Part shown: positions 1 through 64,000 of the stretch, piece after piece
Numbering within the stretch: position 1 is the first letter of the stretch
How the letters are laid out: each line of letters starts with the position of its first letter
Origin: Prochlorococcus sp. AG-355-I04
GTDB lineage: Bacteria; Cyanobacteriota; Cyanobacteriia; PCC-6307; Cyanobiaceae
Direction: 5' to 3'
DNA: 64,000 nucleotides
NCBI GenBank assembly: GCA_003280915.1
Contig: QCDL01000007.1
Location: 1-64,000, forward strand
Position numbers and translations under genes: made by a program
The notes under the pieces: model-generated
The model's input: the letters and a program-made list of their open reading frames with translations, nothing else
Databases searched by the model: none
What the model was told of the DNA's origin: nothing

Positions 1-2516
1 TTACAGAAAAGGCTATAAAGGTCATTATGCTTGCGCAAGAGGAAGCTAGAAGACTTGGCCATAATTTCGTTGGAACTGAACAAATTCTTTTAGGGTTAAT
101 TGGGGAAGGCACTGGTGTTGCAGCGAAAGTACTTAAATCACTTGGAGTTAATTTAAAAGATTCTAGGATAGAAGTTGAGAAGATAATTGGAAGAGGTTCA
201 GGATTTGTAGCGGTAGAAATACCTTTTACACCTAGAGCTAAAAGAGTTTTAGAATTATCTTTAGAAGAAGCTCGTCAACTAGGTCACAATTATATAGGAA
301 CTGAACATTTATTATTAGGTTTAATAAGAGAAGGTGAGGGCGTCGCTGCGAGAGTTCTTGAAAATCTTAATATTGACCTTACCAAGGTAAGAACTCAAGT
401 CATAAGGATGCTAGGTGAAACAGCTGAAGTTGGGACAGGGGCTAGTACAGCTAAGGGCAACTTAAAAACTGCGACTCTTGATGAATTCGGCACAAATTTA
501 ACAAAATTAGCTAGTGAATCAAAATTAGATCCAGTCGTTGGCCGCCACTCAGAAATAGATCGGGTAGTTCAAATATTAGGAAGGAGGACAAAAAACAATC
601 CCGTGCTTATTGGTGAACCAGGTGTAGGTAAAACAGCTATCGCAGAAGGTCTAGCTCAAAGAATACAAACAGGAGATATTCCGGATATACTTGAAGATAA
701 AAGAGTCTTGACACTTGATATAGGGCTTTTGGTAGCAGGAACTAAGTATAGGGGTGAATTTGAGGAAAGGTTAAAAAAAATAATGGAGGAAATTAAATCA
801 GCAGGTAACGTAATACTTGTCATAGACGAAGTGCATACATTGATAGGTGCTGGAGCTGCTGAAGGAGCTATAGATGCAGCAAATATTCTGAAGCCAGCAT
901 TAGCTAGAGGAGAACTTCAATGTATTGGGGCAACCACTCTCGATGAATATAGAAAACATATTGAGAGAGATGCTGCTCTGGAAAGACGATTCCAGCCTGT
1001 AATGGTAGGTGAGCCATCAATTGAGGATACAATAGAAATTTTAAAAGGTCTAAGAGAACGTTACGAGCAACATCATCGTCTAAAAATTACTGATGATGCA
1101 TTGGAGGCAGCAGCTCATTTGGGGGATCGTTATATATCTGATAGGTTTTTACCCGATAAAGCTATAGACCTAATCGACGAGGCTGGAAGTAGAGTACGTT
1201 TAATTAATTCTAAACTTCCCCCCGAAGCTAAAGAATTAGATAGAGAACTAAGACAAATCCAAAAACAGAAAGAAGAATCAGTAAGAGACCAGAATTTTGA
1301 TCAGGCTGGTCAATTACGAGAAAAGGAAATGGAATTGTCTTCAAAAATTAAGGAGGTATTGGAAAATAAAAAAGAATCTACAGCTGGTGATCAAGCTGAT
1401 GCTACTAATAAATCTGTAAAAAGTGATTCAAAACTCTTGCAAAGTCCCCTTGTTAGTGAAGAGGATGTAGCTCATATTGTGGCTTCATGGACAGGTGTTC
1501 CTGTTCAAAAATTAACAGAAACGGAGTCAGTCAAGCTTCTTAATATGGAGGAAACACTTCATCAAAGGCTAATTGGACAAGATGAAGCTGTAAAGGCTGT
1601 CTCAAGAGCCATAAGAAGAGCAAGAGTTGGATTAAAAAATCCTAATAGACCCATAGCAAGTTTTATCTTTTCTGGACCTACCGGTGTTGGTAAAACTGAA
1701 TTGACTAAATCATTGGCTTCATATTTCTTCGGTAGTGAAGAAGCAATGATTAGATTAGATATGTCAGAATTTATGGAAAGACATACAGTTAGTAAACTTA
1801 TAGGTTCACCTCCTGGCTATGTTGGTTTTAATGAAGGTGGTCAGCTTACTGAAGCTGTTAGAAGACGTCCTTATACCGTTGTTTTATTTGATGAAGTTGA
1901 AAAGGCGCATCCAGACGTTTTCAACTTATTATTGCAACTACTTGAAGACGGAAGATTAACTGACTCCAAAGGTAGAACTGTAGATTTTAAAAATACATTA
2001 TTAATAATGACCTCTAATATCGGTTCAAAAGTAATCGAGAAAGGTGGTGGTGGATTAGGATTCGAATTCTCAGGTGATTCAGCTGAAGATAGCCAATATA
2101 ACAGAATTAAATCACTAGTTAATGAAGAACTTAAACAATATTTTAGGCCTGAATTTTTAAATAGGCTTGACGAAATAATTGTGTTCAGACAACTAACTAA
2201 AAATGAGGTTAAAGAAATTGCTGAAATAATGTTGCAAGAAGTTTTTGTTCGACTACAAGATAAAGGTATTAAATTAAATGTCAGTGATGCTTTCAAAGAA
2301 AGACTTGTTGAAGAAGGTTACAATCCTTCATACGGAGCGAGACCTTTGAGAAGAGCAGTTATGCGTTTACTAGAGGATAGCTTGGCTGAAGAAGTTCTTT
2401 CTGGAAGAATAAAAGATGGAGATAATGCTTTAGTTGATATAGATGATAATAAAAAAGTTACAATAAATATTTCTTCTGAAGAATCTCCTCAAGAGTTAGC
2501 AGGTGCTAATTTCTAA
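1..2516 (+). CDS. clpC: ATP-dependent Clp protease ATP-binding subunit ClpC (5' end missing)
   Basis: The frame is already open at the window edge ([14 protein letters not shown] precedes the Met at nt 27), so only about five N-terminal residues are missing. ClpC is a class I HSP100 unfoldase that feeds substrates to the ClpP peptidase in the cytoplasm. Visible in order: two Clp_N repeats ([20 protein letters not shown]), a first AAA+ module with Walker A GEPGVGKT near nt 612 and Walker [12 protein letters not shown], a charged middle region, a second AAA+ module with Walker [10 protein letters not shown] near nt 1671, and the C-terminal [15 protein letters not shown] segment. The length of about 835 residues is normal for ClpC. 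The next gene follows after 15 bp on the same strand. Confidence 0.97.
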
Positions 2517-2531
2517 TCATTCAAAGTAAAT

Positions 2532-3623
2532 ATGCAGTCTATCTCTCCAGAAACTATATACAGGGGAAATTCTGCATGGAAAAAATCTCTACCTCAAATT
2601 ACTAAATTAACTAAAAGTCCATTAATTCTAGGTAGAGGGATTAAAACGAATAATTTGAGAAATAATATTTTTAATGATTTAAAAAATCAAAAACTTAATG
2701 TAAATTCTGCTACTTTGCAATTTGATTGTTGTTACGAAGATATTTCAAGAGTTAAAAATATTATTTCAAATAATAATAATGATTGCGTTATCGCAGCTGG
2801 AGGTGGAAAAGTTTTAGATTCTGGAAAATATATAGCAGAGTCTCTTAATATCCCTTGTATTACAGTACCCCTTAGCGCCTCTACATGTGCTGGTTGGACA
2901 GCCTTATCGAATATTTATACAAAGGATGGTCAATTTATAAAAGATGTTGCATTAGGATCTTGTCCGAAAATACTAGTTTTTGATCATAAATTTATTCAAA
3001 CAGCTCCATCAAGAACACTTGCAAGTGGAATAGCAGATGCCTTGGCAAAATGGTACGAATCCTCAATAACAAGTTCAAAAATAGATGACGGTCTTGTACA
3101 ACAAGCAATTCAGATATCAAGAGTCTTAAGAGATCAACTATTAATAGATGGAGGAAAAGCATATAAGGGTCAATTTGAAAATAGTCAATCTTGGCAAAAT
3201 ACTGTAGAAGCATGTGGACTTACAGCAGGATTAGTTGGCGGTATTGGTGGAGAAAAATGTAGGACTGCAGCAGCACATGCTATTCATAATGCAATTACTC
3301 AGATAATCACCCCTAATAAATTCTTACATGGTGAGATTGTTGGGGTTGGATTATTATTGCAATTAAGACTAGAAGAAATGAAAAATAATAATAAATTAGC
3401 TGATCAATCAATAAAACAATTATTTGTACTTATGGAAGAATTGAATTTGCCAACTACTATCGGACAACTTGGAATAAATGTTTTTGAAAATAATAATTTA
3501 GAGAAAATTGCTGATTTTACTTGTCGAGATAAATCTGAGATTCACTTTTTGCCTTTTGAAATTCATAAACAAGACATTGTAGAGCTCATCGCTAATTTTG
3601 AACAACAAGAAATTAAAATATAA
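2532..3623 (+). CDS. Iron-containing alcohol dehydrogenase family protein (glycerol dehydrogenase-like)
   Basis: The 363-residue product matches the group III Fe-type alcohol dehydrogenase fold. The nucleotide-binding half shows AAGGGKVLDSGKY near residue 92. The metal-binding half shows IADALAKWYE, AAAHAIHNA and FLHGEIVGVGLL, where the Asp/His metal ligands of the family sit. Family members oxidise glycerol or related polyols with NAD; the substrate here cannot be read from the sequence. The gene lies 15 bp after clpC and 8 bp before an alpha/beta hydrolase, so the three may be co-transcribed. GldA is the closest named relative, but the symbol is not assigned because activity is uncertain. 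Confidence 0.85.
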   Translation: MQSISPETIYRGNSAWKKSLPQITKLTKSPLILGRGIKTNNLRNNIFNDLKNQKLNVNSATLQFDCCYEDISRVKNIISNNNNDCVIAAGGGKVLDSGKYIAESLNIPCITVPLSASTCAGWTALSNIYTKDGQFIKDVALGSCPKILVFDHKFIQTAPSRTLASGIADALAKWYESSITSSKIDDGLVQQAIQISRVLRDQLLIDGGKAYKGQFENSQSWQNTVEACGLTAGLVGGIGGEKCRTAAAHAIHNAITQIITPNKFLHGEIVGVGLLLQLRLEEMKNNNKLADQSIKQLFVLMEELNLPTTIGQLGINVFENNNLEKIADFTCRDKSEIHFLPFEIHKQDIVELIANFEQQEIKI

Positions 3624-3631
3624 ACATTTTT

Positions 3632-4531
3632 TTGACTAAAAATAATTTTGAACAATTAAATAATTTAAATGTGCAATTTTTTGAAAGTGCCAAATCGTCA
3701 TTATTTGATCCTTTAGGTCTTGATTTGGCAAATGATGTTAAGTGGATAAAACTCAATCAAAACTGGAACTCTTTAGATTTCCCTGTGGTTGTGGGTGGAA
3801 AAGGTCAACCTATAATTCTTCTACATGGCTTTGACAGTAGTTTTTTAGAGTTCAGGAGAATATATAAATCATTAAAAAGAAATTTCAAGGTTATAGTTCC
3901 TGATTTGTTAGGTTTTGGTTTTAGTCCTAGATGCGCATCAAATGAATACAATCCTTCGAAAATAATTTCTTATTTAATTGATCTCCTCAAGACCTTACAG
4001 ATAACAAAGAATCTAAAAATTATTGGTGCTTCTATGGGAGGCTCAACAGCTTTAAAACTTGCGTTTGAAATTCCTAATTCTATCGATAAAATTATTCTTT
4101 TGTCTCCCGCTGGTTTGTTTGGAGAACCTAAGAGTATCCCTTTCCCTCTTAACCAAATTGGGGCCTCATTTCTTGGATTGCCTCAAGTCAGAAAAAGTCT
4201 TTGTAGGCAGGCATTTGCTTTTCCATTTGAATCTGTTGGTGAAAAAGAAGAGCAAATTGCTTCGATTCATCTGGGTTGTAAAGGATGGAGGAATTCACTT
4301 GCATCATTCGCAAAAAGTGGAGGGTTTGCTGGGACTCATAAATATATCCAAAATATTCCAATTAAAACATTATGTGGAGAGAATGATAGAATTCTTGGAA
4401 AAAGAGAGATTAAAAATATTAGAAATATTGAAAAATTAAATTTTGTAGGGTTGCAAAATTGTGGTCATCTTCCACATTTAGATCTACCCTCATTATCAAG
4501 TAAAATTATCAAAGATTATTTTTTGGAATAA
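3632..4531 (+). CDS. Alpha/beta hydrolase fold protein
   Basis: The 299-residue single-domain hydrolase has an oxyanion-hole region ILLHGFDSS near residue 66, a nucleophile elbow GASMGGS, a later acidic segment LCGENDRI and a C-terminal catalytic His in NCGHLPHLD. The set is complete, so an active serine hydrolase is expected. The start is a TTG eight bases after the upstream stop; no ATG lies nearby, and the N-terminal residues look coding. It is the last gene of the rightward clpC group and converges on cdsA 13 bp away. The substrate is unknown; many cyanobacterial members of this type are annotated only as hydrolase or acyltransferase-like. Confidence 0.82.
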   Translation: MTKNNFEQLNNLNVQFFESAKSSLFDPLGLDLANDVKWIKLNQNWNSLDFPVVVGGKGQPIILLHGFDSSFLEFRRIYKSLKRNFKVIVPDLLGFGFSPRCASNEYNPSKIISYLIDLLKTLQITKNLKIIGASMGGSTALKLAFEIPNSIDKIILLSPAGLFGEPKSIPFPLNQIGASFLGLPQVRKSLCRQAFAFPFESVGEKEEQIASIHLGCKGWRNSLASFAKSGGFAGTHKYIQNIPIKTLCGENDRILGKREIKNIRNIEKLNFVGLQNCGHLPHLDLPSLSSKIIKDYFLE

Positions 4532-4544
4532 AAGTTTTTTTTAA

Positions 4545-5402
4545 TTAATTAAGATACTTGAGAATTATAAAAATGTAATACAAAACAGATGGAGTAAAGA
4601 TGTAACTGTCAATTCTATCAAGAATTCCTCCATGTCCCGGTAAAAAAGTTCCGGAATCTTTTATTTTTGCATCTCTTTTCATCATAGATTCAATTAAATC
4701 TCCAACTAATGCCATAAGAGAAATTGAAATTCCATAAATTATTCCGACAATTAATGGATTTTCCCAATTCATTAAAAATGAGAAAAATATTGCTAGTAAT
4801 ATTGAACAAGATATTCCTCCAATTAAACCTTCTACAGTTTTGCTCGGAGATATTGGAGAAAGCGTTGTTTTACCAAATGACTTCCCAATAAAATAAGAAC
4901 CAATATCACTAGCTACTATTAAAAAACAAGAAGTTAAAGTTAAATGAAGTCCTGTAGTGTTTGATAAGTTCTCAAAGGGAATGATCCCCTGATTTGAACT
5001 TATTATCACTGAATCTAATTCCCTTAACTTAATCCAGTAACTAGGTAAAAAACCTAAATAGAATAATCCAAAAATAGAGGCTGCAATATCTGAAATTGTT
5101 CCGGGCTTAGGTTGCAGAAGTAACCAAGTGGATATTCCAACTGAACAAATTGGCAAAATTGAATTTGATATTTCTACTTCAAGCACTCCAATGGTCTCGA
5201 GATAAGTAGAAATTATAATAATAAAAGATGAAAATAATGTGGTTTTTGTAGCTGGTCTTATTCCTTTAAATTCGGCCATTCTAAAAAATTCTAATAATGC
5301 TAAATATGTAAGTATCGCAGTTGCAAAAGTAAAAACCCATCCCCCTAATGAAACAACAATTAAACCGAAAATTCCAATAAGTAATCCGCTTTTTACTCTC
5401 AT
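4545..5402 (-). CDS. cdsA: Phosphatidate cytidylyltransferase (CDP-diglyceride synthase)
   Basis: CdsA converts phosphatidic acid and CTP into CDP-diacylglycerol, the precursor of phosphatidylglycerol, in the cytoplasmic membrane. The 285-residue protein is strongly hydrophobic with about eight membrane spans. It ends with the family signature region around KRDAKIKDSG and PGHGGILDRIDS, which carries the metal-binding acidic residues. SPSKTVEGLIGG upstream is also conserved. The length is typical. The gene is read leftward, with the start 9 bp from the end of the decarboxylase gene, so the two probably share a transcript. Confidence 0.93.
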   Translation of the reverse strand: MRVKSGLLIGIFGLIVVSLGGWVFTFATAILTYLALLEFFRMAEFKGIRPATKTTLFSSFIIIISTYLETIGVLEVEISNSILPICSVGISTWLLLQPKPGTISDIAASIFGLFYLGFLPSYWIKLRELDSVIISSNQGIIPFENLSNTTGLHLTLTSCFLIVASDIGSYFIGKSFGKTTLSPISPSKTVEGLIGGISCSILLAIFFSFLMNWENPLIVGIIYGISISLMALVGDLIESMMKRDAKIKDSGTFLPGHGGILDRIDSYIFTPSVLYYIFIILKYLN

Positions 5403-5411
5403 ATTAAATTT

Positions 5412-6809
5412 CTATATTTCTATGACTCTTATATTGAAATTTACCAGATCTTTGTTGCATAAACTTTGATTATTTATCCAATTAAACCTATCTTTATCAA
5501 TTTTTTCTCCAGGAACTAGTAGAGGTATCCCAGGAGGGTAAGGGCAAATAATATCTCCAGATATTTTATTTAATGATTGCGAGAAAGGAATACTCCGAGT
5601 CTCACTTCTCCATGCAATGCCAATTTCAATTTCTGGAGCTTGAACTAATCTAAAGGGTGATTGTAGTACTTCTAATTTTTGTGATTTTTTTGAATTTAAT
5701 AGTAATTTATTCCACAATTTTTCAAATAAATCAGGAAAATCTTTTTGATTTGCAAATCCTAAGCAAAAAGTGAGAGTCATCATTTCTGGTAATTCAGCAA
5801 TAAGGCCATTTTTATAAAAAAAATTATCAGCGGTAAAACCATCAATTCCAACTTTAGATGTATTTACTACAATTTTTAATGGATCTTGAGTTTCTACGAG
5901 AGGAATATTTTTCTGAATTAATTTCTTTTGGATATTTTTTGCCTCTAAAATCCTTTTTTGATAAATTGATAAACTTTTTTTATTAAGCCAGTCTTTAATA
6001 GACTCTTCACAAGAAGAAAGTAATAAAGAACTTGGACTAGTAGTTTGCAACAAATTAATACTATCGATTAAATTGCGTTCATTTATTAGATTCCCTTTGT
6101 ACCAAAGTACCGCCGTTTGGGTTAAACCATTGAGTGACTTATGCAATGAATGAACGACTAAATCAGCGTTTGATGATAAGGCGGGTTTTGGTAAATTAAG
6201 GTTTTCACAAAAAAGGAAATAAGAACCATGGGCTTCATCAACTAAAACAGGTAAATTTTTTTGATGACAATAATCTATTAATGGCTTCAAATCTCCGGCG
6301 TAACCATGATAAGAGGGACTTACAAGAATTATTCCAACAATTTTATTTTCATCAAAATTTAATTTTTTAAATACATTTCCCAACCAAATTTTTGTAAGTG
6401 GTTTGTAATGTCCTGTTTCTTTTGAAAATTCTAGGTCAAAAAATATTGGATTTATGTTCTGCATTGCACAGGTTTTTATAACACTTATATGAACATTTCT
6501 TGGCATCAGGATAGTTTCGCCCGGATTTGCCATCGCAATCACTGCTGATTGTATTAATCCAGAAGCTCCATTAACTCCAAAAAAACAACCCTTCGCCTTA
6601 AATTTGTCAGAAAATTCTCTTTGAGATTTAGCAATTAAACCGTTATGGGATAGTGGCGAACCAATTTCTGGCAGTTCGGGCAAGTCCCAATACCCTGGAG
6701 GATTTTGTAATAATTTCACTAATTTCTTTGGTAAAGCGGTTCCTCTGTTGTGAGCAGGAAAGAATAGAGACTTTAGAAACTTTTTAGTTAGAAAAGATGA
6801 AATGCTCAT
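5412..6809 (-). CDS. PLP-dependent Orn/Lys/Arg decarboxylase family protein
   Basis: The 465-residue fold-type I PLP enzyme has the pyridoxal lysine at K224 in VHSLHKSLNG, preceded by the cofactor-contacting VDEAHGSYF. This is the short form of the family, lacking the N-terminal wing domain of the large E. coli decarboxylases. In cyanobacteria such proteins are usually annotated as lysine or arginine decarboxylase, giving cadaverine or agmatine for polyamine synthesis. Substrate specificity cannot be read here. It lies directly upstream of cdsA on the same strand and diverges from the UbiB-family kinase with a 64-bp spacer. Confidence 0.85.
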   Translation of the reverse strand: MSISSFLTKKFLKSLFFPAHNRGTALPKKLVKLLQNPPGYWDLPELPEIGSPLSHNGLIAKSQREFSDKFKAKGCFFGVNGASGLIQSAVIAMANPGETILMPRNVHISVIKTCAMQNINPIFFDLEFSKETGHYKPLTKIWLGNVFKKLNFDENKIVGIILVSPSYHGYAGDLKPLIDYCHQKNLPVLVDEAHGSYFLFCENLNLPKPALSSNADLVVHSLHKSLNGLTQTAVLWYKGNLINERNLIDSINLLQTTSPSSLLLSSCEESIKDWLNKKSLSIYQKRILEAKNIQKKLIQKNIPLVETQDPLKIVVNTSKVGIDGFTADNFFYKNGLIAELPEMMTLTFCLGFANQKDFPDLFEKLWNKLLLNSKKSQKLEVLQSPFRLVQAPEIEIGIAWRSETRSIPFSQSLNKISGDIICPYPPGIPLLVPGEKIDKDRFNWINNQSLCNKDLVNFNIRVIEI

Positions 6810-6873
6810 AAAGTATTATTGACATATATAGAATGGAGAACATGGTATTCATTTTTGATATTTTTTAACTTTA

Positions 6874-8529
6874 ATGAAAAGAACTTATTCGAAATATTCG
6901 GCAAAGGATGACTTGATTTGGTTGATTTTGAGACCATGGATTTTTATCCCAAGAGTTTTATATATCCTTTTAACTTTTATTTTTCTTTTTTTAAGAATAC
7001 TTTTTCAAGGTAACAGTAAAAATAAAAATATACAAAAAAATCTCTCGAAATATCTTTTTGATGTAATAACGGATTTAGGCCCTTGTTTCATCAAATTAGG
7101 CCAAGCACTCTCAACTAGACCAGATCTTGTTAGACAAGATTGGCTTACAGAACTTACAAAATTACAAGATAATCTCCCAGCATTTGATCACAAAATTGCT
7201 TTAAAAATCATCGAAGAGGAACTTGGAAGTCCTGCTAATCAATTATTTGAAGAGTTTCCAGATAGTCCTATTGCTTCAGCAAGCTTAGGTCAAGTTTATA
7301 AAGCAAAATTAAATAATTCTTATCTGGCTGTGAAAGTACAGCGGCCAAATTTATACTTTCTCATAAGAAGGGATGTTGTAATCTTAAGGTTTTTAGGAAC
7401 TTTTTTATCCCCACTCTTGCCATTAAATATAGGTGTTGGAATTGGAGAGATAATAGATGAATTCGGTAAGGCACTTTTTGATGAAATTGACTATCAAAAA
7501 GAGGCCGAAAATGCTTTGAAATTTGCAAATTTATTCAAAGAAAACCCAAATATTTTTATTCCTAAATTAGAAAAAAAGTTTTCATCCAAAAGGGTAATCA
7601 CAACTTCTTGGATTGATGGAGTTAAGTTAAGAGATCGAGCTTTACTAGAAGAAAATAACTTAATACCTGCTTCATTTATAAAAACATGTGTCATTAGTGG
7701 ACTTCAGCAATTATTTGAATTTGGATATTTTCATGCAGACCCACATCCAGGAAATATGTTTGCTCTCAAAGGAGGAAATGCAGATTGTGGGAATTTAGCT
7801 TATGTAGATTTCGGAATGATGGATACTATTACTAATTCAGATAGACTTACTCTTATTAAAGCAATTGTTCACATAATAAATAATGAATATTATCTTCTCG
7901 CAGAAGATTTCCAGAAATTAGGTTTTTTAACCAAAGAACAAGATCTTCAAAAACTTGTTGAACCATTAAAAGAAGTTCTAGGGGGATCTTTTGGTGCTGA
8001 GGTTGGTAATTTTAATCTTAAAAATGTAACTGACAAATTCTCAAAACTAATGTATTCCTATCCTTTCAGAGTCCCCAGTAGGTTTGCCTTAATAATCAGA
8101 GCCGTTGTTAGTCAGGAGGGGTTAGCACTAAGGTTAGATCCTGAATTTAAAATTTTAAAAATAGCTTATCCATATATTGCAAAAAAACTATTGACCGATA
8201 ATTCTGAAGAGATTTTAGACATACTTATAGAAGTTGTTTTTGATAAAAAAGGTCAAATCCAAATAGAAAAAGTTGAAAGTTTGCTAAACATTCTATTTAG
8301 AGATTCGGAGAATATTAATTCAGATCTCATACCAGTTGCGAACGCTGGATTGAAATTATTTGTCAGTAAAAAAGGATCCGAAGTTAGGAAGAATCTTCTT
8401 TTAAGTCTCATAAAAGATGAAAAATTAGAATTTACTGATGCAAAAAAACTCTTAGCTTTAATTAGAGATACTTTTAGCCCTCTGAATATTGCAAAAAGTG
8501 CAGTGAAAAATATTATTTCTACAGTTTAG
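6874..8529 (+). CDS. ABC1/UbiB/ADCK-family atypical protein kinase
   Basis: The 551-residue UbiB-like protein has an N-terminal basic, hydrophobic stretch (residues about 16-50), then the family signature regions. These are LGPCFIKLGQALSTRPDL (the KxGQ motif), ASLGQVYKAKL in place of a classical P-loop, LAVKVQRP with the invariant Lys, FHADPHPGNMFAL (catalytic loop) and YVDFGMMD (metal-binding DFG equivalent). Relatives support quinone or tocopherol biosynthesis; in cyanobacteria plastoquinone metabolism is the usual inference. All key kinase-like residues are present. The gene is divergent from the decarboxylase and is followed by a small HTH-membrane gene after 107 bp. Confidence 0.92.
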   Translation: MKRTYSKYSAKDDLIWLILRPWIFIPRVLYILLTFIFLFLRILFQGNSKNKNIQKNLSKYLFDVITDLGPCFIKLGQALSTRPDLVRQDWLTELTKLQDNLPAFDHKIALKIIEEELGSPANQLFEEFPDSPIASASLGQVYKAKLNNSYLAVKVQRPNLYFLIRRDVVILRFLGTFLSPLLPLNIGVGIGEIIDEFGKALFDEIDYQKEAENALKFANLFKENPNIFIPKLEKKFSSKRVITTSWIDGVKLRDRALLEENNLIPASFIKTCVISGLQQLFEFGYFHADPHPGNMFALKGGNADCGNLAYVDFGMMDTITNSDRLTLIKAIVHIINNEYYLLAEDFQKLGFLTKEQDLQKLVEPLKEVLGGSFGAEVGNFNLKNVTDKFSKLMYSYPFRVPSRFALIIRAVVSQEGLALRLDPEFKILKIAYPYIAKKLLTDNSEEILDILIEVVFDKKGQIQIEKVESLLNILFRDSENINSDLIPVANAGLKLFVSKKGSEVRKNLLLSLIKDEKLEFTDAKKLLALIRDTFSPLNIAKSAVKNIISTV

Positions 8530-8636
8530 TTTATATTTAATTCGATTGACTTACTTGTGATTTTAATCCGTTTAGAATTGGATGTTATGTTTTAAAAATG
8601 AGAACTAAAAAGTATTATTTATTTTTGGAAGATTAA

Positions 8637-9131
8637 ATGAATATTTTGAAAAATCTTTTTTTAATTAAAAGAAAATCTGAGAAAAATAAAGACTTTAGTT
8701 CTGGATTGGTTGATCAATATATAGAAATTGCAAAGTTAGTAAAAGAAGCAAGAATACAAAAAAAACTCACAGTTAAAGAATTGTCCTACATTTCAAAAAT
8801 TCCCGAACGAATAATAAACTCTATTGAAAATAATAATAAAAATATTAGGCCAGAGTATCCTTTTATAAGATCTATATTAATTAAATTAGAGGAATGCTTA
8901 GTATTAAAAAAAAATACATTATTAAAATTAGCAGTTAAAGAAAGAAAAATTTTAAAGAAAGAGGGAAATGATTTTCTGTTCAGGAAATTCGATCTTATCA
9001 ATACATGGCAAGGGAGTATTTTGTATTTTTTTATATTAGTTTTAACTATATTTATATTAAAGAGATACTTTATTTTAAATGTAAATGTTATTGAGATTCA
9101 AAATATTGAAAATCAAATGGTTGATAAATAA
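8637..9131 (+). CDS. RodZ-like HTH-transmembrane protein
   Basis: The 164-residue protein has a cytoplasmic N-terminal helix-turn-helix region at about residues 30-90 (LVKEARIQKKLTVKELSYIS, then IPERIINSIE). A basic stretch follows, then one transmembrane segment near residues 126-145 (SILYFFILVLTIFILKRYF), and only about 20 residues lie outside. This order resembles RodZ, the MreB-interacting shape protein, but the periplasmic domain is almost absent. Prochlorococcus proteins of this form are generally listed as possible helix-turn-helix proteins. The role is inferred from architecture only. It converges with malQ 13 bp downstream. Confidence 0.72.
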   Translation: MNILKNLFLIKRKSEKNKDFSSGLVDQYIEIAKLVKEARIQKKLTVKELSYISKIPERIINSIENNNKNIRPEYPFIRSILIKLEECLVLKKNTLLKLAVKERKILKKEGNDFLFRKFDLINTWQGSILYFFILVLTIFILKRYFILNVNVIEIQNIENQMVDK

Positions 9132-9144
9132 TTTTTTATAGATT

Positions 9145-10665
9145 CTACTTTAGAGTTCTACTAAAATTATTTCCTAGCTCGCTAAACATTCTTAAATTAC
9201 CTTCTATTTCTTCTAAAGGACGATTTAACTTCCATTTCCAGTTATTTTTTGTAGTGCCAGGTTTGTTTAATCTACTTGAATCGTCTAGAGATAATAGATC
9301 TTGTAATGGAGCGATAAAGAGATTAGCATTAGTTTTCATGCCAATTTCTATTAAATCCCAAGAAGGATTTTCTGAAAATTTATACTCATCTTTTATTCTT
9401 TTTTGGGATTCATAATCTAAATTTTCCCACCATGAAACAGAAGTAGAGTTGTCATGAGTACCTGTATAAACAACCCAATTTTCTCCTTCAATATTCTTTG
9501 GTAAATAAGGATTATCTTCATTGCCATCAAAAGCAAATTGTAATATTTTCATGCCAGGTAGTTCGAAGTTTTTCCTTAATTTCTCTACATCTGGAGTTAT
9601 GACTCCTAGATCTTCCGCAATAATAGGAAGATAGTTAGCCCCTAGATCCTTTTTTACTTTATTTAATAGAGTTCTCCCAGGAGAATTTATCCATTTTCCA
9701 AAAATTGCCGTTTTAGAATTGCCATTAACTCTCCAGTAACCTGCTAAACCCCTGAAATGATCAAATCTTAATATGTCCACAAGTTCAAATTGTCTTTGAA
9801 ACCTTTTCCTCCACCAATTGAAATTAGTCCTTTTATGCTTTGACCAAAAGTAAGTTGGGGTACCCCATAATTGTCCTGTTGATGAAAAATAATCAGGCGG
9901 AACACCACTTTGAAAGATTAAATCTCCATTTTTAAAAATTGAAAATAATGATTTATTACTCCATACGTCGGCGCTGTCCCTAGAGACATAAAAAGGCAAA
10001 TCTCCCATCAATTTAATGTTTCTTGATTTTGCAAAGTTTTTAATGACGCTCCACTGCTCATCAAGATGCCACTGTATTAACTTTTTAATAAGTATCTCTT
10101 CACTTTTTTTCTTAATCCACGATTTTAAGAACTTTTTATTTTTTATTTTAAATTCTTGAGGCCATTCCCACCAAGGCAGCATATTAAATTCCTCTCTGAT
10201 AACAACAAATAGTGCATAATCTTCAACCCAAGAATGCCTACTGACCCATTTGTTAAAATTAATTTTTCTTTCTTCAGATTGCGAACTCCAATTTTGCAAA
10301 AGGAGGAGACCTATTTTTTTTGTTAGGTCATCCGCAATATCAAAATCAAAATGATCTCTATTCTGATTTGTTGGGCCTAGATTTTCTTTATCTGAGATGT
10401 AGATAAAACCTTTTTCGATTAAATCATCTATATCCAAAAACCATGGGTTTAGTGCAAAACTAGATGGGGAACTATATGGCGAGCCTGTAGAGTCAGTAGG
10501 TGTAAGAGGTAAAAATTGCCAGTATTCAATTCCATGCTTGTGAAGTTTTCTTATCCACTCTTTAGCTCCTCTCCCAAAAGTTCCACATACTCTTCCTCCC
10601 GGAATACATGTTGGATGCATAAGTAAGCCTAATGATTTTCTTGCAATAATTGACTCTATAGGCAT
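9145..10665 (-). CDS. malQ: 4-alpha-glucanotransferase (amylomaltase, GH77)
   Basis: MalQ transfers alpha-1,4-glucan segments between malto-oligosaccharides during glycogen breakdown. The 506-residue protein has the GH77 active-site blocks: LGDLPFYVSRDSADVWSN, DILRFDHFRGLAGYW (catalytic Asp), IIAEDLGVITPDV (catalytic Glu) and VVYTGTHDNSTSVSWW. The N-terminus RKSLGLLMHPTCIPG matches the usual bacterial start and the length is typical. It is monocistronic, facing away from prsA. Together with the GH57 enzyme and the glucose-6-phosphate branch in this window it belongs to glycogen and night-time carbon metabolism. Confidence 0.94.
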   Translation of the reverse strand: MPIESIIARKSLGLLMHPTCIPGGRVCGTFGRGAKEWIRKLHKHGIEYWQFLPLTPTDSTGSPYSSPSSFALNPWFLDIDDLIEKGFIYISDKENLGPTNQNRDHFDFDIADDLTKKIGLLLLQNWSSQSEERKINFNKWVSRHSWVEDYALFVVIREEFNMLPWWEWPQEFKIKNKKFLKSWIKKKSEEILIKKLIQWHLDEQWSVIKNFAKSRNIKLMGDLPFYVSRDSADVWSNKSLFSIFKNGDLIFQSGVPPDYFSSTGQLWGTPTYFWSKHKRTNFNWWRKRFQRQFELVDILRFDHFRGLAGYWRVNGNSKTAIFGKWINSPGRTLLNKVKKDLGANYLPIIAEDLGVITPDVEKLRKNFELPGMKILQFAFDGNEDNPYLPKNIEGENWVVYTGTHDNSTSVSWWENLDYESQKRIKDEYKFSENPSWDLIEIGMKTNANLFIAPLQDLLSLDDSSRLNKPGTTKNNWKWKLNRPLEEIEGNLRMFSELGNNFSRTLK

Positions 10666-10881
10666 GTTTTCAATATTTTGATTCTTTAAACTTAACGTGT
10701 TTTTAATTCTCTAAATTCAACCTTATACAAATTTTTTTTAATTGACAAATATCATTCCTAGTTTTTAAGTATGGATAAATAAAAATCCTAATCTTTAATC
10801 AACAATTTTTTGCTTAATTGAGGTGAATTTTGAAAATATCTAGTTATTATCTTTTGCGAAATTCACATAAACGACTACGAT

Positions 10882-10889
10882 GATAATAT
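10882..10889 (+). promoter_or_regulatory. Putative -10 element upstream of prsA
   Basis: GATAATAT lies about 20 bp before the GTG start of prsA, inside a 244-bp spacer shared with the divergent malQ gene. No -35 box at good spacing is evident (TTGCGA at 10855 is about 21 bp away), which is common in this AT-rich group. A start site only a few bases upstream of the gene would give a very short leader. Confidence 0.3.
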
Positions 10890-10909
10890 AGTTTTATGGT
10901 GCAAATTTC

Positions 10910-11905
10910 GTGACAAGTTTTATCACGGCAATGCAGAGTAAAGAATCGAACTTTAATCTAGCTAATAGTAGATTAAGGTTAGTAAGTGGGACAACAAACC
11001 CAAAGTTAGCTGAAGAAATTGCATCATACTTAGGGATTGAAAATGTACCTTTAATATCTAAAAGATTTGCAGATGGAGAACTTTATGTTCAGATTCAGCA
11101 ATCTATTAGAGGTTGTGATGTATTCCTTATACAACCTACATGCGCTCCTGTAAACGATAGTTTAATGGAGCTCATGATCATGGTTGACGCTTGCAAAAGA
11201 GCTTCTGCAAGACAAATAACGGCTGTAATTCCCTATTTTGGCTATGCAAGGGCAGACAGGAAAACTTCAGGAAGAGAATCTATAACTGCAAAATTAACTG
11301 CCAATTTACTAGAGAAATCAGGAGTTGATAGAGTTTTAGCGATGGACTTACACTCGGCTCAAATACAAGGCTACTTCGATATACCATGCGATCATATTTA
11401 CGGATCACCTGTGTTAATTGATTATCTAGAATCTCTAGATTTAGAAGAAATAGTTGTAGTCTCTCCTGATGTAGGAGGAGTAGCAAGAGCAAGAGCTTTC
11501 GCTAAATTAATGAATGATGCGCCGTTGGCTATCATTGATAAAAGGAGAGCTGCGCATAATATCGCTGAAAGTCTAACCGTTATCGGTGAAGTCAAAGGTA
11601 AAACGGCTATTCTTATAGACGACATGATAGACACGGGAGGTACAATTTGTTCTGGAGCAAATTTACTAAAAAAAGAAGGAGCTAATAGAATATTTGCATG
11701 TGCCTCACATGCTGTATTTTCTCCTCCTTCTTATGAAAGATTAAGTTCTAAGAATCTTTTCGAACAAGTCATTGTAACTAACAGCATACCAGTAATAGTT
11801 AAAGATAATTTTCCACAGTTAAAGGTACTTTCAGTTGCGAATATGCTGGGAGAAGCTATTTGGAGAATCCATGAAGAAAGTTCAGTTAGTTCAATGTTCA
11901 GATAA
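10910..11905 (+). CDS. prsA: Ribose-phosphate pyrophosphokinase
   Basis: This enzyme makes PRPP from ribose 5-phosphate and ATP for nucleotide, His, Trp and NAD synthesis. The 331-residue protein shows RFADGELYVQIQQSIRG, the ATP-binding flexible loop region YFGYARADRKTSGRE, the metal site AMDLHSAQIQGYF, and the PRPP loop ILIDDMIDTGGTIC. The GTG start gives an N-terminus of about 20 extra residues before the conserved fold; an in-frame ATG at 10931 (MQSKES) is an alternative. It is monocistronic, converging with the next gene 11 bp away. Confidence 0.96.
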   Translation: MTSFITAMQSKESNFNLANSRLRLVSGTTNPKLAEEIASYLGIENVPLISKRFADGELYVQIQQSIRGCDVFLIQPTCAPVNDSLMELMIMVDACKRASARQITAVIPYFGYARADRKTSGRESITAKLTANLLEKSGVDRVLAMDLHSAQIQGYFDIPCDHIYGSPVLIDYLESLDLEEIVVVSPDVGGVARARAFAKLMNDAPLAIIDKRRAAHNIAESLTVIGEVKGKTAILIDDMIDTGGTICSGANLLKKEGANRIFACASHAVFSPPSYERLSSKNLFEQVIVTNSIPVIVKDNFPQLKVLSVANMLGEAIWRIHEESSVSSMFR

Positions 11906-11916
11906 ATAAAAAAGAT

Positions 11917-12357
11917 TTATTTTTTGTTTTTCTTAACAAGTTCCTTTATCCTTTTTTCGTAGTCATTTTTAATTTTCTTTGGAATACTTTCAGGACACAT
12001 TTTAATTGCACTTCCTACGATCTGAAATACGCCAGCATTATAGAGTCTTTTTTCGTCAAGTTTCTCATTCCCTAGTTCTTTGATTGCTCCACCATGTTTG
12101 CCAATTATTACATTTGCAAAAGTTGCACTAGCTATGCCGAGACCTTTTTTAAAATCTACCTCAGCTTTTGAAGCTATACAAAGATAAGAGGCCCCCATTT
12201 GTCGATATAAAAAAAGATCTTTTTCGGAAGCAGCAATTAAATTTTTTTCAGCTTTTATGGGTCTATTCAATAGACATAATTCAAAAAGTGTTATGGGTAC
12301 AATAATTGTCAGACCTAACAATTTAAGAAGTCTTTTTGAATAAAAATCAATACACAT
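11917..12357 (-). CDS. Conserved secreted protein of marine picocyanobacteria
   Basis: The 146-residue protein has a hydrophobic N-terminal segment (LLGLTIIVPITLFELCLL) consistent with a signal anchor or signal peptide. The mature part contains GASYLCIASKAEVDF, ASATFANVIIGKHGGAI and AIKMCPESIPKKI, so two spaced cysteines could form a disulfide. I recall related short proteins in Prochlorococcus genomes carrying an unsupported 'cAMP phosphodiesterase' label; no phosphodiesterase motif is visible. The function is unknown. It lies between prsA and the lyase-like gene, both separated by short spacers. Confidence 0.75.
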   Translation of the reverse strand: MCIDFYSKRLLKLLGLTIIVPITLFELCLLNRPIKAEKNLIAASEKDLFLYRQMGASYLCIASKAEVDFKKGLGIASATFANVIIGKHGGAIKELGNEKLDEKRLYNAGVFQIVGSAIKMCPESIPKKIKNDYEKRIKELVKKNKK

Positions 12358-12419
12358 TAACTAAGATTATTTACTACAAGATAACACTTTTACTTTTAAC
12401 ATTAATTCATAGGAATAAG

Positions 12420-12959
12420 TTACTTAATAATTTTTATTTCGTGATGATTTTCTACTATTTTTAGCTTATTTTGGTTCCATGAATATATAACCCTAAATCT
12501 ATATTTATCAGAATCAACAAGCCTTGTATGCTCAATAATGTACCAATCTTTATAGGAAGATTCAAAAATCATTTCGTGTTCGTCTACTTGCTTAATATTT
12601 GAAATCCCTTCAACATTACTTAAGTAAAAATTTTCCCTAAAAAGTTGATGGCCTTTTAAAAATGCAGACATTTCTCCTCGTTCTTTGTACTGGGGATTTT
12701 CGTTAAAGAAATTATATTTTTTTTCTGGATACCAAGTAAATTTATAATGTGACTCCCATTCGGATTTACTCTTGAGAGATTCTATATTTAGATTCATAAT
12801 TAAATTATAAGTTTTTTGTTCTTCATTAAGAAAATAGGTTCTATTAGATTTCCACAATCCAATATTCCTTGAAAACCACCTTTTTAAATTACTATTTAAA
12901 TGAATTTCTGGAGGATTTTCACCAAAATGTAAATTTTTCTTTGAATTAATAGCAACCAT
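12420..12959 (-). CDS. CpcS/CpeS-like phycobiliprotein lyase family protein (tentative)
   Basis: The 179-residue product has the opening WFSRNIGLWKSNRTYFLNEE, close to the start of the lipocalin-like CpcS/CpeS bilin lyases (a pattern of the form FxxxSVGxWxSxRT). It also has a beta-rich remainder ending in DKYRFRVIYSWNQNKLKIVE. Family members attach phycobilins to phycobiliprotein cysteines. The glycine-rich middle of canonical CpeS is poorly preserved, so activity is doubtful. High-light Prochlorococcus keeps only remnants of phycoerythrin, and no phycobiliprotein gene is in the window. It diverges from sasA with a 106-bp spacer. Confidence 0.5.
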   Translation of the reverse strand: MVAINSKKNLHFGENPPEIHLNSNLKRWFSRNIGLWKSNRTYFLNEEQKTYNLIMNLNIESLKSKSEWESHYKFTWYPEKKYNFFNENPQYKERGEMSAFLKGHQLFRENFYLSNVEGISNIKQVDEHEMIFESSYKDWYIIEHTRLVDSDKYRFRVIYSWNQNKLKIVENHHEIKIIK

Positions 12960-13065
12960 ATATAAATAAGTCCTATTTATTTCATAGCCTATCTGTAAAA
13001 TAAAAATAAATATCTTAAGGTGTTTATAAGGATTAACAGCTTTTCAACACTTCAGGGGAAAACAT

Positions 13066-14184
13066 TTGAATGATAAAAAAGAGTTAAAGTTAATACTTGT
13101 GGCTGCTAGAAATCAACTTTCTAGTAATGATATTAAGTCCTTAATAGCGTATTTAGAATCAGATGATTGTGAATTTGAGACATCTCTTCAGATTTCTGAG
13201 CCAACAGAGCAGCCGGAATTACTTGAACTACACAGATTAGTTGCTATTCCTGCTCTCATAAAAGTTTCACCAGCTCCAAAGCAAATATTTGCTGGAAGTA
13301 ATATTTTCTCTCAGGTGCAAAAATGGTTACCAAGGTGGACGCAGGAAGGCTTAACAAAAAATCTTGGGATTAATTTGCAACCATCCAAAATTGATTCAAT
13401 AAGAACTCAAAAAGAATTTCTATTGGAAGACGAACTTCTTGTCTTAAGGCAAGAAAATGAGACATTAACAAAAAGAATAGAGTCTCAGGAAAGATTATTA
13501 AGAATGGTTGCCCATGAATTGAGAACCCCCTTAACTGCAGCTACTTTGGCTGTTCAAAGTCAAAAACTCGGACAAATAGATATTTCAAAATTGCAAGACG
13601 TAATTAAAAGACGTCTAGAAGAGATTGAACTACTATCTCAGGATCTTTTAGAGGTTGGAACAACTAAATGGGAAGCGTTATTCAATCCTCAGAAAATTGA
13701 TTTAGGTAATATCAGTGCTGAAGTAATACTCGAATTAGAAAAATTCTGGAGATTAAGAAATATTGAAATTGACACTGATATACCATCTGATTTGCCAAGT
13801 GTATTTGCAGATCAAAGAAGAATGAGGCAAGTATTCTTAAATTTAATTGAAAATGCTATTAAATTTTCTAACGATTCTGGATCTATAAAAATTACTATGA
13901 TTCATAAGACAAATCAATGGGTAGAAATAACAATTTGTGACAAAGGCGCAGGCATTCCTTTGACCGAACAAAAAAGAATTTTTCTGGATAGAGTTAGACT
14001 TCCACAGACTTCTGAAGGAACTTCAGGATTTGGTATAGGGTTATCTGTATGCAGGAGAATAGTGCAAGTTCATGGAGGAAGAATATGGGTAGTATCTGAA
14101 ATTGGTGTAGGTTCCTGCTTCCATTTTACCGTTCCTGTGTGGCAAGGACAAAACAAAGAGCAACAATACTTGACGAAAGGCTAG
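13066..14184 (+). CDS. sasA: Circadian output sensor histidine kinase SasA
   Basis: SasA binds KaiC through a thioredoxin-like KaiB-type sensor domain and passes phosphate to the response regulator RpaA. Residues about 7-95 form the KaiB-like domain ([28 protein letters not shown]). A coiled segment follows near 125-145, then HisKA with H150 in [10 protein letters not shown], and an HATPase_c domain with [18 protein letters not shown] and [14 protein letters not shown]. The length of 372 is typical. The start is TTG with no obvious Shine-Dalgarno. kaiABC is not in the window. Prochlorococcus is known to lack kaiA, which makes this kinase central to its timing output. Confidence 0.94.
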
Positions 14185-14226
14185 CTTTACTCTTAGTTTT
14201 TAGTAAGCTGTAATGCTAATTCCCTG

Positions 14227-14298
14227 GCCCCATCGTCTAGAGGCCTAGGACACCTCCCTTTCACGGAGGCGACAGGGGTTCGAATCCCCTTGGGGCTA
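14227..14298 (+). tRNA. trnE: tRNA-Glu (anticodon TTC)
   Basis: A 72-nt cloverleaf can be drawn by hand. The acceptor stem GGCCCCA pairs with TGGGGCT (one G-U), the anticodon stem CCTCC/GGAGG holds loop CTTTCAC with TTC at 14261-14263, and the T-arm is AGGGG-TTCGAAT-CCCCT, followed by discriminator A. No CCA is encoded. In cyanobacteria this glutamyl-tRNA also supplies the tetrapyrrole pathway through glutamyl-tRNA reductase. Confidence 0.95.
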
Positions 14299-14321
14299 TT
14301 AATTTAACTTTATAAAGATCT

Positions 14322-14852
14322 TTATGAAAATTTTGCTTGCCTGTCAACGGCAATTAAATTTTCTGAAAGATCCTTTTTCAGTCTTTTCTCTATCATACCT
14401 ATTGGCATCCACTTACAACCCTGAACAGTGAGATCATAAATTAATGAGTTTTTTGATGTATTTTTAATATTTTTTATTTTCCAACTACCTTCAAATTTTC
14501 TGAAATCTCCTTTTATTAAATTAAATTTTAAGAGGCCAAGCTCCTTATCTTCAAATAAATCTATAGTTACTTCAGCTGAAAACTTCATGCCAAGGAAATC
14601 CTGAGCCCCAACTTGTTTAAGGTGGACATTATTTCCCTTCTGAAATATTTTTTTGCTCGATAAAAGATTCGGTATGTAGAGATTCAGTCGATCATAATCT
14701 GTTAAAACACTCCACAAAGAATCAAAACTTGCAGAAGTTGTAAGTTGAGCTGCCAGTCGTCTTGTACCGCCGGAAAACTTCTCCATCGTCTGCTCAATTG
14801 TCCTGTAATCATTATTCTTAGAATGATCTTCTGATTCTTGAGGATTATTCAT
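14322..14852 (-). CDS. START/SRPBCC (COQ10-type polyketide cyclase) domain protein
   Basis: The 176-residue protein fits the COQ10/START ligand-binding fold: ARLTTSASFDSLWSVLTDYD-like opening (residues about 34-55), YIPNLLSSKKI, and a beta-sheet core around QDFLGMKFSAEVTID and FEGSWKI. Such domains bind hydrophobic ligands such as quinones or lipids; in cyanobacteria and plastids many are of unknown function. The first 30 residues are polar and probably disordered. It converges with the tRNA gene and diverges from petH, with a 181-bp spacer holding the petH promoter. Confidence 0.8.
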   Translation of the reverse strand: MNNPQESEDHSKNNDYRTIEQTMEKFSGGTRRLAAQLTTSASFDSLWSVLTDYDRLNLYIPNLLSSKKIFQKGNNVHLKQVGAQDFLGMKFSAEVTIDLFEDKELGLLKFNLIKGDFRKFEGSWKIKNIKNTSKNSLIYDLTVQGCKWMPIGMIEKRLKKDLSENLIAVDRQAKFS

Positions 14853-15030
14853 AAATGAATTTTTTAATCAGATAAAAAATTATTTCTGTGTAACTATACT
14901 GATAAAAACAACAAAAACTGAAAAATTAAAATAATTTCTTCTATTTATCCCGATCTCAAAACGTAACCATTTTTGTAAAATCACTACAAATTAAGCTACA
15001 AATTGATAATCTTTTATTAAAGAAATCTAA

Positions 15031-16146
<1,116 letters not shown>

Positions 16147-16256
16147 ATCTTTGATATTTAGATTTAAGCTTCACATACTAAATACTTTTTGGTTTAGACA
16201 CAATATGTAGCTAATATTTGAAAAAAAGAGGATTTTAAATAAAGAATACTAAAAAT

Positions 16257-17780
16257 ATGCCTTCAACTTTAAGTAATCCTCTAAGATTAGGTTTACGACA
16301 GGAAAGAGTCATATCTCCACAATGTTTAGTAATTTTTGGCGCGAGTGGAGACCTTACTCATAGAAAATTAATACCAGCCTTATTTGAACTCTATTTGCAA
16401 AGAAGAATTCCTAGTGAATTTGGAATAGTTGGTTGTGCGAGAAGACCTTGGACTGATAATGAATTTAGAGAAAAGATGAAAATAAAGTTATCAAATCAAA
16501 TATCTGGTAAAGAAAGGGAGTGGGAACAATTTTCTAATTATCTTTTCTACGAACCAGTTGACCTACAACAGAGTGATCATGTCGTAAGGCTTTCTAGAAG
16601 ATTAAATGAAATTGATAAGACACAAGCTACTCATGGGAATAGAACATTTTATTTATCAGTATCTCCGAATTTCTATGCAAGTGGATGTAAAGCTCTTAAA
16701 GGGGCTGGCCTTTTAGATGACCCTAAGAAAAGTCGTTTAGTAATTGAAAAACCTTTTGGAAGAGATTATTCAAGTGCAAAAAAATTGAACAAGATCGTTC
16801 AAAGTTGCGCTGAAGAAAGTCAGATTTATAGGATTGATCATTATTTAGGTAAAGAGACAGTTCAGAATATTCTTGTTTTGAGGTTTGCTAACACTATTTT
16901 TGAGCCAATCTGGAACAGAAATTATATATCAAGTGTTCAAATTACTTCATCTGAAACAGTTGGTGTTGAAGATAGAGCAGGTTATTACGAAAGCTCTGGT
17001 GCTTTACGAGATATGCTTCAAAATCATATGACTCAAATGCTTGCAGTTACAGCAATGGAACCTCCTGGAAAATTTGAACCAGAAGCAATAAGAAATGAAA
17101 AAGCTAAGGTTCTTCAAGCTTCAAAACTTGCTGACGAAAATGAACCGTGGAATTGTTGCATAAGAGGTCAATATGGAGAGGGAGGGAATATTTCAAATCG
17201 ACTCAAAGGATATAGGCAGGAAGATGGTGTTAATAGTAATAGCACAACAGAAACTTATATTGCGACAAAAGTTTTCGTTGATAACTGGCGTTGGCAAGGG
17301 GTTCCTTTTTATATGAGAACAGGTAAAAGATTACCTAAAAGACTTGGAGAAATAGTCTTGACTTTTAAAGACGTTCCTGTGCATTTATTTGAATCAACAA
17401 TAATAAATCCTGCCCCAAATCAACTTATCCTTAGAATTCAGCCAAATGAAGGTGCTACTTTCAATTTTGAGGTAAAATCTCCTGGTTCTGGAATGAAATC
17501 AAGACCTGTTGAGATGGAATTTTCTTATGATGAATCATTTGGAGAACCCTCAGATGAAGGTTATGTAAGACTATTAGCTGATGCAATGCTTTCTGACCCA
17601 ACATTATTTACTCGAAGTGATGAGGTAGAGGCAGCTTGGAAACTTTATACTCCATTAATAGAATTGATGGATAATTCTCCTTGGAAGTTACCTACTTATA
17701 ATTATGAATCTATGACATGGGGACCTCCTGAATCAGATCAATTAATTTCAAAAGATAATATTTTCTGGCGTAGACCCTAA
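16257..17780 (+). CDS. zwf: Glucose-6-phosphate 1-dehydrogenase
   Basis: Zwf oxidises glucose 6-phosphate to 6-phosphogluconolactone with NADP+, the entry to the oxidative pentose phosphate pathway used by cyanobacteria at night. The 507-residue protein has the dinucleotide site IFGASGDLTHRKLIPAL near residue 27 and the active-site peptide RIDHYLGKETVQN at 192-204. Length and order are standard. The next gene, opcA, begins 2 bp after the stop, and cobB 3 bp after that, so a zwf-opcA-cobB operon is likely. Cyanobacterial zwf is redox-controlled through OpcA and thioredoxin. Confidence 0.97.
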   Translation: MPSTLSNPLRLGLRQERVISPQCLVIFGASGDLTHRKLIPALFELYLQRRIPSEFGIVGCARRPWTDNEFREKMKIKLSNQISGKEREWEQFSNYLFYEPVDLQQSDHVVRLSRRLNEIDKTQATHGNRTFYLSVSPNFYASGCKALKGAGLLDDPKKSRLVIEKPFGRDYSSAKKLNKIVQSCAEESQIYRIDHYLGKETVQNILVLRFANTIFEPIWNRNYISSVQITSSETVGVEDRAGYYESSGALRDMLQNHMTQMLAVTAMEPPGKFEPEAIRNEKAKVLQASKLADENEPWNCCIRGQYGEGGNISNRLKGYRQEDGVNSNSTTETYIATKVFVDNWRWQGVPFYMRTGKRLPKRLGEIVLTFKDVPVHLFESTIINPAPNQLILRIQPNEGATFNFEVKSPGSGMKSRPVEMEFSYDESFGEPSDEGYVRLLADAMLSDPTLFTRSDEVEAAWKLYTPLIELMDNSPWKLPTYNYESMTWGPPESDQLISKDNIFWRRP

Positions 17781-17782
17781 AA

Positions 17783-19084
17783 ATGAAACCTCAACTTACA
17801 CTACAAACCCCTTTAGAGCTGCCTTATCAGGAAATTTCTAATTACCTTAATAAATTATGGATTTCAGAAGATAAAGATAATAGTGGAGCTAATACTTTCA
17901 CATTAATGGTCTGGCAGCCTGCATGGCTAGAACAATGCTTGGTTCAAAAAGGATTAGTAAATGGACCAATTACGGGAAATTTAAGTCCAGAGATAATTGA
18001 AGTTGCTAAAAAATTTATATTAGATCAAGGACTTCCTATCACTACTTCAATTTATAGTGAAGAATTATTGAATTTGTTGAAGGAAAATTTATCTAATAAA
18101 GACTTTGAAGATTTTAGAGGACAATTTTTTGAATCAACGATAAGTACATTGAATCCAAGAAGATTAATAACTCTAGCGCCAACATTAAATAAAAATTCAG
18201 ATATCAAAACATTTGTATCCGCTTACTGTCCATTAAGTGATACTCCAGCTATGCAACCTATATGTGGGGATTTAGTTGTTATTAGGGGGGACTCTGACTC
18301 AATATCTAATAAAGGATTAAAAATAATTGATGAATTATCTATTGATGAATTACCTTCATGGTTGTGGTGGAATGGAAGCTTGGATGAGTCGCCTGAAATC
18401 TTCGAATATTTCACTGATTATGGTCTAAGGTTAATAATTGATACTTCTCTTGGATCGCCTCATAGATGTTTAAAAGTTTTAGATCAATTAAATAATTCAA
18501 ATAAAGCTATTAATGATTTGAATTGGGTTAGATTGAAAAACTGGAGGGAATCATTGGCAATGATTTTTGATCCGCCTTCGAGGAGACCAATTTTGGATCA
18601 TATTACTGATATTGACATTGATATCGCAGGAGATCATATGATTCAAGCATTGTTTTTTATTTCATGGATTAGTGATAAACTTGGTTGGTCTTTTCTAGGA
18701 GTTGAAAGGGATACAGAATCAACAAAAATAGAGTTTGAAAGAATTAATGGCGAAATAATTTCTACATCAATTAATCCCTTATCTTTGGGAAATCCAACTA
18801 TTCATTTAGGACAAGTTATTGGATTGAGGCTGATTTCAAAAATTAGTGAGGTTCAAAAAAATAACACTTGTGTAATACTTGGCTGTGAATCAGTGGAATG
18901 TATGAGACTTGAAGCAGGGGGAATGGCTAATATGGAATTAATAGAACAAGTTGTTCCAAATTCTTTTTCTACATCAGAGTACGATGTTAGTAAATTATTG
19001 GGAAGTAGTAGAGGTAATACCAGTCCTCTTTTTGAAAATTCTGTTAAAATAGCTCTTCAAATATTTAATGCTTTGAATAACTAA
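17783..19084 (+). CDS. opcA: Glucose-6-phosphate dehydrogenase assembly protein OpcA
   Basis: OpcA is the cyanobacterial and actinobacterial partner that promotes assembly and activity of G6PDH. The 433-residue product lies immediately after zwf, the conserved position. Supporting features are TFTLMVWQPAWLEQCL in the N-terminal part, the block LPSWLWWNGSLDESPEIF in the middle, and an extended C-terminal domain ending in GCESVECMRLEAGGMAN. No catalytic motif is expected in this family. Spacing to both neighbours is only 2-3 bp, so translational coupling is likely. Confidence 0.94.
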   Translation: MKPQLTLQTPLELPYQEISNYLNKLWISEDKDNSGANTFTLMVWQPAWLEQCLVQKGLVNGPITGNLSPEIIEVAKKFILDQGLPITTSIYSEELLNLLKENLSNKDFEDFRGQFFESTISTLNPRRLITLAPTLNKNSDIKTFVSAYCPLSDTPAMQPICGDLVVIRGDSDSISNKGLKIIDELSIDELPSWLWWNGSLDESPEIFEYFTDYGLRLIIDTSLGSPHRCLKVLDQLNNSNKAINDLNWVRLKNWRESLAMIFDPPSRRPILDHITDIDIDIAGDHMIQALFFISWISDKLGWSFLGVERDTESTKIEFERINGEIISTSINPLSLGNPTIHLGQVIGLRLISKISEVQKNNTCVILGCESVECMRLEAGGMANMELIEQVVPNSFSTSEYDVSKLLGSSRGNTSPLFENSVKIALQIFNALNN

Positions 19085-19087
19085 TAG

Positions 19088-20479
19088 ATGCCTTGTGTAA
19101 TATCTTCTCCTTCAACTGATAGCGGGAAAACTACATTATCTCTTTTGCTATCTTGTTGGGCCTTCTCAAAAGGTATAAAGATACAAACTTTCAAGGTTGG
19201 CCCAGATTATCTTGATCAACAACAACTTAGCTCAATTGGCCAACCTATTTGTAGGAATTTAGATATTTTTTTAAGTGGTGAGGAATGGGTTAAAGAAAGT
19301 TTTTTTAAACATTCTTTGAAATATGAATTCTCGTTAGTTGAAGGAGCTATGGGTCTGTTTGATGGACTAGGGGCAACAACCTATTCCAGTACAGCAAATA
19401 TTTCTAAACTTCTCAATGCTCCAATAATTTTTGTTGTTAATGCTAGAGGTCAAGTAGCTTCTCTTTTGGCGACTATTCGAGGTTTTAGAGATTTCGATAG
19501 TGATTTGTCAATAGCAGGAATTATATTTAACAACGTTAATTCAGATAGACATAAAAAATTAATTAAAGAAGTTTTTAAAAATGAAGATATCGAAATTCTT
19601 GGTTTTTTACCATCTGATTCAAAAATAACTTTAAACAAAGCTAATTTAGGTTTGATATCTCCAAAGGATAATGGAAAAGAAATTGATGTTGAATATTTTG
19701 CAAATTTCGCCGAAAGAAATCTTGATGTATTTTCTCTAATTAAATTTCTGAAATCTCCTCAAAAGAAAATATTTAATTCTTTCAATTTTAAAGATTTTAA
19801 AATAGTCAAAAGTAAACCTATCGCAATTGCAGAAGATAAAATCTTTCATTTTCAATACCCTGAAACTAAGGAGTTTTTGAGTGAAATAGGTATTCCATTG
19901 ATTTCATGGAGTATTTATGATGATGAAGAAATACCTAATGAGGCTTCTTCTTTAATTATTCCTGGGGGGTTTCCTGAAAAATATGCTGATCATATAAGTA
20001 ACTCTAAAATTAGCTTAAATTCGTTAAGGAAATTTCGCAAAAATGGTTTTATATATGCTGAGTGTGGAGGCATGATGGTTTTAGGAGACTTCATAAAAGA
20101 TGAAAATGGTAATAATCATAAAATGAGTGGCATCCTGCCTTTTAGATCAAAAAAAAGTAAACTTTCAGTAGGTTATAGATATATTGAGGGTTTAAAAGAT
20201 ACTCCAATCATTAAACAAAATCAATTAATTAGAGGACATGAATTTCATTATTGGGAAATTGAAAATAATTTATCTGAACTTGATTCTGTAAAAGCTGAGC
20301 ATCAGAAGAAACTTTCTCCCCCATGGAAAATTAAATCTTGGAAAACCGAATACAAAAATGAAGGCTTTTTTGATGAAAAATTACATGCAAGTTGGATTCA
20401 CTTACATTTGCCAAGTTCTCCAGAAGTCGCAAAAAACTTTATAGATGCCACACAAATTACTTTTTCAAAGGATTCTTAA
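19088..20479 (+). CDS. cobB: Cobyrinate a,c-diamide synthase
   Basis: This enzyme amidates the a and c side chains of cobyrinic acid in (pseudo)cobalamin synthesis. The 463-residue protein has an N-terminal P-loop amidoligase domain (SSPSTDSGKTTLSLLL near residue 5, VEGAMGLFDGLG) and a C-terminal class I-like glutaminase domain with the nucleophile Cys in YAECGGMMVLGD. The final His region reads HASWIHLHLPSSP. The GTG/ATG context is tight: ATG lies 3 bp after the opcA stop. Its stop codon overlaps the convergent PAP2-like gene by 4 bp. Prochlorococcus makes pseudocobalamin, so the gene is expected. Confidence 0.94.
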   Translation: MPCVISSPSTDSGKTTLSLLLSCWAFSKGIKIQTFKVGPDYLDQQQLSSIGQPICRNLDIFLSGEEWVKESFFKHSLKYEFSLVEGAMGLFDGLGATTYSSTANISKLLNAPIIFVVNARGQVASLLATIRGFRDFDSDLSIAGIIFNNVNSDRHKKLIKEVFKNEDIEILGFLPSDSKITLNKANLGLISPKDNGKEIDVEYFANFAERNLDVFSLIKFLKSPQKKIFNSFNFKDFKIVKSKPIAIAEDKIFHFQYPETKEFLSEIGIPLISWSIYDDEEIPNEASSLIIPGGFPEKYADHISNSKISLNSLRKFRKNGFIYAECGGMMVLGDFIKDENGNNHKMSGILPFRSKKSKLSVGYRYIEGLKDTPIIKQNQLIRGHEFHYWEIENNLSELDSVKAEHQKKLSPPWKIKSWKTEYKNEGFFDEKLHASWIHLHLPSSPEVAKNFIDATQITFSKDS

Positions 20480-20955
20480 TTTATTATTAAATCAAATATT
20501 TTGAGAGGAGAACCTAAAAAAAACATTCCAGGCAAAGTGATTAATGGTCCTAAAAAACTCCCTACCATGACCTCAATTTTTGTATGACCCAGGGTTTCTT
20601 TTAATAGTAATTCAGATTGGGGGTCTAGTTTTTTTGATAGTTTATTGATTTCTGCCGCTTGAATCCCAGCTGATTTTCGAACACCGCTTGCGTCATACAT
20701 GACTATTAGTGATACAGCTACTGATAATGCGAATATTGAGCTATCAAATCCCAATTCATAACCTATACCAGAGGAAGCACCAGTTATTAATGCGGAATGA
20801 CTTGAAGGCATACCACCCGTCTCGAACATAATTCCAAATCTTATCTCTCCAGTAGAAATGAAATTGAATAAAATTTTGAAAAATTGTGCCAGTAAACATG
20901 ATAATAAGCTCCAAAAAAGAACTGAATTATTAAAAAAGGCAAAAAACTCAGACAT
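20476..20955 (-). CDS. Divergent PAP2 family (DUF212) membrane protein
   Basis: The 159-residue integral membrane protein has the motif GGMPSSHSALITGASSGIG near residue 47, the conserved PSSHS block of the acid phosphatase/vanadium haloperoxidase-related DUF212 family. The basic K-residue motif DASGVRKSAGIQA follows near 88. Cyanobacterial relatives are widespread and often sit next to crtE, as here (13-bp gap, same strand). A role in polyprenyl or lipid phosphate hydrolysis is inferred only. It overlaps cobB by 4 bp tail to tail. Confidence 0.85.
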   Translation of the reverse strand: MSEFFAFFNNSVLFWSLLSCLLAQFFKILFNFISTGEIRFGIMFETGGMPSSHSALITGASSGIGYELGFDSSIFALSVAVSLIVMYDASGVRKSAGIQAAEINKLSKKLDPQSELLLKETLGHTKIEVMVGSFLGPLITLPGMFFLGSPLKIFDLIIN

Positions 20956-20968
20956 AAATTCAAACCAA

Positions 20969-21871
20969 TTATCTGTCTCTATTTGTAATAAAGTCGGCTA
21001 ACGATATTAAATACTTTGCTTCTGCACCCCAAGGTTCAATTGCTTTTTTTGCTTTTTCAACTAAATCTAATGCTCTTTTCTTTGACTCCTCCATCCCAAG
21101 TAATTTAGGGTAAGTAGTTTTGTCAGCTAAAAGATCTTTTCCTGCAGTTTTACCAAGCTTTTCACTGCTGGATGTTAAATCAAGAATATCATCTATTATT
21201 TGGAAGGCTAAACCAATTCCCTCTGCGTATGTTGTTAGAGCTTGTAATAGTTTATCGTTAGCCCCTGCGATCATCGCGCCTGTCCTTACGCAAGCTTTTA
21301 ATAAAGCCCCAGTCTTATGAAGATGAATATATTCGAGAGTTTCAAGGTCGACTTCTTTACCCTCGCATTCCAAATCAACAACCTGCCCTCCTACTAGTCC
21401 AGGTGCACCAGCAACAAGGGATAATTCGCCAATTACATTTAATAATCTATTTGGATCGACTCCTGGGCTTCTCAAGGAGACCATTTCAAAGGCCCTGGTT
21501 AATAAAGCATCCCCAGCAAGAATAGCTATTGCATCTCCATATACTTTGTGATTTGTCGGCCTACCTCTCCTTAAGTCATCATTATCCATAGCGGGCAGAT
21601 CATCATGAATCAAGGACATTGTATGGATCATTTCTATGGCTACTGCGGTAGGGACAGCAAGGGAGGGCTCTCCTCCAGCCAGTGAGCAAGATGCTAGACA
21701 TAAAATTGGACGTATTCTTTTCCCTCCAGCTAAAAGAGAATATCTCATTGATTCTCTTAATATTTCAGGATTCTCAGGACCCAAGGAAAAATCAAGTGCT
21801 TCTTCTACAACCTTTTTTGTGTTTTTAAGATATTTTTCAAAGTCAGAAATACTATTTATAACTTCAGTCAT
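20969..21871 (-). CDS. crtE: Geranylgeranyl diphosphate synthase
   Basis: CrtE condenses isopentenyl diphosphate with allylic diphosphates to give GGPP for carotenoids, chlorophyll phytol and quinones. The 300-residue protein has the first aspartate-rich motif [16 protein letters not shown] near residue 94, the second one [10 protein letters not shown] near 227, and [11 protein letters not shown] near the N-terminus. These are the hallmarks of the trans-prenyltransferase family. It lies between folD and the PAP2-like gene on the same strand. Chain-length residues were not assessed. Confidence 0.95.
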
Positions 21872-21907
21872 TTTAAGTTTTTTGTAAATTTTTTTTCATC
21901 TTGGAGT

Positions 21908-22804
21908 TTATGGCAAAAGGTCATTAAGTGTTGATGATAAACCAAATTGTTTTTGCCAGCTAAAAATAGTATTTACAAGTAACATTGTTACTGTCATTGG
22001 TCCAACACCTCCCGGTACAGGTGTGTAAGCAAATACTTTAGAAATGACATCTTCTAATAATACATCGCCACATAATTTGGTTTGAGTTTTATTGGAACTT
22101 TTTAATCTATGTATTCCAACATCAATAATTACTGCTCCTTCTTTCACGAAACTTGAATCTACAAGATTGGGTTTTCCTGCAGCCACAATTAGAATATCGG
22201 CTTCTCTGCAGATTTTATTCAAATTTAATGTTTTTGAATGAGTCATTGTTACTGTGCCATTTAGATTCAACAACATAAGCGATAGGGGTTTCCCAACAAG
22301 CAAACTTCTTCCAATAACAACAATATTCTTACCTTCTATTGTAATATTTTGGGATCTTAATAAATTAATAATTCCTGCCGGTGTGCATGATCTCATCGCT
22401 GGCTCATTTTTCAATAATTTGCCGATGTTTATCTCATTTAATCCATCTACATCTTTGCTTGGATTAATATGGCTAATCAGTTTTTGCTCATCAAACTTCT
22501 TTGGGATGGGAAGTTGTAGCAACATTCCATCAACATCCTTATCTGAATTAAGTTTGATTATTAATTGTTCAACTTCTTTTTGTTCTACACTATCTTTTAG
22601 ATGAAAGATAAAGCTTTTTATTCCAATCCTTGAACATGCTTTTTCCTTATTATTAACGTAAACTCCACTCGCCGGGTCTTCACCTATCCTTATTACAGCT
22701 AAACCGGGTGCTCTTTTAGCAATTTTTTTATTAATAGAGATATAGTTATTTAATCTTTCCTCGATTTCAAGAGATAATCTTTTACCGTCTAATTTTAATG
22801 ACAT
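21908..22804 (-). CDS. folD: Bifunctional methylenetetrahydrofolate dehydrogenase/cyclohydrolase
   Basis: FolD interconverts 5,10-methylene-THF, methenyl-THF and 10-formyl-THF. The 298-residue protein shows the conserved [17 protein letters not shown] with the catalytic Lys, [23 protein letters not shown], the NADP loop [14 protein letters not shown] and the signature [15 protein letters not shown]. Length and order are standard. The gene heads a leftward group with crtE and the PAP2-like gene (37-bp and 13-bp gaps), diverging from the HD-domain gene across 74 bp. Confidence 0.97.
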
Positions 22805-22878
22805 TTAGAAAAACATCTCCTTTTTACACCTAGCATGCCTATAATTCTAAATTATTCAAATAGATTTATTTATATTCT

Positions 22879-24351
22879 GTGCAAAACATCACAACTAACT
22901 TAAAGAAATTGTTTTATCTGTGGTGGCGAAGTCAAATTCCAGTAAAACAACCAATTAAAATTTCAAAAATAGATAATCTCATAATTTTTTTAGTATGCAT
23001 TTTAATTTCAATAATTTCTTCTTATAAACTGCTTCTTATTTCGCCTTTAAATGTCGTAAATATTTTTTCTTGGCTTTTGACCTTTATTGAAATACTTATT
23101 AGTTCCGGAATTTTGATATTAGTTTCAAAAAAAGAAAATCCCACAATTACTTCAAGACAGATCTTCTTGATTATTACTCTTCTTTTAGCAGTACAATCTA
23201 CGAAATTAGCCTTAGCTTCAACCATAAGTCCCTTATCTATGATAATTCCACCGGCATTAATAATATCTCAAGGAATGGGAAGCATAACAGCTTTAACTTG
23301 GGTATCAATAGCAAGCTTTTGTTGGCCAGATCCAGCAGTTTCTATAAATAATAATTTATTTTTTATTTTATTAGTTTGCTCTTCAGTAGTATCTCTACTT
23401 GGAGGAAGAATAAGAAGTAGAGCTCAGTTACTTCAATTATCTATTTTTGTCCCAATAGGATCGTTTTTAAGTCAATGGATATTGATTGGTAAAAATAAAG
23501 TATCTATTATTAATGATCAAGATTTTGTTCTAGCTAATGGGGATATATTTTCTGATTCCTTGCTATTGGCAATAGTAATGCTTTTCACTATTTTATTTAT
23601 TCCTGTTTTTGAATCGATATTCGGATTATTAACTAAAGCAAGATTACTGGAATTGGCTGATAAGGAAAAACCTTTAATTAGAAGATTGTCTCTTGAAGCT
23701 CCTGGTACTTTTGAACATACCTTACTTATATGTGGTTTAGCAGAGGAAGCAACAAGAATGATTGGTGGTGATATTGATCTAATTAAAACTGGGGCTTTAT
23801 ATCATGATGTTGGTAAATTGCATGCTCCTAATTGGTTTATTGAAAATCAGGATGGTTTAAAAAATCCTCATGACGAATTAAATGATCCGATTAAAAGTGC
23901 AGAGGTATTACAGGCTCACGTTGATGAAGGATTGAAATTTGCAAGAAGAAACAGACTACCTAAACTAATAGCTAATTTTATCCCCGAACATCAAGGTACC
24001 CTAAAAATGGGATATTTTTTTCAAAAAGCCAAAGAAAAAAATCTCGATATTAATGAATATCACTTTAGATACAAAGGCCCTATTCCTCAGTCAAAAGAAA
24101 CAGCTATTTTAATGCTTGCAGATGGATGTGAAGCAGCACTAAGAGCTATGAATATTAATGCATCTGATAAAGAAGCTTTGGAAACAATATCTAATATTGT
24201 CTATTCGCGTCAAAAAGATGGGCAATTAGATGATAGCAATTTATCTAAAGGAGAAATTTTTCTAATAAAAAGGGCATTCTTGAATGTGTGGAAAAGAATT
24301 AGACATAGAAGAATTCAGTATCCAACTAACAAGAATAATACTTTTTCTTGA
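22879..24351 (+). CDS. Membrane-bound HD-domain phosphohydrolase (7TM-HD/PgpH-like)
   Basis: The 490-residue protein has about seven hydrophobic helices (residues about 30-260) followed by a cytoplasmic HD domain. Metal-binding residues are visible in FEHTLLICGLAEEATRM, LYHDVGKLHAPNWF (H309-D310), NFIPEHQGTLKM and LMLADGCEAALRA. The architecture matches the C-terminal part of the 7TM-HD receptors, some of which degrade c-di-AMP. It lacks the large extracytoplasmic 7TMR-HDED domain, as do many picocyanobacterial members. The start is GTG. The substrate is inferred, not shown. Confidence 0.85.
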   Translation: MQNITTNLKKLFYLWWRSQIPVKQPIKISKIDNLIIFLVCILISIISSYKLLLISPLNVVNIFSWLLTFIEILISSGILILVSKKENPTITSRQIFLIITLLLAVQSTKLALASTISPLSMIIPPALIISQGMGSITALTWVSIASFCWPDPAVSINNNLFFILLVCSSVVSLLGGRIRSRAQLLQLSIFVPIGSFLSQWILIGKNKVSIINDQDFVLANGDIFSDSLLLAIVMLFTILFIPVFESIFGLLTKARLLELADKEKPLIRRLSLEAPGTFEHTLLICGLAEEATRMIGGDIDLIKTGALYHDVGKLHAPNWFIENQDGLKNPHDELNDPIKSAEVLQAHVDEGLKFARRNRLPKLIANFIPEHQGTLKMGYFFQKAKEKNLDINEYHFRYKGPIPQSKETAILMLADGCEAALRAMNINASDKEALETISNIVYSRQKDGQLDDSNLSKGEIFLIKRAFLNVWKRIRHRRIQYPTNKNNTFS

Positions 24352-24360
24352 TTTTTGAAT

Positions 24361-24753
24361 TTATAGCCTAATACTTCTTCGATGTTTAGGATTACACCAA
24401 TATAGTAGAGCAACTGTACTTAATAATGTTGTTAGAAGAGTAAACCCACCAATTCCAAAGATATCTTTAAGAGTTATGAGTCTCACCACTGAATAAGGAC
24501 CAGTCCCCGAAATTACCATTGATAGAGATACTAGAGTTAAAGTGACTCCCCATTTTCTCTCTGCTAAAAGAGCTGCTGAAGAAACTATTCCAACGATTGC
24601 AGCAGGCCAACCAAGACTTATGGCAAGAGTTATATTTGCAACTTTTAGAGGAGGCCCATAACTTATTATTAGAGCGATTATTGGAAGTGCAATTATATTG
24701 CTGATTAACCCAACCCATGAAAGTGCCCAATATCCTAGTAACCTTTCTCTCAT
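24361..24753 (-). CDS. Small integral membrane protein
   Basis: The 130-residue protein has four predicted spans: WVGLISNIIALPIIALII, ANITLAISLGWPAAIVGIV, VTLTLVSLSMVISG and FGIGGFTLLTTLLSTVALL. No family signature was recognised. The Arg-rich C-terminus (KHRRSIRL) suggests a cytoplasmic tail. It converges with the HD-domain gene (9-bp gap) and lies 80 bp downstream of leuA on the same strand. Confidence 0.72.
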   Translation of the reverse strand: MRERLLGYWALSWVGLISNIIALPIIALIISYGPPLKVANITLAISLGWPAAIVGIVSSAALLAERKWGVTLTLVSLSMVISGTGPYSVVRLITLKDIFGIGGFTLLTTLLSTVALLYWCNPKHRRSIRL

Positions 24754-24833
24754 TATTAACTACTTTAAATATTTGATTAATCTACAATATTAAGCGACTC
24801 TTTTTAATTCTACTTAATATTCCTAAAAAATAA

Positions 24834-26474
24834 TTAATTTGAGTGATTAGATAGAAATCTATTTTTCGAATTTTCTAAATTATCGAATTGTGGATGTATT
24901 GAATTTTTTTTCTGAGAAAAGACGAGCCTATTTAAAGCATTAACGTAAGCATTTGCTGCGGCAACTACAACATCTGTATCAGCAGAATGACCAGAGTATA
25001 TTTTATTATCTCTTCTTATTCTTATTGTGACTTCGCCCAAAGCATCAATTCCTTCTGTTACTGACTTAACAGAAAATTCAATTAATTCATTAGGAATCTT
25101 AGCTAATTCATTTAAAGCCTCGCATACAGCATCAACGGGTCCTGTCCCTATTGATACAGCAGTATCCTCAGTATTATCTTCCGTGTTTATAAGCGAAATG
25201 GTAGCAGTAGGTTTAGATGCGTTACCGCAACTTACTTGTACAAGACTCAATTGAAATTTAGCTTCTGGGAGCTGCACTTGTTCACTAACAATTGCTTCTA
25301 AATCTCTATCAGTAATTTCTCTTTTCCTGTCAGCTAAATCCTTGAAACGAGCAAAAGCATCATTTAAATCTTCTCGGCTCAAGTCATATCCCATCTCTTC
25401 TAATCTTGCTCTTACTGCACTTCTACCACTAAGTTTCCCCAAAGATATTTTGTTGTCACTCAACCCAACAGTTTTTGCATCGATAATTTCATAAGTTAGT
25501 CTATTTTTTAAAACCCCATCCTGATGAATGCCTGACTCATGTGCAAAAGCGTTGGCCCCCACAATTGCTTTATTAGGTTGTACAGTCATTCCAGTTAAGT
25601 TGGAAACAAGTCTAGAGGTTTTTGTTATTTCTTCTGTTCTTATAGCCGTAAGAGGAGTTGGTGAATCTGGATTTCTTTTGAAAAAACTATTAAAAAAACT
25701 TTTCCTAACATGAAGTGCCATTACTAATTCCTCTAGAGAGGCATTCCCGGCTCTTTCACCAATTCCATTAATAGTACATTCTAGTTGTCTCGCTCCATTT
25801 TTCACTGCCTCTAGAAAATTGGCTACTGCTAGACCTAAATCATTATGACCATGAACCGAGATTACTGCTTCATCAATATTTGGAACATTTTTATTTATAT
25901 CGGCAATTAGTTTGCCAAATTCACTAGGAGTTGTAAATCCAACAGTATCAGGAATATTTATTGTTGTCGCTCCTGCAGAAATTGCTAGTTGAATCACTTC
26001 GTATAAAAAATCAGGTTCACTCCTTGAGGCATCTTCACAAGAAAACTCAATATCATCTACCAAAGATTTTGCATAATTAACCATTTCTGGCACTATTTGA
26101 AGAACATCTTTTCTGGATTTTTTAAGTTTATGTTTAAGATGAATATCACTTGTAGCAATAAAAGTATGTATTCTTTTCCTAGGAGCTGGACTTACTGCTT
26201 CGTAACATGCTTTTATATCACCTTGAGACGCTCTAGCTAAACCACATATTATGGGGCCATTTTCTTTTCCTACAGCATTGGCAATTTTATTAACAGCTTT
26301 AAAATCTCCTGGACTTGCAAAAGGGAATCCAGCCTCAATAACATCTACCCCTAGTCTTGCTAATTGATGAGCGATAGCAAGTTTTTCTTCAAGATTTAAG
26401 CTGGCTCCAGGAGACTGCTCTCCATCTCGAAGAGTCGTATCAAATATTAAAATTCTTCCAGGATCTTTTGACAT
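24834..26474 (-). CDS. leuA: 2-isopropylmalate synthase
   Basis: LeuA condenses acetyl-CoA with 2-oxoisovalerate, the first committed step of leucine synthesis. The 546-residue protein has the catalytic TIM barrel with [16 protein letters not shown] near residue 10, [13 protein letters not shown], and the flexible linker around [13 protein letters not shown]. The C-terminal regulatory domain (after about residue 395) carries [16 protein letters not shown], so leucine feedback inhibition is expected. Length is typical of the bacterial short form. It is preceded by a 226-bp intergenic region shared with the divergent GH57 gene. Confidence 0.97.
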
Positions 26475-26640
26475 TAGTGTAATAACATAAGCCTATATTA
26501 AGCTAATTAAAAAAATTTGACTAGATTACGTTCAATAAAAAAACTCGCTTAAATTTTATAACTTAATAATATTGGTTAAAATTCTGAAAAAAAAAATTAA
26601 ATACTGAAATTATTAAAGTATTCTTTTATGATTAAAGCTT

Positions 26641-26654
26641 CCTTTTATAAAAGG
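26641..26654. repeat. Perfect 14-bp palindrome CCTTTTATAAAAGG upstream of the GH57 gene
   Basis: The sequence equals its own reverse complement and lies 47 bp before the GH57 start in the 226-bp divergent leuA spacer. It could be an operator for a dimeric regulator or a small hairpin. No known Prochlorococcus regulator site was recognised, and A/T-rich sequence produces such palindromes fairly easily. Confidence 0.35.
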
Positions 26655-26700
26655 TTAATTTTGATTTTTTATAGAATTACAGGCATAAATTATAAAAAAA

Positions 26701-28284
26701 ATGAATGGGCAATACTCCCAAAAAAATGTTTTAGGTCAGTTAGCGATAGTTTTACATGCTCATCTACCTTATGTCAGGAAAAATGAAAAAAACTCCTTAG
26801 AAGAGGATTGGTTATTTCAGGCGATTTTGGAATGTTATATACCACTACTTCAATCAATAGAATCTTCCAAAGATGAAAATTCAGAAAATACAAAACTTAC
26901 AATTAGTTTGTCTCCAACATTATTATCACTTTTAAACAATAAGCAAATTCAAGAAACTTTTCCAAGTTGGATTAAAACAAGGAATGATTTCTTAAACGAA
27001 CTGTCACTAGAAGAAAAAAATGCCTCTGCATTTTTAATGAAAAATCTTAATGACAAATACTTATATTGGCAAAATTGTTCTGGAAATTTAATTGAGAAGT
27101 TTAGGGTTCTAAATAATTCTGGAAATTTGGATATTCTTACTTGTGCTGCTACTCATGGATATTTGCCAATCCTAAGAGAGAATCCTGAAACTGTTAAAGG
27201 ACAAATCAATACGGCCATTATCAACCATGAAAATATTTTTGGAACTAAACCTCTAGGTATTTGGTTACCTGAATGTGCATATTATGAGAACTTAGACGAA
27301 ATACTATTTAATTCCGGAATTAGATATACAATCTTAGATGGCCATGGGATTCTTAATTCCTCGCCAAGGCCTAGGTATGGTGTGTACGCTCCAATCTGCT
27401 CGAAAAAAGGAGTTGCTTTCTTCGGAAGAGATAGTGAGTCAACTTTGCCTGTTTGGTCCGCTAAGGATGGGTTCCCGGGCGACAAAGTTTATAGGGAATT
27501 TCATAAAGACTTGGGATGGGAATTACCTATCTCCAAGCTTCAAAAGAAAGGTATCTCAACTAAAAGACCTTTAGGTTTAAAGTTTCATAAAATTACAAAC
27601 GATAACGTACCATTAGGGGAAAAGGCGTTTTACTTAGAAAATGAAGCCAAGCAGAGGGCAGCAGAACATGCTGATTCTTATCTTCTCGCGAGATCCAAAC
27701 AATTTGAAAAATTAACTTTATCCTCTTCCTTTAAGCCACTATTAGTAGCTCCATTTGATGCAGAGTTATTTGGTCATTGGTGGTATGAGGGACCTTTTTT
27801 TATTGAGAATATTTTAAAGAACTCTAGTAAATATTCAATTAAGCTTACAAATCTAAGAGAATTTTTACTTCAAAAGCCAAATCTTCAGATTTGCGATCCA
27901 TCGCCATCAAGTTGGGGACAAGGAGGCTATCATGATTACTGGATTAATGATGCAAATGCATGGATTGTTCCAGAGATCACAAAAGCAGGCTCAACATTTG
28001 TTGATTTATGCTCGAAAAATTTTAATAATGACTTATCTCCAAGACTTTTAAGGCAAGCAGCAAGAGAATTACTTCTCTCTGAATCTTCTGATTGGAGTTT
28101 TATCCTAAGAGCTGGTACCACAACTGAGCTTGCAAAAGAGAGGATAGAAAGACACTTGCTAAGGTTCTGGAAAATAGTCGAAATGATTAAAAATCATTCC
28201 AGCATTAATTTAAAATTTCTTGAAGATATTGAGGAAGAAGACAAAGTTTTCCCAGATATTAATATTGATGATTGGCGGAAATAA
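26701..28284 (+). CDS. Glycoside hydrolase family 57 protein (1,4-alpha-glucan branching type, DUF1957)
   Basis: The 527-residue GH57 protein begins with LAIVLHAHLPYVR (conserved HAHLPYV). It has the nucleophile block GIWLPECAYY (Glu about 195), the acid region PLLVAPFDAELFGHWWYEGP, and a C-terminal DUF1957-like helical part with SSWGQGGYHDYWI and SSDWSFILRAGTT. GH57 enzymes of this type form alpha-1,6 branches in glycogen or process alpha-glucans. Cyanobacteria usually keep it beside a GH13 GlgB. It diverges from leuA and converges with crtL 6 bp downstream. Confidence 0.9.
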   Translation: MNGQYSQKNVLGQLAIVLHAHLPYVRKNEKNSLEEDWLFQAILECYIPLLQSIESSKDENSENTKLTISLSPTLLSLLNNKQIQETFPSWIKTRNDFLNELSLEEKNASAFLMKNLNDKYLYWQNCSGNLIEKFRVLNNSGNLDILTCAATHGYLPILRENPETVKGQINTAIINHENIFGTKPLGIWLPECAYYENLDEILFNSGIRYTILDGHGILNSSPRPRYGVYAPICSKKGVAFFGRDSESTLPVWSAKDGFPGDKVYREFHKDLGWELPISKLQKKGISTKRPLGLKFHKITNDNVPLGEKAFYLENEAKQRAAEHADSYLLARSKQFEKLTLSSSFKPLLVAPFDAELFGHWWYEGPFFIENILKNSSKYSIKLTNLREFLLQKPNLQICDPSPSSWGQGGYHDYWINDANAWIVPEITKAGSTFVDLCSKNFNNDLSPRLLRQAARELLLSESSDWSFILRAGTTTELAKERIERHLLRFWKIVEMIKNHSSINLKFLEDIEEEDKVFPDINIDDWRK

Positions 28285-28290
28285 AAAATA

Positions 28291-29502
28291 TTAATTTAAC
28301 TTAAGCATTCCTAGCTTTACTTTTAGAGGTGAATTTATAAACATCTTACTCATCACGTAAATTAGTTTTGGAAGTGGAAGTGTATTAGTAAGAAAACCTA
28401 CCCATTCATTCGTCGATAATCTAAAGAAATTTGAGAAAAAGCTTCTTAATCTACTTTCGTCAAAACTCATCAGTCTTCTTAAACCATATTGGTAAAGTTT
28501 ATGCCTTTGAATTAATTCGTAAGGCCATAGGATCTCCCAACCTTTTGTTGCTAGTTCAAGTGAACTAAGATTAGGTTCTTTCAAAAAGATTGCTAATTTT
28601 TTTGCAAGGAGTGGGGCTCTTCTTAATAAAGATCCGATCATGTATCCTGATGCAGGATGCACCATGCTTGCAGACCCTCCAAAACCAAGTACAAATTGTT
28701 TTTTAAATGGGAGGGGTAAATTCATTGGGAAAAGGCAATTCTCTTCATGAAAAATTTCATTTACCTGAATACCCTTACTATTCAATCTTTTAAAAAGTCT
28801 TTTTTTGAGATTCTCTTGGGATAAGGCAGGATAACTAGCTAATGATGTTTCTTCAACAAAAAAAGTTTCATTTCCAAGGTCCATTGCATAAAGAAAGGAA
28901 GGTGATGATAACTTTTCTTCATTATTTAAATGATTTGGACGAAAATCCATTAAAACAAACTGATCCTTATTAACTGGTGGTGATGAAAATTTACCGACAA
29001 TCCCATACGCAGCTTGTTGAGCGATTTCATTATGGACTGGTCTTTTTATGAAATTACTTTTATGACCACTTGCGTCAATGACTAACCTCGCCTTTATTTT
29101 AAGACCTGAAAAACAAATTACTTCAGATAGTTTATTTTTCTCTTTAATATCTTTGGCTGTTTCATTCAACCATTCAATCCCGTTACACTTTTTTAAAAGT
29201 TCGTTTTGAAAAGCTTCTTGATTTATCAAACCATAATCGTAATTATGTTTTGTAGGATTATTTCCCTTTTTATTTTCGCCATTTCCAAAAAAACTAACTG
29301 TTTTGCGCCACCGATGAGATAACAAAGACTCTAATCCTAATTCCTCTAATTCAGAAGCCCAAATACCATATGTATTTTCCCATTTTTCTTTTGGAGATTT
29401 AGTTGATATGCCTTTAATATTTAGATCTTGCTTGGCTAATTCTGAAGCCAAGCATAGTGCTGCAGGTCCGGAACCTAAAATTAGAATATCAAGTATTTCC
29501 AT
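28291..29502 (-). CDS. crtL: Lycopene cyclase (CrtL-type, probably beta)
   Basis: The 403-residue flavoprotein starts with the dinucleotide-binding ILILGSGPAALCLASELAKQ and has the plant-type lycopene cyclase blocks YGIWASELEELGLE, DFRPNH, FFVEETSLASYPAL and GFGGSASMVHPASGYMI. It cyclises the ends of lycopene in membranes. Prochlorococcus carries two related cyclases, beta and epsilon. Position next to gyrA agrees with my recollection of the beta form, but the ring specificity cannot be read safely from sequence alone. The gyrA stop is 23 bp upstream on the same strand. Confidence 0.88.
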   Translation of the reverse strand: MEILDILILGSGPAALCLASELAKQDLNIKGISTKSPKEKWENTYGIWASELEELGLESLLSHRWRKTVSFFGNGENKKGNNPTKHNYDYGLINQEAFQNELLKKCNGIEWLNETAKDIKEKNKLSEVICFSGLKIKARLVIDASGHKSNFIKRPVHNEIAQQAAYGIVGKFSSPPVNKDQFVLMDFRPNHLNNEEKLSSPSFLYAMDLGNETFFVEETSLASYPALSQENLKKRLFKRLNSKGIQVNEIFHEENCLFPMNLPLPFKKQFVLGFGGSASMVHPASGYMIGSLLRRAPLLAKKLAIFLKEPNLSSLELATKGWEILWPYELIQRHKLYQYGLRRLMSFDESRLRSFFSNFFRLSTNEWVGFLTNTLPLPKLIYVMSKMFINSPLKVKLGMLKLN

Positions 29503-29525
29503 ATTATTTAATAAACCATTTTTTT

Positions 29526-32123
29526 TTAATTTTCTTTGCCTTGGTTGAATTGGTCTGTTTCTTCTGTTTGTTCATGAGGAACTAATACTACTTCTGATAA
29601 ATGATCACCCTCATCTAATCTTTGTAATTTTACTCCAGTAGCAGCTCTGGATTGTTGGGATATTTTATCTGCGTTTGTTCTAACTATCACGCCTTTTTCG
29701 GTCACAAAAAGTAATTCTTCCCCTTCTCCAAGGACCTTTAAACAAACTAATACATCATCTTTGATTCTAAATTTTATTGCTCTCAAACCCATGCCTGCTC
29801 TTTTTTGTAATCTAAATTGAGTTGCAGGTACTCTTTTACCTAGTCCAAATGAACTGGCTATTAGTACCCAAGGACCTTCTGAAGAGTTAACTTCAAGATT
29901 TTCATCAGACTCTTTCGTGAGATCTTCACTCTTAGCTAAACGATCAACTAAATCAGATGTTAAAACATCCATAGATACAAGATTGTCTCCTTTCCTAAGG
30001 TTCATAGATTTAACCCCCCTTGCTGTTCTCCCTAGTGGCCTTAATTCGTTAATATCTAGTCTGAAATGAATTGCCATTCCTGTTCTTGATCCAATCAAAA
30101 CACTGTCACCTTCTTTTGATAATCTAACCCAAGTTAAAGCATCTCCATCCTCAAGATTTATTGCTATTAAACCATTTGATCGAATTTTTGAGAAAGCAGA
30201 AAGTGAAGTTCTTTTTATAAATCCAGCCTTGGTTAGCATTAATAGATAACAATCGTTATCAAAAGAATCAACTGCAACTAGCGAGGTTATCTTTTCTTCT
30301 CTTGGTATTGGAAGAAGTTGAACTGATGGAGTACCTTTAGCTGTTCTGCTACTCATGGGAACTCTATATGTTGGCAGTGCATAAGATACCCCTCTGTCAC
30401 TAAAAAGCAAAAGAGTATCATGATCATTACAACTTATAAATAGTTTTACTTCATCGTCTTCTTGTGTCTTTGTTCCAGCTTTACCTCTAGACCCACGACT
30501 TGTAGATTCGAATTCATTAACAGGCATTCTTTTCAAATAGCCTGCTTCAGTCAATAAAACTACAGATCTGTCATTAGCGATAAGATCAATATCATCTAGA
30601 CCTCCGCCTAAATCAAGTATTTCTGTTTTTCTTGGAGAGGAAAATCTTTCATCGATTTTATTGAGTTCTTCAAGAATAATTTCAAAAATCATTTCTTTAC
30701 TATTCAATATTTGCTGATATAAGTTGATTTTTCTGGTTAACTCATCATGTTCCCCTTTGATTTTATCTGCCTCTAATGCTGTTAATCTTCTTAATTGCAT
30801 TTGTAAAATAGCTTCTGCCTGAGTGGCAGATAACTCATGATCAGTTTGTAATTTTTCTCTTGCTGAAACTGTATCTTTTGCTGATCTTATTAGATTAATA
30901 ATCTCATCCATAGCATCCAATGCTAATAAAAGACCCTTTACAATGTGATCCCTCTCTTCAGCCTTTTTTAATAAGAATCCTGTTCTTCGCCTTATTGTCT
31001 CCACTCTGAAGTCTAGAAATACATCTAACATTTTCCTGAGTGAAAGTGTTGTGGGCTCTCCTTTTACTAGAGCAAGGATATTTGCACTGAAGTTATTTTG
31101 TAGAGGGGTTAACTTAAATAAATTATTTAAAACTACTTGAGGGTAGGCATCCCTTTTAAGTTCAATAACTATCCTCATTCCATCTCGATCACTTTCATCT
31201 CTAATATCAGAAATACCTTCTAATTTTTTTTCATTAACTAAGTCAGCAATTCTTTCTATCAATGCCGCTTTATTAGTTTGAAATGGGAGCTCTGTAATTA
31301 TTACTGCATCTTTTTCTGCTCTACCACTAGATTTAATTTGCTCAATATTTGCTACACCTCTCATGGTTATTGACCCCCTTCCTGTCTTAAAAGTTTCTCT
31401 AATACCATCTCTGCCTAAGATTTGACCACCTGTGGGAAAATCAGGGCCCTTAATTATTTCAAAAAGTTCTCTATCTTCAATCGAAGGGTTATTGATGATT
31501 GATTTAAGACCATTAATTAATTCCCCTAAATTATGAGGTGGAATATTAGTTGCCATTCCTACAGCTATTCCAGATGATCCATTCAGTAGTAGTTGAGGAA
31601 TCCTTGCAGGTAAAACTGTTGGTTCTTGCTGAGAACCGTCAAAATTATCGGCGAAATCTACAGTCTCAGATTCAATATCCTCTAGTAAACTTTCATCTGT
31701 AAGAGATTGCAAACGAGATTCTGTATATCTCATAGCTGCTGGAGGGTCGTTATCAACAGAACCAAAGTTCCCATGGCCATCTATGAGTGGCATCCTCATA
31801 GAGAAATCCTGTGCCATTCTAACCAAAGCATCATAAACAGCTGTATCCCCATGAGGATGGTATTTGCCAAGTACTTCTCCAACAACTCTTGCACATTTTC
31901 TGTATGGTCTACCGCTAGTTAAACCAAGTTCATACATTGCATAGAGAATTCTTCTATGAACAGGCTTTAGGCCATCTCTTGCATCCGGAAGAGCACGACC
32001 AACTATAACGCTCATTGCATACTCAAGGTATGAGCGAGACATCTCGTTTCTAAGGTCAGTCTGAATAATTCGGTCTTTATCCTCGCTTAATCCAGAGTTA
32101 TCAGAATCTAAAATATCAGACAT
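29526..32123 (-). CDS. gyrA: DNA gyrase subunit A
   Basis: GyrA is the breakage-reunion subunit of the type II topoisomerase that introduces negative supercoils. The 865-residue protein shows [20 protein letters not shown] near residue 30, the catalytic Tyr at Y133 in [27 protein letters not shown], and six beta-propeller repeats in the C-terminal half. The GyrA box lies at about [12 protein letters not shown] (residue ~530). Length is normal. It diverges from guaB across a 180-bp AT-rich spacer. Confidence 0.98.
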
Positions 32124-32303
32124 ATAAAAATCTTTTATCTAATAATAATCGCTGATTGCAATAATGAATAAAAAAAAATATTTATTTAATTTCCAAATAC
32201 TTACATTTACACACAAATCAAAATAAAACCTGTTGTTTTTGAATAAACCTTGGCTTATTACCCCGTTAGTTGTTAATTTATTCAAAATAAAGAGAAAAAT
32301 TCC

Positions 32304-33467
32304 GTGAATATTGAACTTGGTTTAAATAAAAAAGTCAGAAGGGCTTATGGCATTGATGAAATAGCTTTAGTCCCTGGTAATAGAACACTTGATTACGATT
32401 TAACTGATCCTTCTTGGTCAATAGGTGATATCAAAAGAGAAGTTCCGATCGTAGCTAGTGCCATGGACAGTGTTGTCGATGTCACTACAGCTGTAGAACT
32501 TACAAAATTAGGTTCTATAGGGGTTATTAATATGGAGGGTATACAAACAAGATATGAAAATCCTGATGAAATATTGAACCAAATAGCATCAGTAGGGAAG
32601 AATGATTTCGTTCCGTTAATGCAGAAGATATACAGTGAACCTGTCAAGGAGGGACTGATTTTACAAAGAATAAATGAGGTCAAAGAAGGAGGAGGTATCG
32701 CTGCTTTTAGTGGGACTCCTCAAGCTGCTATTAAGTTTAAAAATATACTTAATAATTCCAAAATAGATTTATTTTTTCTTCAAGGAACAGTTGTTTCAAC
32801 CGAACATCTTGGTATGGAAGGTAAGGAAACCCTAAATATTAAAGATCTCTGCCAATCTATGAATGTCCCAGTTGTAGCGGGAAATTGTGTTACTTACGAA
32901 GTTGCAAAACTTCTCATGGATGCTGGAGTTGCAGGGTTAATGGTTGGGATAGGACCTGGAGCAGCATGTACATCAAGAGGAGTATTGGGAATTGGAATCC
33001 CTCAAGCAACTGCAATTGCTGATTGTAGTGCGGCAAGAAATGATTACTTTAAAGAAAGTGGTCGTTATATTCCTATTATTGGTGATGGAGGAATTGTAAC
33101 GGGAGGAGATATCTGTAAATGTTTGGCATGTGGAGCAGATGCAGTAATGATTGGATCCCCAATAGCTAAATCCTCAAACGCTCCAGGCAGAGGATTTCAC
33201 TGGGGTATGGCTACTCCAAGTCCAGTATTGCCAAGGGGTACAAGAATTGAAGTTGGTTCTACAGGATCCTTAGAAAGAATAATTAAAGGCCCTGCCTTAC
33301 TTGATGATGGCACACATAACTTATTAGGAGCCATTAGAACCTCAATGAGCACTCTTGGAGCAAAAAATATTAAAGAAATGCAAGAAGTTGAAATAGTTAT
33401 CGCACCATCGCTTCTTACAGAGGGTAAGGTTTATCAAAAAGCTCAGCAGCTTGGGATGGGTAAGTAG
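32304..33467 (+). CDS. guaB: IMP dehydrogenase, short form without CBS domains
   Basis: GuaB oxidises IMP to XMP, the first step of GTP synthesis. The 387-residue protein keeps the TIM barrel: REVPIVASAMDSVVD near residue 46, the catalytic Cys at C222 in GIGPGAACTSRG, and IPIIGDGGIVTGGDICKCLA. The usual paired CBS domains (about 120 residues in the ~490-residue enzyme) are absent. That agrees with the GuaB-family IMPDH-related proteins of cyanobacteria. The start is GTG. The Yfr1 RNA gene and trxA follow on the same strand. Confidence 0.93.
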   Translation: MNIELGLNKKVRRAYGIDEIALVPGNRTLDYDLTDPSWSIGDIKREVPIVASAMDSVVDVTTAVELTKLGSIGVINMEGIQTRYENPDEILNQIASVGKNDFVPLMQKIYSEPVKEGLILQRINEVKEGGGIAAFSGTPQAAIKFKNILNNSKIDLFFLQGTVVSTEHLGMEGKETLNIKDLCQSMNVPVVAGNCVTYEVAKLLMDAGVAGLMVGIGPGAACTSRGVLGIGIPQATAIADCSAARNDYFKESGRYIPIIGDGGIVTGGDICKCLACGADAVMIGSPIAKSSNAPGRGFHWGMATPSPVLPRGTRIEVGSTGSLERIIKGPALLDDGTHNLLGAIRTSMSTLGAKNIKEMQEVEIVIAPSLLTEGKVYQKAQQLGMGK

Positions 33468-33538
33468 TTCATTTAGAAAAAAAATTATAAAACTTTAGTG
33501 AATTAACTATTAAATTGAAAAATTTTCTAATTAGGAGT

Positions 33539-33544
33539 TATTAT
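33539..33544 (+). promoter_or_regulatory. -10 element of the Yfr1 gene
   Basis: TATTAT ends six bases before the expected first base of Yfr1. No clear -35 box is visible upstream, as is usual for strong Prochlorococcus promoters. Confidence 0.55.
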
Positions 33545-33549
33545 AAAAT

Positions 33550-33607
33550 GATGGGGGAAACCCCATACTCCTCACACACTAAATCGCCCGATTAATCGGG
33601 CTTTTTT
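33550..33607 (+). ncRNA. yfr1: Yfr1 regulatory RNA
   Basis: The RNA has the three diagnostic parts in order. A 5' hairpin ATGGGG-GAAA-CCCCAT (33551-33566) comes first. The unpaired motif ACTCCTCACACACT (33567-33580) follows. A 3' terminator hairpin GCCCGATT/AATCGGGC (33586-33601) ends in six T. Its position between guaB and trxA is the known location in Prochlorococcus. Published work describes Yfr1 as an abundant, almost universal cyanobacterial sRNA that represses porin-type mRNAs through the CU-rich motif. Ends are set by eye. Confidence 0.93.
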
Positions 33608-33698
33608 AGATATTTTGTTACTTATATTATTTTATCTGTAATGAAATCATCACTTAAAAGAATTGCCTGCTAAATTTTCAAAAAGGAATACTTAAATT

Positions 33699-34022
33699 AT
33701 GTCATCAGCTCCAGCCGTAACTGATTCTTCATTTGACAAAGATGTACTGCAAAGTGATCTACCAGTATTGGTTGATTTTTGGGCACCATGGTGCGGTCCA
33801 TGTAGGATGGTTGCACCAGTTGTGGAAGAAATTTCAAAAGACTTTGAAGGGAAAATTAAAGTTTTTAAATTAAACACAGATGAGAATCCAAATGTTGCCA
33901 GTCAATACGGAATTAGAAGTATTCCAACATTAATGATCTTTAAAGGAGGTCAAAAGGTTGATACCGTTGTTGGGGCTGTACCAAAAGCAACTCTTTCAAG
34001 CACTTTAACGAAGCATTTATAA
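33699..34022 (+). CDS. trxA: Thioredoxin
   Basis: The 107-residue m-type thioredoxin has the redox site WCGPC at residues 31-35, the buried Asp in [11 protein letters not shown], and the cis-Pro block [15 protein letters not shown]. It reduces disulfides in target enzymes, including Calvin-cycle and G6PDH control in cyanobacteria. Length is standard and the start ATG has no better rival. hisH follows 11 bp downstream on the same strand. Confidence 0.97.
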
Positions 34023-34033
34023 ATTAAAAAGCT

Positions 34034-34651
34034 TTGCATAAGATTGGACTTATAGATTACGGGATGGGTAACATTCATTCCGTAACAAAATCTCTAGAAA
34101 GTCTTGGAGAAGAAATAATATTAATTAAAAACTTTAATGATTCCAAGCTTTGTAAGGCGATAATACTTCCAGGGGTTGGAGCATTTGATCCAGCGATGAA
34201 TAATCTCATAAATACTGATTTGATAACTGATTTGAAAACTTGGATTAAAAGTGGGAAGTCCTTTTTAGGGATATGTTTAGGTCTACAACTCCTTTTTGAA
34301 TCTAGTGATGAAGGAAAAGTTCAAGGCCTGGGTATTATTAAAGGAAAAATACAAAAAATCCCCAATATTGTTAACCAAAGAATTCCACACATGGGATGGT
34401 GCAGACTTTTACCTACAAAAAAAAATACTTTATTTGGGATTGAAGAATTAAATAATTGGGTCTATTTTGTACATTCCTATCACGCAATCCCAGATGACTT
34501 AAATATTATTGCAGCTCAGGTTAATTATGGATCTGAAAAATTAACTGCAATGATTGAGAATGATAATTTATTGGCCTGTCAATTTCATCCGGAAAAATCT
34601 GGAAAAACCGGAGAAAAACTTTTGAGAAGATGGCTGAATAATATTCAATAA
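34034..34651 (+). CDS. hisH: Imidazole glycerol phosphate synthase, glutaminase subunit
   Basis: HisH releases ammonia from glutamine for HisF in histidine synthesis. The 205-residue class I amidotransferase has the oxyanion region LPGVGAFDPAM, the nucleophile Cys81 in LGICLGLQLLFE, and the catalytic His/Glu pair in ACQFHPEKSGKTGEKLL. The start is TTG 11 bp after trxA; the N-terminus KIGLIDYGMGNIHSV fits the family exactly, so that start is accepted. rsmD follows after 13 bp. hisF is not in the window. Confidence 0.96.
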   Translation: MHKIGLIDYGMGNIHSVTKSLESLGEEIILIKNFNDSKLCKAIILPGVGAFDPAMNNLINTDLITDLKTWIKSGKSFLGICLGLQLLFESSDEGKVQGLGIIKGKIQKIPNIVNQRIPHMGWCRLLPTKKNTLFGIEELNNWVYFVHSYHAIPDDLNIIAAQVNYGSEKLTAMIENDNLLACQFHPEKSGKTGEKLLRRWLNNIQ

Positions 34652-34664
34652 CAGATGCTTAGGG

Positions 34665-35264
34665 ATGAAGACTAACTTAAGATTAATAGGTGGTAAAAAA
34701 CTCCAAAGTCCAAATAATTCTTTTACCAGACCTACAACTTTGAGAGTGAGAGAGGCAATATTTAATATATTGAACAATAGAGTTGAAAATAGTAACTGGT
34801 TAGATTTATTTAGTGGAACAGGGTCTATATCTTGTGAAGCCTATAATCATGGGGCAAGCAAAATAATTGCAATTGAAAAAAACAAAAGCAACTCAAAAAT
34901 TTGCTTAGAAAATATACTCTCGTTGGAGAATATAGACAATAGGAGAAATGATATCGAAGTTATTTGTAAAGACGTTTTGAAATGGACAAAACCTAATTAT
35001 GAGAGAAACTTATCATCTAGAAATATGGATTTAAACAAATTAAAATTTGATTTTGTTTATCTAGATCCTCCATACGATGTGGATTTCTATGAATTAGTTT
35101 TAAATCAATTGTTTAACTGTAATCTTTTAAAAAAAAATTCAACAGTTATTTGTGAACATTCTCCAAACCTATTTATTAAAAAAAGTACTTTGTGGGAAAC
35201 TATTGATGTAAGAAATTATGGACAGTCAAGATTAACATTTTTAATCAATGTCCAGCATCCCTGA
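34665..35264 (+). CDS. rsmD: 16S rRNA (guanine966-N2)-methyltransferase RsmD
   Basis: The 199-residue AdoMet methyltransferase has the RsmD N-terminus [12 protein letters not shown], then [12 protein letters not shown]. The SAM-binding motif I is [15 protein letters not shown], and the catalytic motif IV reads [10 protein letters not shown]. It modifies G966 of 16S rRNA. The length is a little over the usual ~185 because of an insertion of about 15 residues before motif IV. Its last 24 bp lie over the 3' end of petG on the opposite strand. Confidence 0.92.
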
Positions 35265-35360
35265 ACCTCTTCTGTATTGATTCCATGCACTTACGAATAA
35301 CCCAAGAAGAGTTATTGGAACTAAACCTAAAACAATTCCACATAGAAGAGGCTCGATCAT
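35241..35360 (-). CDS. petG: Cytochrome b6f complex subunit V (PetG)
   Basis: This 39-residue reading frame is read from the complement: it begins [18 protein letters not shown] and continues to a polar [11 protein letters not shown] end. One transmembrane helix with a short cytoplasmic tail matches PetG, a small subunit essential for cytochrome b6f assembly in the thylakoid. The final 24 bp overlap the end of rsmD tail to tail. It diverges from cytM, another photosynthetic electron-transport-related gene, across 55 bp. Confidence 0.93.
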
Positions 35361-35415
35361 TTTTTTGCCTTTTTTGAATTTCTCACTCACAATTGTTACA
35401 TAGAGACTATTTTTT

Positions 35416-35802
35416 GTGTCAACATCTTCATCAACTGCAGCAGAAAGAGACCTTAAGAGAGAATTCTTAAAAATTGTTTTTGTTATTTTTGGAGTTTTAT
35501 TGATTTGTTTTTCAATATTTTTCGTAAATCACCATGAAAATAACAATTATATTATCAAAACTCTTGAGCTTGATGGCTCTGCTGAGGAAGGAGATGCTCT
35601 TTTTAAGATAAATTGTGTTGGATGTCATGGAATTACAGCAAGAGGGTTAGTGGGTCCAGACTTACACTCAATAACTCAACGTTTGAATGATAAAGAGATA
35701 ATAAAACAAGTTACTGGAGGCTTAACTCCTCCTATGCCAAGTTTTGAAATTGATCCTGTAAATATGTCCAATTTATTAAAGTATCTTCATAGCCTTGAAT
35801 GA
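35416..35802 (+). CDS. cytM: Cytochrome cM
   Basis: The 128-residue protein has an N-terminal membrane anchor (residues about 17-40, [18 protein letters not shown]) and one c-type heme site C67-V-G-C-H71. The axial Met ligand is probably in LTPPMPSF. This matches CytM, a conserved low-abundance cyanobacterial cytochrome thought to regulate electron flow between photosynthesis and respiration. The start is GTG; the N-terminal 16 residues are polar. Its stop overlaps the start of the methyltransferase gene by 4 bp (ATGA). Confidence 0.88.
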
Positions 35803-36551
35803 TTTTGGGGAAAAATTTTTCTAAATTAAAGGTAATTTTAGTTGAACCAAGTGGCCCTTTAAATGTAGGAAGCGTTGCTAGATTATGCAGTAATTTTGAT
35901 GTTGATGAATTAAGAATTGTTTCTCCTAAATGCGACATATTTTCTTTAGAAGCAAAAAAAATGGCTCTTAAAGGTCAAAAATTTCTTCAACATTGCAAGG
36001 TTTTTGAAGATCTTCAAAAAGCAATTTTTGATTGTGATTTGGTTCTAGCATCTAGTGGAAGGATTGATGTTAATAAAGATTCATTATTTGTATCTTCTGA
36101 AGATATTTTTGATTGGACTTTATCCTTTAAGAAGATAAATAACTTAGCAATTATATTTGGAAGAGAAGATAGAGGTTTAACTAACAGTGAATTGCTTCTA
36201 GCAAATAAAACTTTTAATATTCCAACTTCTCAGAATAATCCTTCATTAAATCTTTCTCACGCTGTTTCAATAGTTTTGTATGAATTAAATAAGTCTTCTA
36301 AAAAGAATTTAAATAATGAATTACAAGTTTTTAACTTAGCATCATCGAAAGAAGTACATGATACATTTGTGGAGATTGAGGAAATGCTTTTGCGAGTTGG
36401 ATATCTCTTAAAACATACCTCTAAGGCAAAAATAAGTAAATTTAAGAATTCTATTTTGAGGGCAAATACATCAACGTATGAAATAAATGTTTTAAGAGGA
36501 ATTGTTCATCAAATAAACTGGTTTTTAAACAATTCAAAAAAAAATAATTAA
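35799..36551 (+). CDS. RNA 2'-O-methyltransferase, SpoU/TrmH (TrmJ-like) family
   Basis: The 250-residue SPOUT enzyme has motif 1 in LVEPSGPLNVGSVARL (residues about 15-30), motif 2 in AIIFGREDRGLTNSEL, and motif 3 in PTSQNNPSLNLSHAVSIVLYEL. The knotted AdoMet site is complete. The N-terminal position of motif 1 and the helical C-terminal tail favour the TrmJ (tRNA Xm32) subgroup; this is an inference. Translation is probably coupled to cytM through the 4-bp overlap. It is followed by chlI after 117 bp. Confidence 0.88.
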   Translation: MILGKNFSKLKVILVEPSGPLNVGSVARLCSNFDVDELRIVSPKCDIFSLEAKKMALKGQKFLQHCKVFEDLQKAIFDCDLVLASSGRIDVNKDSLFVSSEDIFDWTLSFKKINNLAIIFGREDRGLTNSELLLANKTFNIPTSQNNPSLNLSHAVSIVLYELNKSSKKNLNNELQVFNLASSKEVHDTFVEIEEMLLRVGYLLKHTSKAKISKFKNSILRANTSTYEINVLRGIVHQINWFLNNSKKNN

Positions 36552-36668
36552 GTATAAATTTCATTAGTTATTTTTCACTTCTTATTTTAATTTGATAAGG
36601 ATATTTACTAAAAACATTTTCTGAAGTAGCATCTACTGATTATTTGAATATCTTAGAAAACTAAAACT

Positions 36669-37760
36669 GTGCCTACAACAAAGAAAAGAAGAGTTTTTCC
36701 TTTTACAGCAGTAATTGGTCAAGAAGAAATGAAATTGGCTCTCTTGTTAAATGTTATTGATCCAAGAATTGGAGGAGTGATGATAATGGGTGATAGAGGG
36801 ACTGGAAAGTCAACTACAATAAGAGCCTTAGCTGATTTATTGCCTGCAATCGATGTTGTTAAAGACGATCCATATAATAGTTCTCTAGTCGATCCTGATT
36901 TGCAAAGTAAAGAAGTTTTGGAAAAAATTACTCAAGGAGAAAATTTAGAGAGTATTCAAAAACAAGTACCTATGGTTGACTTGCCTTTAGGGGCTACTGA
37001 AGACAGGCTTTGTGGAACCATTGATATAGAGAAGGCTTTAAGTGAAGGCGTTAAAGCATTTGAACCGGGATTGTTGGCTAAAGCCAATAGAGGTTTACTA
37101 TACGTTGATGAAGTGAATTTACTTGATGATCATTTAGTTGATGTACTTTTGGATTCGGCCGCTTCAGGATGGAATACAGTTGAAAGGGAGGGGGTCTCAG
37201 TTCGACATCCTGCGAGGTTTGTCCTTATTGGCTCAGGAAATCCAGAAGAAGGTGAATTAAGGCCTCAACTATTAGATAGGTTTGGAATGAGTGTTGAAGT
37301 TAAGACAGTTAGAGATGCTGAATTAAGAGTTCAAGTAGTTGATCAAAGAACTTCTTTTGATGATAATCCTGATGAGTTTTCATTGAGTGTTGAGAAACAA
37401 CAGGATGAACTTCAACAAAAAGTTATTAAGGCACAAGAAATATTAAATTCTGTTCAAATGGACGATGACTTAAGATTGAATATTTCTGCAATCTGCGGAG
37501 AACTAGATGTGGATGGTTTACGTGGAGATATTGTTACAAATAGATCTGCAAGAGCAATTGCAGCATTTGAGGGCAGAACTGAAGTTCAAGAAGATGACAT
37601 AGCAAGGGTTATTTCTTGTTCTTTAAGACATAGACTTAGAAAAGATCCCTTGGAACAAGTTGATTCTGGTGAAAGAGTTATTCAAGCTTTTTGTAAAGTA
37701 TTTGATTTAGATGAAAAAGAAAATCTTTCAAAATTTCAATTATCAGCTGAAGCACAATAA
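36669..37760 (+). CDS. chlI: Magnesium chelatase subunit ChlI
   Basis: ChlI is the AAA+ motor subunit of the chelatase that inserts Mg2+ into protoporphyrin IX for chlorophyll. The 363-residue protein shows [14 protein letters not shown], Walker [15 protein letters not shown] near residue 41, Walker [18 protein letters not shown] and sensor 1 [13 protein letters not shown]. The start is GTG. It lies 117 bp after the methyltransferase gene and 2 bp before ruvC. In Prochlorococcus it is a single-copy essential photosynthesis gene. Confidence 0.97.
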
Positions 37761-37762
37761 CA

Positions 37763-38236
37763 GTGAGAATAATTGGGATTGACCCTGGATTGGCTAGAGT
37801 TGGTTATGGAATAATTGAGATAGAAAATGAAAGAAAGATATTATTAGATTGTGGTGTTATTGAGACAGGTAAAGATAAAAAAGAAGGAGATAGACTTTAT
37901 GAGATATTCCAAGATCTTAATGAATTATTAAATCATTGGAAGCCAACTGCAGCGGCAGTAGAAAAATTTTTCTTTTACAGGTCAAGCACTACCATTAGTG
38001 TGGTGCAGGCCAGAGGGGTGATTATGATGGTATTGGCCTCTAAAAAAATTCATATTAGTGAGTATTCACCTGCTCAGATAAAATTAACAATTGCTGGGTC
38101 TGGAAAGGCATCTAAGAAAGAAATTCTTGATGCAGTTATGTATAACTTAGATCTTAACAAACCTCCAAAACCTGATGATTCAGCAGATGCATTGGCTATA
38201 GCACTCACAAAACTAAATGAAGATGGTTTTAACTGA
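37763..38236 (+). CDS. ruvC: Holliday junction resolvase RuvC
   Basis: RuvC cuts Holliday junctions with RuvAB. The 157-residue nuclease has the acidic active site: D7 in [14 protein letters not shown], the Glu in [15 protein letters not shown], and the C-terminal pair in [16 protein letters not shown]. Length is normal. The GTG start lies 2 bp after the chlI stop and the following cyclo-ligase begins 9 bp later, so chlI, ruvC and the next genes are probably one transcript. Confidence 0.97.
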
Positions 38237-38245
38237 AAATTTAAT

Positions 38246-38803
38246 ATGATGATCTTTGAAGATAAGAAATTGGAGAGGGATACGTTTAGAAAACTAAGAG
38301 ATGGGATCTCACTCAATCAAAGAGAAAATGTAGAAAAGAATGTAAGATTATATATTGATTCATTTGTTAAGGGATATAAAAATATTGGTTTTATAGCCAT
38401 ATATTGGCCTCTAAAAAATGAAGTTGATATAAGAAGCCTCAAGAAAAAATTTGCTTTAGCTTTGCCTAGATGTAAAGAAAAAAAAGAGTTGGTATTTTAT
38501 CCATGGGACGAAAAACCTCTTACCAAAGATTCTGAAGGGATACTAAGTCCAAATAACTCTTCCCCATTAAGTCATTTGCAGATAAGCATGATATTTGTAC
38601 CATGTCTTTCTGTTGATAAAAATTTAACAAGATTAGGCTATGGAGGAGGTTATTTTGATAAATTAAGGAGAGATAATGATTGGAGAAATGTTCCATGCAT
38701 TGGAGTATTAACTTCTAGTTGTGTAAGTAAGACTCCATTAACAAGAGCTGAGTGGGATATTCCTTTATCAGGCTTTATCACAGAAAAAGAAATATTTGTA
38801 TAA
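38246..38803 (+). CDS. 5-formyltetrahydrofolate cyclo-ligase
   Basis: This ATP-dependent enzyme returns 5-formyl-THF to 5,10-methenyl-THF. The 185-residue protein has the N-terminal basic region KLRDGISLNQRE, IAIYWPLKNEVDIR (substrate site) and the ATP loop signature LTRLGYGGGYFDKLR near residue 128. Only the second of two Met codons at the start was skipped in translation; either may be used. It lies between ruvC and sufE and complements folD at 21.9 kb. Confidence 0.92.
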   Translation: MMIFEDKKLERDTFRKLRDGISLNQRENVEKNVRLYIDSFVKGYKNIGFIAIYWPLKNEVDIRSLKKKFALALPRCKEKKELVFYPWDEKPLTKDSEGILSPNNSSPLSHLQISMIFVPCLSVDKNLTRLGYGGGYFDKLRRDNDWRNVPCIGVLTSSCVSKTPLTRAEWDIPLSGFITEKEIFV

Positions 38804-38844
38804 TAGAAGATTCATTAAACGATTAATTTATAGTTAAAAAAAAA

Positions 38845-39264
38845 ATGGAAAATCAGGAAAAATACAATAATTTATCAAAATTAGTAGAGAAGTTGAAGAA
38901 ATCAGAAGATCCAAAAAGAAAATATGAATACATTTTGTGGTTAGGTAAAAAATTGAAACAACCAGAAAGTGAAATCCTTGTTGAAGAAAATAAAGTTAAA
39001 GGATGCGTTTCAGAAGTTTTTGTTAAAGCAACTTTTAAAGCAGGTAAATTATTTTGGGAAGGATATTCTGATGCTCTCATAACAAAGGGTTTGTTGGCCT
39101 TTCTAATAAGTGGATTAAATGAGTTAACACCAAATGAAGTTATTGAAATTGATAAGAAATTTATAGAAGATACTGGTTTAAAAGCAAGCTTAACCCCTTC
39201 ACGATCTAATGGTTTTTTAAATATTTTATTGAAAATGCAGTCTCAAGCAAATAAATTTTTGTAG
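38845..39264 (+). CDS. sufE: SufE-like Fe-S assembly / sulfur acceptor protein
   Basis: The 139-residue SufE-domain protein accepts persulfide from the SufS cysteine desulfurase. It has the conserved acceptor Cys at C54 in NKVKGCVSEVFV, the early block YEYILWLGKKLKQ, and the C-terminal LSPSRSNGFLNIL-type motif (here LTPSRSNGFLNI). The length matches a stand-alone SufE. sufBCDS are not in this window. It is followed 44 bp later by hom. Confidence 0.94.
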   Translation: MENQEKYNNLSKLVEKLKKSEDPKRKYEYILWLGKKLKQPESEILVEENKVKGCVSEVFVKATFKAGKLFWEGYSDALITKGLLAFLISGLNELTPNEVIEIDKKFIEDTGLKASLTPSRSNGFLNILLKMQSQANKFL

Positions 39265-39308
39265 GCCTAATAATATAAAATTAAATTCAAAGTTAAAAGA
39301 AATAAAAA

Positions 39309-40610
39309 ATGAGAAAATGCAAAATTGGGATTGTAGGTTTTGGAACTGTAGGTTCAGGGATTTATAAAATATTAAATTCTGAAGTTGATTCACATCCAAT
39401 TCTAAAAGAAATAAAAATTGCAAAAATAGCAGTTAAAGATCTTAATAAAAAAAGGGATATTGAGCTAGAGAATAATTTATTAACCGATGATCCATTTAAA
39501 ATAATTAATGACCCCTCTATAGATGTAATTGTTGAAGTAATGGGTGGGGTTGATTTAGCGAAAGATATTATTCTTCAATCATTAAAATTAGGTAAATCTG
39601 TTGTTACAGCAAATAAAGCAGTCATTGCAAGATATGGAGAAGAAATATATAAAACTGCATCTAAAGAAGGAGTTTATATATTGTCAGAGGCGGCAGTTTG
39701 CGGTGGCATTCCTATAATTGAACCCTTAAAAAGATCATTAAAAAGTAACAGTATAAAAAAAATGGTTGGGATAATAAATGGCACAACAAATTTTATTCTT
39801 TCAAAGATGACTAATGAAAAAGCTGATTATAAGGAAACCTTAAAATTGGCCCAAAGCCTTGGTTATGCAGAATTTGATCCAACCGCAGATGTTGAGGGAC
39901 ATGATGCTGCAGATAAGATTTCAATTCTTAGTGAACTTGCATTTGGAGGGAAAATTAAAAGAGAGCAGATACATTCTGAGGGTATTAGTAAAATTAATCT
40001 CAAGGATATCGAATATGCTAATAAATTAGGATTTGAAATAAAACTTTTAGCGCTCTCAGAAAGGGGACAAATTAATAGTAATGATTCACTTGCTTTGAAT
40101 ATTTGGGTAGGACCTTCTTTGATTCCAAAATCTCATCCATTGGCAACAGTTAAGGGAGTTAACAATGCCTTATTGATAGATGCTGACCCTCTTGGAGAGA
40201 TAATGTTGTATGGTCCAGGTGCAGGTAGTGGGCCAACTGCTGCATCAGTAGTATCAGATATATTAAATTTGCATGCCACCTCAGTAAAAAATAATAATTT
40301 AATCGATCCATTATTATCTTTCGATTTCTGGAGAAACTGTCATATCATAGGATCTTCACAAATAAATAAAAAAAATTATCTTAGAATTATTTGTCTTGAT
40401 AGTCCAGGTGTAATTGGAAAGATTGGAGATATTTTTGGAAAGAATAATGTATCAATCGAATCAATTGTTCAACTAGATGCGAGTGAGGATGGAGCTGAAA
40501 TTGTTGTCATAACTCATGAGGTGAATAATGGTGATTTTGAGAAATCTAAAGATGAAATAAATTCGCTAAATGAAGTCAAAATTATTGCAAGTCAATTAAG
40601 TTGTATTTAA
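39309..40610 (+). CDS. hom: Homoserine dehydrogenase
   Basis: Hom reduces aspartate semialdehyde to homoserine for Thr, Met and Ile synthesis. The 433-residue protein has the Rossmann start IGIVGFGTVGSGIYKIL near residue 5, the substrate site GIINGTTNFILSKM, AEFDPTADVEGHDAADK, and a C-terminal ACT domain (residues about 355-430, SPGVIGKIGDIFGKNNVSI). The ACT domain implies threonine feedback. It is single-function, with no aspartokinase fusion. Confidence 0.96.
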   Translation: MRKCKIGIVGFGTVGSGIYKILNSEVDSHPILKEIKIAKIAVKDLNKKRDIELENNLLTDDPFKIINDPSIDVIVEVMGGVDLAKDIILQSLKLGKSVVTANKAVIARYGEEIYKTASKEGVYILSEAAVCGGIPIIEPLKRSLKSNSIKKMVGIINGTTNFILSKMTNEKADYKETLKLAQSLGYAEFDPTADVEGHDAADKISILSELAFGGKIKREQIHSEGISKINLKDIEYANKLGFEIKLLALSERGQINSNDSLALNIWVGPSLIPKSHPLATVKGVNNALLIDADPLGEIMLYGPGAGSGPTAASVVSDILNLHATSVKNNNLIDPLLSFDFWRNCHIIGSSQINKKNYLRIICLDSPGVIGKIGDIFGKNNVSIESIVQLDASEDGAEIVVITHEVNNGDFEKSKDEINSLNEVKIIASQLSCI

Positions 40611-40619
40611 AAATAAAGT

Positions 40620-40931
40620 TTGCAAATTTCTTTATGGCTTGTTAAACCGAAGAAAGTAAGTAGTTGGTTTAGCACCTTAATGATTCATTCAAAAATATTA
40701 GACAATAAAAATGAAAATAATAATTTAATTCTTTCAGAAAAACTTTATAAAGGTGCTTGTGTAAAAATTAAAAATAGCAATAAGACTTTTCAAGTAGTTG
40801 GTATAAATATAAGTAAAAAAATTTGTTGGGTGAGAGAGTGGCCTTTTGCTTGTAATTCTAAAAAAACATTTGCTTTAGAAATAAGTCAAATAACCTTACA
40901 AATTTTTTGCTCAAATAATTTTTCAGAATAA
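40620..40931 (+). CDS. Conserved hypothetical protein
   Basis: The 103-residue reading frame starts with TTG nine bases after hom. An ATG at 40680 would give an 83-residue form (MIHSKIL onward) and may be the true start. The body looks like a small beta-rich domain (GACVKIKNSNKTFQVVGINI and ICWVREWPFA, reminiscent of an SH3-like fold). No family is recognised. It is located between hom and the ABC-type binding protein, on the same strand. Confidence 0.62.
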   Translation: MQISLWLVKPKKVSSWFSTLMIHSKILDNKNENNNLILSEKLYKGACVKIKNSNKTFQVVGINISKKICWVREWPFACNSKKTFALEISQITLQIFCSNNFSE

Positions 40932-40948
40932 TTAAGTATTAAAGAAAT

Positions 40949-42520
40949 ATGAAAAAAAATTTTTTTTTATCAATACTTATTATTTTAATTTCTTTTTTAC
41001 AGAATTCTTGTAGCTCAAAAAGAATATCTAAGAAAATCATAGTAGCAAGTTCTGGAAAAATTGAATCTTTAGATCCAGCTAGAGCAAATACACTTAAAGC
41101 AATTCAATTAATTAGTTCTCTAGGAGACACATTATATGAATTAAATTCTGATGGTGAATTAATCCCTGAATTGGCCTCGGGGATGCCAATTATTTCAAAG
41201 GATAGACTTCAAATAACTATCAATTTAAGAAAAAATGTTCTTTTTCACGATGGAACTTCATTTAACTCGAATGCAATAAAGTTTACTTTTGATAGATTCA
41301 AAAGAATTGGAACAATGAATTATATTTTAGGAAATAAGATTAAATCAATAGAAACGCCAAGTGAATATTCAGTCATAATAAATTTGACTAAACCATCAAG
41401 TTCTTTAAATGGTTTACTTACATCGGTAAATTTAACTCCAATATCTCCTACATTTTATAAAAAATATTCGGATAAGTTTCTGAATGAAAAATTCGTTGGT
41501 ACTGGCAAGTATGTGCTTAACAGTTTTTCTAATGAAGTTCAATCAATTGATCCAAATTTGAATTATTGGGGTGAAAAGCCCTTAAATAAAGGCATTAATT
41601 TTGTGGGATATTCAAATTCATCTTCTCTTTTTGGGGCTTTAAAAAGTAATCAAATTGACGTGCTCTTATCAAATTCAATTGATGATAGTCAGAGAAAAAG
41701 TCTAAATAATTTAAGTAAAAATAAACAGTTTAAAGAAGGTAATAGTCCTTTCACTGAATTAAGTTTTATAAGCCTTAAAACTAGTTCTTATCCCTTAAGT
41801 AATCTTAATTTAAGACTGGCTTTGGCAAAAAGTCTTAATAGAAAATTAATTAGTGAAAAAGTAAGTTATGGATTAAGGAAACCATCTAGATCAATTATTC
41901 CGCCGATATTAAAAAAAGATAATCAAGAACTTTGGCCTAAATATAATTATTTAGAAGCGAGAAAGCTATTGCAAAAAGAAAATTATTGCGATGGAAATAT
42001 TCTTAAAATACCTCTTACTTATAGATCTAATGTACCCGCTGACAAGCTTATTGCTCTGACATGGCAGGAAGAAATTAAAAATTCTTTGAAAGATTGTATT
42101 GATATTGAACTTAATGGGGTTGAATCTACAACAGTTTATAAGAATCTAAGTTTAGGAATTTATACGGCAGTTATTCTCGATTGGACTGGGGCTTATTCAG
42201 ATCCAGAGGCTTATCTCACCCCTCTTTTAAGTTGTAATGAAATAGTTGATGGCATATGTAAAAAAGGAGAATCAGTTTATAGCGGCAGTTTTTGGGCATC
42301 TAATAAAGTTGAAACTTTATTTCTTGAAAGTGAAAAAATAAGTGGAATTAAAAGATTAGAAAAACTTGTTGAAATTGAAAAAATAGCAGCAAATTCAATC
42401 CCTTATATTCCTATTTGGATATCCTCTCAAAAAGCATGGTCTCAAAATAATATATCAAAACCTATTTTTAATGGTTCAGGAATAATTTCATTGAGTGATC
42501 TAGAGTTAATTGATGAGTAG
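40949..42520 (+). CDS. Extracellular solute-binding protein, peptide/nickel ABC-transporter type (family 5)
   Basis: The 523-residue protein has a hydrophobic N-terminal segment ending in LQNSCSSKR, a plausible but weak lipoprotein signal. It then has the family 5 binding-protein body: SLDPARANTLKAIQLI, VLFHDGTSFNSNAIKFTFDR, GTGKYVLNS and LRLALAKSLNRKLI. Such proteins capture oligopeptides, nickel or other small ligands in the periplasm. The permease gene follows with an 11-bp overlap, but no second permease or ATPase is in the window. The ligand is unknown. Confidence 0.9.
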   Translation: MKKNFFLSILIILISFLQNSCSSKRISKKIIVASSGKIESLDPARANTLKAIQLISSLGDTLYELNSDGELIPELASGMPIISKDRLQITINLRKNVLFHDGTSFNSNAIKFTFDRFKRIGTMNYILGNKIKSIETPSEYSVIINLTKPSSSLNGLLTSVNLTPISPTFYKKYSDKFLNEKFVGTGKYVLNSFSNEVQSIDPNLNYWGEKPLNKGINFVGYSNSSSLFGALKSNQIDVLLSNSIDDSQRKSLNNLSKNKQFKEGNSPFTELSFISLKTSSYPLSNLNLRLALAKSLNRKLISEKVSYGLRKPSRSIIPPILKKDNQELWPKYNYLEARKLLQKENYCDGNILKIPLTYRSNVPADKLIALTWQEEIKNSLKDCIDIELNGVESTTVYKNLSLGIYTAVILDWTGAYSDPEAYLTPLLSCNEIVDGICKKGESVYSGSFWASNKVETLFLESEKISGIKRLEKLVEIEKIAANSIPYIPIWISSQKAWSQNNISKPIFNGSGIISLSDLELIDE

Positions 42521-43535
42521 AAATTTGAATAAATTACTAAATTATTCCTTATTAAAAATTTCATTAATACCGATAATGCTATGGATAATTTCTTCATTAG
42601 TATTTATTTTATTGAGAGTTGCCCCCGGCGATCCCGTCGATGCCATACTTGGATCTGGTGCAGATGAGGTTTCAAGGGAATTTCTAAGAAATAAATTGGG
42701 GCTAAATGAACCTTTAATAAGTCAATATTTTTCATATATTAAAAATATATTGCACTTAGATTTTGGCCAATCTCTTAGTACCGAGGAGCCAGTCCTCAAT
42801 ATTATTATTAAGTCATTGCCTGCAAGTCTTGAGCTTGGATTTTTTTCAATATTAAGTGCCACACTAATAGGCTTCCCATTGGGATTAATTGGCTTAAGAA
42901 ATAAAGGTAAAAAGACTGATTATATTGCGAGAATACTAGGAATTACTACATATGCGATCCCTCCTTTTTGGGGTGCAATGTTAGCGCAATTATTATTTTC
43001 TGTATTCTTTAATATTTCCCCAATTGGAGGTAGATTTCCAATATTTCAGCAACAACCACAAATTACAGGTTTTCTGGTTTTAGATAGTATTCTTTCAAAT
43101 AATATTATTGCTTTGAAAGATAGTCTTTATCATCTCGCACTTCCTTCGATTACCCTTGGCTTTTTATTAAGTGGTATATTCAGCCGCTCATTAAGAGTAA
43201 ATTTGGATAAGACATTAAAAAGTGATTATGTAAATGCTGCTATATGCAGAGGAATATCAAGGAAAAAAATATTTTTAAATCATGCATTGCCTAATGCTTT
43301 ATTGCCAATTATCACTATTTCTGGCTTGACTATGGCCTCATTAGCAGGAGGTGCTTTATTGTTCGAGGTAACTTTTTCATGGCCAGGTATTGCTTTAAGA
43401 TTACATGAAGCTATTTCTCAAAGAGACTATACCTTGGTTCAAGGAATTGTAATTTTTACCTCTATGCTCATAGTCTCTTTAAATCTCTTCGTGGATATTT
43501 TAATTGCATATTTAGATCCACGAATAGAGTACTAA
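42510..43535 (+). CDS. ABC transporter permease, DppB/OppB type
   Basis: The 341-residue permease has six membrane spans and the DppB-like signature regions RVAPGDPVDAILGSG, GLNEPLISQYFSYI and the EAA-loop AAICRGISRKKIFLNHALPNA, which contacts the ATPase. The final WPGIALRLHEAISQRDYTLVQG also matches the family. It overlaps the upstream binding-protein gene by 11 bp, so translation is coupled. Its stop overlaps the convergent hydrolase by 4 bp. Partners DppC, DppD and DppF must be elsewhere or absent. Confidence 0.92.
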   Translation: MMSRNLNKLLNYSLLKISLIPIMLWIISSLVFILLRVAPGDPVDAILGSGADEVSREFLRNKLGLNEPLISQYFSYIKNILHLDFGQSLSTEEPVLNIIIKSLPASLELGFFSILSATLIGFPLGLIGLRNKGKKTDYIARILGITTYAIPPFWGAMLAQLLFSVFFNISPIGGRFPIFQQQPQITGFLVLDSILSNNIIALKDSLYHLALPSITLGFLLSGIFSRSLRVNLDKTLKSDYVNAAICRGISRKKIFLNHALPNALLPIITISGLTMASLAGGALLFEVTFSWPGIALRLHEAISQRDYTLVQGIVIFTSMLIVSLNLFVDILIAYLDPRIEY

Positions 43536-45082
43536 TTTTTGGAAATTTCTTTTATTGTTTCAAGATCTAAAAGGTGGAAATCAAGTCCTAAATCTCTTTG
43601 GTTTTTAATCACATTAGGGATATTTTGGTCTTTAATATTTTTTAAAAATTCAACTATAAATTTAGTAGATAAGTCTTGTACTAACATTGGCTCTGAACCA
43701 ATAAAAGTTTCATTTATTTTGAAGACGTCATTATTTTCTTCATAGCTTTTATTAATTCTTATTGGAGAGAAATGACTTGCCCCTTCAATAATTAGAAATC
43801 TATTTGATGGATTATTTAAAGCAAAAAAAACTCTAAATTGTTCATTCATTAATGGTGTAATAAGGTCATAAGTACCACCTATTAGAAGAGTTGGTGATTT
43901 AATGCCTGTACTATTTTCTTTTGGCCATACTAAACTGCCAAATGAATTAAAACCTATAATCGCACTGGCCTTATTAGAGTTATTTTTCTTAGGTAATGGT
44001 ATTTCGCTCAACTGACATTGAAGTAATTTAGATAAATTCGTTACCGCAAAGTCTTTTAATGCCGAATCACATTTTTCCTCAAGTTGATCAATAGGTTTAT
44101 TTCCTTCATATAAAAGTGCTATTAAAGCACCAAGTGAATGCCCCATTAAAATATAAGAATCATTAGGTAAACCAAATTCTCCATTTTCATGAGCTTTTAA
44201 TACAGCATCTAAATCTTTAATTCTATATAAGAAAAAGTCTGCACTTCCTGGGATAGTGTCATTACCTTCAAGTACTTCTATAAATGAATCCAAATTACTT
44301 CCTCTATGATCTATGAATAATATTGGCCAACCTCTTTTAGCCAATTCGTTGCCTATCCATTTGAAATTATTAATTTCACCTCCAAGTCCTGGCATGAAAA
44401 TTATCAGTTCTTTATCTTCATTAGTTTTATTGCTTTTCCATATTTCAATTTCAAAAGGTTTCACACGGTGAGGAGCATAAATTTTTTTATCAATTTTTAT
44501 TAGATCTTTAGTTGATTTTTTTTCAGTATTTTTGTAGGCATTTTGGTTAGTCTTTTCAAGTTTATTTAATTTCGATAAAAGTTCTTGTTGCATTGATAAT
44601 TCATTTTTCCAAGATGAAATTATTAAAATTAAATTATCAACATCAAGTGAAATTTCTTTTGATGGTAATGCCTTTATGATTTCTAAAGTTGAAACTTCTT
44701 TTTTTTGATCTAATAAATTTTCTATGGTGTTATAAATTTCTGTTCCATTATTGTCATTTGGAACTTTAATGCTTTTGCTTAATTCTGTAAGAATTTTACG
44801 CCCTATCCAACTTCTTAATATTTCTCTATTTAATCCCTCTTCCTTGAAAACTGGAAATTCTAAAAATTTTGATAATTCAAAAACTCTTATAAATCCATTT
44901 TTTTTTAACCAATCTATTAATTCTGTTGAATCATCTTTGTATTTTTCTAATTTTGATAATTGTTCTATAGTAAGAGGGATTTCCATCTCTTCAAACTTAA
45001 TATTTATCTTTTCAGCAGCCTTTAAACCATTATTAAAAAATAAACCACAAAAACTAAAAAAAATTATAAAAATGTATTTCAC
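43532..45082 (-). CDS. DUF1400 and alpha/beta hydrolase domain protein, secreted
   Basis: The 516-residue protein has a short N-terminal signal-like hydrophobic stretch (IFIIFFSFCGLFFNNGLKA). A DUF1400-like helical domain occupies residues about 30-120, with PLTIEQLSKLEKY. A linker is followed by an alpha/beta hydrolase: LIIFMPGLGGEINNF, FIDHRGSNLDSF, the nucleophile elbow LMGHSLGALIALL and the His in EGASHFSPIRI. Cyanobacterial members are lipase or dienelactone hydrolase-like. The start is GTG and lies only 2 bp from the start of the divergent MFS gene. Substrate unknown. Confidence 0.82.
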   Translation of the reverse strand: MKYIFIIFFSFCGLFFNNGLKAAEKINIKFEEMEIPLTIEQLSKLEKYKDDSTELIDWLKKNGFIRVFELSKFLEFPVFKEEGLNREILRSWIGRKILTELSKSIKVPNDNNGTEIYNTIENLLDQKKEVSTLEIIKALPSKEISLDVDNLILIISSWKNELSMQQELLSKLNKLEKTNQNAYKNTEKKSTKDLIKIDKKIYAPHRVKPFEIEIWKSNKTNEDKELIIFMPGLGGEINNFKWIGNELAKRGWPILFIDHRGSNLDSFIEVLEGNDTIPGSADFFLYRIKDLDAVLKAHENGEFGLPNDSYILMGHSLGALIALLYEGNKPIDQLEEKCDSALKDFAVTNLSKLLQCQLSEIPLPKKNNSNKASAIIGFNSFGSLVWPKENSTGIKSPTLLIGGTYDLITPLMNEQFRVFFALNNPSNRFLIIEGASHFSPIRINKSYEENNDVFKINETFIGSEPMLVQDLSTKFIVEFLKNIKDQNIPNVIKNQRDLGLDFHLLDLETIKEISKN

Positions 45083-45084
45083 TA

Positions 45085-46314
45085 GTGATTAGTCCAAATA
45101 GTTTACAAATTAGCAAAAATTGGTGGATTCAATTTCCTTATCATTTGAGGTTAATAACCAAGATAAGATTTTTCGCTGCATTTGGAGCAGGAGGTGTTAT
45201 TTATTTAACATCACTTATTTTTAATAACCTAGGATTAACGGCGACAGATATTGGCCTCGGATTTACCATTTCAGCAATAATTGGAACAGTAACAAGACTT
45301 TTTACAGGTAATTATCTTAATAAAACGGGAAAAATACAATTTCCGATAATTACTTCTTCAATACTAAGTATTGCCGCTAGCTTTTGCCTCATTTTTTCAA
45401 GAGATACTTTTTTGTACATAATTGGACAATCACTGGTTGGGGCTGCTGCAGGAATATATTGGCCTGCTGCCGAGTTTGGGGTGCCCTATTTTTGTCATCC
45501 AATTGAAACACGTAAAGCTTATGCCCTTGTTAGAAGTTCGGAAGCTTTAGGAATATTTCTAGGGGTATTCTTAGGGGGTTATATGACGAATTTTTTGTAT
45601 TCCAAATCAATATTTATAAATGATATATTTTGCATGTTAGTTATCACGTATTTAATATCTAGAAATAGTTCTTCTATAAAAAGAAACCTAGAAAATTTTC
45701 AAAAAAAATTAGTAGATCCAATTAATCAGGGACAATTGAAATGGAATAAAAATTCAACAATAATAATTTTATCTATTTTATTGATAACTACCTCTTTAGC
45801 CTTGATACAAGTAACTTTGCCTCTGGATCTAGTTAAAGGTGGAGTATATCGTAATGCATTAAGCAAAGAAATTATTAGTCTTATAATTTCTATTCAGTTA
45901 ATTTTATTGTTGTTTTTACAATGGCCTGTCGGTTCTTGGATATCTAAGAAAGAAAGATTATTTGGCTTGAAATTTAGTTTAATAAATTTCACTTTCGCTT
46001 CATTTTTATTATTTATTTCTAGTTATTTAAATATCCCAGCGTTTTATTTAATTTCTTTGGCATTGATTTTAGTAAGTTTAGGTACTGCTTCATTTCTTCC
46101 AACATCAACAGATGTCGTTTTCAGAATAGCTCCTTCAAATAAAAAAGGTTTTGCACTTGCTCTATTATCACAATGTTTTGCTATGGGTTATTTTTTTGGA
46201 CCATTTATTTCAGGACGCATATTAGATCTATTTGGTTATGCTTCAATAATCTGGCTTTCAATTTCTTGTTGTTGCTTTATTGCCTATACAATTCTATTTA
46301 AGAGATTATTTTAA
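45085..46314 (+). CDS. Major facilitator superfamily transporter
   Basis: The 409-residue protein has about 12 hydrophobic spans with the MFS A-type loop at GNYLNKTGKIQFP and its repeat QWPVGSWISKKERLFGL near residue 275. No substrate signature was recognised; efflux or sugar transport are both possible. The GTG start leaves 2 bp to the divergent hydrolase; a later TTG (LRLITK) at 45145 would leave room for a promoter. Its stop overlaps the convergent DUF2834 gene by 4 bp. Confidence 0.83.
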   Translation: MISPNSLQISKNWWIQFPYHLRLITKIRFFAAFGAGGVIYLTSLIFNNLGLTATDIGLGFTISAIIGTVTRLFTGNYLNKTGKIQFPIITSSILSIAASFCLIFSRDTFLYIIGQSLVGAAAGIYWPAAEFGVPYFCHPIETRKAYALVRSSEALGIFLGVFLGGYMTNFLYSKSIFINDIFCMLVITYLISRNSSSIKRNLENFQKKLVDPINQGQLKWNKNSTIIILSILLITTSLALIQVTLPLDLVKGGVYRNALSKEIISLIISIQLILLLFLQWPVGSWISKKERLFGLKFSLINFTFASFLLFISSYLNIPAFYLISLALILVSLGTASFLPTSTDVVFRIAPSNKKGFALALLSQCFAMGYFFGPFISGRILDLFGYASIIWLSISCCCFIAYTILFKRLF

Positions 46315-46682
46315 TTAATTTTTTCTAATTCAATAATTCTTCTCTCTCTTAGAAATAAGAAAAAAGGTGCTGAGAATGCGAAGGCTATAAGAAAAGTTCC
46401 AATGTATACAACCCACATATTCTTCATGTTTAGTTTTTTTGATTCATTTACTATCCATATAAAAATAGCGCTTGCACCTACTAATAAGTCTCTAGAAATT
46501 GACTGAGCTGCAGGGTTTGCATTTGCTAAAGAAATGAAGTTATTTATATCAAAGCTGTTTCCATATTCCCTAGCAAATTCGAAATTTGCCATCATTGGCA
46601 GTACAGCACCCAAAATTGATAGAAAAAGGTAAAGATAAGATAGTATCTGTTTATTATCTTTTAAAATGTTAAATGAATTCAC
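46311..46682 (-). CDS. DUF2834 membrane protein
   Basis: The 123-residue protein has three spans: LYLFLSILGAVLPMMANF, SRDLLVGASAIFIWIV and VVYIGTFLIAFAFSAPFFLFL. The pattern matches DUF2834, a family of small bacterial membrane proteins of unknown function (FISLANANPAAQSISRDLLVG is the most conserved part). It faces away from the pfkB gene across 41 bp and overlaps the MFS gene by 4 bp at their ends. Confidence 0.75.
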   Translation of the reverse strand: MNSFNILKDNKQILSYLYLFLSILGAVLPMMANFEFAREYGNSFDINNFISLANANPAAQSISRDLLVGASAIFIWIVNESKKLNMKNMWVVYIGTFLIAFAFSAPFFLFLRERRIIELEKIN

Positions 46683-46723
46683 TTGTCAAAAATATTTCTT
46701 TTAATAATAGTATTTAAAAGCTT

Positions 46724-47593
46724 ATGGTTGTTGAAAAGAATAATAAAGTTGAAGACTATAAATTTAAAAAAGGAAATTTAAATTTTGCTGTTGTTGGTCA
46801 TGTTGAGTGGATAAATTTCTTAAAGGTCGATCAATTACCAAAACCAGGCGTCATTTCTCATTCTGAAAAATCTCTTGAGTATCCAGCTGGTGGTGGCTCT
46901 ATTATCGCGAAAATACTTTCTGATTTAACTTTAAACCAAATTCATTTTTTTACGTCATTAGGTAATGATGAATATGGAGATAAGTGTTTCAAGATTCTCT
47001 CAAATATGGGAATTAAGATGCATGTAGCTTGGCGTGATAAACCAACTAGAAGAGGATTTAGTTTAATTGACTCTCAAGGTGAAAGAGTAATAACAGTTAT
47101 TGGTGAAAGGTTAGCTCCAACTCATAAAGACAAGTTGGAATGGAATATTTTAAAAAAAATGGACGGAATTTTTATTACGGCATCTGATTCAGAGATTTTT
47201 AAAATGGCTAGATCAGCTTCAATACTATGTACGACACCAAGGGTAGGATTAAATACAATTAATAATTCAAATGTTCTTTTAGATGGATTAATAGGCAGTA
47301 ATCTTGATCCAGGAGAAGTTTTTTCTTTTTCTGAATTATCGTTAAAACCAAAATATACTATTAAAACCGAGGGAGAGAAGGGAGGCATAATATTCCCAGA
47401 AGGAAGATATAAGGCTCTTAAAAACAAAAAATTAAAGGTTGATTCTTATGGATGTGGCGATTCATTTGCTGCTGGGATTATTTATGGAATGGCATCTAAA
47501 TGGGATATAGATAAAAGTTTAAATCTTGCTAAAGTAATGGGAAGAGACGCAAGTGAATTTTTCGGCCCATATGCAAATAGTGATGAAAAATAA
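46724..47593 (+). CDS. PfkB-family carbohydrate kinase
   Basis: The 289-residue sugar kinase has the N-terminal region AVVGHVEWINFLKVDQLPK, YPAGGGSIIAKILSDL (substrate-binding), and the catalytic signature VDSYGCGDSFAAGIIYG with the catalytic base Asp near residue 247. Ribokinase-fold members phosphorylate sugars, nucleosides or sugar phosphates; the substrate here is unknown. It diverges from the DUF2834 gene and precedes two small membrane-protein genes. Confidence 0.85.
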   Translation: MVVEKNNKVEDYKFKKGNLNFAVVGHVEWINFLKVDQLPKPGVISHSEKSLEYPAGGGSIIAKILSDLTLNQIHFFTSLGNDEYGDKCFKILSNMGIKMHVAWRDKPTRRGFSLIDSQGERVITVIGERLAPTHKDKLEWNILKKMDGIFITASDSEIFKMARSASILCTTPRVGLNTINNSNVLLDGLIGSNLDPGEVFSFSELSLKPKYTIKTEGEKGGIIFPEGRYKALKNKKLKVDSYGCGDSFAAGIIYGMASKWDIDKSLNLAKVMGRDASEFFGPYANSDEK

Positions 47594-47609
47594 TTGAATT
47601 AAGACTTAT

Positions 47610-47801
47610 ATGAGCAATCTAGATAATAAAAATAAAAATCTACTTGTAGAAAACATTATTGTTTTCTTTTTATTTACTGTTTTTTTAGTTTTTAATTCTT
47701 TAAAAACTTTATCTAAAATTTTTACCTATGGAATCATAAAAAAAGAAATATTAACTACTAAAAGTAACTTAGGCGTAGATATAAAAATAAAAATTAAGTA
47801 A
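47610..47801 (+). CDS. Small membrane protein of unknown function
   Basis: The 63-residue protein has one transmembrane helix at about residues 14-35 (IIVFFLFTVFLVFNSL) followed by a basic tail. It starts 16 bp after pfkB. Its stop and the next start share bases (TAATG), so translation of the two is probably coupled. No family was recognised. Confidence 0.6.
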   Translation: MSNLDNKNKNLLVENIIVFFLFTVFLVFNSLKTLSKIFTYGIIKKEILTTKSNLGVDIKIKIK

Positions 47802-48154
47802 TGAATGTATTTTTAGTTTTTCTAATTTTAGGAGTTATTTTTTTGGTCTTCAAAAAAATTAATTCTAAAAAAACAAATAACTTAAAATTAGATAAATTTA
47901 AAAATAAATTACAGAGCACGCAAACAAATATTGACAGGATTTTTTTAAGAGAGGAAGAAAAAACTTTTTCAAATCCTAATATAAATATTTATATTGGATT
48001 TTATGATAACGAAGAAAATATAAATAGAAAATCCAATATACACAGAGCAAGACTTTCAAAATTTAGGAAATCCAAATTAAATGGCGAGATGATATTTCAA
48101 GACGATGAACAAAGGATTTATAAATTTAATGACGGTAAGAAAGTTTACTTATAA
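47801..48154 (+). CDS. Small N-anchored protein of unknown function
   Basis: The 117-residue protein has an N-terminal hydrophobic anchor (FLVFLILGVIFLVFKKI) followed by a very Lys/Asn-rich cytoplasmic part. It ends in DDEQRIYKFNDGKKVYL. Coupled to the upstream 63-residue gene by TAATG overlap. It looks like a Prochlorococcus-specific pair; function unknown. Confidence 0.6.
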   Translation: MNVFLVFLILGVIFLVFKKINSKKTNNLKLDKFKNKLQSTQTNIDRIFLREEEKTFSNPNINIYIGFYDNEENINRKSNIHRARLSKFRKSKLNGEMIFQDDEQRIYKFNDGKKVYL

Positions 48155-48163
48155 TTTTTAATG

Positions 48164-48682
48164 CTAACTACACTCAAGACTTTCTCTTGTTGAAACTCCT
48201 GTTGTTGGATTGATCCCATCAGCGATTTCACAAAGATTTCTTTGGTCTTCGCTGTCAAGGATGGCATAAGAAAAATCAGCTCCTTCTATTTGAGCTCCTG
48301 CAAAACTGCTGCCTGATGCGATCATATTTATTAAAACAGCATTTCTAAGATCTGTTTTTTGGAAATTAACTCGATCAGAAAGAGTATCGGTTAGGTCGAT
48401 TCCATTTAAATTAGAACCTTTTAAATCAGATAGGGTTAATGTAGTTCCATGTAAATCAACATCACTAAAATCTGCATCTCTAGCAACTGCTCCAGCTATA
48501 GAAGATAAATGAAGATCCTCTCCATGGAAATCGAATCCTGTGATATTAGATCTTACATAACTTGGAACTTCATCTCCTTCTCCCTTAACAGCAACATTCG
48601 CTCCAGCAAAAACTGGAGAGGATAAAACCAAGAAAGAAAAAGTTATACATAAAAAATATCTTAAAAACCTAAAAAATTTCAT
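48164..48682 (-). CDS. Thylakoid-lumen pentapeptide-repeat protein
   Basis: The 172-residue protein has a clear signal peptide ([16 protein letters not shown]) and then A(D/N)LXX-type repeats over residues about 60-150, for example [28 protein letters not shown] and [10 protein letters not shown]. Pentapeptide proteins form a right-handed beta helix and are common in the cyanobacterial lumen, where their roles are mostly unknown. Two C-terminal Cys residues (NLCEIADG and SLECS) may form a disulfide. It converges with the small membrane gene 9 bp away. Confidence 0.88.
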
Positions 48683-48765
48683 ATTAATAAATTTGAGTAA
48701 TTCTATTTTATAACAATTAGATAATTTTTAAAATTGATGACTAAATTTGGAACTCCTTTTTAAAA

Positions 48766-49239
48766 TTATTTAACACTATAAATTTTGAATCTAGGCTCTA
48801 AATTGGTTATACAATCTAGAAGTTTTTTGTTATCTTTGCTATTCGTAACCTTGAATTCAGATTCAACTGTACCTTCTTTATCTCTTATAGCTTGATTTAA
48901 AACTATAGAACCGTTTTGGTCAGATACTGATCTATGAAAAGTTCCTCTAGGTATTCTTAAAATGTATCCGCAAGATTCTAATCTAACTTTATAAAAAGGA
49001 TAATCCCAGCCAAAATTGACAAGAAAAAATGTTCTTCCCCCGGAGATAGCCAGTAGATTATCTTCTTGATTGTGATGTATGTAAAATTGCCAATTCTTAA
49101 ATTCTTCATCATTTGGAGGACTAACTGCAGGCCCACTGTGAATAACTAGATCTCTATAGTTTGATTCATTAACACTAATATCAAAAAATCTTACATCTTT
49201 TGTATCGCGAAATTTTTCATAACTTATCAATTCAAACAT
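48766..49239 (-). CDS. Conserved hypothetical protein, cupin-like beta-rich domain (tentative)
   Basis: The ATG-started form is 157 residues; an upstream TTG at 49287 would add 16. The sequence alternates short beta strands, including QFYIHHNQEDNLLAISGGRT, YPFYKVRLESCGYILRIPRG and GSIVLNQAIRD, in the manner of a small cupin or double-stranded beta helix. No full metal-site set (HXH...H) is evident. I cannot name a family. It is read leftward, downstream of the transglutaminase-like cluster by about 175 bp. Confidence 0.6.
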   Translation of the reverse strand: MFELISYEKFRDTKDVRFFDISVNESNYRDLVIHSGPAVSPPNDEEFKNWQFYIHHNQEDNLLAISGGRTFFLVNFGWDYPFYKVRLESCGYILRIPRGTFHRSVSDQNGSIVLNQAIRDKEGTVESEFKVTNSKDNKKLLDCITNLEPRFKIYSVK

Positions 49240-49413
49240 TTTCGATTTGTTTGATTTGATAACTGGAATTTCTAAACTTGAGTTCAATTTTCTTTAAAGA
49301 TTAAACAAATGAAAACAGATATATATATACAAGAACGTATCAATTAACACTAAAAAAGAAACATATTATTATTTATATTTTTTTGTTATTTTAAAAGATT
49401 AAAAATTTAGTGT

Positions 49414-50271
49414 TTATTTAATTTCAAGAGGTTTGATTTCCCAGGATAAAGTATTTTCTAAATTATTTTTTCCTATAAAGTTTCCTGTAATTACAGAGGT
49501 TAAATTAGATTTTGAAGAGGATACCAATGTTAAATATCTATCATCTATTAATCCTTTTCCGCTTGGATCAAAACCTCTCCAACCAGCACCTGGAATATAT
49601 AATTCAGCCCAAGCGTGTAAATCCAACTCAGAGGGTAACGGATCTTCAAAATGATAACCACTTACAAACCTACTTGGGATACCTATAGACCTGCAAGCTT
49701 CAACCATAAGCATTGCTAAATCTCTGCATGAACCTATACGTTCTCTAAGTGTTCTGCTAGCCGGCCATGCTGGACCAGTATGTCTTTTGGTATATTTAAC
49801 CCGATCTTGAATAATCTCTATTAGTTGGTAGGTAAATGATAATGCGTTATTAATGCTTCCTGCTAAGGCTTCTTGAGCAAGTTCTACTGCAGAGGGATCG
49901 TGTTGTCCATTTGGCATCCATCCCTCTAATGCTCCCTGTAAATCTCTGTTAATAATGCTTCTACAAAAAGGTAATGTTAAATCTCTATTTTTAACTCCAT
50001 CAATAATGTTTGGATGTTTAATAGTTTCAACTTCACTGACTGATTCAATAATTAAATTATCTGTTAATCCATTAAATCTGATTCTATTAATCTCTTCCCC
50101 GCTGGCCGCAAGTAATGGATAAATAATTTCTGGTTCTGGGGTTATTTTTAATTCAAAATTCTTTAGCTTTTGGAATCCATTTGACCTTGGCTTTATACAT
50201 AATCTATGCTCGCCTAATTGAACAGGGTCTTCGTATTTATATTCAAGTTTGTGAATGTATTTAATTCTCAT
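49414..50271 (-). CDS. Transglutaminase-like cysteine protease-fold protein
   Basis: The 285-residue protein has an N-terminal beta-rich domain (RIKYIHKLEYKYEDPVQLGE) and then a transglutaminase-like core. The catalytic Cys is in RIGSCRDLAMLMVEACRS, the His in LDLHAWAELYIPGAGW, and the Asp in GFDPSGKGL. It is the third gene of a leftward cluster with alpha-E and permuted ATP-grasp proteins, a combination found widely in bacteria and proposed to make or process small peptides or peptide bonds. The gap to the alpha-E gene is 11 bp. Confidence 0.9.
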   Translation of the reverse strand: MRIKYIHKLEYKYEDPVQLGEHRLCIKPRSNGFQKLKNFELKITPEPEIIYPLLAASGEEINRIRFNGLTDNLIIESVSEVETIKHPNIIDGVKNRDLTLPFCRSIINRDLQGALEGWMPNGQHDPSAVELAQEALAGSINNALSFTYQLIEIIQDRVKYTKRHTGPAWPASRTLRERIGSCRDLAMLMVEACRSIGIPSRFVSGYHFEDPLPSELDLHAWAELYIPGAGWRGFDPSGKGLIDDRYLTLVSSSKSNLTSVITGNFIGKNNLENTLSWEIKPLEIK

Positions 50272-50282
50272 TAATAAACTTA

Positions 50283-51224
50283 TTAATTAATAAAATATTT
50301 TTCTTGAATGAGATCATTTAATTTATTTAAATCAATTTGCAATGAATCGATTGCTTCATGTAAACCATCATTGATTATATCTTCTATTCTGATATAACTC
50401 CACTTTGCTTTAAGCAAACCCCTCATACATTCTAATTCTGAAGGATTTTCAGTACTTGGAGAGTTATCTATTGATTTAAGAGTATTGCTTATCCCATCAA
50501 GACAATATCTTACTGATCTAGGGAAAATTGGATCAAGTAAAAGAAATCTCGCAACTGAATTCGGCTTTATAGAATTTTGCACTGCTTTCCTAAACATTTG
50601 ATAAGCTCCAGCTGAACGTAAAAGTGCTATCCATTGCAGCTCATCAAGAACTCCTCCAAGTTCATCTAAGCTGGGTAGGAGTAAATAATATTTAACATCT
50701 AAAATTCTTGATGTTTTATCAGCTCTTTCGATTAACCTTCCAAGAATGCTAAATCTCCAGGCAAGATCTTTGCTTAGAGTTGCATCTGTAATTCCATAAA
50801 AAAGCTGACATTCCCTCCTTATTTCACTTAATTGTTCTTGTCTTGGTTTATTCCATATTGCCTCTCCTTCTTGCATATTCCAATATAAAATATTAATCTG
50901 TTCCCACATTTCTGAGGTCATGACATCTCTTATTTGTCTTGCATTCTCTCTCGCCATTTGAATGCAAGAAATTATACTATTTGGGTTTAAACGATCTCTT
51001 ATTAAAAAATTAATAACGTCATCAGGTTTTTTCTCTGGGAATCTTTTATCAAATGATTCTCTGTCACTTGAAGCATCAATTAACGGAAGCCAAGGTTCTG
51101 CGCTTCCTGGCGGACAATCTAATGACATTGCTTCACTTACTTCCACGAAACGAGATATGTTTTCTGCACGTTCTAAATAACGATTTATCCAATAAAGAGA
51201 TTCTGCTACACGACTTAAAAGCAT
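50283..51224 (-). CDS. Alpha-E domain protein (DUF403)
   Basis: The 313-residue, all-helical protein has the family opening MLLSRVAESLYWINRYLERAE and the block NARQIRDVMTSEMWEQINILY. The alpha-E family is almost always encoded beside a circularly permuted ATP-grasp protein, as it is here with a 1-bp gap. Activity is unknown in the literature I recall. The ending is normal. It is translationally coupled to both neighbours by close spacing. Confidence 0.92.
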   Translation of the reverse strand: MLLSRVAESLYWINRYLERAENISRFVEVSEAMSLDCPPGSAEPWLPLIDASSDRESFDKRFPEKKPDDVINFLIRDRLNPNSIISCIQMARENARQIRDVMTSEMWEQINILYWNMQEGEAIWNKPRQEQLSEIRRECQLFYGITDATLSKDLAWRFSILGRLIERADKTSRILDVKYYLLLPSLDELGGVLDELQWIALLRSAGAYQMFRKAVQNSIKPNSVARFLLLDPIFPRSVRYCLDGISNTLKSIDNSPSTENPSELECMRGLLKAKWSYIRIEDIINDGLHEAIDSLQIDLNKLNDLIQEKYFIN

Positions 51225-51225
51225 A

Positions 51226-52668
51226 TTATTTACCTACGACCCATGTATCCTTGCATCCTCCACCTTGAGAAGAATTTACGACTAATGATCCTTTTTTTAA
51301 TGCTACCCGCGTAAGCCCACCAGGACTTACCCATGAATCTTTCCCTCTCAAGATATATGGTCTTAAATCAACATGACATGGAAAAAGTTCTCCATCACAT
51401 AACGATGGCACAGTAGATAATTCTAACGTTGGTTGTGCTATGAAATTTCTAGGATTTTTTTTAATTTTATTAGCGAATTCTTCTATCTCACTTGTTGTTG
51501 AGTGAGGTCCAATTAACATTCCATAACCCCCAGCTTCTGATACAGACTTAACAACAAGTTTTGATAAATTTTCTAAGACATATTCTCGATCCTTTTGGTA
51601 ATGACAAATATAAGTTTCTACATTATTAATAATAATTTCTTCATCAAGATAATATTTAATCATTTTTGGAACAAAAGAATAAATCATTTTGTCATCTGCT
51701 ATTCCAGTCCCAGGTGCATTTGCTAAAGCAACATGACCTGCCTTAAAAACATCTAATAATCCTCTAACTCCAAGGCAGGAATCTTTTCTGAAATTAAGAG
51801 GATCTAAGAAATCATCATCAATTCGCCTGTAAATGACATCTACTCTTTTTAATCCAGAGGTAGTTTTTAAATATACATAATCATCATTACAAACTAAGTC
51901 ATGACCTTGAACTAGTTGGATGCCCATTTCTTGCGCTAGATAACTATGTTCAAAATAAGCACTATTAAAAATTCCTGGAGTTAGTAGAACTATCTTGGGA
52001 GTGTCAGTCCAAACAGCAAGTTCTTGAAGCGTTTTTAAAAGATATGATGGATACTCATCAATTGGTTTTACTATTCTTCCTGAGAAAAGATTAGGAAAAA
52101 TATTTTTCATAACTAATCTATTTTCTAAAAAATAAGCAACCCCAGAAGGGCACCTTAAATTATCTTCTAAAACATGCCAATCTCCTTTTCTATCCCTTAT
52201 TAAATCAAGTCCCGAAATTTGACACCATTTATTTAGTGGAGGTTTGAAACCTATCATCTGAGGTCTCCAACCTTCTGAACTCTCTATTAATTCTCTTGGA
52301 ATTATTCCATCATTTATTATTTTTTGAGAATTATAAATATCATCTAGGAATAAATCTATTGCCTCAAGCCTTTGTTTTAGGCCTTTTTCTAGGGTTACCC
52401 AATCATCTTTACTAATTATTCTGGGAAGTGGATCAAAAGGTAATATTCTCTCAGTACCTTTTAAACCAGTATCGTTTAATCTAAAAGTTGCACCATGTCT
52501 TAGTAATAATTTTTTTGCGGCAGAGTGATTCCTGTTTAATTCTTCAAGTCCCATATTATTTAAAGATGAAAGAAGTGGAATCAATATTTCTCTAGCAGAG
52601 TTTACATTGTCCTTAAAGTATTCATCAAAACTATTTTTAGGCTGATAACTTGAAAACATATATTTCAT
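51226..52668 (-). CDS. Circularly permuted ATP-grasp protein (DUF404/DUF407)
   Basis: The 480-residue protein has the family blocks LPFDPLPRIISKDDWVTLEK, LEAIDLFLDDIYNSQKII, HVLEDNLRCPSGVAYFLENR (likely ATP/metal site), and the Gly/Pro segment VSEAGGYGMLIGPHST. ATP-grasp enzymes form amide or peptide bonds through acyl phosphates. This gene heads a three-gene leftward operon and faces a small membrane gene across 128 bp. The final NSSQGGGCKDTWVVGK is typical of the family. Confidence 0.93.
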   Translation of the reverse strand: MKYMFSSYQPKNSFDEYFKDNVNSAREILIPLLSSLNNMGLEELNRNHSAAKKLLLRHGATFRLNDTGLKGTERILPFDPLPRIISKDDWVTLEKGLKQRLEAIDLFLDDIYNSQKIINDGIIPRELIESSEGWRPQMIGFKPPLNKWCQISGLDLIRDRKGDWHVLEDNLRCPSGVAYFLENRLVMKNIFPNLFSGRIVKPIDEYPSYLLKTLQELAVWTDTPKIVLLTPGIFNSAYFEHSYLAQEMGIQLVQGHDLVCNDDYVYLKTTSGLKRVDVIYRRIDDDFLDPLNFRKDSCLGVRGLLDVFKAGHVALANAPGTGIADDKMIYSFVPKMIKYYLDEEIIINNVETYICHYQKDREYVLENLSKLVVKSVSEAGGYGMLIGPHSTTSEIEEFANKIKKNPRNFIAQPTLELSTVPSLCDGELFPCHVDLRPYILRGKDSWVSPGGLTRVALKKGSLVVNSSQGGGCKDTWVVGK

Positions 52669-52796
52669 CGTTTAGTAACTTTTACTTTAGCTTTATATCT
52701 TTATTCGTATTTATGGCTACCAAAAATAATATCTCTTGACTAGATTTATATCATTATTTTGATCATTGAAGTATATTTCTTAAAAATCTAAAAAGC

Positions 52797-53033
52797 ATGA
52801 GTTCTAGTAATTGGCAATTTGTTTTTTTTAGATATTTCGCAAGCTTTCTTTTTATCCTCTCTCATAGTTTGCTGGTTCTTGATCATTTACCAGTAGGGGC
52901 AGCACTTCATGGACTTGGGGAAGTTTTTATTGCGCCTTGGGCTTTTAGAGAAAGAGCATGGGATCTTGTCGTTATTGCAGTTTTATTTTTCTTCTTCGAT
53001 ATCTGGGGACTTATAAACACTCCTTGGAATTAA
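52797..53033 (+). CDS. Small membrane protein of unknown function
   Basis: The 78-residue protein is hydrophobic, with spans near residues 8-28 (FFRYFASFLFILSHSLLVL) and 57-73. LPVGAALHGLGEVFIAPWAF lies between them, with a helix break at Pro. No family recognised. It diverges from the ATP-grasp gene and is followed by a signal-peptide gene 31 bp later. Confidence 0.65.
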   Translation: MSSSNWQFVFFRYFASFLFILSHSLLVLDHLPVGAALHGLGEVFIAPWAFRERAWDLVVIAVLFFFFDIWGLINTPWN

Positions 53034-53064
53034 CTGATATTATTTATTTACTAATTCTGGGAAA

Positions 53065-53298
53065 ATGATATTAAAAATTAAGTCTTATTTTAATCAAATT
53101 TATAAAATAATTTTACTTTTATTACTTACAAATATTTCCAATTTGTATGCACATAATTTATTTAATGGTGGTTGCAAAACACATTGTGGGCAAAAAGTTA
53201 AAGTAATAAGTAATAAAAACAAATTGAAAAATATTGATGATCAAATAAATATTGAGAGTAAGAATTCTTGTTTAAACAAATCACTATGTAGAGGTTAA
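53065..53298 (+). CDS. Small secreted Cys-containing protein
   Basis: The 77-residue protein has a hydrophobic signal (IILLLLLTNISNLYAHN). A mature part has CKTHCGQKV and a Cys-containing tail NSCLNKSLCRG, so four cysteines could make two disulfides or bind a metal (CX3C and CX4C). It ends at 53298, 24 bp before the 3' end of the convergent zinc-ribbon gene. Family not recognised. Confidence 0.62.
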   Translation: MILKIKSYFNQIYKIILLLLLTNISNLYAHNLFNGGCKTHCGQKVKVISNKNKLKNIDDQINIESKNSCLNKSLCRG

Positions 53299-53322
53299 CC
53301 TATCGAAATTTTTTAAATTATT

Positions 53323-53598
53323 TTATGAAATTGTTTCTTTGATAATTATCATAAAAATACTATTTGCTTGATAATTTTTATTAGGAGGATTTATTTGGTT
53401 TTTAATTAAAAAAATAAAAGTATATATTAAAGGTAGAAGTAATGATGAGGCAGCCACCAAGGCAATTATCTGGTTCAACCTAATAAATGGTTTTTTTACA
53501 AGATTCTCTCCGCACAAGCCACAAATCAAAGTACCTTTTGAGGATTGTTTTTGAAATTGATATTTAGGATTGCAAAATGGGCAGTAATATCGAGCCAT
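53323..53598 (-). CDS. Zinc-ribbon membrane protein, 91 residues
   Basis: The N-terminus has CPFCNPKYQF followed by CGLCGENL, a CX2C...CX2C zinc-ribbon arrangement. A hydrophobic segment follows (IALVAASSLLLPLIYTFIFL), then a short basic tail. No known family beyond this arrangement. It is the last gene before the structured 559-bp intergenic region. A perfect palindrome TGATAATTATCA lies in its 3' coding end. Confidence 0.65.
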   Translation of the reverse strand: MARYYCPFCNPKYQFQKQSSKGTLICGLCGENLVKKPFIRLNQIIALVAASSLLLPLIYTFIFLIKNQINPPNKNYQANSIFMIIIKETIS

Positions 53599-53659
53599 TT
53601 TTAAATTTTATCGTTTTAATCATTATCTATAAAACTAGAAGAAAGTCACCTTATTAAAA

Positions 53660-53685
53660 AAAGAGGGCTTATTTTAGCCCTCTTT
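53660..53685. terminator. Bidirectional factor-independent terminator
   Basis: AAAGAGGGCT pairs with AGCCCTCTTT over 10 bp around a 6-nt loop. An A run precedes and a T run follows, so it would work in either direction. It lies at the edge of the structured intergenic region; transcripts from the right (leftward) would end here. Confidence 0.75.
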
Positions 53686-53785
53686 TATCTCTTACTTATA
53701 TTATTTTCTGAAGTTAATAACGCATCTAAATCATGGATCCTTGTTGCTAACTTCTATTAAGCTAATGCTCACCAAAATTAACTAA

Positions 53786-53884
53786 TTGTCTTTAACTGGG
53801 GCAAAAACTCTAGAATTAAGCTTGTTTCTTAAAGGGCACCTAAACGATGCAGAAGAAGGAAGCTTAGACATTAATAAAAAATAA
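53786..53884 (+). CDS. Possible 32-residue microprotein or remnant
   Basis: A TTG-started frame encodes 32 residues including TGAKTLELSLFLKGHLNDAE, an amphipathic acidic stretch. A stop codon directly precedes the start. No ribosome site is visible and the length is marginal, so it may be a remnant of a decayed gene or chance. Retained because the composition differs from random AT-rich sequence. Confidence 0.25.
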   Translation: MSLTGAKTLELSLFLKGHLNDAEEGSLDINKK

Positions 53885-54157
53885 TTGGAGCAGTTAATTA
53901 AATTAGTTCGGTTTATTCCGAAATTTCAGGCAGGCTATCGATCATTTTGAAAGACCTCCTAGAACTCAACAATATAAAATTAGGAAAATATTTCTCTAAA
54001 GACAATCCGTTTTTATACGCATTGCTTTTTAATTAAAAATGTCCGAGAGTAGTAATCAATCGCTTTAATTTTTTTGAGATATTTTTAGTAAGTTTTGCTT
54101 ATTTCTTTTGATATTTAATTCGTCTATCTTAATTTTAAATAATTGAGGAAATCTTTT

Positions 54158-54313
54158 ATGAATCATTCGAAAGAAGTTAATAAAACTGATAAATCAAATC
54201 CCATAGACGAATATTTTCAATGTCTCTCATATTGCGATATTCACCCAAAAGGTATAGATAATGACTGTGAGGTCATTTGTATGGAAAGACATTTAAAAGC
54301 TAACTATTGGTAA
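54158..54313 (+). CDS. 51-residue Cys-containing small protein
   Basis: A 51-residue frame has a GAGGA ribosome site 8-12 bp upstream, unusual here and strong support for translation. The sequence MNHSKEVNKTDKSNPIDEYF leads to CLSYCDIHPKGIDNDCEVIC, four cysteines in a CX3C-X9-CX3C arrangement. This could bind a metal or form disulfides. It has no signal peptide. Function unknown. It ends 18 bp before the convergent WD40 gene. Confidence 0.72.
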   Translation: MNHSKEVNKTDKSNPIDEYFQCLSYCDIHPKGIDNDCEVICMERHLKANYW

Positions 54314-54331
54314 TTAATAAATTTCTACTTT

Positions 54332-55405
54332 TTACTTAAATCCCTTTGAAAAAAGGTTAGTACGAACTTTAAATTTCCATACATTAACAACACCTTTTGC
54401 ATTAACTGCTGCAAGTGCACAATCATCAGGTCTCCAGGATATTGCCCCTACTAAATCTCCTGCGAATGCAGCCCCAACTGGGTCTCCATTACCGTCTTTT
54501 TTTAGAAAACTTGCGACAACAGAACCATCTCTAGATCCTGAGGCTACAAGCATACCTTTATTTGAAAAAGCTAGGCTCGAAATGGGTTCTGTATGGTGAC
54601 ATAGCTCTCCTGGCATAGTCCCTTCTGGACCATTTCCTATAAAGCTCCATACTGTTATTCTTTCACTGCCGCTAGTCGCTAATAATTTTCCGCTGTCATC
54701 AAAAGAAAGATGACTTGGTTTACCAGGGTATCCTGTCATTTCAGCATCCATTCCTGTTGATCTTCTCCAGAAATGTACTGAATTGTCTTGACTCCCGCAG
54801 GCAACTATATCTCCATCAGGACTTAATTCCATTGATACCAATGATCCTTGCCACTCGAGTTTTTGATTCGTTTTATTATTAACTATGTCAAAGAATGTCA
54901 CTCTTCCATAGCAAGCAGTAGCGAGCTCATTTTTATTTGACCACGTTATTGCACTTACAGTGCTTGGGTGGTCTTCTGAGATCCATTTCTCTTCACCAAC
55001 TTCATTAAAAACATATACCTTTTTTGAGGAAGCTATGGCTAGAAATAAACCGTCATTAGACCACTTAAGGTGTTCTACCCAACCCTTGCCAAGATCAAGA
55101 GTTTTAATTACTTTACCTTCGTCACAATTACAAATTTGAACATTTCCATCCTGACCTGATGTTGCAAAAATTTCACCCTCTGGATGAATGGCCATTGCAA
55201 GTAAACCACCAGAGTGAGTATTTTCTTTTTTCCAAATAATTTTTCCAGTATCTCCTTCGAATGCAAAAAGACCTCCTGCCACGTCGCCAACAATAAATTG
55301 TTTTCCTTTAAGAGCCCAGCCACATGCTATGGCGTAATCGTTAACTTCAGCAGTCCATCCTTCATGGAACATGCCTCTTGGGCTAAATGGTTCTATATCA
55401 GGCAT
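54332..55405 (-). CDS. WD40-repeat beta-propeller protein
   Basis: The 357-residue protein is made of about seven WD40 repeats, with recurrent blocks such as LLAMAIHPEGEIFATSGQDG, ISSLAFSNKGMLVASGSRDG and AISWRPDDCALAAVNAKG. There is no signal peptide or extra domain, so it is a cytoplasmic scaffold-type propeller. Its start overlaps the end of the upstream COG0523 GTPase gene by 13 bp on the same strand, so the pair is translationally coupled and probably functions in zinc homeostasis. This inference rests on context only. Confidence 0.85.
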   Translation of the reverse strand: MPDIEPFSPRGMFHEGWTAEVNDYAIACGWALKGKQFIVGDVAGGLFAFEGDTGKIIWKKENTHSGGLLAMAIHPEGEIFATSGQDGNVQICNCDEGKVIKTLDLGKGWVEHLKWSNDGLFLAIASSKKVYVFNEVGEEKWISEDHPSTVSAITWSNKNELATACYGRVTFFDIVNNKTNQKLEWQGSLVSMELSPDGDIVACGSQDNSVHFWRRSTGMDAEMTGYPGKPSHLSFDDSGKLLATSGSERITVWSFIGNGPEGTMPGELCHHTEPISSLAFSNKGMLVASGSRDGSVVASFLKKDGNGDPVGAAFAGDLVGAISWRPDDCALAAVNAKGVVNVWKFKVRTNLFSKGFK

Positions 55406-56742
55406 TTATCGAAGCCTTCTTGCATCTCTTTTTCATTTAGATTTCTACCGATAAAAACAAGTTGATTTCTACGAGGTTCGTTACCCCATTCTTTATCAGG
55501 TTGTGCAGTAAATAACATGTGTACTCCCTGAAAAACTATTCTCCTTGGATTACCTGAGTAACTTATGAAACCTTTAGTTCTGAATATATCCACTCCTTTT
55601 TCTGATAGAAGTCTTCCCATCCAAGTATTTAGTTTTTCTGGGTCAACATCTCCAAAACGCTCTATAGCAATTGAGCTTACTTCATCATCATGTTCGTGCT
55701 CTGCTTGCCAGAATCTTTCAGTATTAAATGGAATCTCTTTATTTTCGTCACTTTTAATGACTTTCATATTGAATTCTTCAGCGGTGTGCTGTGTAAACAA
55801 ACCTATTTTTGTTGGTTTTTCTATGTTCAGGATGAAGGATTTATTTCCTTTATCCTCCAATTTGAGATTTATATGTTCTCCATATGGAATGGTATTTCCA
55901 GGATCTAAACTATTAGCTTTTTCTGCATAAAGTCTCACGGAGGATTCAGCACCATCTTTAAGTTCCTCTTCACTCTCTCCTTGGTTAGCGAGGGCTACTA
56001 AGGACATTTCTGGATCGGGTCCTTCTTCAAGCATTAATTCATATTTACCTGCATCAAGATCGTAAACACCTGTCCATTCAAAAGGATATTCTGGTTCAAG
56101 GAATGTTGGCCTGCGTTTAAGGATCTGATCAAGATCAAATGCACTTAGATTTAAGACTGTTTCAATTGGTACTTTGGCATTCTCAGCTCTAATAATTCGG
56201 GTCATTCGGTTCATATCTCTCAATCTCGATTCAAGAGTATCTAGTGCATCATCAGAGACTAAATCAGTTTTATTAAGGACAAGAACATCTGCAAATGCCA
56301 CTTGTTCTGAACTTTCATCACTCCTGCCTAACTGTTGATCAATGTGGGCAGCATCAACTAAAGTCACAATTCCATCAAGAGTAAATTCAGAACTAATCTC
56401 TTCATCCATGAAAAATGTCTGAGCAACTGGGCCTGGATCTGCTAATCCTGTCGTTTCTACTAAAACATAGTCAAACTTATCTCTTCTTTTCATAAGGTTG
56501 CCAAGGACTCTTATTAAATCGCCGCGAACAGTACAACAAATACACCCGTTTGACATCTCAAATACTTCTTCATCGGCATTAATTACGAGCCCTTGATCTA
56601 TACCCACTTCACCGTATTCATTTTCAATTACTGCTATTCTTTTCCCGTGCTCTTCACTCAATATTCTATTAAGCAAAGTAGTCTTCCCTGATCCTAAGAA
56701 TCCAGTAAGTATGGTTACAGGAACCTTTTCCTTAATACTCAT
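55393..56742 (-). CDS. COG0523-family metallochaperone GTPase (CobW-like, zinc-linked)
   Basis: The 449-residue G3E GTPase has Walker A GFLGSGKTTLLNR at residues 14-26, the metal-binding CXCC motif at C67-I-C-C70 in NGCICCTVRGD, and NKTD-type guanine specificity in VLVLNKTDLVSD. A C-terminal CobW_C domain has His-rich EHEHDDEVSS. The family delivers metals (zinc, cobalt) to client proteins under starvation. A second Zur-like site lies 56 bp upstream. It is read leftward and overlaps the WD40 gene by 13 bp. Confidence 0.9.
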   Translation of the reverse strand: MSIKEKVPVTILTGFLGSGKTTLLNRILSEEHGKRIAVIENEYGEVGIDQGLVINADEEVFEMSNGCICCTVRGDLIRVLGNLMKRRDKFDYVLVETTGLADPGPVAQTFFMDEEISSEFTLDGIVTLVDAAHIDQQLGRSDESSEQVAFADVLVLNKTDLVSDDALDTLESRLRDMNRMTRIIRAENAKVPIETVLNLSAFDLDQILKRRPTFLEPEYPFEWTGVYDLDAGKYELMLEEGPDPEMSLVALANQGESEEELKDGAESSVRLYAEKANSLDPGNTIPYGEHINLKLEDKGNKSFILNIEKPTKIGLFTQHTAEEFNMKVIKSDENKEIPFNTERFWQAEHEHDDEVSSIAIERFGDVDPEKLNTWMGRLLSEKGVDIFRTKGFISYSGNPRRIVFQGVHMLFTAQPDKEWGNEPRRNQLVFIGRNLNEKEMQEGFDKCLI

Positions 56743-56797
56743 TTCTCTCTGTTTTTAAAATGTAATGCTAACCATCAATATAATAATCAAAAAATCG

Positions 56798-56812
56798 AAA
56801 TGAAAACCATTT
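56798..56812. promoter_or_regulatory. Candidate Zur operator upstream of the COG0523 gene
   Basis: AAATGAAAACCATTT shows the same AAATG-N5-CATTT layout as the znuA/znuC site, with two base differences in 15. It lies about 56 bp before the COG0523 gene start. It is weaker than the main site and could be coincidental in AT-rich sequence. Confidence 0.5.
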
Positions 56813-56826
56813 TTATCTATAAAATT

Positions 56827-57924
56827 TTATTGATTAAGTGATCCCCAGTTACTTGCTAAATCAAAACCTTTTGTCTCATCACATGAGCCACCAAGATCAT
56901 TGACGATAGTGCATGTGTTATGAACTGCCACAGTGATAGTGTTTCCTTCCATCATTAGTCCATCGACAAAAATTTGATTAGAAGAGAGTGGGATAGAACT
57001 TTGCTTGCTTAAATTATTGACTAATTTTGAAGCAGGCTCTTGCTCCTTAAATATAACTTTGACATTTTCTTCCTTTAACTCATTTAAAACTTTTGATATG
57101 TTCTGAGGCCTCAGGCTAGATGAATGACCTAAGAAATCTAATAAACTTATTGTTTCAAAACCAAATGCATCGCCATAGTAATCCATAGCTTTGTGTTTTG
57201 AGACAATTACACGATTTGAAGAAGGGATAGTAGATACTTGTTTAACAATCCATTTATCAAGATCTTCTAGTGTTTTGTCAAAAGTTTTGAATCTATTAGA
57301 GATAGCTTTGCGTAGTTTTCTTTCAGGCACATCTTTTTTAAGACTTTTTGATACGACTTTACCCATCTTGATGATGTTATGAGGATCATGCCAGACATGT
57401 GGATCCACGCCTCCGTGATCATGATGGTCGTGGTCATCATGATCGTCATGTTTCTTTGCTGAGTGTCCATGATCGTCGTGGTCATCATGATCGTCATGTT
57501 TCTTTGCTGAGTGTCCATGATCGTCGTGGTCATCATGGTCACTATGATCGTCAATATCAATTGCGCTTACGCCTAAAACAACAGTGCTATTTCTCTTCAC
57601 CCAATTCCTCATTGCGGGTGTCATTTCTGTCCCTAAAGTAAAAACTTTATCTGCCTTTTTTAATAATCTTGCCTGTTTTGGAGAAATTTTTAAATCATGA
57701 ACATCTTGTTTTCTATCTACTAGACATATAACTTCATCGGAAGGGAGTGCTATAGATTTAACGATATCGCAGGTAAGAGGCTCAACTGCTACATAGTTTT
57801 TACTTGCAGCAAAGGCACCGTTTATATTTATTGAGAATAATGCCGCACTAGCGATAAGTGAATTTCGGATAGATACTTTTTTATGAGATATATAGCTTGA
57901 AAAAATTCTCTTAAAAATTGACAT
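56827..57924 (-). CDS. znuA: Zinc ABC transporter substrate-binding protein ZnuA, His-rich
   Basis: The 365-residue periplasmic binding protein has a signal peptide (SLIASAALFSININGAFA). The zinc-binding body carries the family motifs around KQDVHDLKISPKQ (His ligand), GVDPHVWHDPHN, and VIFKEQEPASKLV. A His/Asp-rich loop (residues about 124-175) contains two exact 16-residue repeats of HDDHDDHDDHGHSAKK type, coded by two exact 48-bp tandem copies. Such loops are thought to gather zinc ions. It is divergent from znuC with a Zur-type site between. Confidence 0.95.
   Translation of the reverse strand: MSIFKRIFSSYISHKKVSIRNSLIASAALFSININGAFAASKNYVAVEPLTCDIVKSIALPSDEVICLVDRKQDVHDLKISPKQARLLKKADKVFTLGTEMTPAMRNWVKRNSTVVLGVSAIDIDDHSDHDDHDDHGHSAKKHDDHDDHDDHGHSAKKHDDHDDHDHHDHGGVDPHVWHDPHNIIKMGKVVSKSLKKDVPERKLRKAISNRFKTFDKTLEDLDKWIVKQVSTIPSSNRVIVSKHKAMDYYGDAFGFETISLLDFLGHSSSLRPQNISKVLNELKEENVKVIFKEQEPASKLVNNLSKQSSIPLSSNQIFVDGLMMEGNTITVAVHNTCTIVNDLGGSCDETKGFDLASNWGSLNQ
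57431..57526. repeat. Two perfect 48-bp tandem repeats in znuA
   Basis: 57431-57478 and 57479-57526 are identical over all 48 bases, encoding 16 residues each in the His-rich loop. A partial third copy follows. The perfect identity implies a recent duplication or active homogenisation, and copy number is likely to vary among strains. Confidence 0.9.
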
Positions 57925-57948
57925 AAAAAAATGATAGATATTTTAAAA

Positions 57949-57963
57949 TGATAATCATTTTCA
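57949..57963. promoter_or_regulatory. Zur operator between znuA and znuC
   Basis: TGATAATCATTTTCA matches the cyanobacterial Zur consensus (a 7-1-7 inverted repeat TGATAAT-N-ATTATCA) with one mismatch. It lies 25 bp from the znuA start and 90 bp from the znuC start in the divergent 128-bp spacer, so one site could control both transcripts. Confidence 0.8.
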
Positions 57964-58052
57964 TTTTTATATGCAAGTTTAGGTATAAAATGTTTTTAAA
58001 GTAAATTATTTTCCATAATTAAAATATTATGGGGTTGTAAGTTCAAGCATTA

Positions 58053-58823
58053 ATGTCACTACTAGTAGCTGAAAATTTATCTTATTCGTATGCAAAAAAT
58101 GTAAGCCAGGCTATAAGTAAAGTTTCCATAACAGTTGAACCAGGTACATTAACTGCTCTAGTAGGACCAAACGGAGCTGGCAAATCTACTCTTTTAAGAA
58201 TATTGCAGGGACAATGTATTCCTGATAATGGCCAGATAACAATTGACGGGGAGAAGTTAATTAGACAAAGATCTCAGGTGGCACTCATGCCACAAAGAAG
58301 CTCTATGAATTGGAAATTTCCAATAACTGTAGAAAAACTAGTTTCATTAGGTCAAATAAAATACTCAAAATCAAAAAGTAGTAGTCCTTTTCAAATAAAA
58401 GCTCTTCTTGCCAACCCTAATGCATGGATTAATAAATGCTGTGAATTGGAGGCCACAATGCAAAGAGTCGGCATTGCAAATATTGCTAAAAGAAGGCTTG
58501 ATTCTTTATCTGGTGGACAACAACAAAGAGCTCTATTAGCCAAAACATTAATGTCTCCAGCAAAAATTTTCCTTCTTGATGAACCTTGTGCAGCTTTAGA
58601 TCCACCTGCAAAGGAGGATTTTCTAAAAATTGTTCGTCAACTTGCTGATGCTGGTCTTTCTTTAATGGTGAGCAGTCATGATTGGGGTACCTCGTTAAAT
58701 AGTTATGATCAAGTTATTGTTTTGGATAAAGCTGTATTGGCCTGTGGAAGACCTGATTCCATAAAAGATAAATTAGAGGATATAAATATCAGCTCTATTG
58801 AGGATAATAATTGTTGTGATTAA
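58053..58823 (+). CDS. znuC: Zinc ABC transporter ATP-binding protein ZnuC
   Basis: The 256-residue ATPase has Walker A GPNGAGKST at 38-46, the Q-loop MPQRSSMNW, the signature LSGGQQQRALLAKTL, Walker B IFLLDEPCAALDP and the H-loop VSSHDWGT. It energises zinc import through ZnuB. The Zur-type operator lies 90 bp upstream. The znuB gene follows only after an antisense zur gene, so the operon is split. Confidence 0.93.
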   Translation: MSLLVAENLSYSYAKNVSQAISKVSITVEPGTLTALVGPNGAGKSTLLRILQGQCIPDNGQITIDGEKLIRQRSQVALMPQRSSMNWKFPITVEKLVSLGQIKYSKSKSSSPFQIKALLANPNAWINKCCELEATMQRVGIANIAKRRLDSLSGGQQQRALLAKTLMSPAKIFLLDEPCAALDPPAKEDFLKIVRQLADAGLSLMVSSHDWGTSLNSYDQVIVLDKAVLACGRPDSIKDKLEDINISSIEDNNCCD

Positions 58824-58837
58824 AAAAATATTTAGTT

Positions 58838-59272
58838 TTAACTTTGTGCTTGATAGCAGTTCTGGCAAAGTCCGAAATACTCCAGGGTATGAAACAACAA
58901 TTGGAATTTCTTTGGATTTGTTTTGGGTGTATGAATATCTTTTACAGGGCACCCTTCCATTTTTGAGGTCTCACCACATTGAACACATGTCAAATGATGA
59001 ATGTCTCTATCTACGGGAGTGTAAAGGACCTCTCCTGTTGGGAGATGTCTAGAACGTATTAAACCATGCTTTATGAGAACTTGAAGATTCCTGTATACAG
59101 TTGTCAGTCCCATAGCTTTTCCGCTTTCAATCAATTGTCTATGCAACTCTTGACCGCTCAGTTCATCTTCACATTTATTAAGTTCTTCAAGAAGTTGTTC
59201 TTGTCTTTTGGTAATGTCAGGCTTAGTTACCATTTTTTCCGAAATCTTTTTTTGTCCCGTATTTTTGATCAT
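58838..59272 (-). CDS. zur: Zinc uptake regulator Zur (Fur family)
   Basis: The 144-residue Fur-fold repressor has the DNA-binding region KAMGLTTVYRNLQVLIKHG near residue 52 and metal-site residues in HHLTCVQCGETSKMEGCP and LCQNCYQAQS. The HHLTC block and second Cys pair are typical of Fur-family structural zinc. Context with znuABC favours Zur over Fur or PerR. The gene is antisense to the znuC-znuB gap, with 14 bp and 17 bp gaps; a later Met (M14) could also be the start. Confidence 0.88.
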   Translation of the reverse strand: MIKNTGQKKISEKMVTKPDITKRQEQLLEELNKCEDELSGQELHRQLIESGKAMGLTTVYRNLQVLIKHGLIRSRHLPTGEVLYTPVDRDIHHLTCVQCGETSKMEGCPVKDIHTPKTNPKKFQLLFHTLEYFGLCQNCYQAQS

Positions 59273-59289
59273 ACCGAATCAATAGATTA

Positions 59290-60075
59290 ATGTCTTTTAT
59301 TAATAGCAGTTGGTGGCTTGTTCCTTTAATAATAACTATTTTTTCAGGAATTCTATGTCCAGCTATGGGAACTGTATTAATAACACATAGGAGATTGCTT
59401 CAAGTAAATTTAATCTCTCACTGCGTTTTGCCAGGACTTGCTTTAGCCTTGGCGCTCGGAATTCATCCTTCAATTGGCGGGGTTATCAGTGGTCTTTTAG
59501 GTTCTGTAATTGCGGAAAGTTTAACTAATAAAAAGAGTGAAAACTATGAAGCAATTATGAACACAATATTAGCCGGAATGCTTGGGTTTGGAGTCCTTAT
59601 AATCCCTCTACTCGGAATAAGGATTGATTTGGAGGCAGTATTATTTGGCGATTTATTGACAGCAAATTTTGGAGATTTACTTAGAACAATAATTGCTTTT
59701 TTAGTATTTATACTTTTAATGACTTTTGGATATGAAAAGGTTGTTTATGTTGGATTAGATCCAGAAGGTGCATCCGCAAGTGGTATAAACGTTTCTTTAT
59801 TAAATCTTGCTTTGAGTTTTACGACGGCATTAGTAATTGTTAGTTCAATGTCAGCAGTAGGAGTAATTCTTGTTATTGCTCTTCTTTCTACACCAACTCT
59901 GTTAGGGCTAAATAAGGCTCATAGTTTAAGAATTGCAATGATGAGGTCTTCATTTTTTGGATTATGCATCTCACTTCTGGGATTTATATTCTCTATAGTC
60001 TTCAATTTGTCGCCTGGACCTGCAATTAGTGTTATTTGTGTTGCATCTCTTTTGATTCCTAAACTTCGCAAATAA
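59290..60075 (+). CDS. znuB: Zinc ABC transporter permease ZnuB
   Basis: The 261-residue ABC-3 family permease has about eight spans, with family blocks CPAMGTVLITHRRLLQVNL, LISHCVLPGLALALALG, and VSSMSAVGVILVIALLSTP. It forms the membrane channel for ZnuC-driven zinc uptake. Spaced 466 bp from znuC by the antisense zur, whose start is 17 bp away. The znuCB message must either read across zur or znuB must have its own promoter within zur. Confidence 0.93.
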   Translation: MSFINSSWWLVPLIITIFSGILCPAMGTVLITHRRLLQVNLISHCVLPGLALALALGIHPSIGGVISGLLGSVIAESLTNKKSENYEAIMNTILAGMLGFGVLIIPLLGIRIDLEAVLFGDLLTANFGDLLRTIIAFLVFILLMTFGYEKVVYVGLDPEGASASGINVSLLNLALSFTTALVIVSSMSAVGVILVIALLSTPTLLGLNKAHSLRIAMMRSSFFGLCISLLGFIFSIVFNLSPGPAISVICVASLLIPKLRK

Positions 60076-60222
60076 TTAAATCTTAAATGTCCAATCAGAT
60101 TGTAATGCTTGAGCTTCTGGATTATTTTTTAAAGCTACTTCCATAGCCTCTTTTTTATTATTAGCTATAACAACTTCATCAAATTCCTTTCCATTTTTTC
60201 TGAGACGTACTTTGAAACGCAT
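60076..60222 (-). CDS. Conserved 48-residue small protein
   Basis: Read leftward, the frame gives MRFKVRLRKNGKEFDEVVIA, then NNKKEAMEVALKNNPEAQAL, ending QSDWTFKI. The alternating charged pattern (beta strand, then helix) resembles a small folded domain rather than a random frame. It abuts the znuB stop with no gap. No family name is known to me. Confidence 0.68.
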   Translation of the reverse strand: MRFKVRLRKNGKEFDEVVIANNKKEAMEVALKNNPEAQALQSDWTFKI

Positions 60223-60305
60223 AAAAATTTTTTAGTTAATCAAAAGTTAACCACTAAGCAACTAGATTTAAATACTTTTAAAAGTTAATTGATGAAATAG
60301 AAACT

Positions 60306-60554
60306 TTAGTTAGTTTGAAGTTTTTCTACTACAGATTCTTTCTCGATTTTAGCTACGTCCTGCAATCCATTAGCATCAAACCAAGGAGCGTTTTCCCAAT
60401 TAAATCCTTCCCCAAAAGTATTATCGGGAGCAGCTACGTACCAGTGACATGATGAATCGGGAACATCTACAGCACATTTTGACCAGTCAGCTTCCCACTG
60501 AGGAACTTGTACCCACATCACAGATGCCAATAAAAAAGAAAAAATAAAATTCAT
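60306..60554 (-). CDS. Small secreted Cys-pair protein
   Basis: The 82-residue protein has a short signal peptide (FIFSFLLASVMWVQ) and a mature part with WSKCAVDVPDSSCHWYVAAP, two cysteines eight residues apart, and many aromatic residues (FNWENAPWFDANG). It looks like a conserved picocyanobacterial exported protein. Function unknown. Confidence 0.7.
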   Translation of the reverse strand: MNFIFSFLLASVMWVQVPQWEADWSKCAVDVPDSSCHWYVAAPDNTFGEGFNWENAPWFDANGLQDVAKIEKESVVEKLQTN

Positions 60555-60563
60555 AATTATCGG

Positions 60564-60707
60564 TTAGCAAAATTTTGAAAGATTTTTTTCACATTCTTTC
60601 TTTCTTTTCTTCCAATAATTCTCAAGTATTTGATATTTATGCTTATTTTTAAATTGACTTAAATGAATATTATTCTGATTAAGAACTGAAGTATTTTTGA
60701 TTTTCAT
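60564..60707 (-). CDS. Possible 47-residue small basic protein
   Basis: A leftward ATG-started frame gives MKIKNTSVLNQNNIHLSQFK, then a strongly basic YWKKRKKECEKNLSKFC tail. Size and charge are consistent with a real small protein, but no ribosome site is evident, so confidence is moderate. It lies 9 bp upstream of the secreted Cys-pair gene. Confidence 0.45.
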   Translation of the reverse strand: MKIKNTSVLNQNNIHLSQFKNKHKYQILENYWKKRKKECEKNLSKFC

Positions 60708-60772
60708 GACTCAAGGTGTCTATGTAGAACATATTTAAGACACTTTATAGATTTTTTGAAGTGAATTTATAC

Positions 60773-60919
60773 TTAATTTTTGTCTTTCTTTTGTGTTGGT
60801 AAGTATTTTTCGGGATTATTTTCAATATAAGTAAGCGAATATTTGACAACACCCACTATTACTAAAATAAGAGCAATTGCCGAAATAATAAAAATTATTT
60901 TTTTGTAAATGCTTTTCAT
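60773..60919 (-). CDS. 48-residue single-span membrane protein
   Basis: A leftward frame gives MKSIYKKIIFIISAIALILV, one transmembrane helix, followed by KYSLTYIENNPEKYLPTQKK. The ordered N-in basic anchor and a polar tail with a Pro make it plausible as a real small membrane protein. Function unknown. Confidence 0.55.
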   Translation of the reverse strand: MKSIYKKIIFIISAIALILVIVGVVKYSLTYIENNPEKYLPTQKKDKN

Positions 60920-60984
60920 GAATTTTTTATGTTTTTATTATTTTTTTCATCAACGCAAAATTTTTCAGAAAGAATTAAATAATT

Positions 60985-61115
60985 AGTAATTTATACTGTA
61001 GCCTTTTAAATTACCTACGGAGTAAATTAAATACATCAGAAACTCCTCACACACTTTTTTCTGATTATTTTAAAAGTATTCGACTGCAATTTTTGAGTAC
61101 TTTTTGTATTTTTTC
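60985..61115 (+). ncRNA. Yfr10-like sRNA candidate carrying the Yfr1 motif
   Basis: ACTCCTCACACACT at 61042-61055 is identical over all 14 bases to the Yfr1 motif at 33567, but sits in the loop of a hairpin (ATCAGAAA 61035-61042 with TTTCTGAT 61058-61065). An upstream 15-bp stem with one mismatch (60987-61001 with 61015-61029) contains TATACT (60992-60997), a possible -10 element. A weak AAAAGTA/TACTTTT hairpin and T-rich run (to about 61115) could end the RNA. From the literature I recall that Yfr10 RNAs share the Yfr1 motif in a different structure. Boundaries are uncertain. Confidence 0.55.
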
Positions 61116-61177
61116 GATGTGCCAGTTAAGATAGAGGTCTATTAGGTATTACATATTTTAGAATTAGGTGTGATATT

Positions 61178-61280
61178 AAGTGTGTGTGTAGGAGAAATTG
61201 ATTTATTTCAGTGGAAACAAGGAAACACTTGATTTAAGTCGATTTTTAAAAAGATCTCTCTCTGAGGGGTCTTTTTTTTT
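61178..61280 (+). ncRNA. Yfr2-family sRNA
   Basis: The transcript has two copies of GGAAACA (61213 and 61221), which I recall as the Yfr2-family core. It sits inside a hairpin (AAATTGATTTA 61195-61205 with TAAGTCGATTT 61235-61245, two wobble pairs). A terminator hairpin AAGATCTCTC/GAGGGGTCTT (61251-61273) precedes nine T. A -10 candidate TATTAA is at 61174-61179. The 5' region GTGTGTGTAGGAG (61182-61194) is complementary to the Yfr1 motif with one bulge. Ends are set by eye. Confidence 0.72.
61251..61280 (+). terminator. Terminator of the Yfr2-family RNA
   Basis: A 10-bp stem with TCT loop (three wobble pairs) is followed by an uninterrupted T tract at 61272-61280, a typical factor-independent terminator. 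Confidence 0.75.
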
Positions 61281-61409
61281 GGGATTATTAGAAATAAATT
61301 TCAGATTCTGAACATAAAAACATATATGCTTTCTTCCAAAATAATCAGTTCATCATTTCAAATTAGTAATTTAATTCGTTAGATTATGATCTGTTAAATT
61401 CTTCTGTTA

Positions 61410-61793
61410 ATGCAAATACTTTTTTTAACAATTTTAATTTGTTCAAGCTTTTTATTCCCTTCTTCATCATTTGCCTCACATATAGAACTAAAACCTTGTG
61501 TAGAGATTGCCCATTGTGTAAGAGAAGAATGGGAGGTAAACAATATTGAGAAACCTTTTGACGAAATTAAAACATTTATCGAAAACACTCCAAGGACTAA
61601 GATTGTAGAAATTGATGGTGATTATCTTCATGCTGAGGCAACCAGTAAATGGATGAAGTATGTAGACGACTTAGAAGTATCCTTTCTACCTGAATCAAAA
61701 ATCTTGTCAATAAGATCAGAATCAAGAGTTGGAGAAAGTGATTTGGGAGTGAATCAAAAAAGAGTTGATTTACTAAAATCGAAAATGTTTTAA
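61410..61793 (+). CDS. DUF1499 domain protein, exported
   Basis: The 127-residue protein has a signal peptide (LFLTILICSSFLFPSSSFAS) and a DUF1499 body with EIDGDYLHAEATSKWMKYVD and SILSIRSESRVGESDLGVN-like strands. DUF1499 proteins are common in cyanobacteria and plastids and are of unknown function. It is located just after the sRNA pair. A short C-terminal basic end KSKMF completes it. Confidence 0.82.
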   Translation: MQILFLTILICSSFLFPSSSFASHIELKPCVEIAHCVREEWEVNNIEKPFDEIKTFIENTPRTKIVEIDGDYLHAEATSKWMKYVDDLEVSFLPESKILSIRSESRVGESDLGVNQKRVDLLKSKMF

Positions 61794-61930
61794 GATTAAA
61801 AGTTAAAAAAAATTTGTTTTTATTGTTTTTTGTATAACTTTTCCATTTTTAAAAAAAATTGGCAGATAAAAAAGTGATAATTGTCATCATGACTTGCTAA
61901 ATGCAAATTAATTAGATTTTCTCTGAAAAG

Positions 61931-62215
61931 ATGATCATAAATTTTATATATTTATTGTTATCTAGTTTTGTTTTTTTCTGGTTTTATATAAACATAAAAG
62001 AGAATGGACTTAAATGGATAATCAAAGGTCTTTTTCAAATTGGAATATTGGTATTGTTCATTGGAGGGTTTTTCAAAATATTTTTCACTTTACCCCCTAA
62101 TTTATTTATCAAAATATTTTTTCTTATTGTTTATACATGGTGCACTGTTGGAATAAATGTAAATTTCATGATCCCTTTGATTAGTTTGATTGATCAAAAA
62201 ATAGTGAAAAAATAG
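61931..62215 (+). CDS. Small membrane protein of unknown function
   Basis: The 94-residue protein has about three spans: LLLSSFVFFWFYINI, IGILVLFIGGFFKIFFTL and FFLIVYTWCTVGIN. Highly hydrophobic, with a positively charged ending (DQKIVKK). No family recognised. Confidence 0.62.
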   Translation: MIINFIYLLLSSFVFFWFYINIKENGLKWIIKGLFQIGILVLFIGGFFKIFFTLPPNLFIKIFFLIVYTWCTVGINVNFMIPLISLIDQKIVKK

Positions 62216-62293
62216 AACTAATATATGCCTTATTAATTTTCAGTACAAAAATAAATCTATTTCCTTAATTTGCAATATTAAAATTTATATGAT

Positions 62294-62404
62294 TTATTTT
62301 TTCCCTTTTGCAAGTCTTTTTCTTGTATACCTAGTCTTTAATGCCAAGTCTGTCATTATATAAATTCCAAATAAAAGAATGACTATTCCAATAAAGCATT
62401 TCAT
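62294..62404 (-). CDS. 36-residue single-span microprotein
   Basis: A leftward frame gives MKCFIGIVILLFGIYIMTDL, a transmembrane helix, then a very basic tail (RYTRKRLAKGKK) that would keep the C-terminus in the cytoplasm. Plausible as a real microprotein. It lies 31 bp downstream of the OsmC-family gene on the same strand. Confidence 0.5.
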   Translation of the reverse strand: MKCFIGIVILLFGIYIMTDLALKTRYTRKRLAKGKK

Positions 62405-62435
62405 TATTTTTTTATGTAATTAATATGTTTGAGAT

Positions 62436-62843
62436 TTATTCATCATGCCAACTAATTTTAATATCTATTTCTTGAGATAAATTTCTTGTAACTGGACATT
62501 CTTTGGAAGCTTTTTTCAAAAAATCAATAGTTTTATTAGAAGTGCTCTCTGGTATAAAAATATCTATTATTAGTTCTTTTATCTTCCTCTCGCTCTTTTG
62601 TGTCATTACTTTTTCAATATTTAAATATATACCTTTCAATTCCAATCCTTTCGATTTAGCTTTGATTGCCATAATGGTTAGCAGGCAAGTACCTAGAGAT
62701 GTTGCTAATAAATCAGTTGGGGAAAAACTTTCACCTTTACCGCAGTGATCTAGAGGTGCATCAGTTCTAATAAGACTTCCAGACTGTAGATGAATAGCCT
62801 CACAGTTTAAATTTCCTAAATAAAAACATTTAACTTTAGTCAT
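62436..62843 (-). CDS. OsmC family peroxiredoxin-like protein
   Basis: The 135-residue protein has the family redox Cys in LATSLGTCLLTIMAIKAKS and the second Cys in SKECPVTRNLSQEI. OsmC/Ohr proteins reduce organic hydroperoxides with this cysteine pair. Length is normal for OsmC. A small membrane-protein gene follows on the same strand after 31 bp. Its substrates are unknown. Confidence 0.87.
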   Translation of the reverse strand: MTKVKCFYLGNLNCEAIHLQSGSLIRTDAPLDHCGKGESFSPTDLLATSLGTCLLTIMAIKAKSKGLELKGIYLNIEKVMTQKSERKIKELIIDIFIPESTSNKTIDFLKKASKECPVTRNLSQEIDIKISWHDE

Positions 62844-62968
62844 TTTAAAAATTAAATTAAGAAAATATTATTAATAAAAAATGATGGAACATAACAAGAT
62901 TATTGATGAAAATTTTTTATTTGCATATTAGTAGAGTATTAAGGAAATTCATCATTCAAGTTTTGAAA

Positions 62969-63211
62969 TCAGTTTTTATATCCATATTCCTCTAAGCAAT
63001 ACTCAATTAATTCAATTGATTTATTAAGAGTTCTTTTATTTTTATTTTCTAGATCGAAGCATTCATTTAAAACTCGTATAGATTCATTTAATAATGATTC
63101 TTGTTTATTTTTTAAATCGTTAACTTTATTTATATAAATTAATTTTTTAATCCCAATAAGGGAAAATATGATTATTAATATTGTAAAAATTGATATTTTG
63201 AGTTTATTCAT
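62969..63211 (-). CDS. 80-residue N-anchored hypothetical protein
   Basis: An N-terminal hydrophobic segment (IFTILIIIFSLIGIKKLI) is followed by a coiled-coil-like polar region with repeated Asn, Glu, Leu (ESLLNESIRVLNECFDLENK). Two Cys are spaced widely. No family recognised. Confidence 0.5.
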   Translation of the reverse strand: MNKLKISIFTILIIIFSLIGIKKLIYINKVNDLKNKQESLLNESIRVLNECFDLENKNKRTLNKSIELIEYCLEEYGYKN

Positions 63212-63275
63212 ACAATTAGTTATTACAAATATTTTAATTTATTTAATATCTAAAAACTCTACATAGCTTATAGAA

Positions 63276-63377
63276 CTAAGTAATTACATATGTAGCTGCT
63301 GTTATTGCTATAGCAGTAATTGAAATGAAGATGTATGGAACAACCTTTAAAGGTATATATAGATTATTTTTAGACAT
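63276..63377 (-). CDS. 33-residue single-span microprotein (tentative)
   Basis: A leftward frame gives MSKNNLYIPLKVVPYIFISI, then TAIAITAATYVIT, one hydrophobic helix after a basic N-terminus. An overlapping 61-residue rightward frame competes for the same bases. The composition (Thr and Ala rich, not Phe/Lys only) favours this one. No family recognised. Confidence 0.4.
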   Translation of the reverse strand: MSKNNLYIPLKVVPYIFISITAIAITAATYVIT

Positions 63378-63492
63378 AACTAGAACTTTTATTAAAATTC
63401 TTACATTCTCTTTAAACTTTATAAGTCTTCAAATATACAAATTAATTTTCTTTGCAAAATTCAATTCTTTTAAAAGATTAAAAAATTTAAAT

Positions 63493-63699
63493 TCATTGGA
63501 TTTTCATTAAATAAAGTATTTCTAAATCCTGTCTTGAGTCCGATATTTTTCTTTTTAAGAAGATTAATTCTTCTTGGCTCATTTTTGATTCTTTTATAAT
63601 CAATTCTGCTTGTTCAATAGCATGTTCTATATTTCTAATTTTAATTTCTCTTATTGAGGGATCATCTTTACATGCTTTTTTAGTATTCGCATCTAACAT
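63493..63699 (-). CDS. 68-residue helical protein of unknown function
   Basis: The protein is fully polar and helical, with IRNIEHAIEQAELIIKESKM and EELIFLKRKISDSRQDLEIL, probably a coiled coil. It has no membrane segment or signal. Picocyanobacterial hypothetical. Confidence 0.6.
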   Translation of the reverse strand: MLDANTKKACKDDPSIREIKIRNIEHAIEQAELIIKESKMSQEELIFLKRKISDSRQDLEILYLMKIQ

Positions 63700-63787
63700 A
63701 TTTACTTAAAAAAAAACACCTTTGATCTAATCTAATTTAAAACTTCATTATGCTACAACCGCAATTTAAATAAAAGTAAATTATTAT

Positions 63788-64000
63788 ATGTGTATAAGAA
63801 CTTTAACCTTAGCTAACCCTCTCTTCAATAGATCGAGTGGGTTTTTTTTATGGTGTAATATACTCCTAGCATTTAATACTAATTTGGAAGATTCAAAACT
63901 TAATCCTGAGGAAAATAATTCAATCGAATCGACCCCCAATTTGAATGAAGACAATAAAGATCTTAATGAGGGAATTAAAAAAGAAGAAAATGTTAAAGCA
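63788..64000 (+). CDS. Open frame running off the right edge (tentative)
   Basis: An ATG-started frame (MCIRTLTLANPLFNRSSGFF) stays open to the edge (71 codons), ending in an Asn/Glu-rich acidic stretch (NPEENNSIESTPNLNEDNKD). A terminator-like hairpin (63815-63843) with a T run overlaps its N-terminal codons, so the real start may be farther on, for example a TTG near 63892. Possibly the beginning of a real gene, but uncertain. Confidence 0.35.
   Translation, partial: MCIRTLTLANPLFNRSSGFFLWCNILLAFNTNLEDSKLNPEENNSIESTPNLNEDNKDLNEGIKKEENVKA
63815..63850 (+). terminator. Terminator-like hairpin near the right edge
   Basis: AACCCTCTC pairs with GAGTGGGTT (one mismatch) around an 11-nt loop, followed by eight T in total. 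It would end a rightward transcript, yet no rightward gene lies just upstream, so it may belong to a small RNA from 63.7-63.85 kb. Confidence 0.5.

Follow-up and report, generated by a model that had tools for sequence, protein, structure and literature searches.

The two small RNA genes that lie in tandem at the locus under study are very probably the pair known in Prochlorococcus MED4 as Yfr18, of the Yfr10 family, and Yfr5, of the Yfr2 family, and we consider this the best explanation of the locus as a whole. This identification draws on what we observed of its sequence, RNA families, synteny, spacing and conservation in and beyond the window, by which we mean the whole 64-kb stretch of DNA from Prochlorococcus sp. 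AG-355-I04. The initial annotation was right in seeing an RNA with the Yfr1 motif beside a Yfr2-family RNA, and the pair is already known. Its statement that crosstalk among Yfr1, Yfr2 and Yfr10 has been published, with known partners, agrees with two papers (PMC2518516 and PMC6778093). The tandem placement, which it put forward as worth testing, has been in print since 2008, when Yfr10, Yfr12 and Yfr18 were reported to adjoin Yfr2, Yfr4 and Yfr5, pairing between the motifs was proposed and a 270-nt RNA was marked as the joint precursor of the sister pair, MED4 Yfr10 and Yfr2 (PMC2518516). In 2019, pull-downs with Yfr1, Yfr10 and Yfr2 were described; the RNase E cut of Yfr2 was abolished by Yfr1 or Yfr10, Yfr1 repression was reversed by Yfr2 in an E. 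coli reporter, Yfr10 was seen to rise in darkness and Yfr2 in high light or nitrogen limitation, and the Yfr10 homologues of high-light strains were placed upstream of Yfr2 homologues, a closeness possibly enhancing their interaction (PMC6778093). Because Yfr18 is not named in PMC6778093, these tests bear on it by analogy. What our analysis adds is a census of how widely the tandem is kept.

Searching the 64-kb window with Rfam at the gathering cut-offs returned four RNA genes, every one on the plus strand (Table 1). The downstream RNA of the tandem matched the Cyano-1 covariance model, which we take to be Rfam's name for the Yfr2 family, and it bears all the hallmarks of that family, namely a 5' antimotif, a GGAAACA repeat in a hairpin loop and a 3' hairpin with a T run. 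Consistent with the equation of Cyano-1 and Yfr2, the four strong Cyano-1 matches in MED4 sit on the published yfr2 to yfr5 (PMC1242208). The upstream RNA passed the cut-off of the Yfr10 model and has the feature of that family, a motif ACUCCUCACAC in a hairpin loop; Rfam places it there, and its homology to MED4 Yfr18 suggests that it is expressed as a short RNA. Although it carries the same 14-mer as Yfr1 (RF01116), we rejected its assignment to Yfr1, in which the motif lies between two stem-loops rather than in a loop. The covariance search that the initial annotation had suggested for Yfr2 and Yfr1 thus gave Cyano-1 and Yfr1 matches above cut-off, with the upstream RNA falling to Yfr10, and its picture of two sRNAs in tandem with complementary motifs is backed by Rfam, by synteny with MED4 and by conservation.

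Table 1. Features of the tandem locus and other RNA genes in the window, all on the forward strand.
Feature	Position	Strand	Basis
tRNA	14226-14298	+	Rfam at gathering cut-off
Yfr1, the window's other carrier of the 14-mer	33551-33604	+	RF01116, 58 bits vs. gathering 38
Span equivalent to MED4 Yfr18 (complement 972284..972388)	60968-61074	+	Alignment lift-over; MED4 coordinates from table in PMC2518516
Candidate -10 of upstream RNA, TATACT block (inferred)	60992-60997	+	Surrounding GTAATTTATACTGTAGC identical in 43/51 aligned loci
Yfr10-family sRNA including 3' hairpin (MED4 Yfr18 counterpart)	61035-61116	+	RF02362, 50.3 bits vs. gathering 43; synteny
Motif ACTCCTCACACACT in hairpin loop	61042-61055	+	Exact match; 8-bp stem
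Terminator-like hairpin with T-rich tail, between both RNAs	61073-61106	+	RNAalifold stem
Element TGTGCCAGTTA (usually TGTGACAGTTA or TGTGACAATTA), upstream of Yfr2-family gene	61118-61128	+	Sequence conservation
Conserved GATATT block upstream of Yfr2-family RNA	61172-61177	+	Aligned loci
Yfr2-family sRNA, Rfam core (MED4 Yfr5 counterpart)	61180-61249	+	RF01701 Cyano-1, 76.6 bits vs. gathering 41
Antimotif GTGTGTGTGTAGGAG, bulged U at 61189	61180-61194	+	Sequence; duplex prediction
Span equivalent to MED4 Yfr5 (complement 972088..972176), including 3' hairpin	61184-61277	+	Lift-over; table in PMC1242208

One of the genomes compared (G015) was taken as MED4 because its Yfr10 match (346661-346738) has exactly the published coordinates (PMC2518516), and in view of the coordinates of its Yfr2-family matches. 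Comparison of 54-64 kb of the window with 965-980 kb of this genome revealed an inverted order in which 13 of 13 tested ORFs matched, and the window pair sits where MED4 has Yfr18 and Yfr5. Among the neighbouring ORFs, the one at 56827-57924 has His/Asp-rich repeats and matches MED4 in two separate pieces; its product presumably resembles a zinc-binding ZnuA-type protein. Lift-over from MED4 placed both published RNAs on the pair, with Yfr18 running from 61074 back to 60968. For Yfr18 the published table lists only RNAs of 29 and 76 nt (PMC2518516), and for Yfr5 one of 89 nt is given (PMC1242208). We note that 76 and 29 nt add up to the annotated 105 nt of MED4 Yfr18 (L064); if the 76-nt piece were the 5' part, the cut would lie after the second base of the motif, which recalls the processed end of Yfr12, reported mid-motif.

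The window pair agrees with MED4 Yfr18-Yfr5 in neighbourhood, order, strand, motif and a spacing of 138 nt between the first base of the motif and that of the GT run, but differs from it as follows: 1) the MED4 antimotif has 3 GT units vs. 5 in the window; 2) the leader 5' of the motif differs; 3) the element between the genes reads TGTGACAATTA in MED4 vs. TGTGCCAGTTA in the window. MED4 Yfr10-Yfr2 (L065) shares the architecture and the complementary motifs, but its spacing is 160 nt, the hairpin sequence 3' of its motif is different and its surroundings gave no match to any of the 13 window ORFs. MED4 has three tandem pairs plus yfr3, beside which we found no Yfr10-type partner, and the source genome of the window has a second tandem pair, of the Yfr10-Yfr2 type, on the minus strand at C13:9348-9583 (L068).

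To count the tandem across genomes we used a strict pattern (CTCCTCACACA, 124-154 bases, GTGTG, up to 8 bases, AGGAG), which misses other spacings or motifs. Among 266 genomes of the genus it occurred in 187, and among the 87 good ones in 76, with no match for a reversed-pattern control. A family-wide draw of 251 genomes yielded the pattern in 16, all from this same genus, and in none from the other 58 of the 59 genera. In a sample of 151 genus genomes, many of which are incomplete, Rfam gave a Cyano-1 match for 131 and a Yfr10 match for 123. Of the 79 genus genomes lacking the strict pattern, we re-searched 18 for degenerate pairs, including all 11 good ones: five of these 11 (G055, G064, G095, G099 and G140) have a Yfr10-family match close upstream of a Yfr2-family match with altered motif or spacing, the Yfr10 match being under cut-off in G055 and G140, and the remaining six have no such upstream match at E up to 1. 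At three loci (L100, L102 and L105) the upstream motif is decayed or missing and the antimotif is kept; at L108 both are changed. Since the antimotif stays in some genomes with a decayed or missing upstream motif, the neighbour is not required. In viral contigs, neither the pair pattern nor an 18-mer centred on the motif region was matched exactly.

For comparison of individual loci, 121 fetched loci and the window were reduced to 82 distinct pairs by leaving out loci near contig ends, identical repeats, reverse-complement matches and L001-L004, which are copies of the window and of L068. We typed 51 of these as window type, 25 as Yfr10-Yfr2 type and 6 as unclear, in part by whether the spacing fell below or above 155 nt, which makes the spacing difference between the types partly one of definition. 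Among 49 distinct window-type sequences, the 8-bp stem around the motif is formed in 47 to 49 and each pair of the hairpin that follows it is kept in 43 to 49. This hairpin has a few double changes, and the motif stem is nearly invariant with zero double changes, so covariation lends it no support; the stems of the Yfr2-family RNA showed double changes at several pairs in the RNAalifold analysis of the aligned loci.

As the initial annotation had stated, the 14-mer in the loop of the upstream RNA is identical to that of Yfr1: exact matches occur at 33567-33580 and 61042-61055, and the window has no others even when up to 2 mismatches are allowed (0.12 expected in shuffles). Its complement GTGTGTGTAGGAG occupies 61182-61194 within the longer antimotif run, and we obtained the same predicted duplex as before, of 12 pairs with a single bulged U. 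The initial annotation had put this complement about 130 nt downstream in a Yfr2-family RNA; the spacing given above is 138 nt. When the isolated RNAs of the 51 window-type loci were folded, the mean unpaired fraction was 0.91 for the motif and 0.87 for the antimotif; in MED4 Yfr5 alone, the antimotif was predicted to be mostly paired (unpaired 0.16). The window copy is unusual in two respects, a substitution in its upstream element (see below) and 5 GT units instead of 3 in the repeat of its antimotif (61180-61189), the count being 3 in 49 of the 51 loci and 4 in one. This amounts to repeat-length variation at a pairing site, and the longer repeat gave a somewhat stronger predicted duplex, at -23.9 kcal/mol vs. 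-20.8 kcal/mol for the commonest form.

The conserved element between the two genes, usually TGTGACARTTA, recurs (at up to 2 mismatches) at a distance of 71-74 nt 5' of AGGAG in 15 of 17 Yfr2-family genes, including MED4 yfr2, yfr4 and yfr5 but not, at the same tolerance, MED4 yfr3; in the window type it stands 72 nt upstream. A longer exact pattern for it occurred in 43 of 251 genomes of the family and 8 of 59 genera (42 genomes and 7 genera without G363, whose match looks doubtful by eye). The element accompanies many Yfr2-family genes, including ones without a match to the strict tandem pattern, and the window copy has an A to C change seen in 1 of 51 loci. It may be CGRE1, a motif that a 2018 DNA Research paper on the regulator PMM1637 (GntR) is said to define. 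The hairpin and this conserved element between the genes suggest that the two RNAs are transcribed or controlled separately. Co-regulation, as envisaged in the initial annotation, is on the same grounds doubtful, all the more as Yfr10 and Yfr2 are reported to respond differently (PMC6778093).

Upstream of the first RNA, the TATACT block is a candidate -10 judged from the sequence, but the 5' end of MED4 Yfr18 lifts to a position 24 nt further upstream, which counts against this reading. A simple scan of 60900-61400 listed neither TATACT nor GATATT as promoter, and with 3 promoter-like sites against an expectation of 2.6, and 0 terminator-like ones, it supports neither the -10 nor the hairpins. 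We also observed that the leader at 61014-61023, CCTACGGAGT, could pair both with the motif (through GGAGT) and with the antimotif (through CCTAC). It is exact in 25 of 51 window-type loci and absent in MED4; a GGAG able to pair with the motif was present in the leaders of 41 of 51 window-type loci vs. 0 of the 31 others, and in 408 of 10200 letter shuffles of the window-type leaders. This GGAG is common to related genomes by descent, and variable.

By analogy with the sister RNAs, we surmise that the Yfr18 and Yfr5 counterparts would be made mostly as separate short RNAs, that the loop motif of the upstream RNA would, like that of Yfr1, bind mRNAs, and that the 5' end of the Yfr2-family RNA would pair with this motif in trans. 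Such pairing would withdraw the motif from its mRNA targets, with the Yfr2-family RNA itself being shielded from RNase E. The closeness of the genes may help the two RNAs meet, and occasional read-through would yield a precursor able to pair with itself.

Several other explanations have to be set against this one. That the likeness is fortuitous and the upstream stretch no RNA gene is hardly credible: its Rfam score is only 7 bits above the gathering cut-off, but motif, stem and hairpin are conserved across the 51 aligned window-type loci, and Northern and 5'RACE experiments revealed the counterpart in MED4 (PMC2518516). We also consider it improbable that the locus acts mainly as a read-through unit, a single RNA some 270 nt long whose motif and antimotif are paired in cis, with both RNAs silent until processed. 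The self-pairing read-through RNA of the initial annotation is indeed predicted by folding: the RNA 61003-61274 gave 8.8 expected motif-antimotif pairs at 24 C and 8.2 at 37 C, with an MFE at 24 C of -95.6 kcal/mol vs. -79.1 kcal/mol with the antimotif kept open, and more than 6 cis pairs were expected in 41 of 51 window-type, 19 of 25 Yfr10-Yfr2-type and 3 of 6 unclear loci. The 270-nt precursor marked for the sister pair in MED4 also favors such a unit. However, the Yfr18 RNAs listed in the table of PMC2518516 are the two short ones, the hairpin with its T-rich tail intervenes, 6 of 100 shuffled antimotifs reached the same cis pairing and only 2.3 cis pairs are expected in the second pair of the source genome. 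Nor did we find co-evolution in cis, as cognate duplexes averaged -20.30 kcal/mol vs. -20.23 kcal/mol for permuted ones over the 82 pairs, with 11.8% of 5000 permutations doing equally well (18.5% among the 51 window-type pairs and 21.3% among the other 31). The idea that the tandem owes its retention to a self-paired precursor, made by read-through and storing both RNAs 1:1 in inactive form, with processing within the motif then setting the release of each, strikes us as very unlikely.

Given that some shuffled antimotifs can pair as well in cis and that permuted partners match about as well as cognate ones, we read these data as pointing to a network acting in trans, where any motif is able to meet any antimotif. 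The proximity of the genes might be the functionless leftover of a joint duplication of a two-gene cassette, all pairing being in trans with Yfr1 as the main partner; this we regard as possible but not probable. The two pairs in the source genome and three in MED4, the antimotifs retained beside a decayed motif in some genomes and the lack of a measurably better match between cognate partners would all fit such an origin, but order, strand and spacing range are the same in the 187 genomes of the genus that carry the pattern, which argues against it.

As an instance of the Yfr18-Yfr5 tandem, the locus is ordinary and does not open up a novel type of system; our contribution, the census and the cis/trans test, is one of detail. 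The length of the GT repeat in the antimotif and the conserved upstream element are variables that can be tested, and the locus connects Prochlorococcus sp. AG-355-I04 with an sRNA network that has been studied in an abundant phototroph of the ocean.
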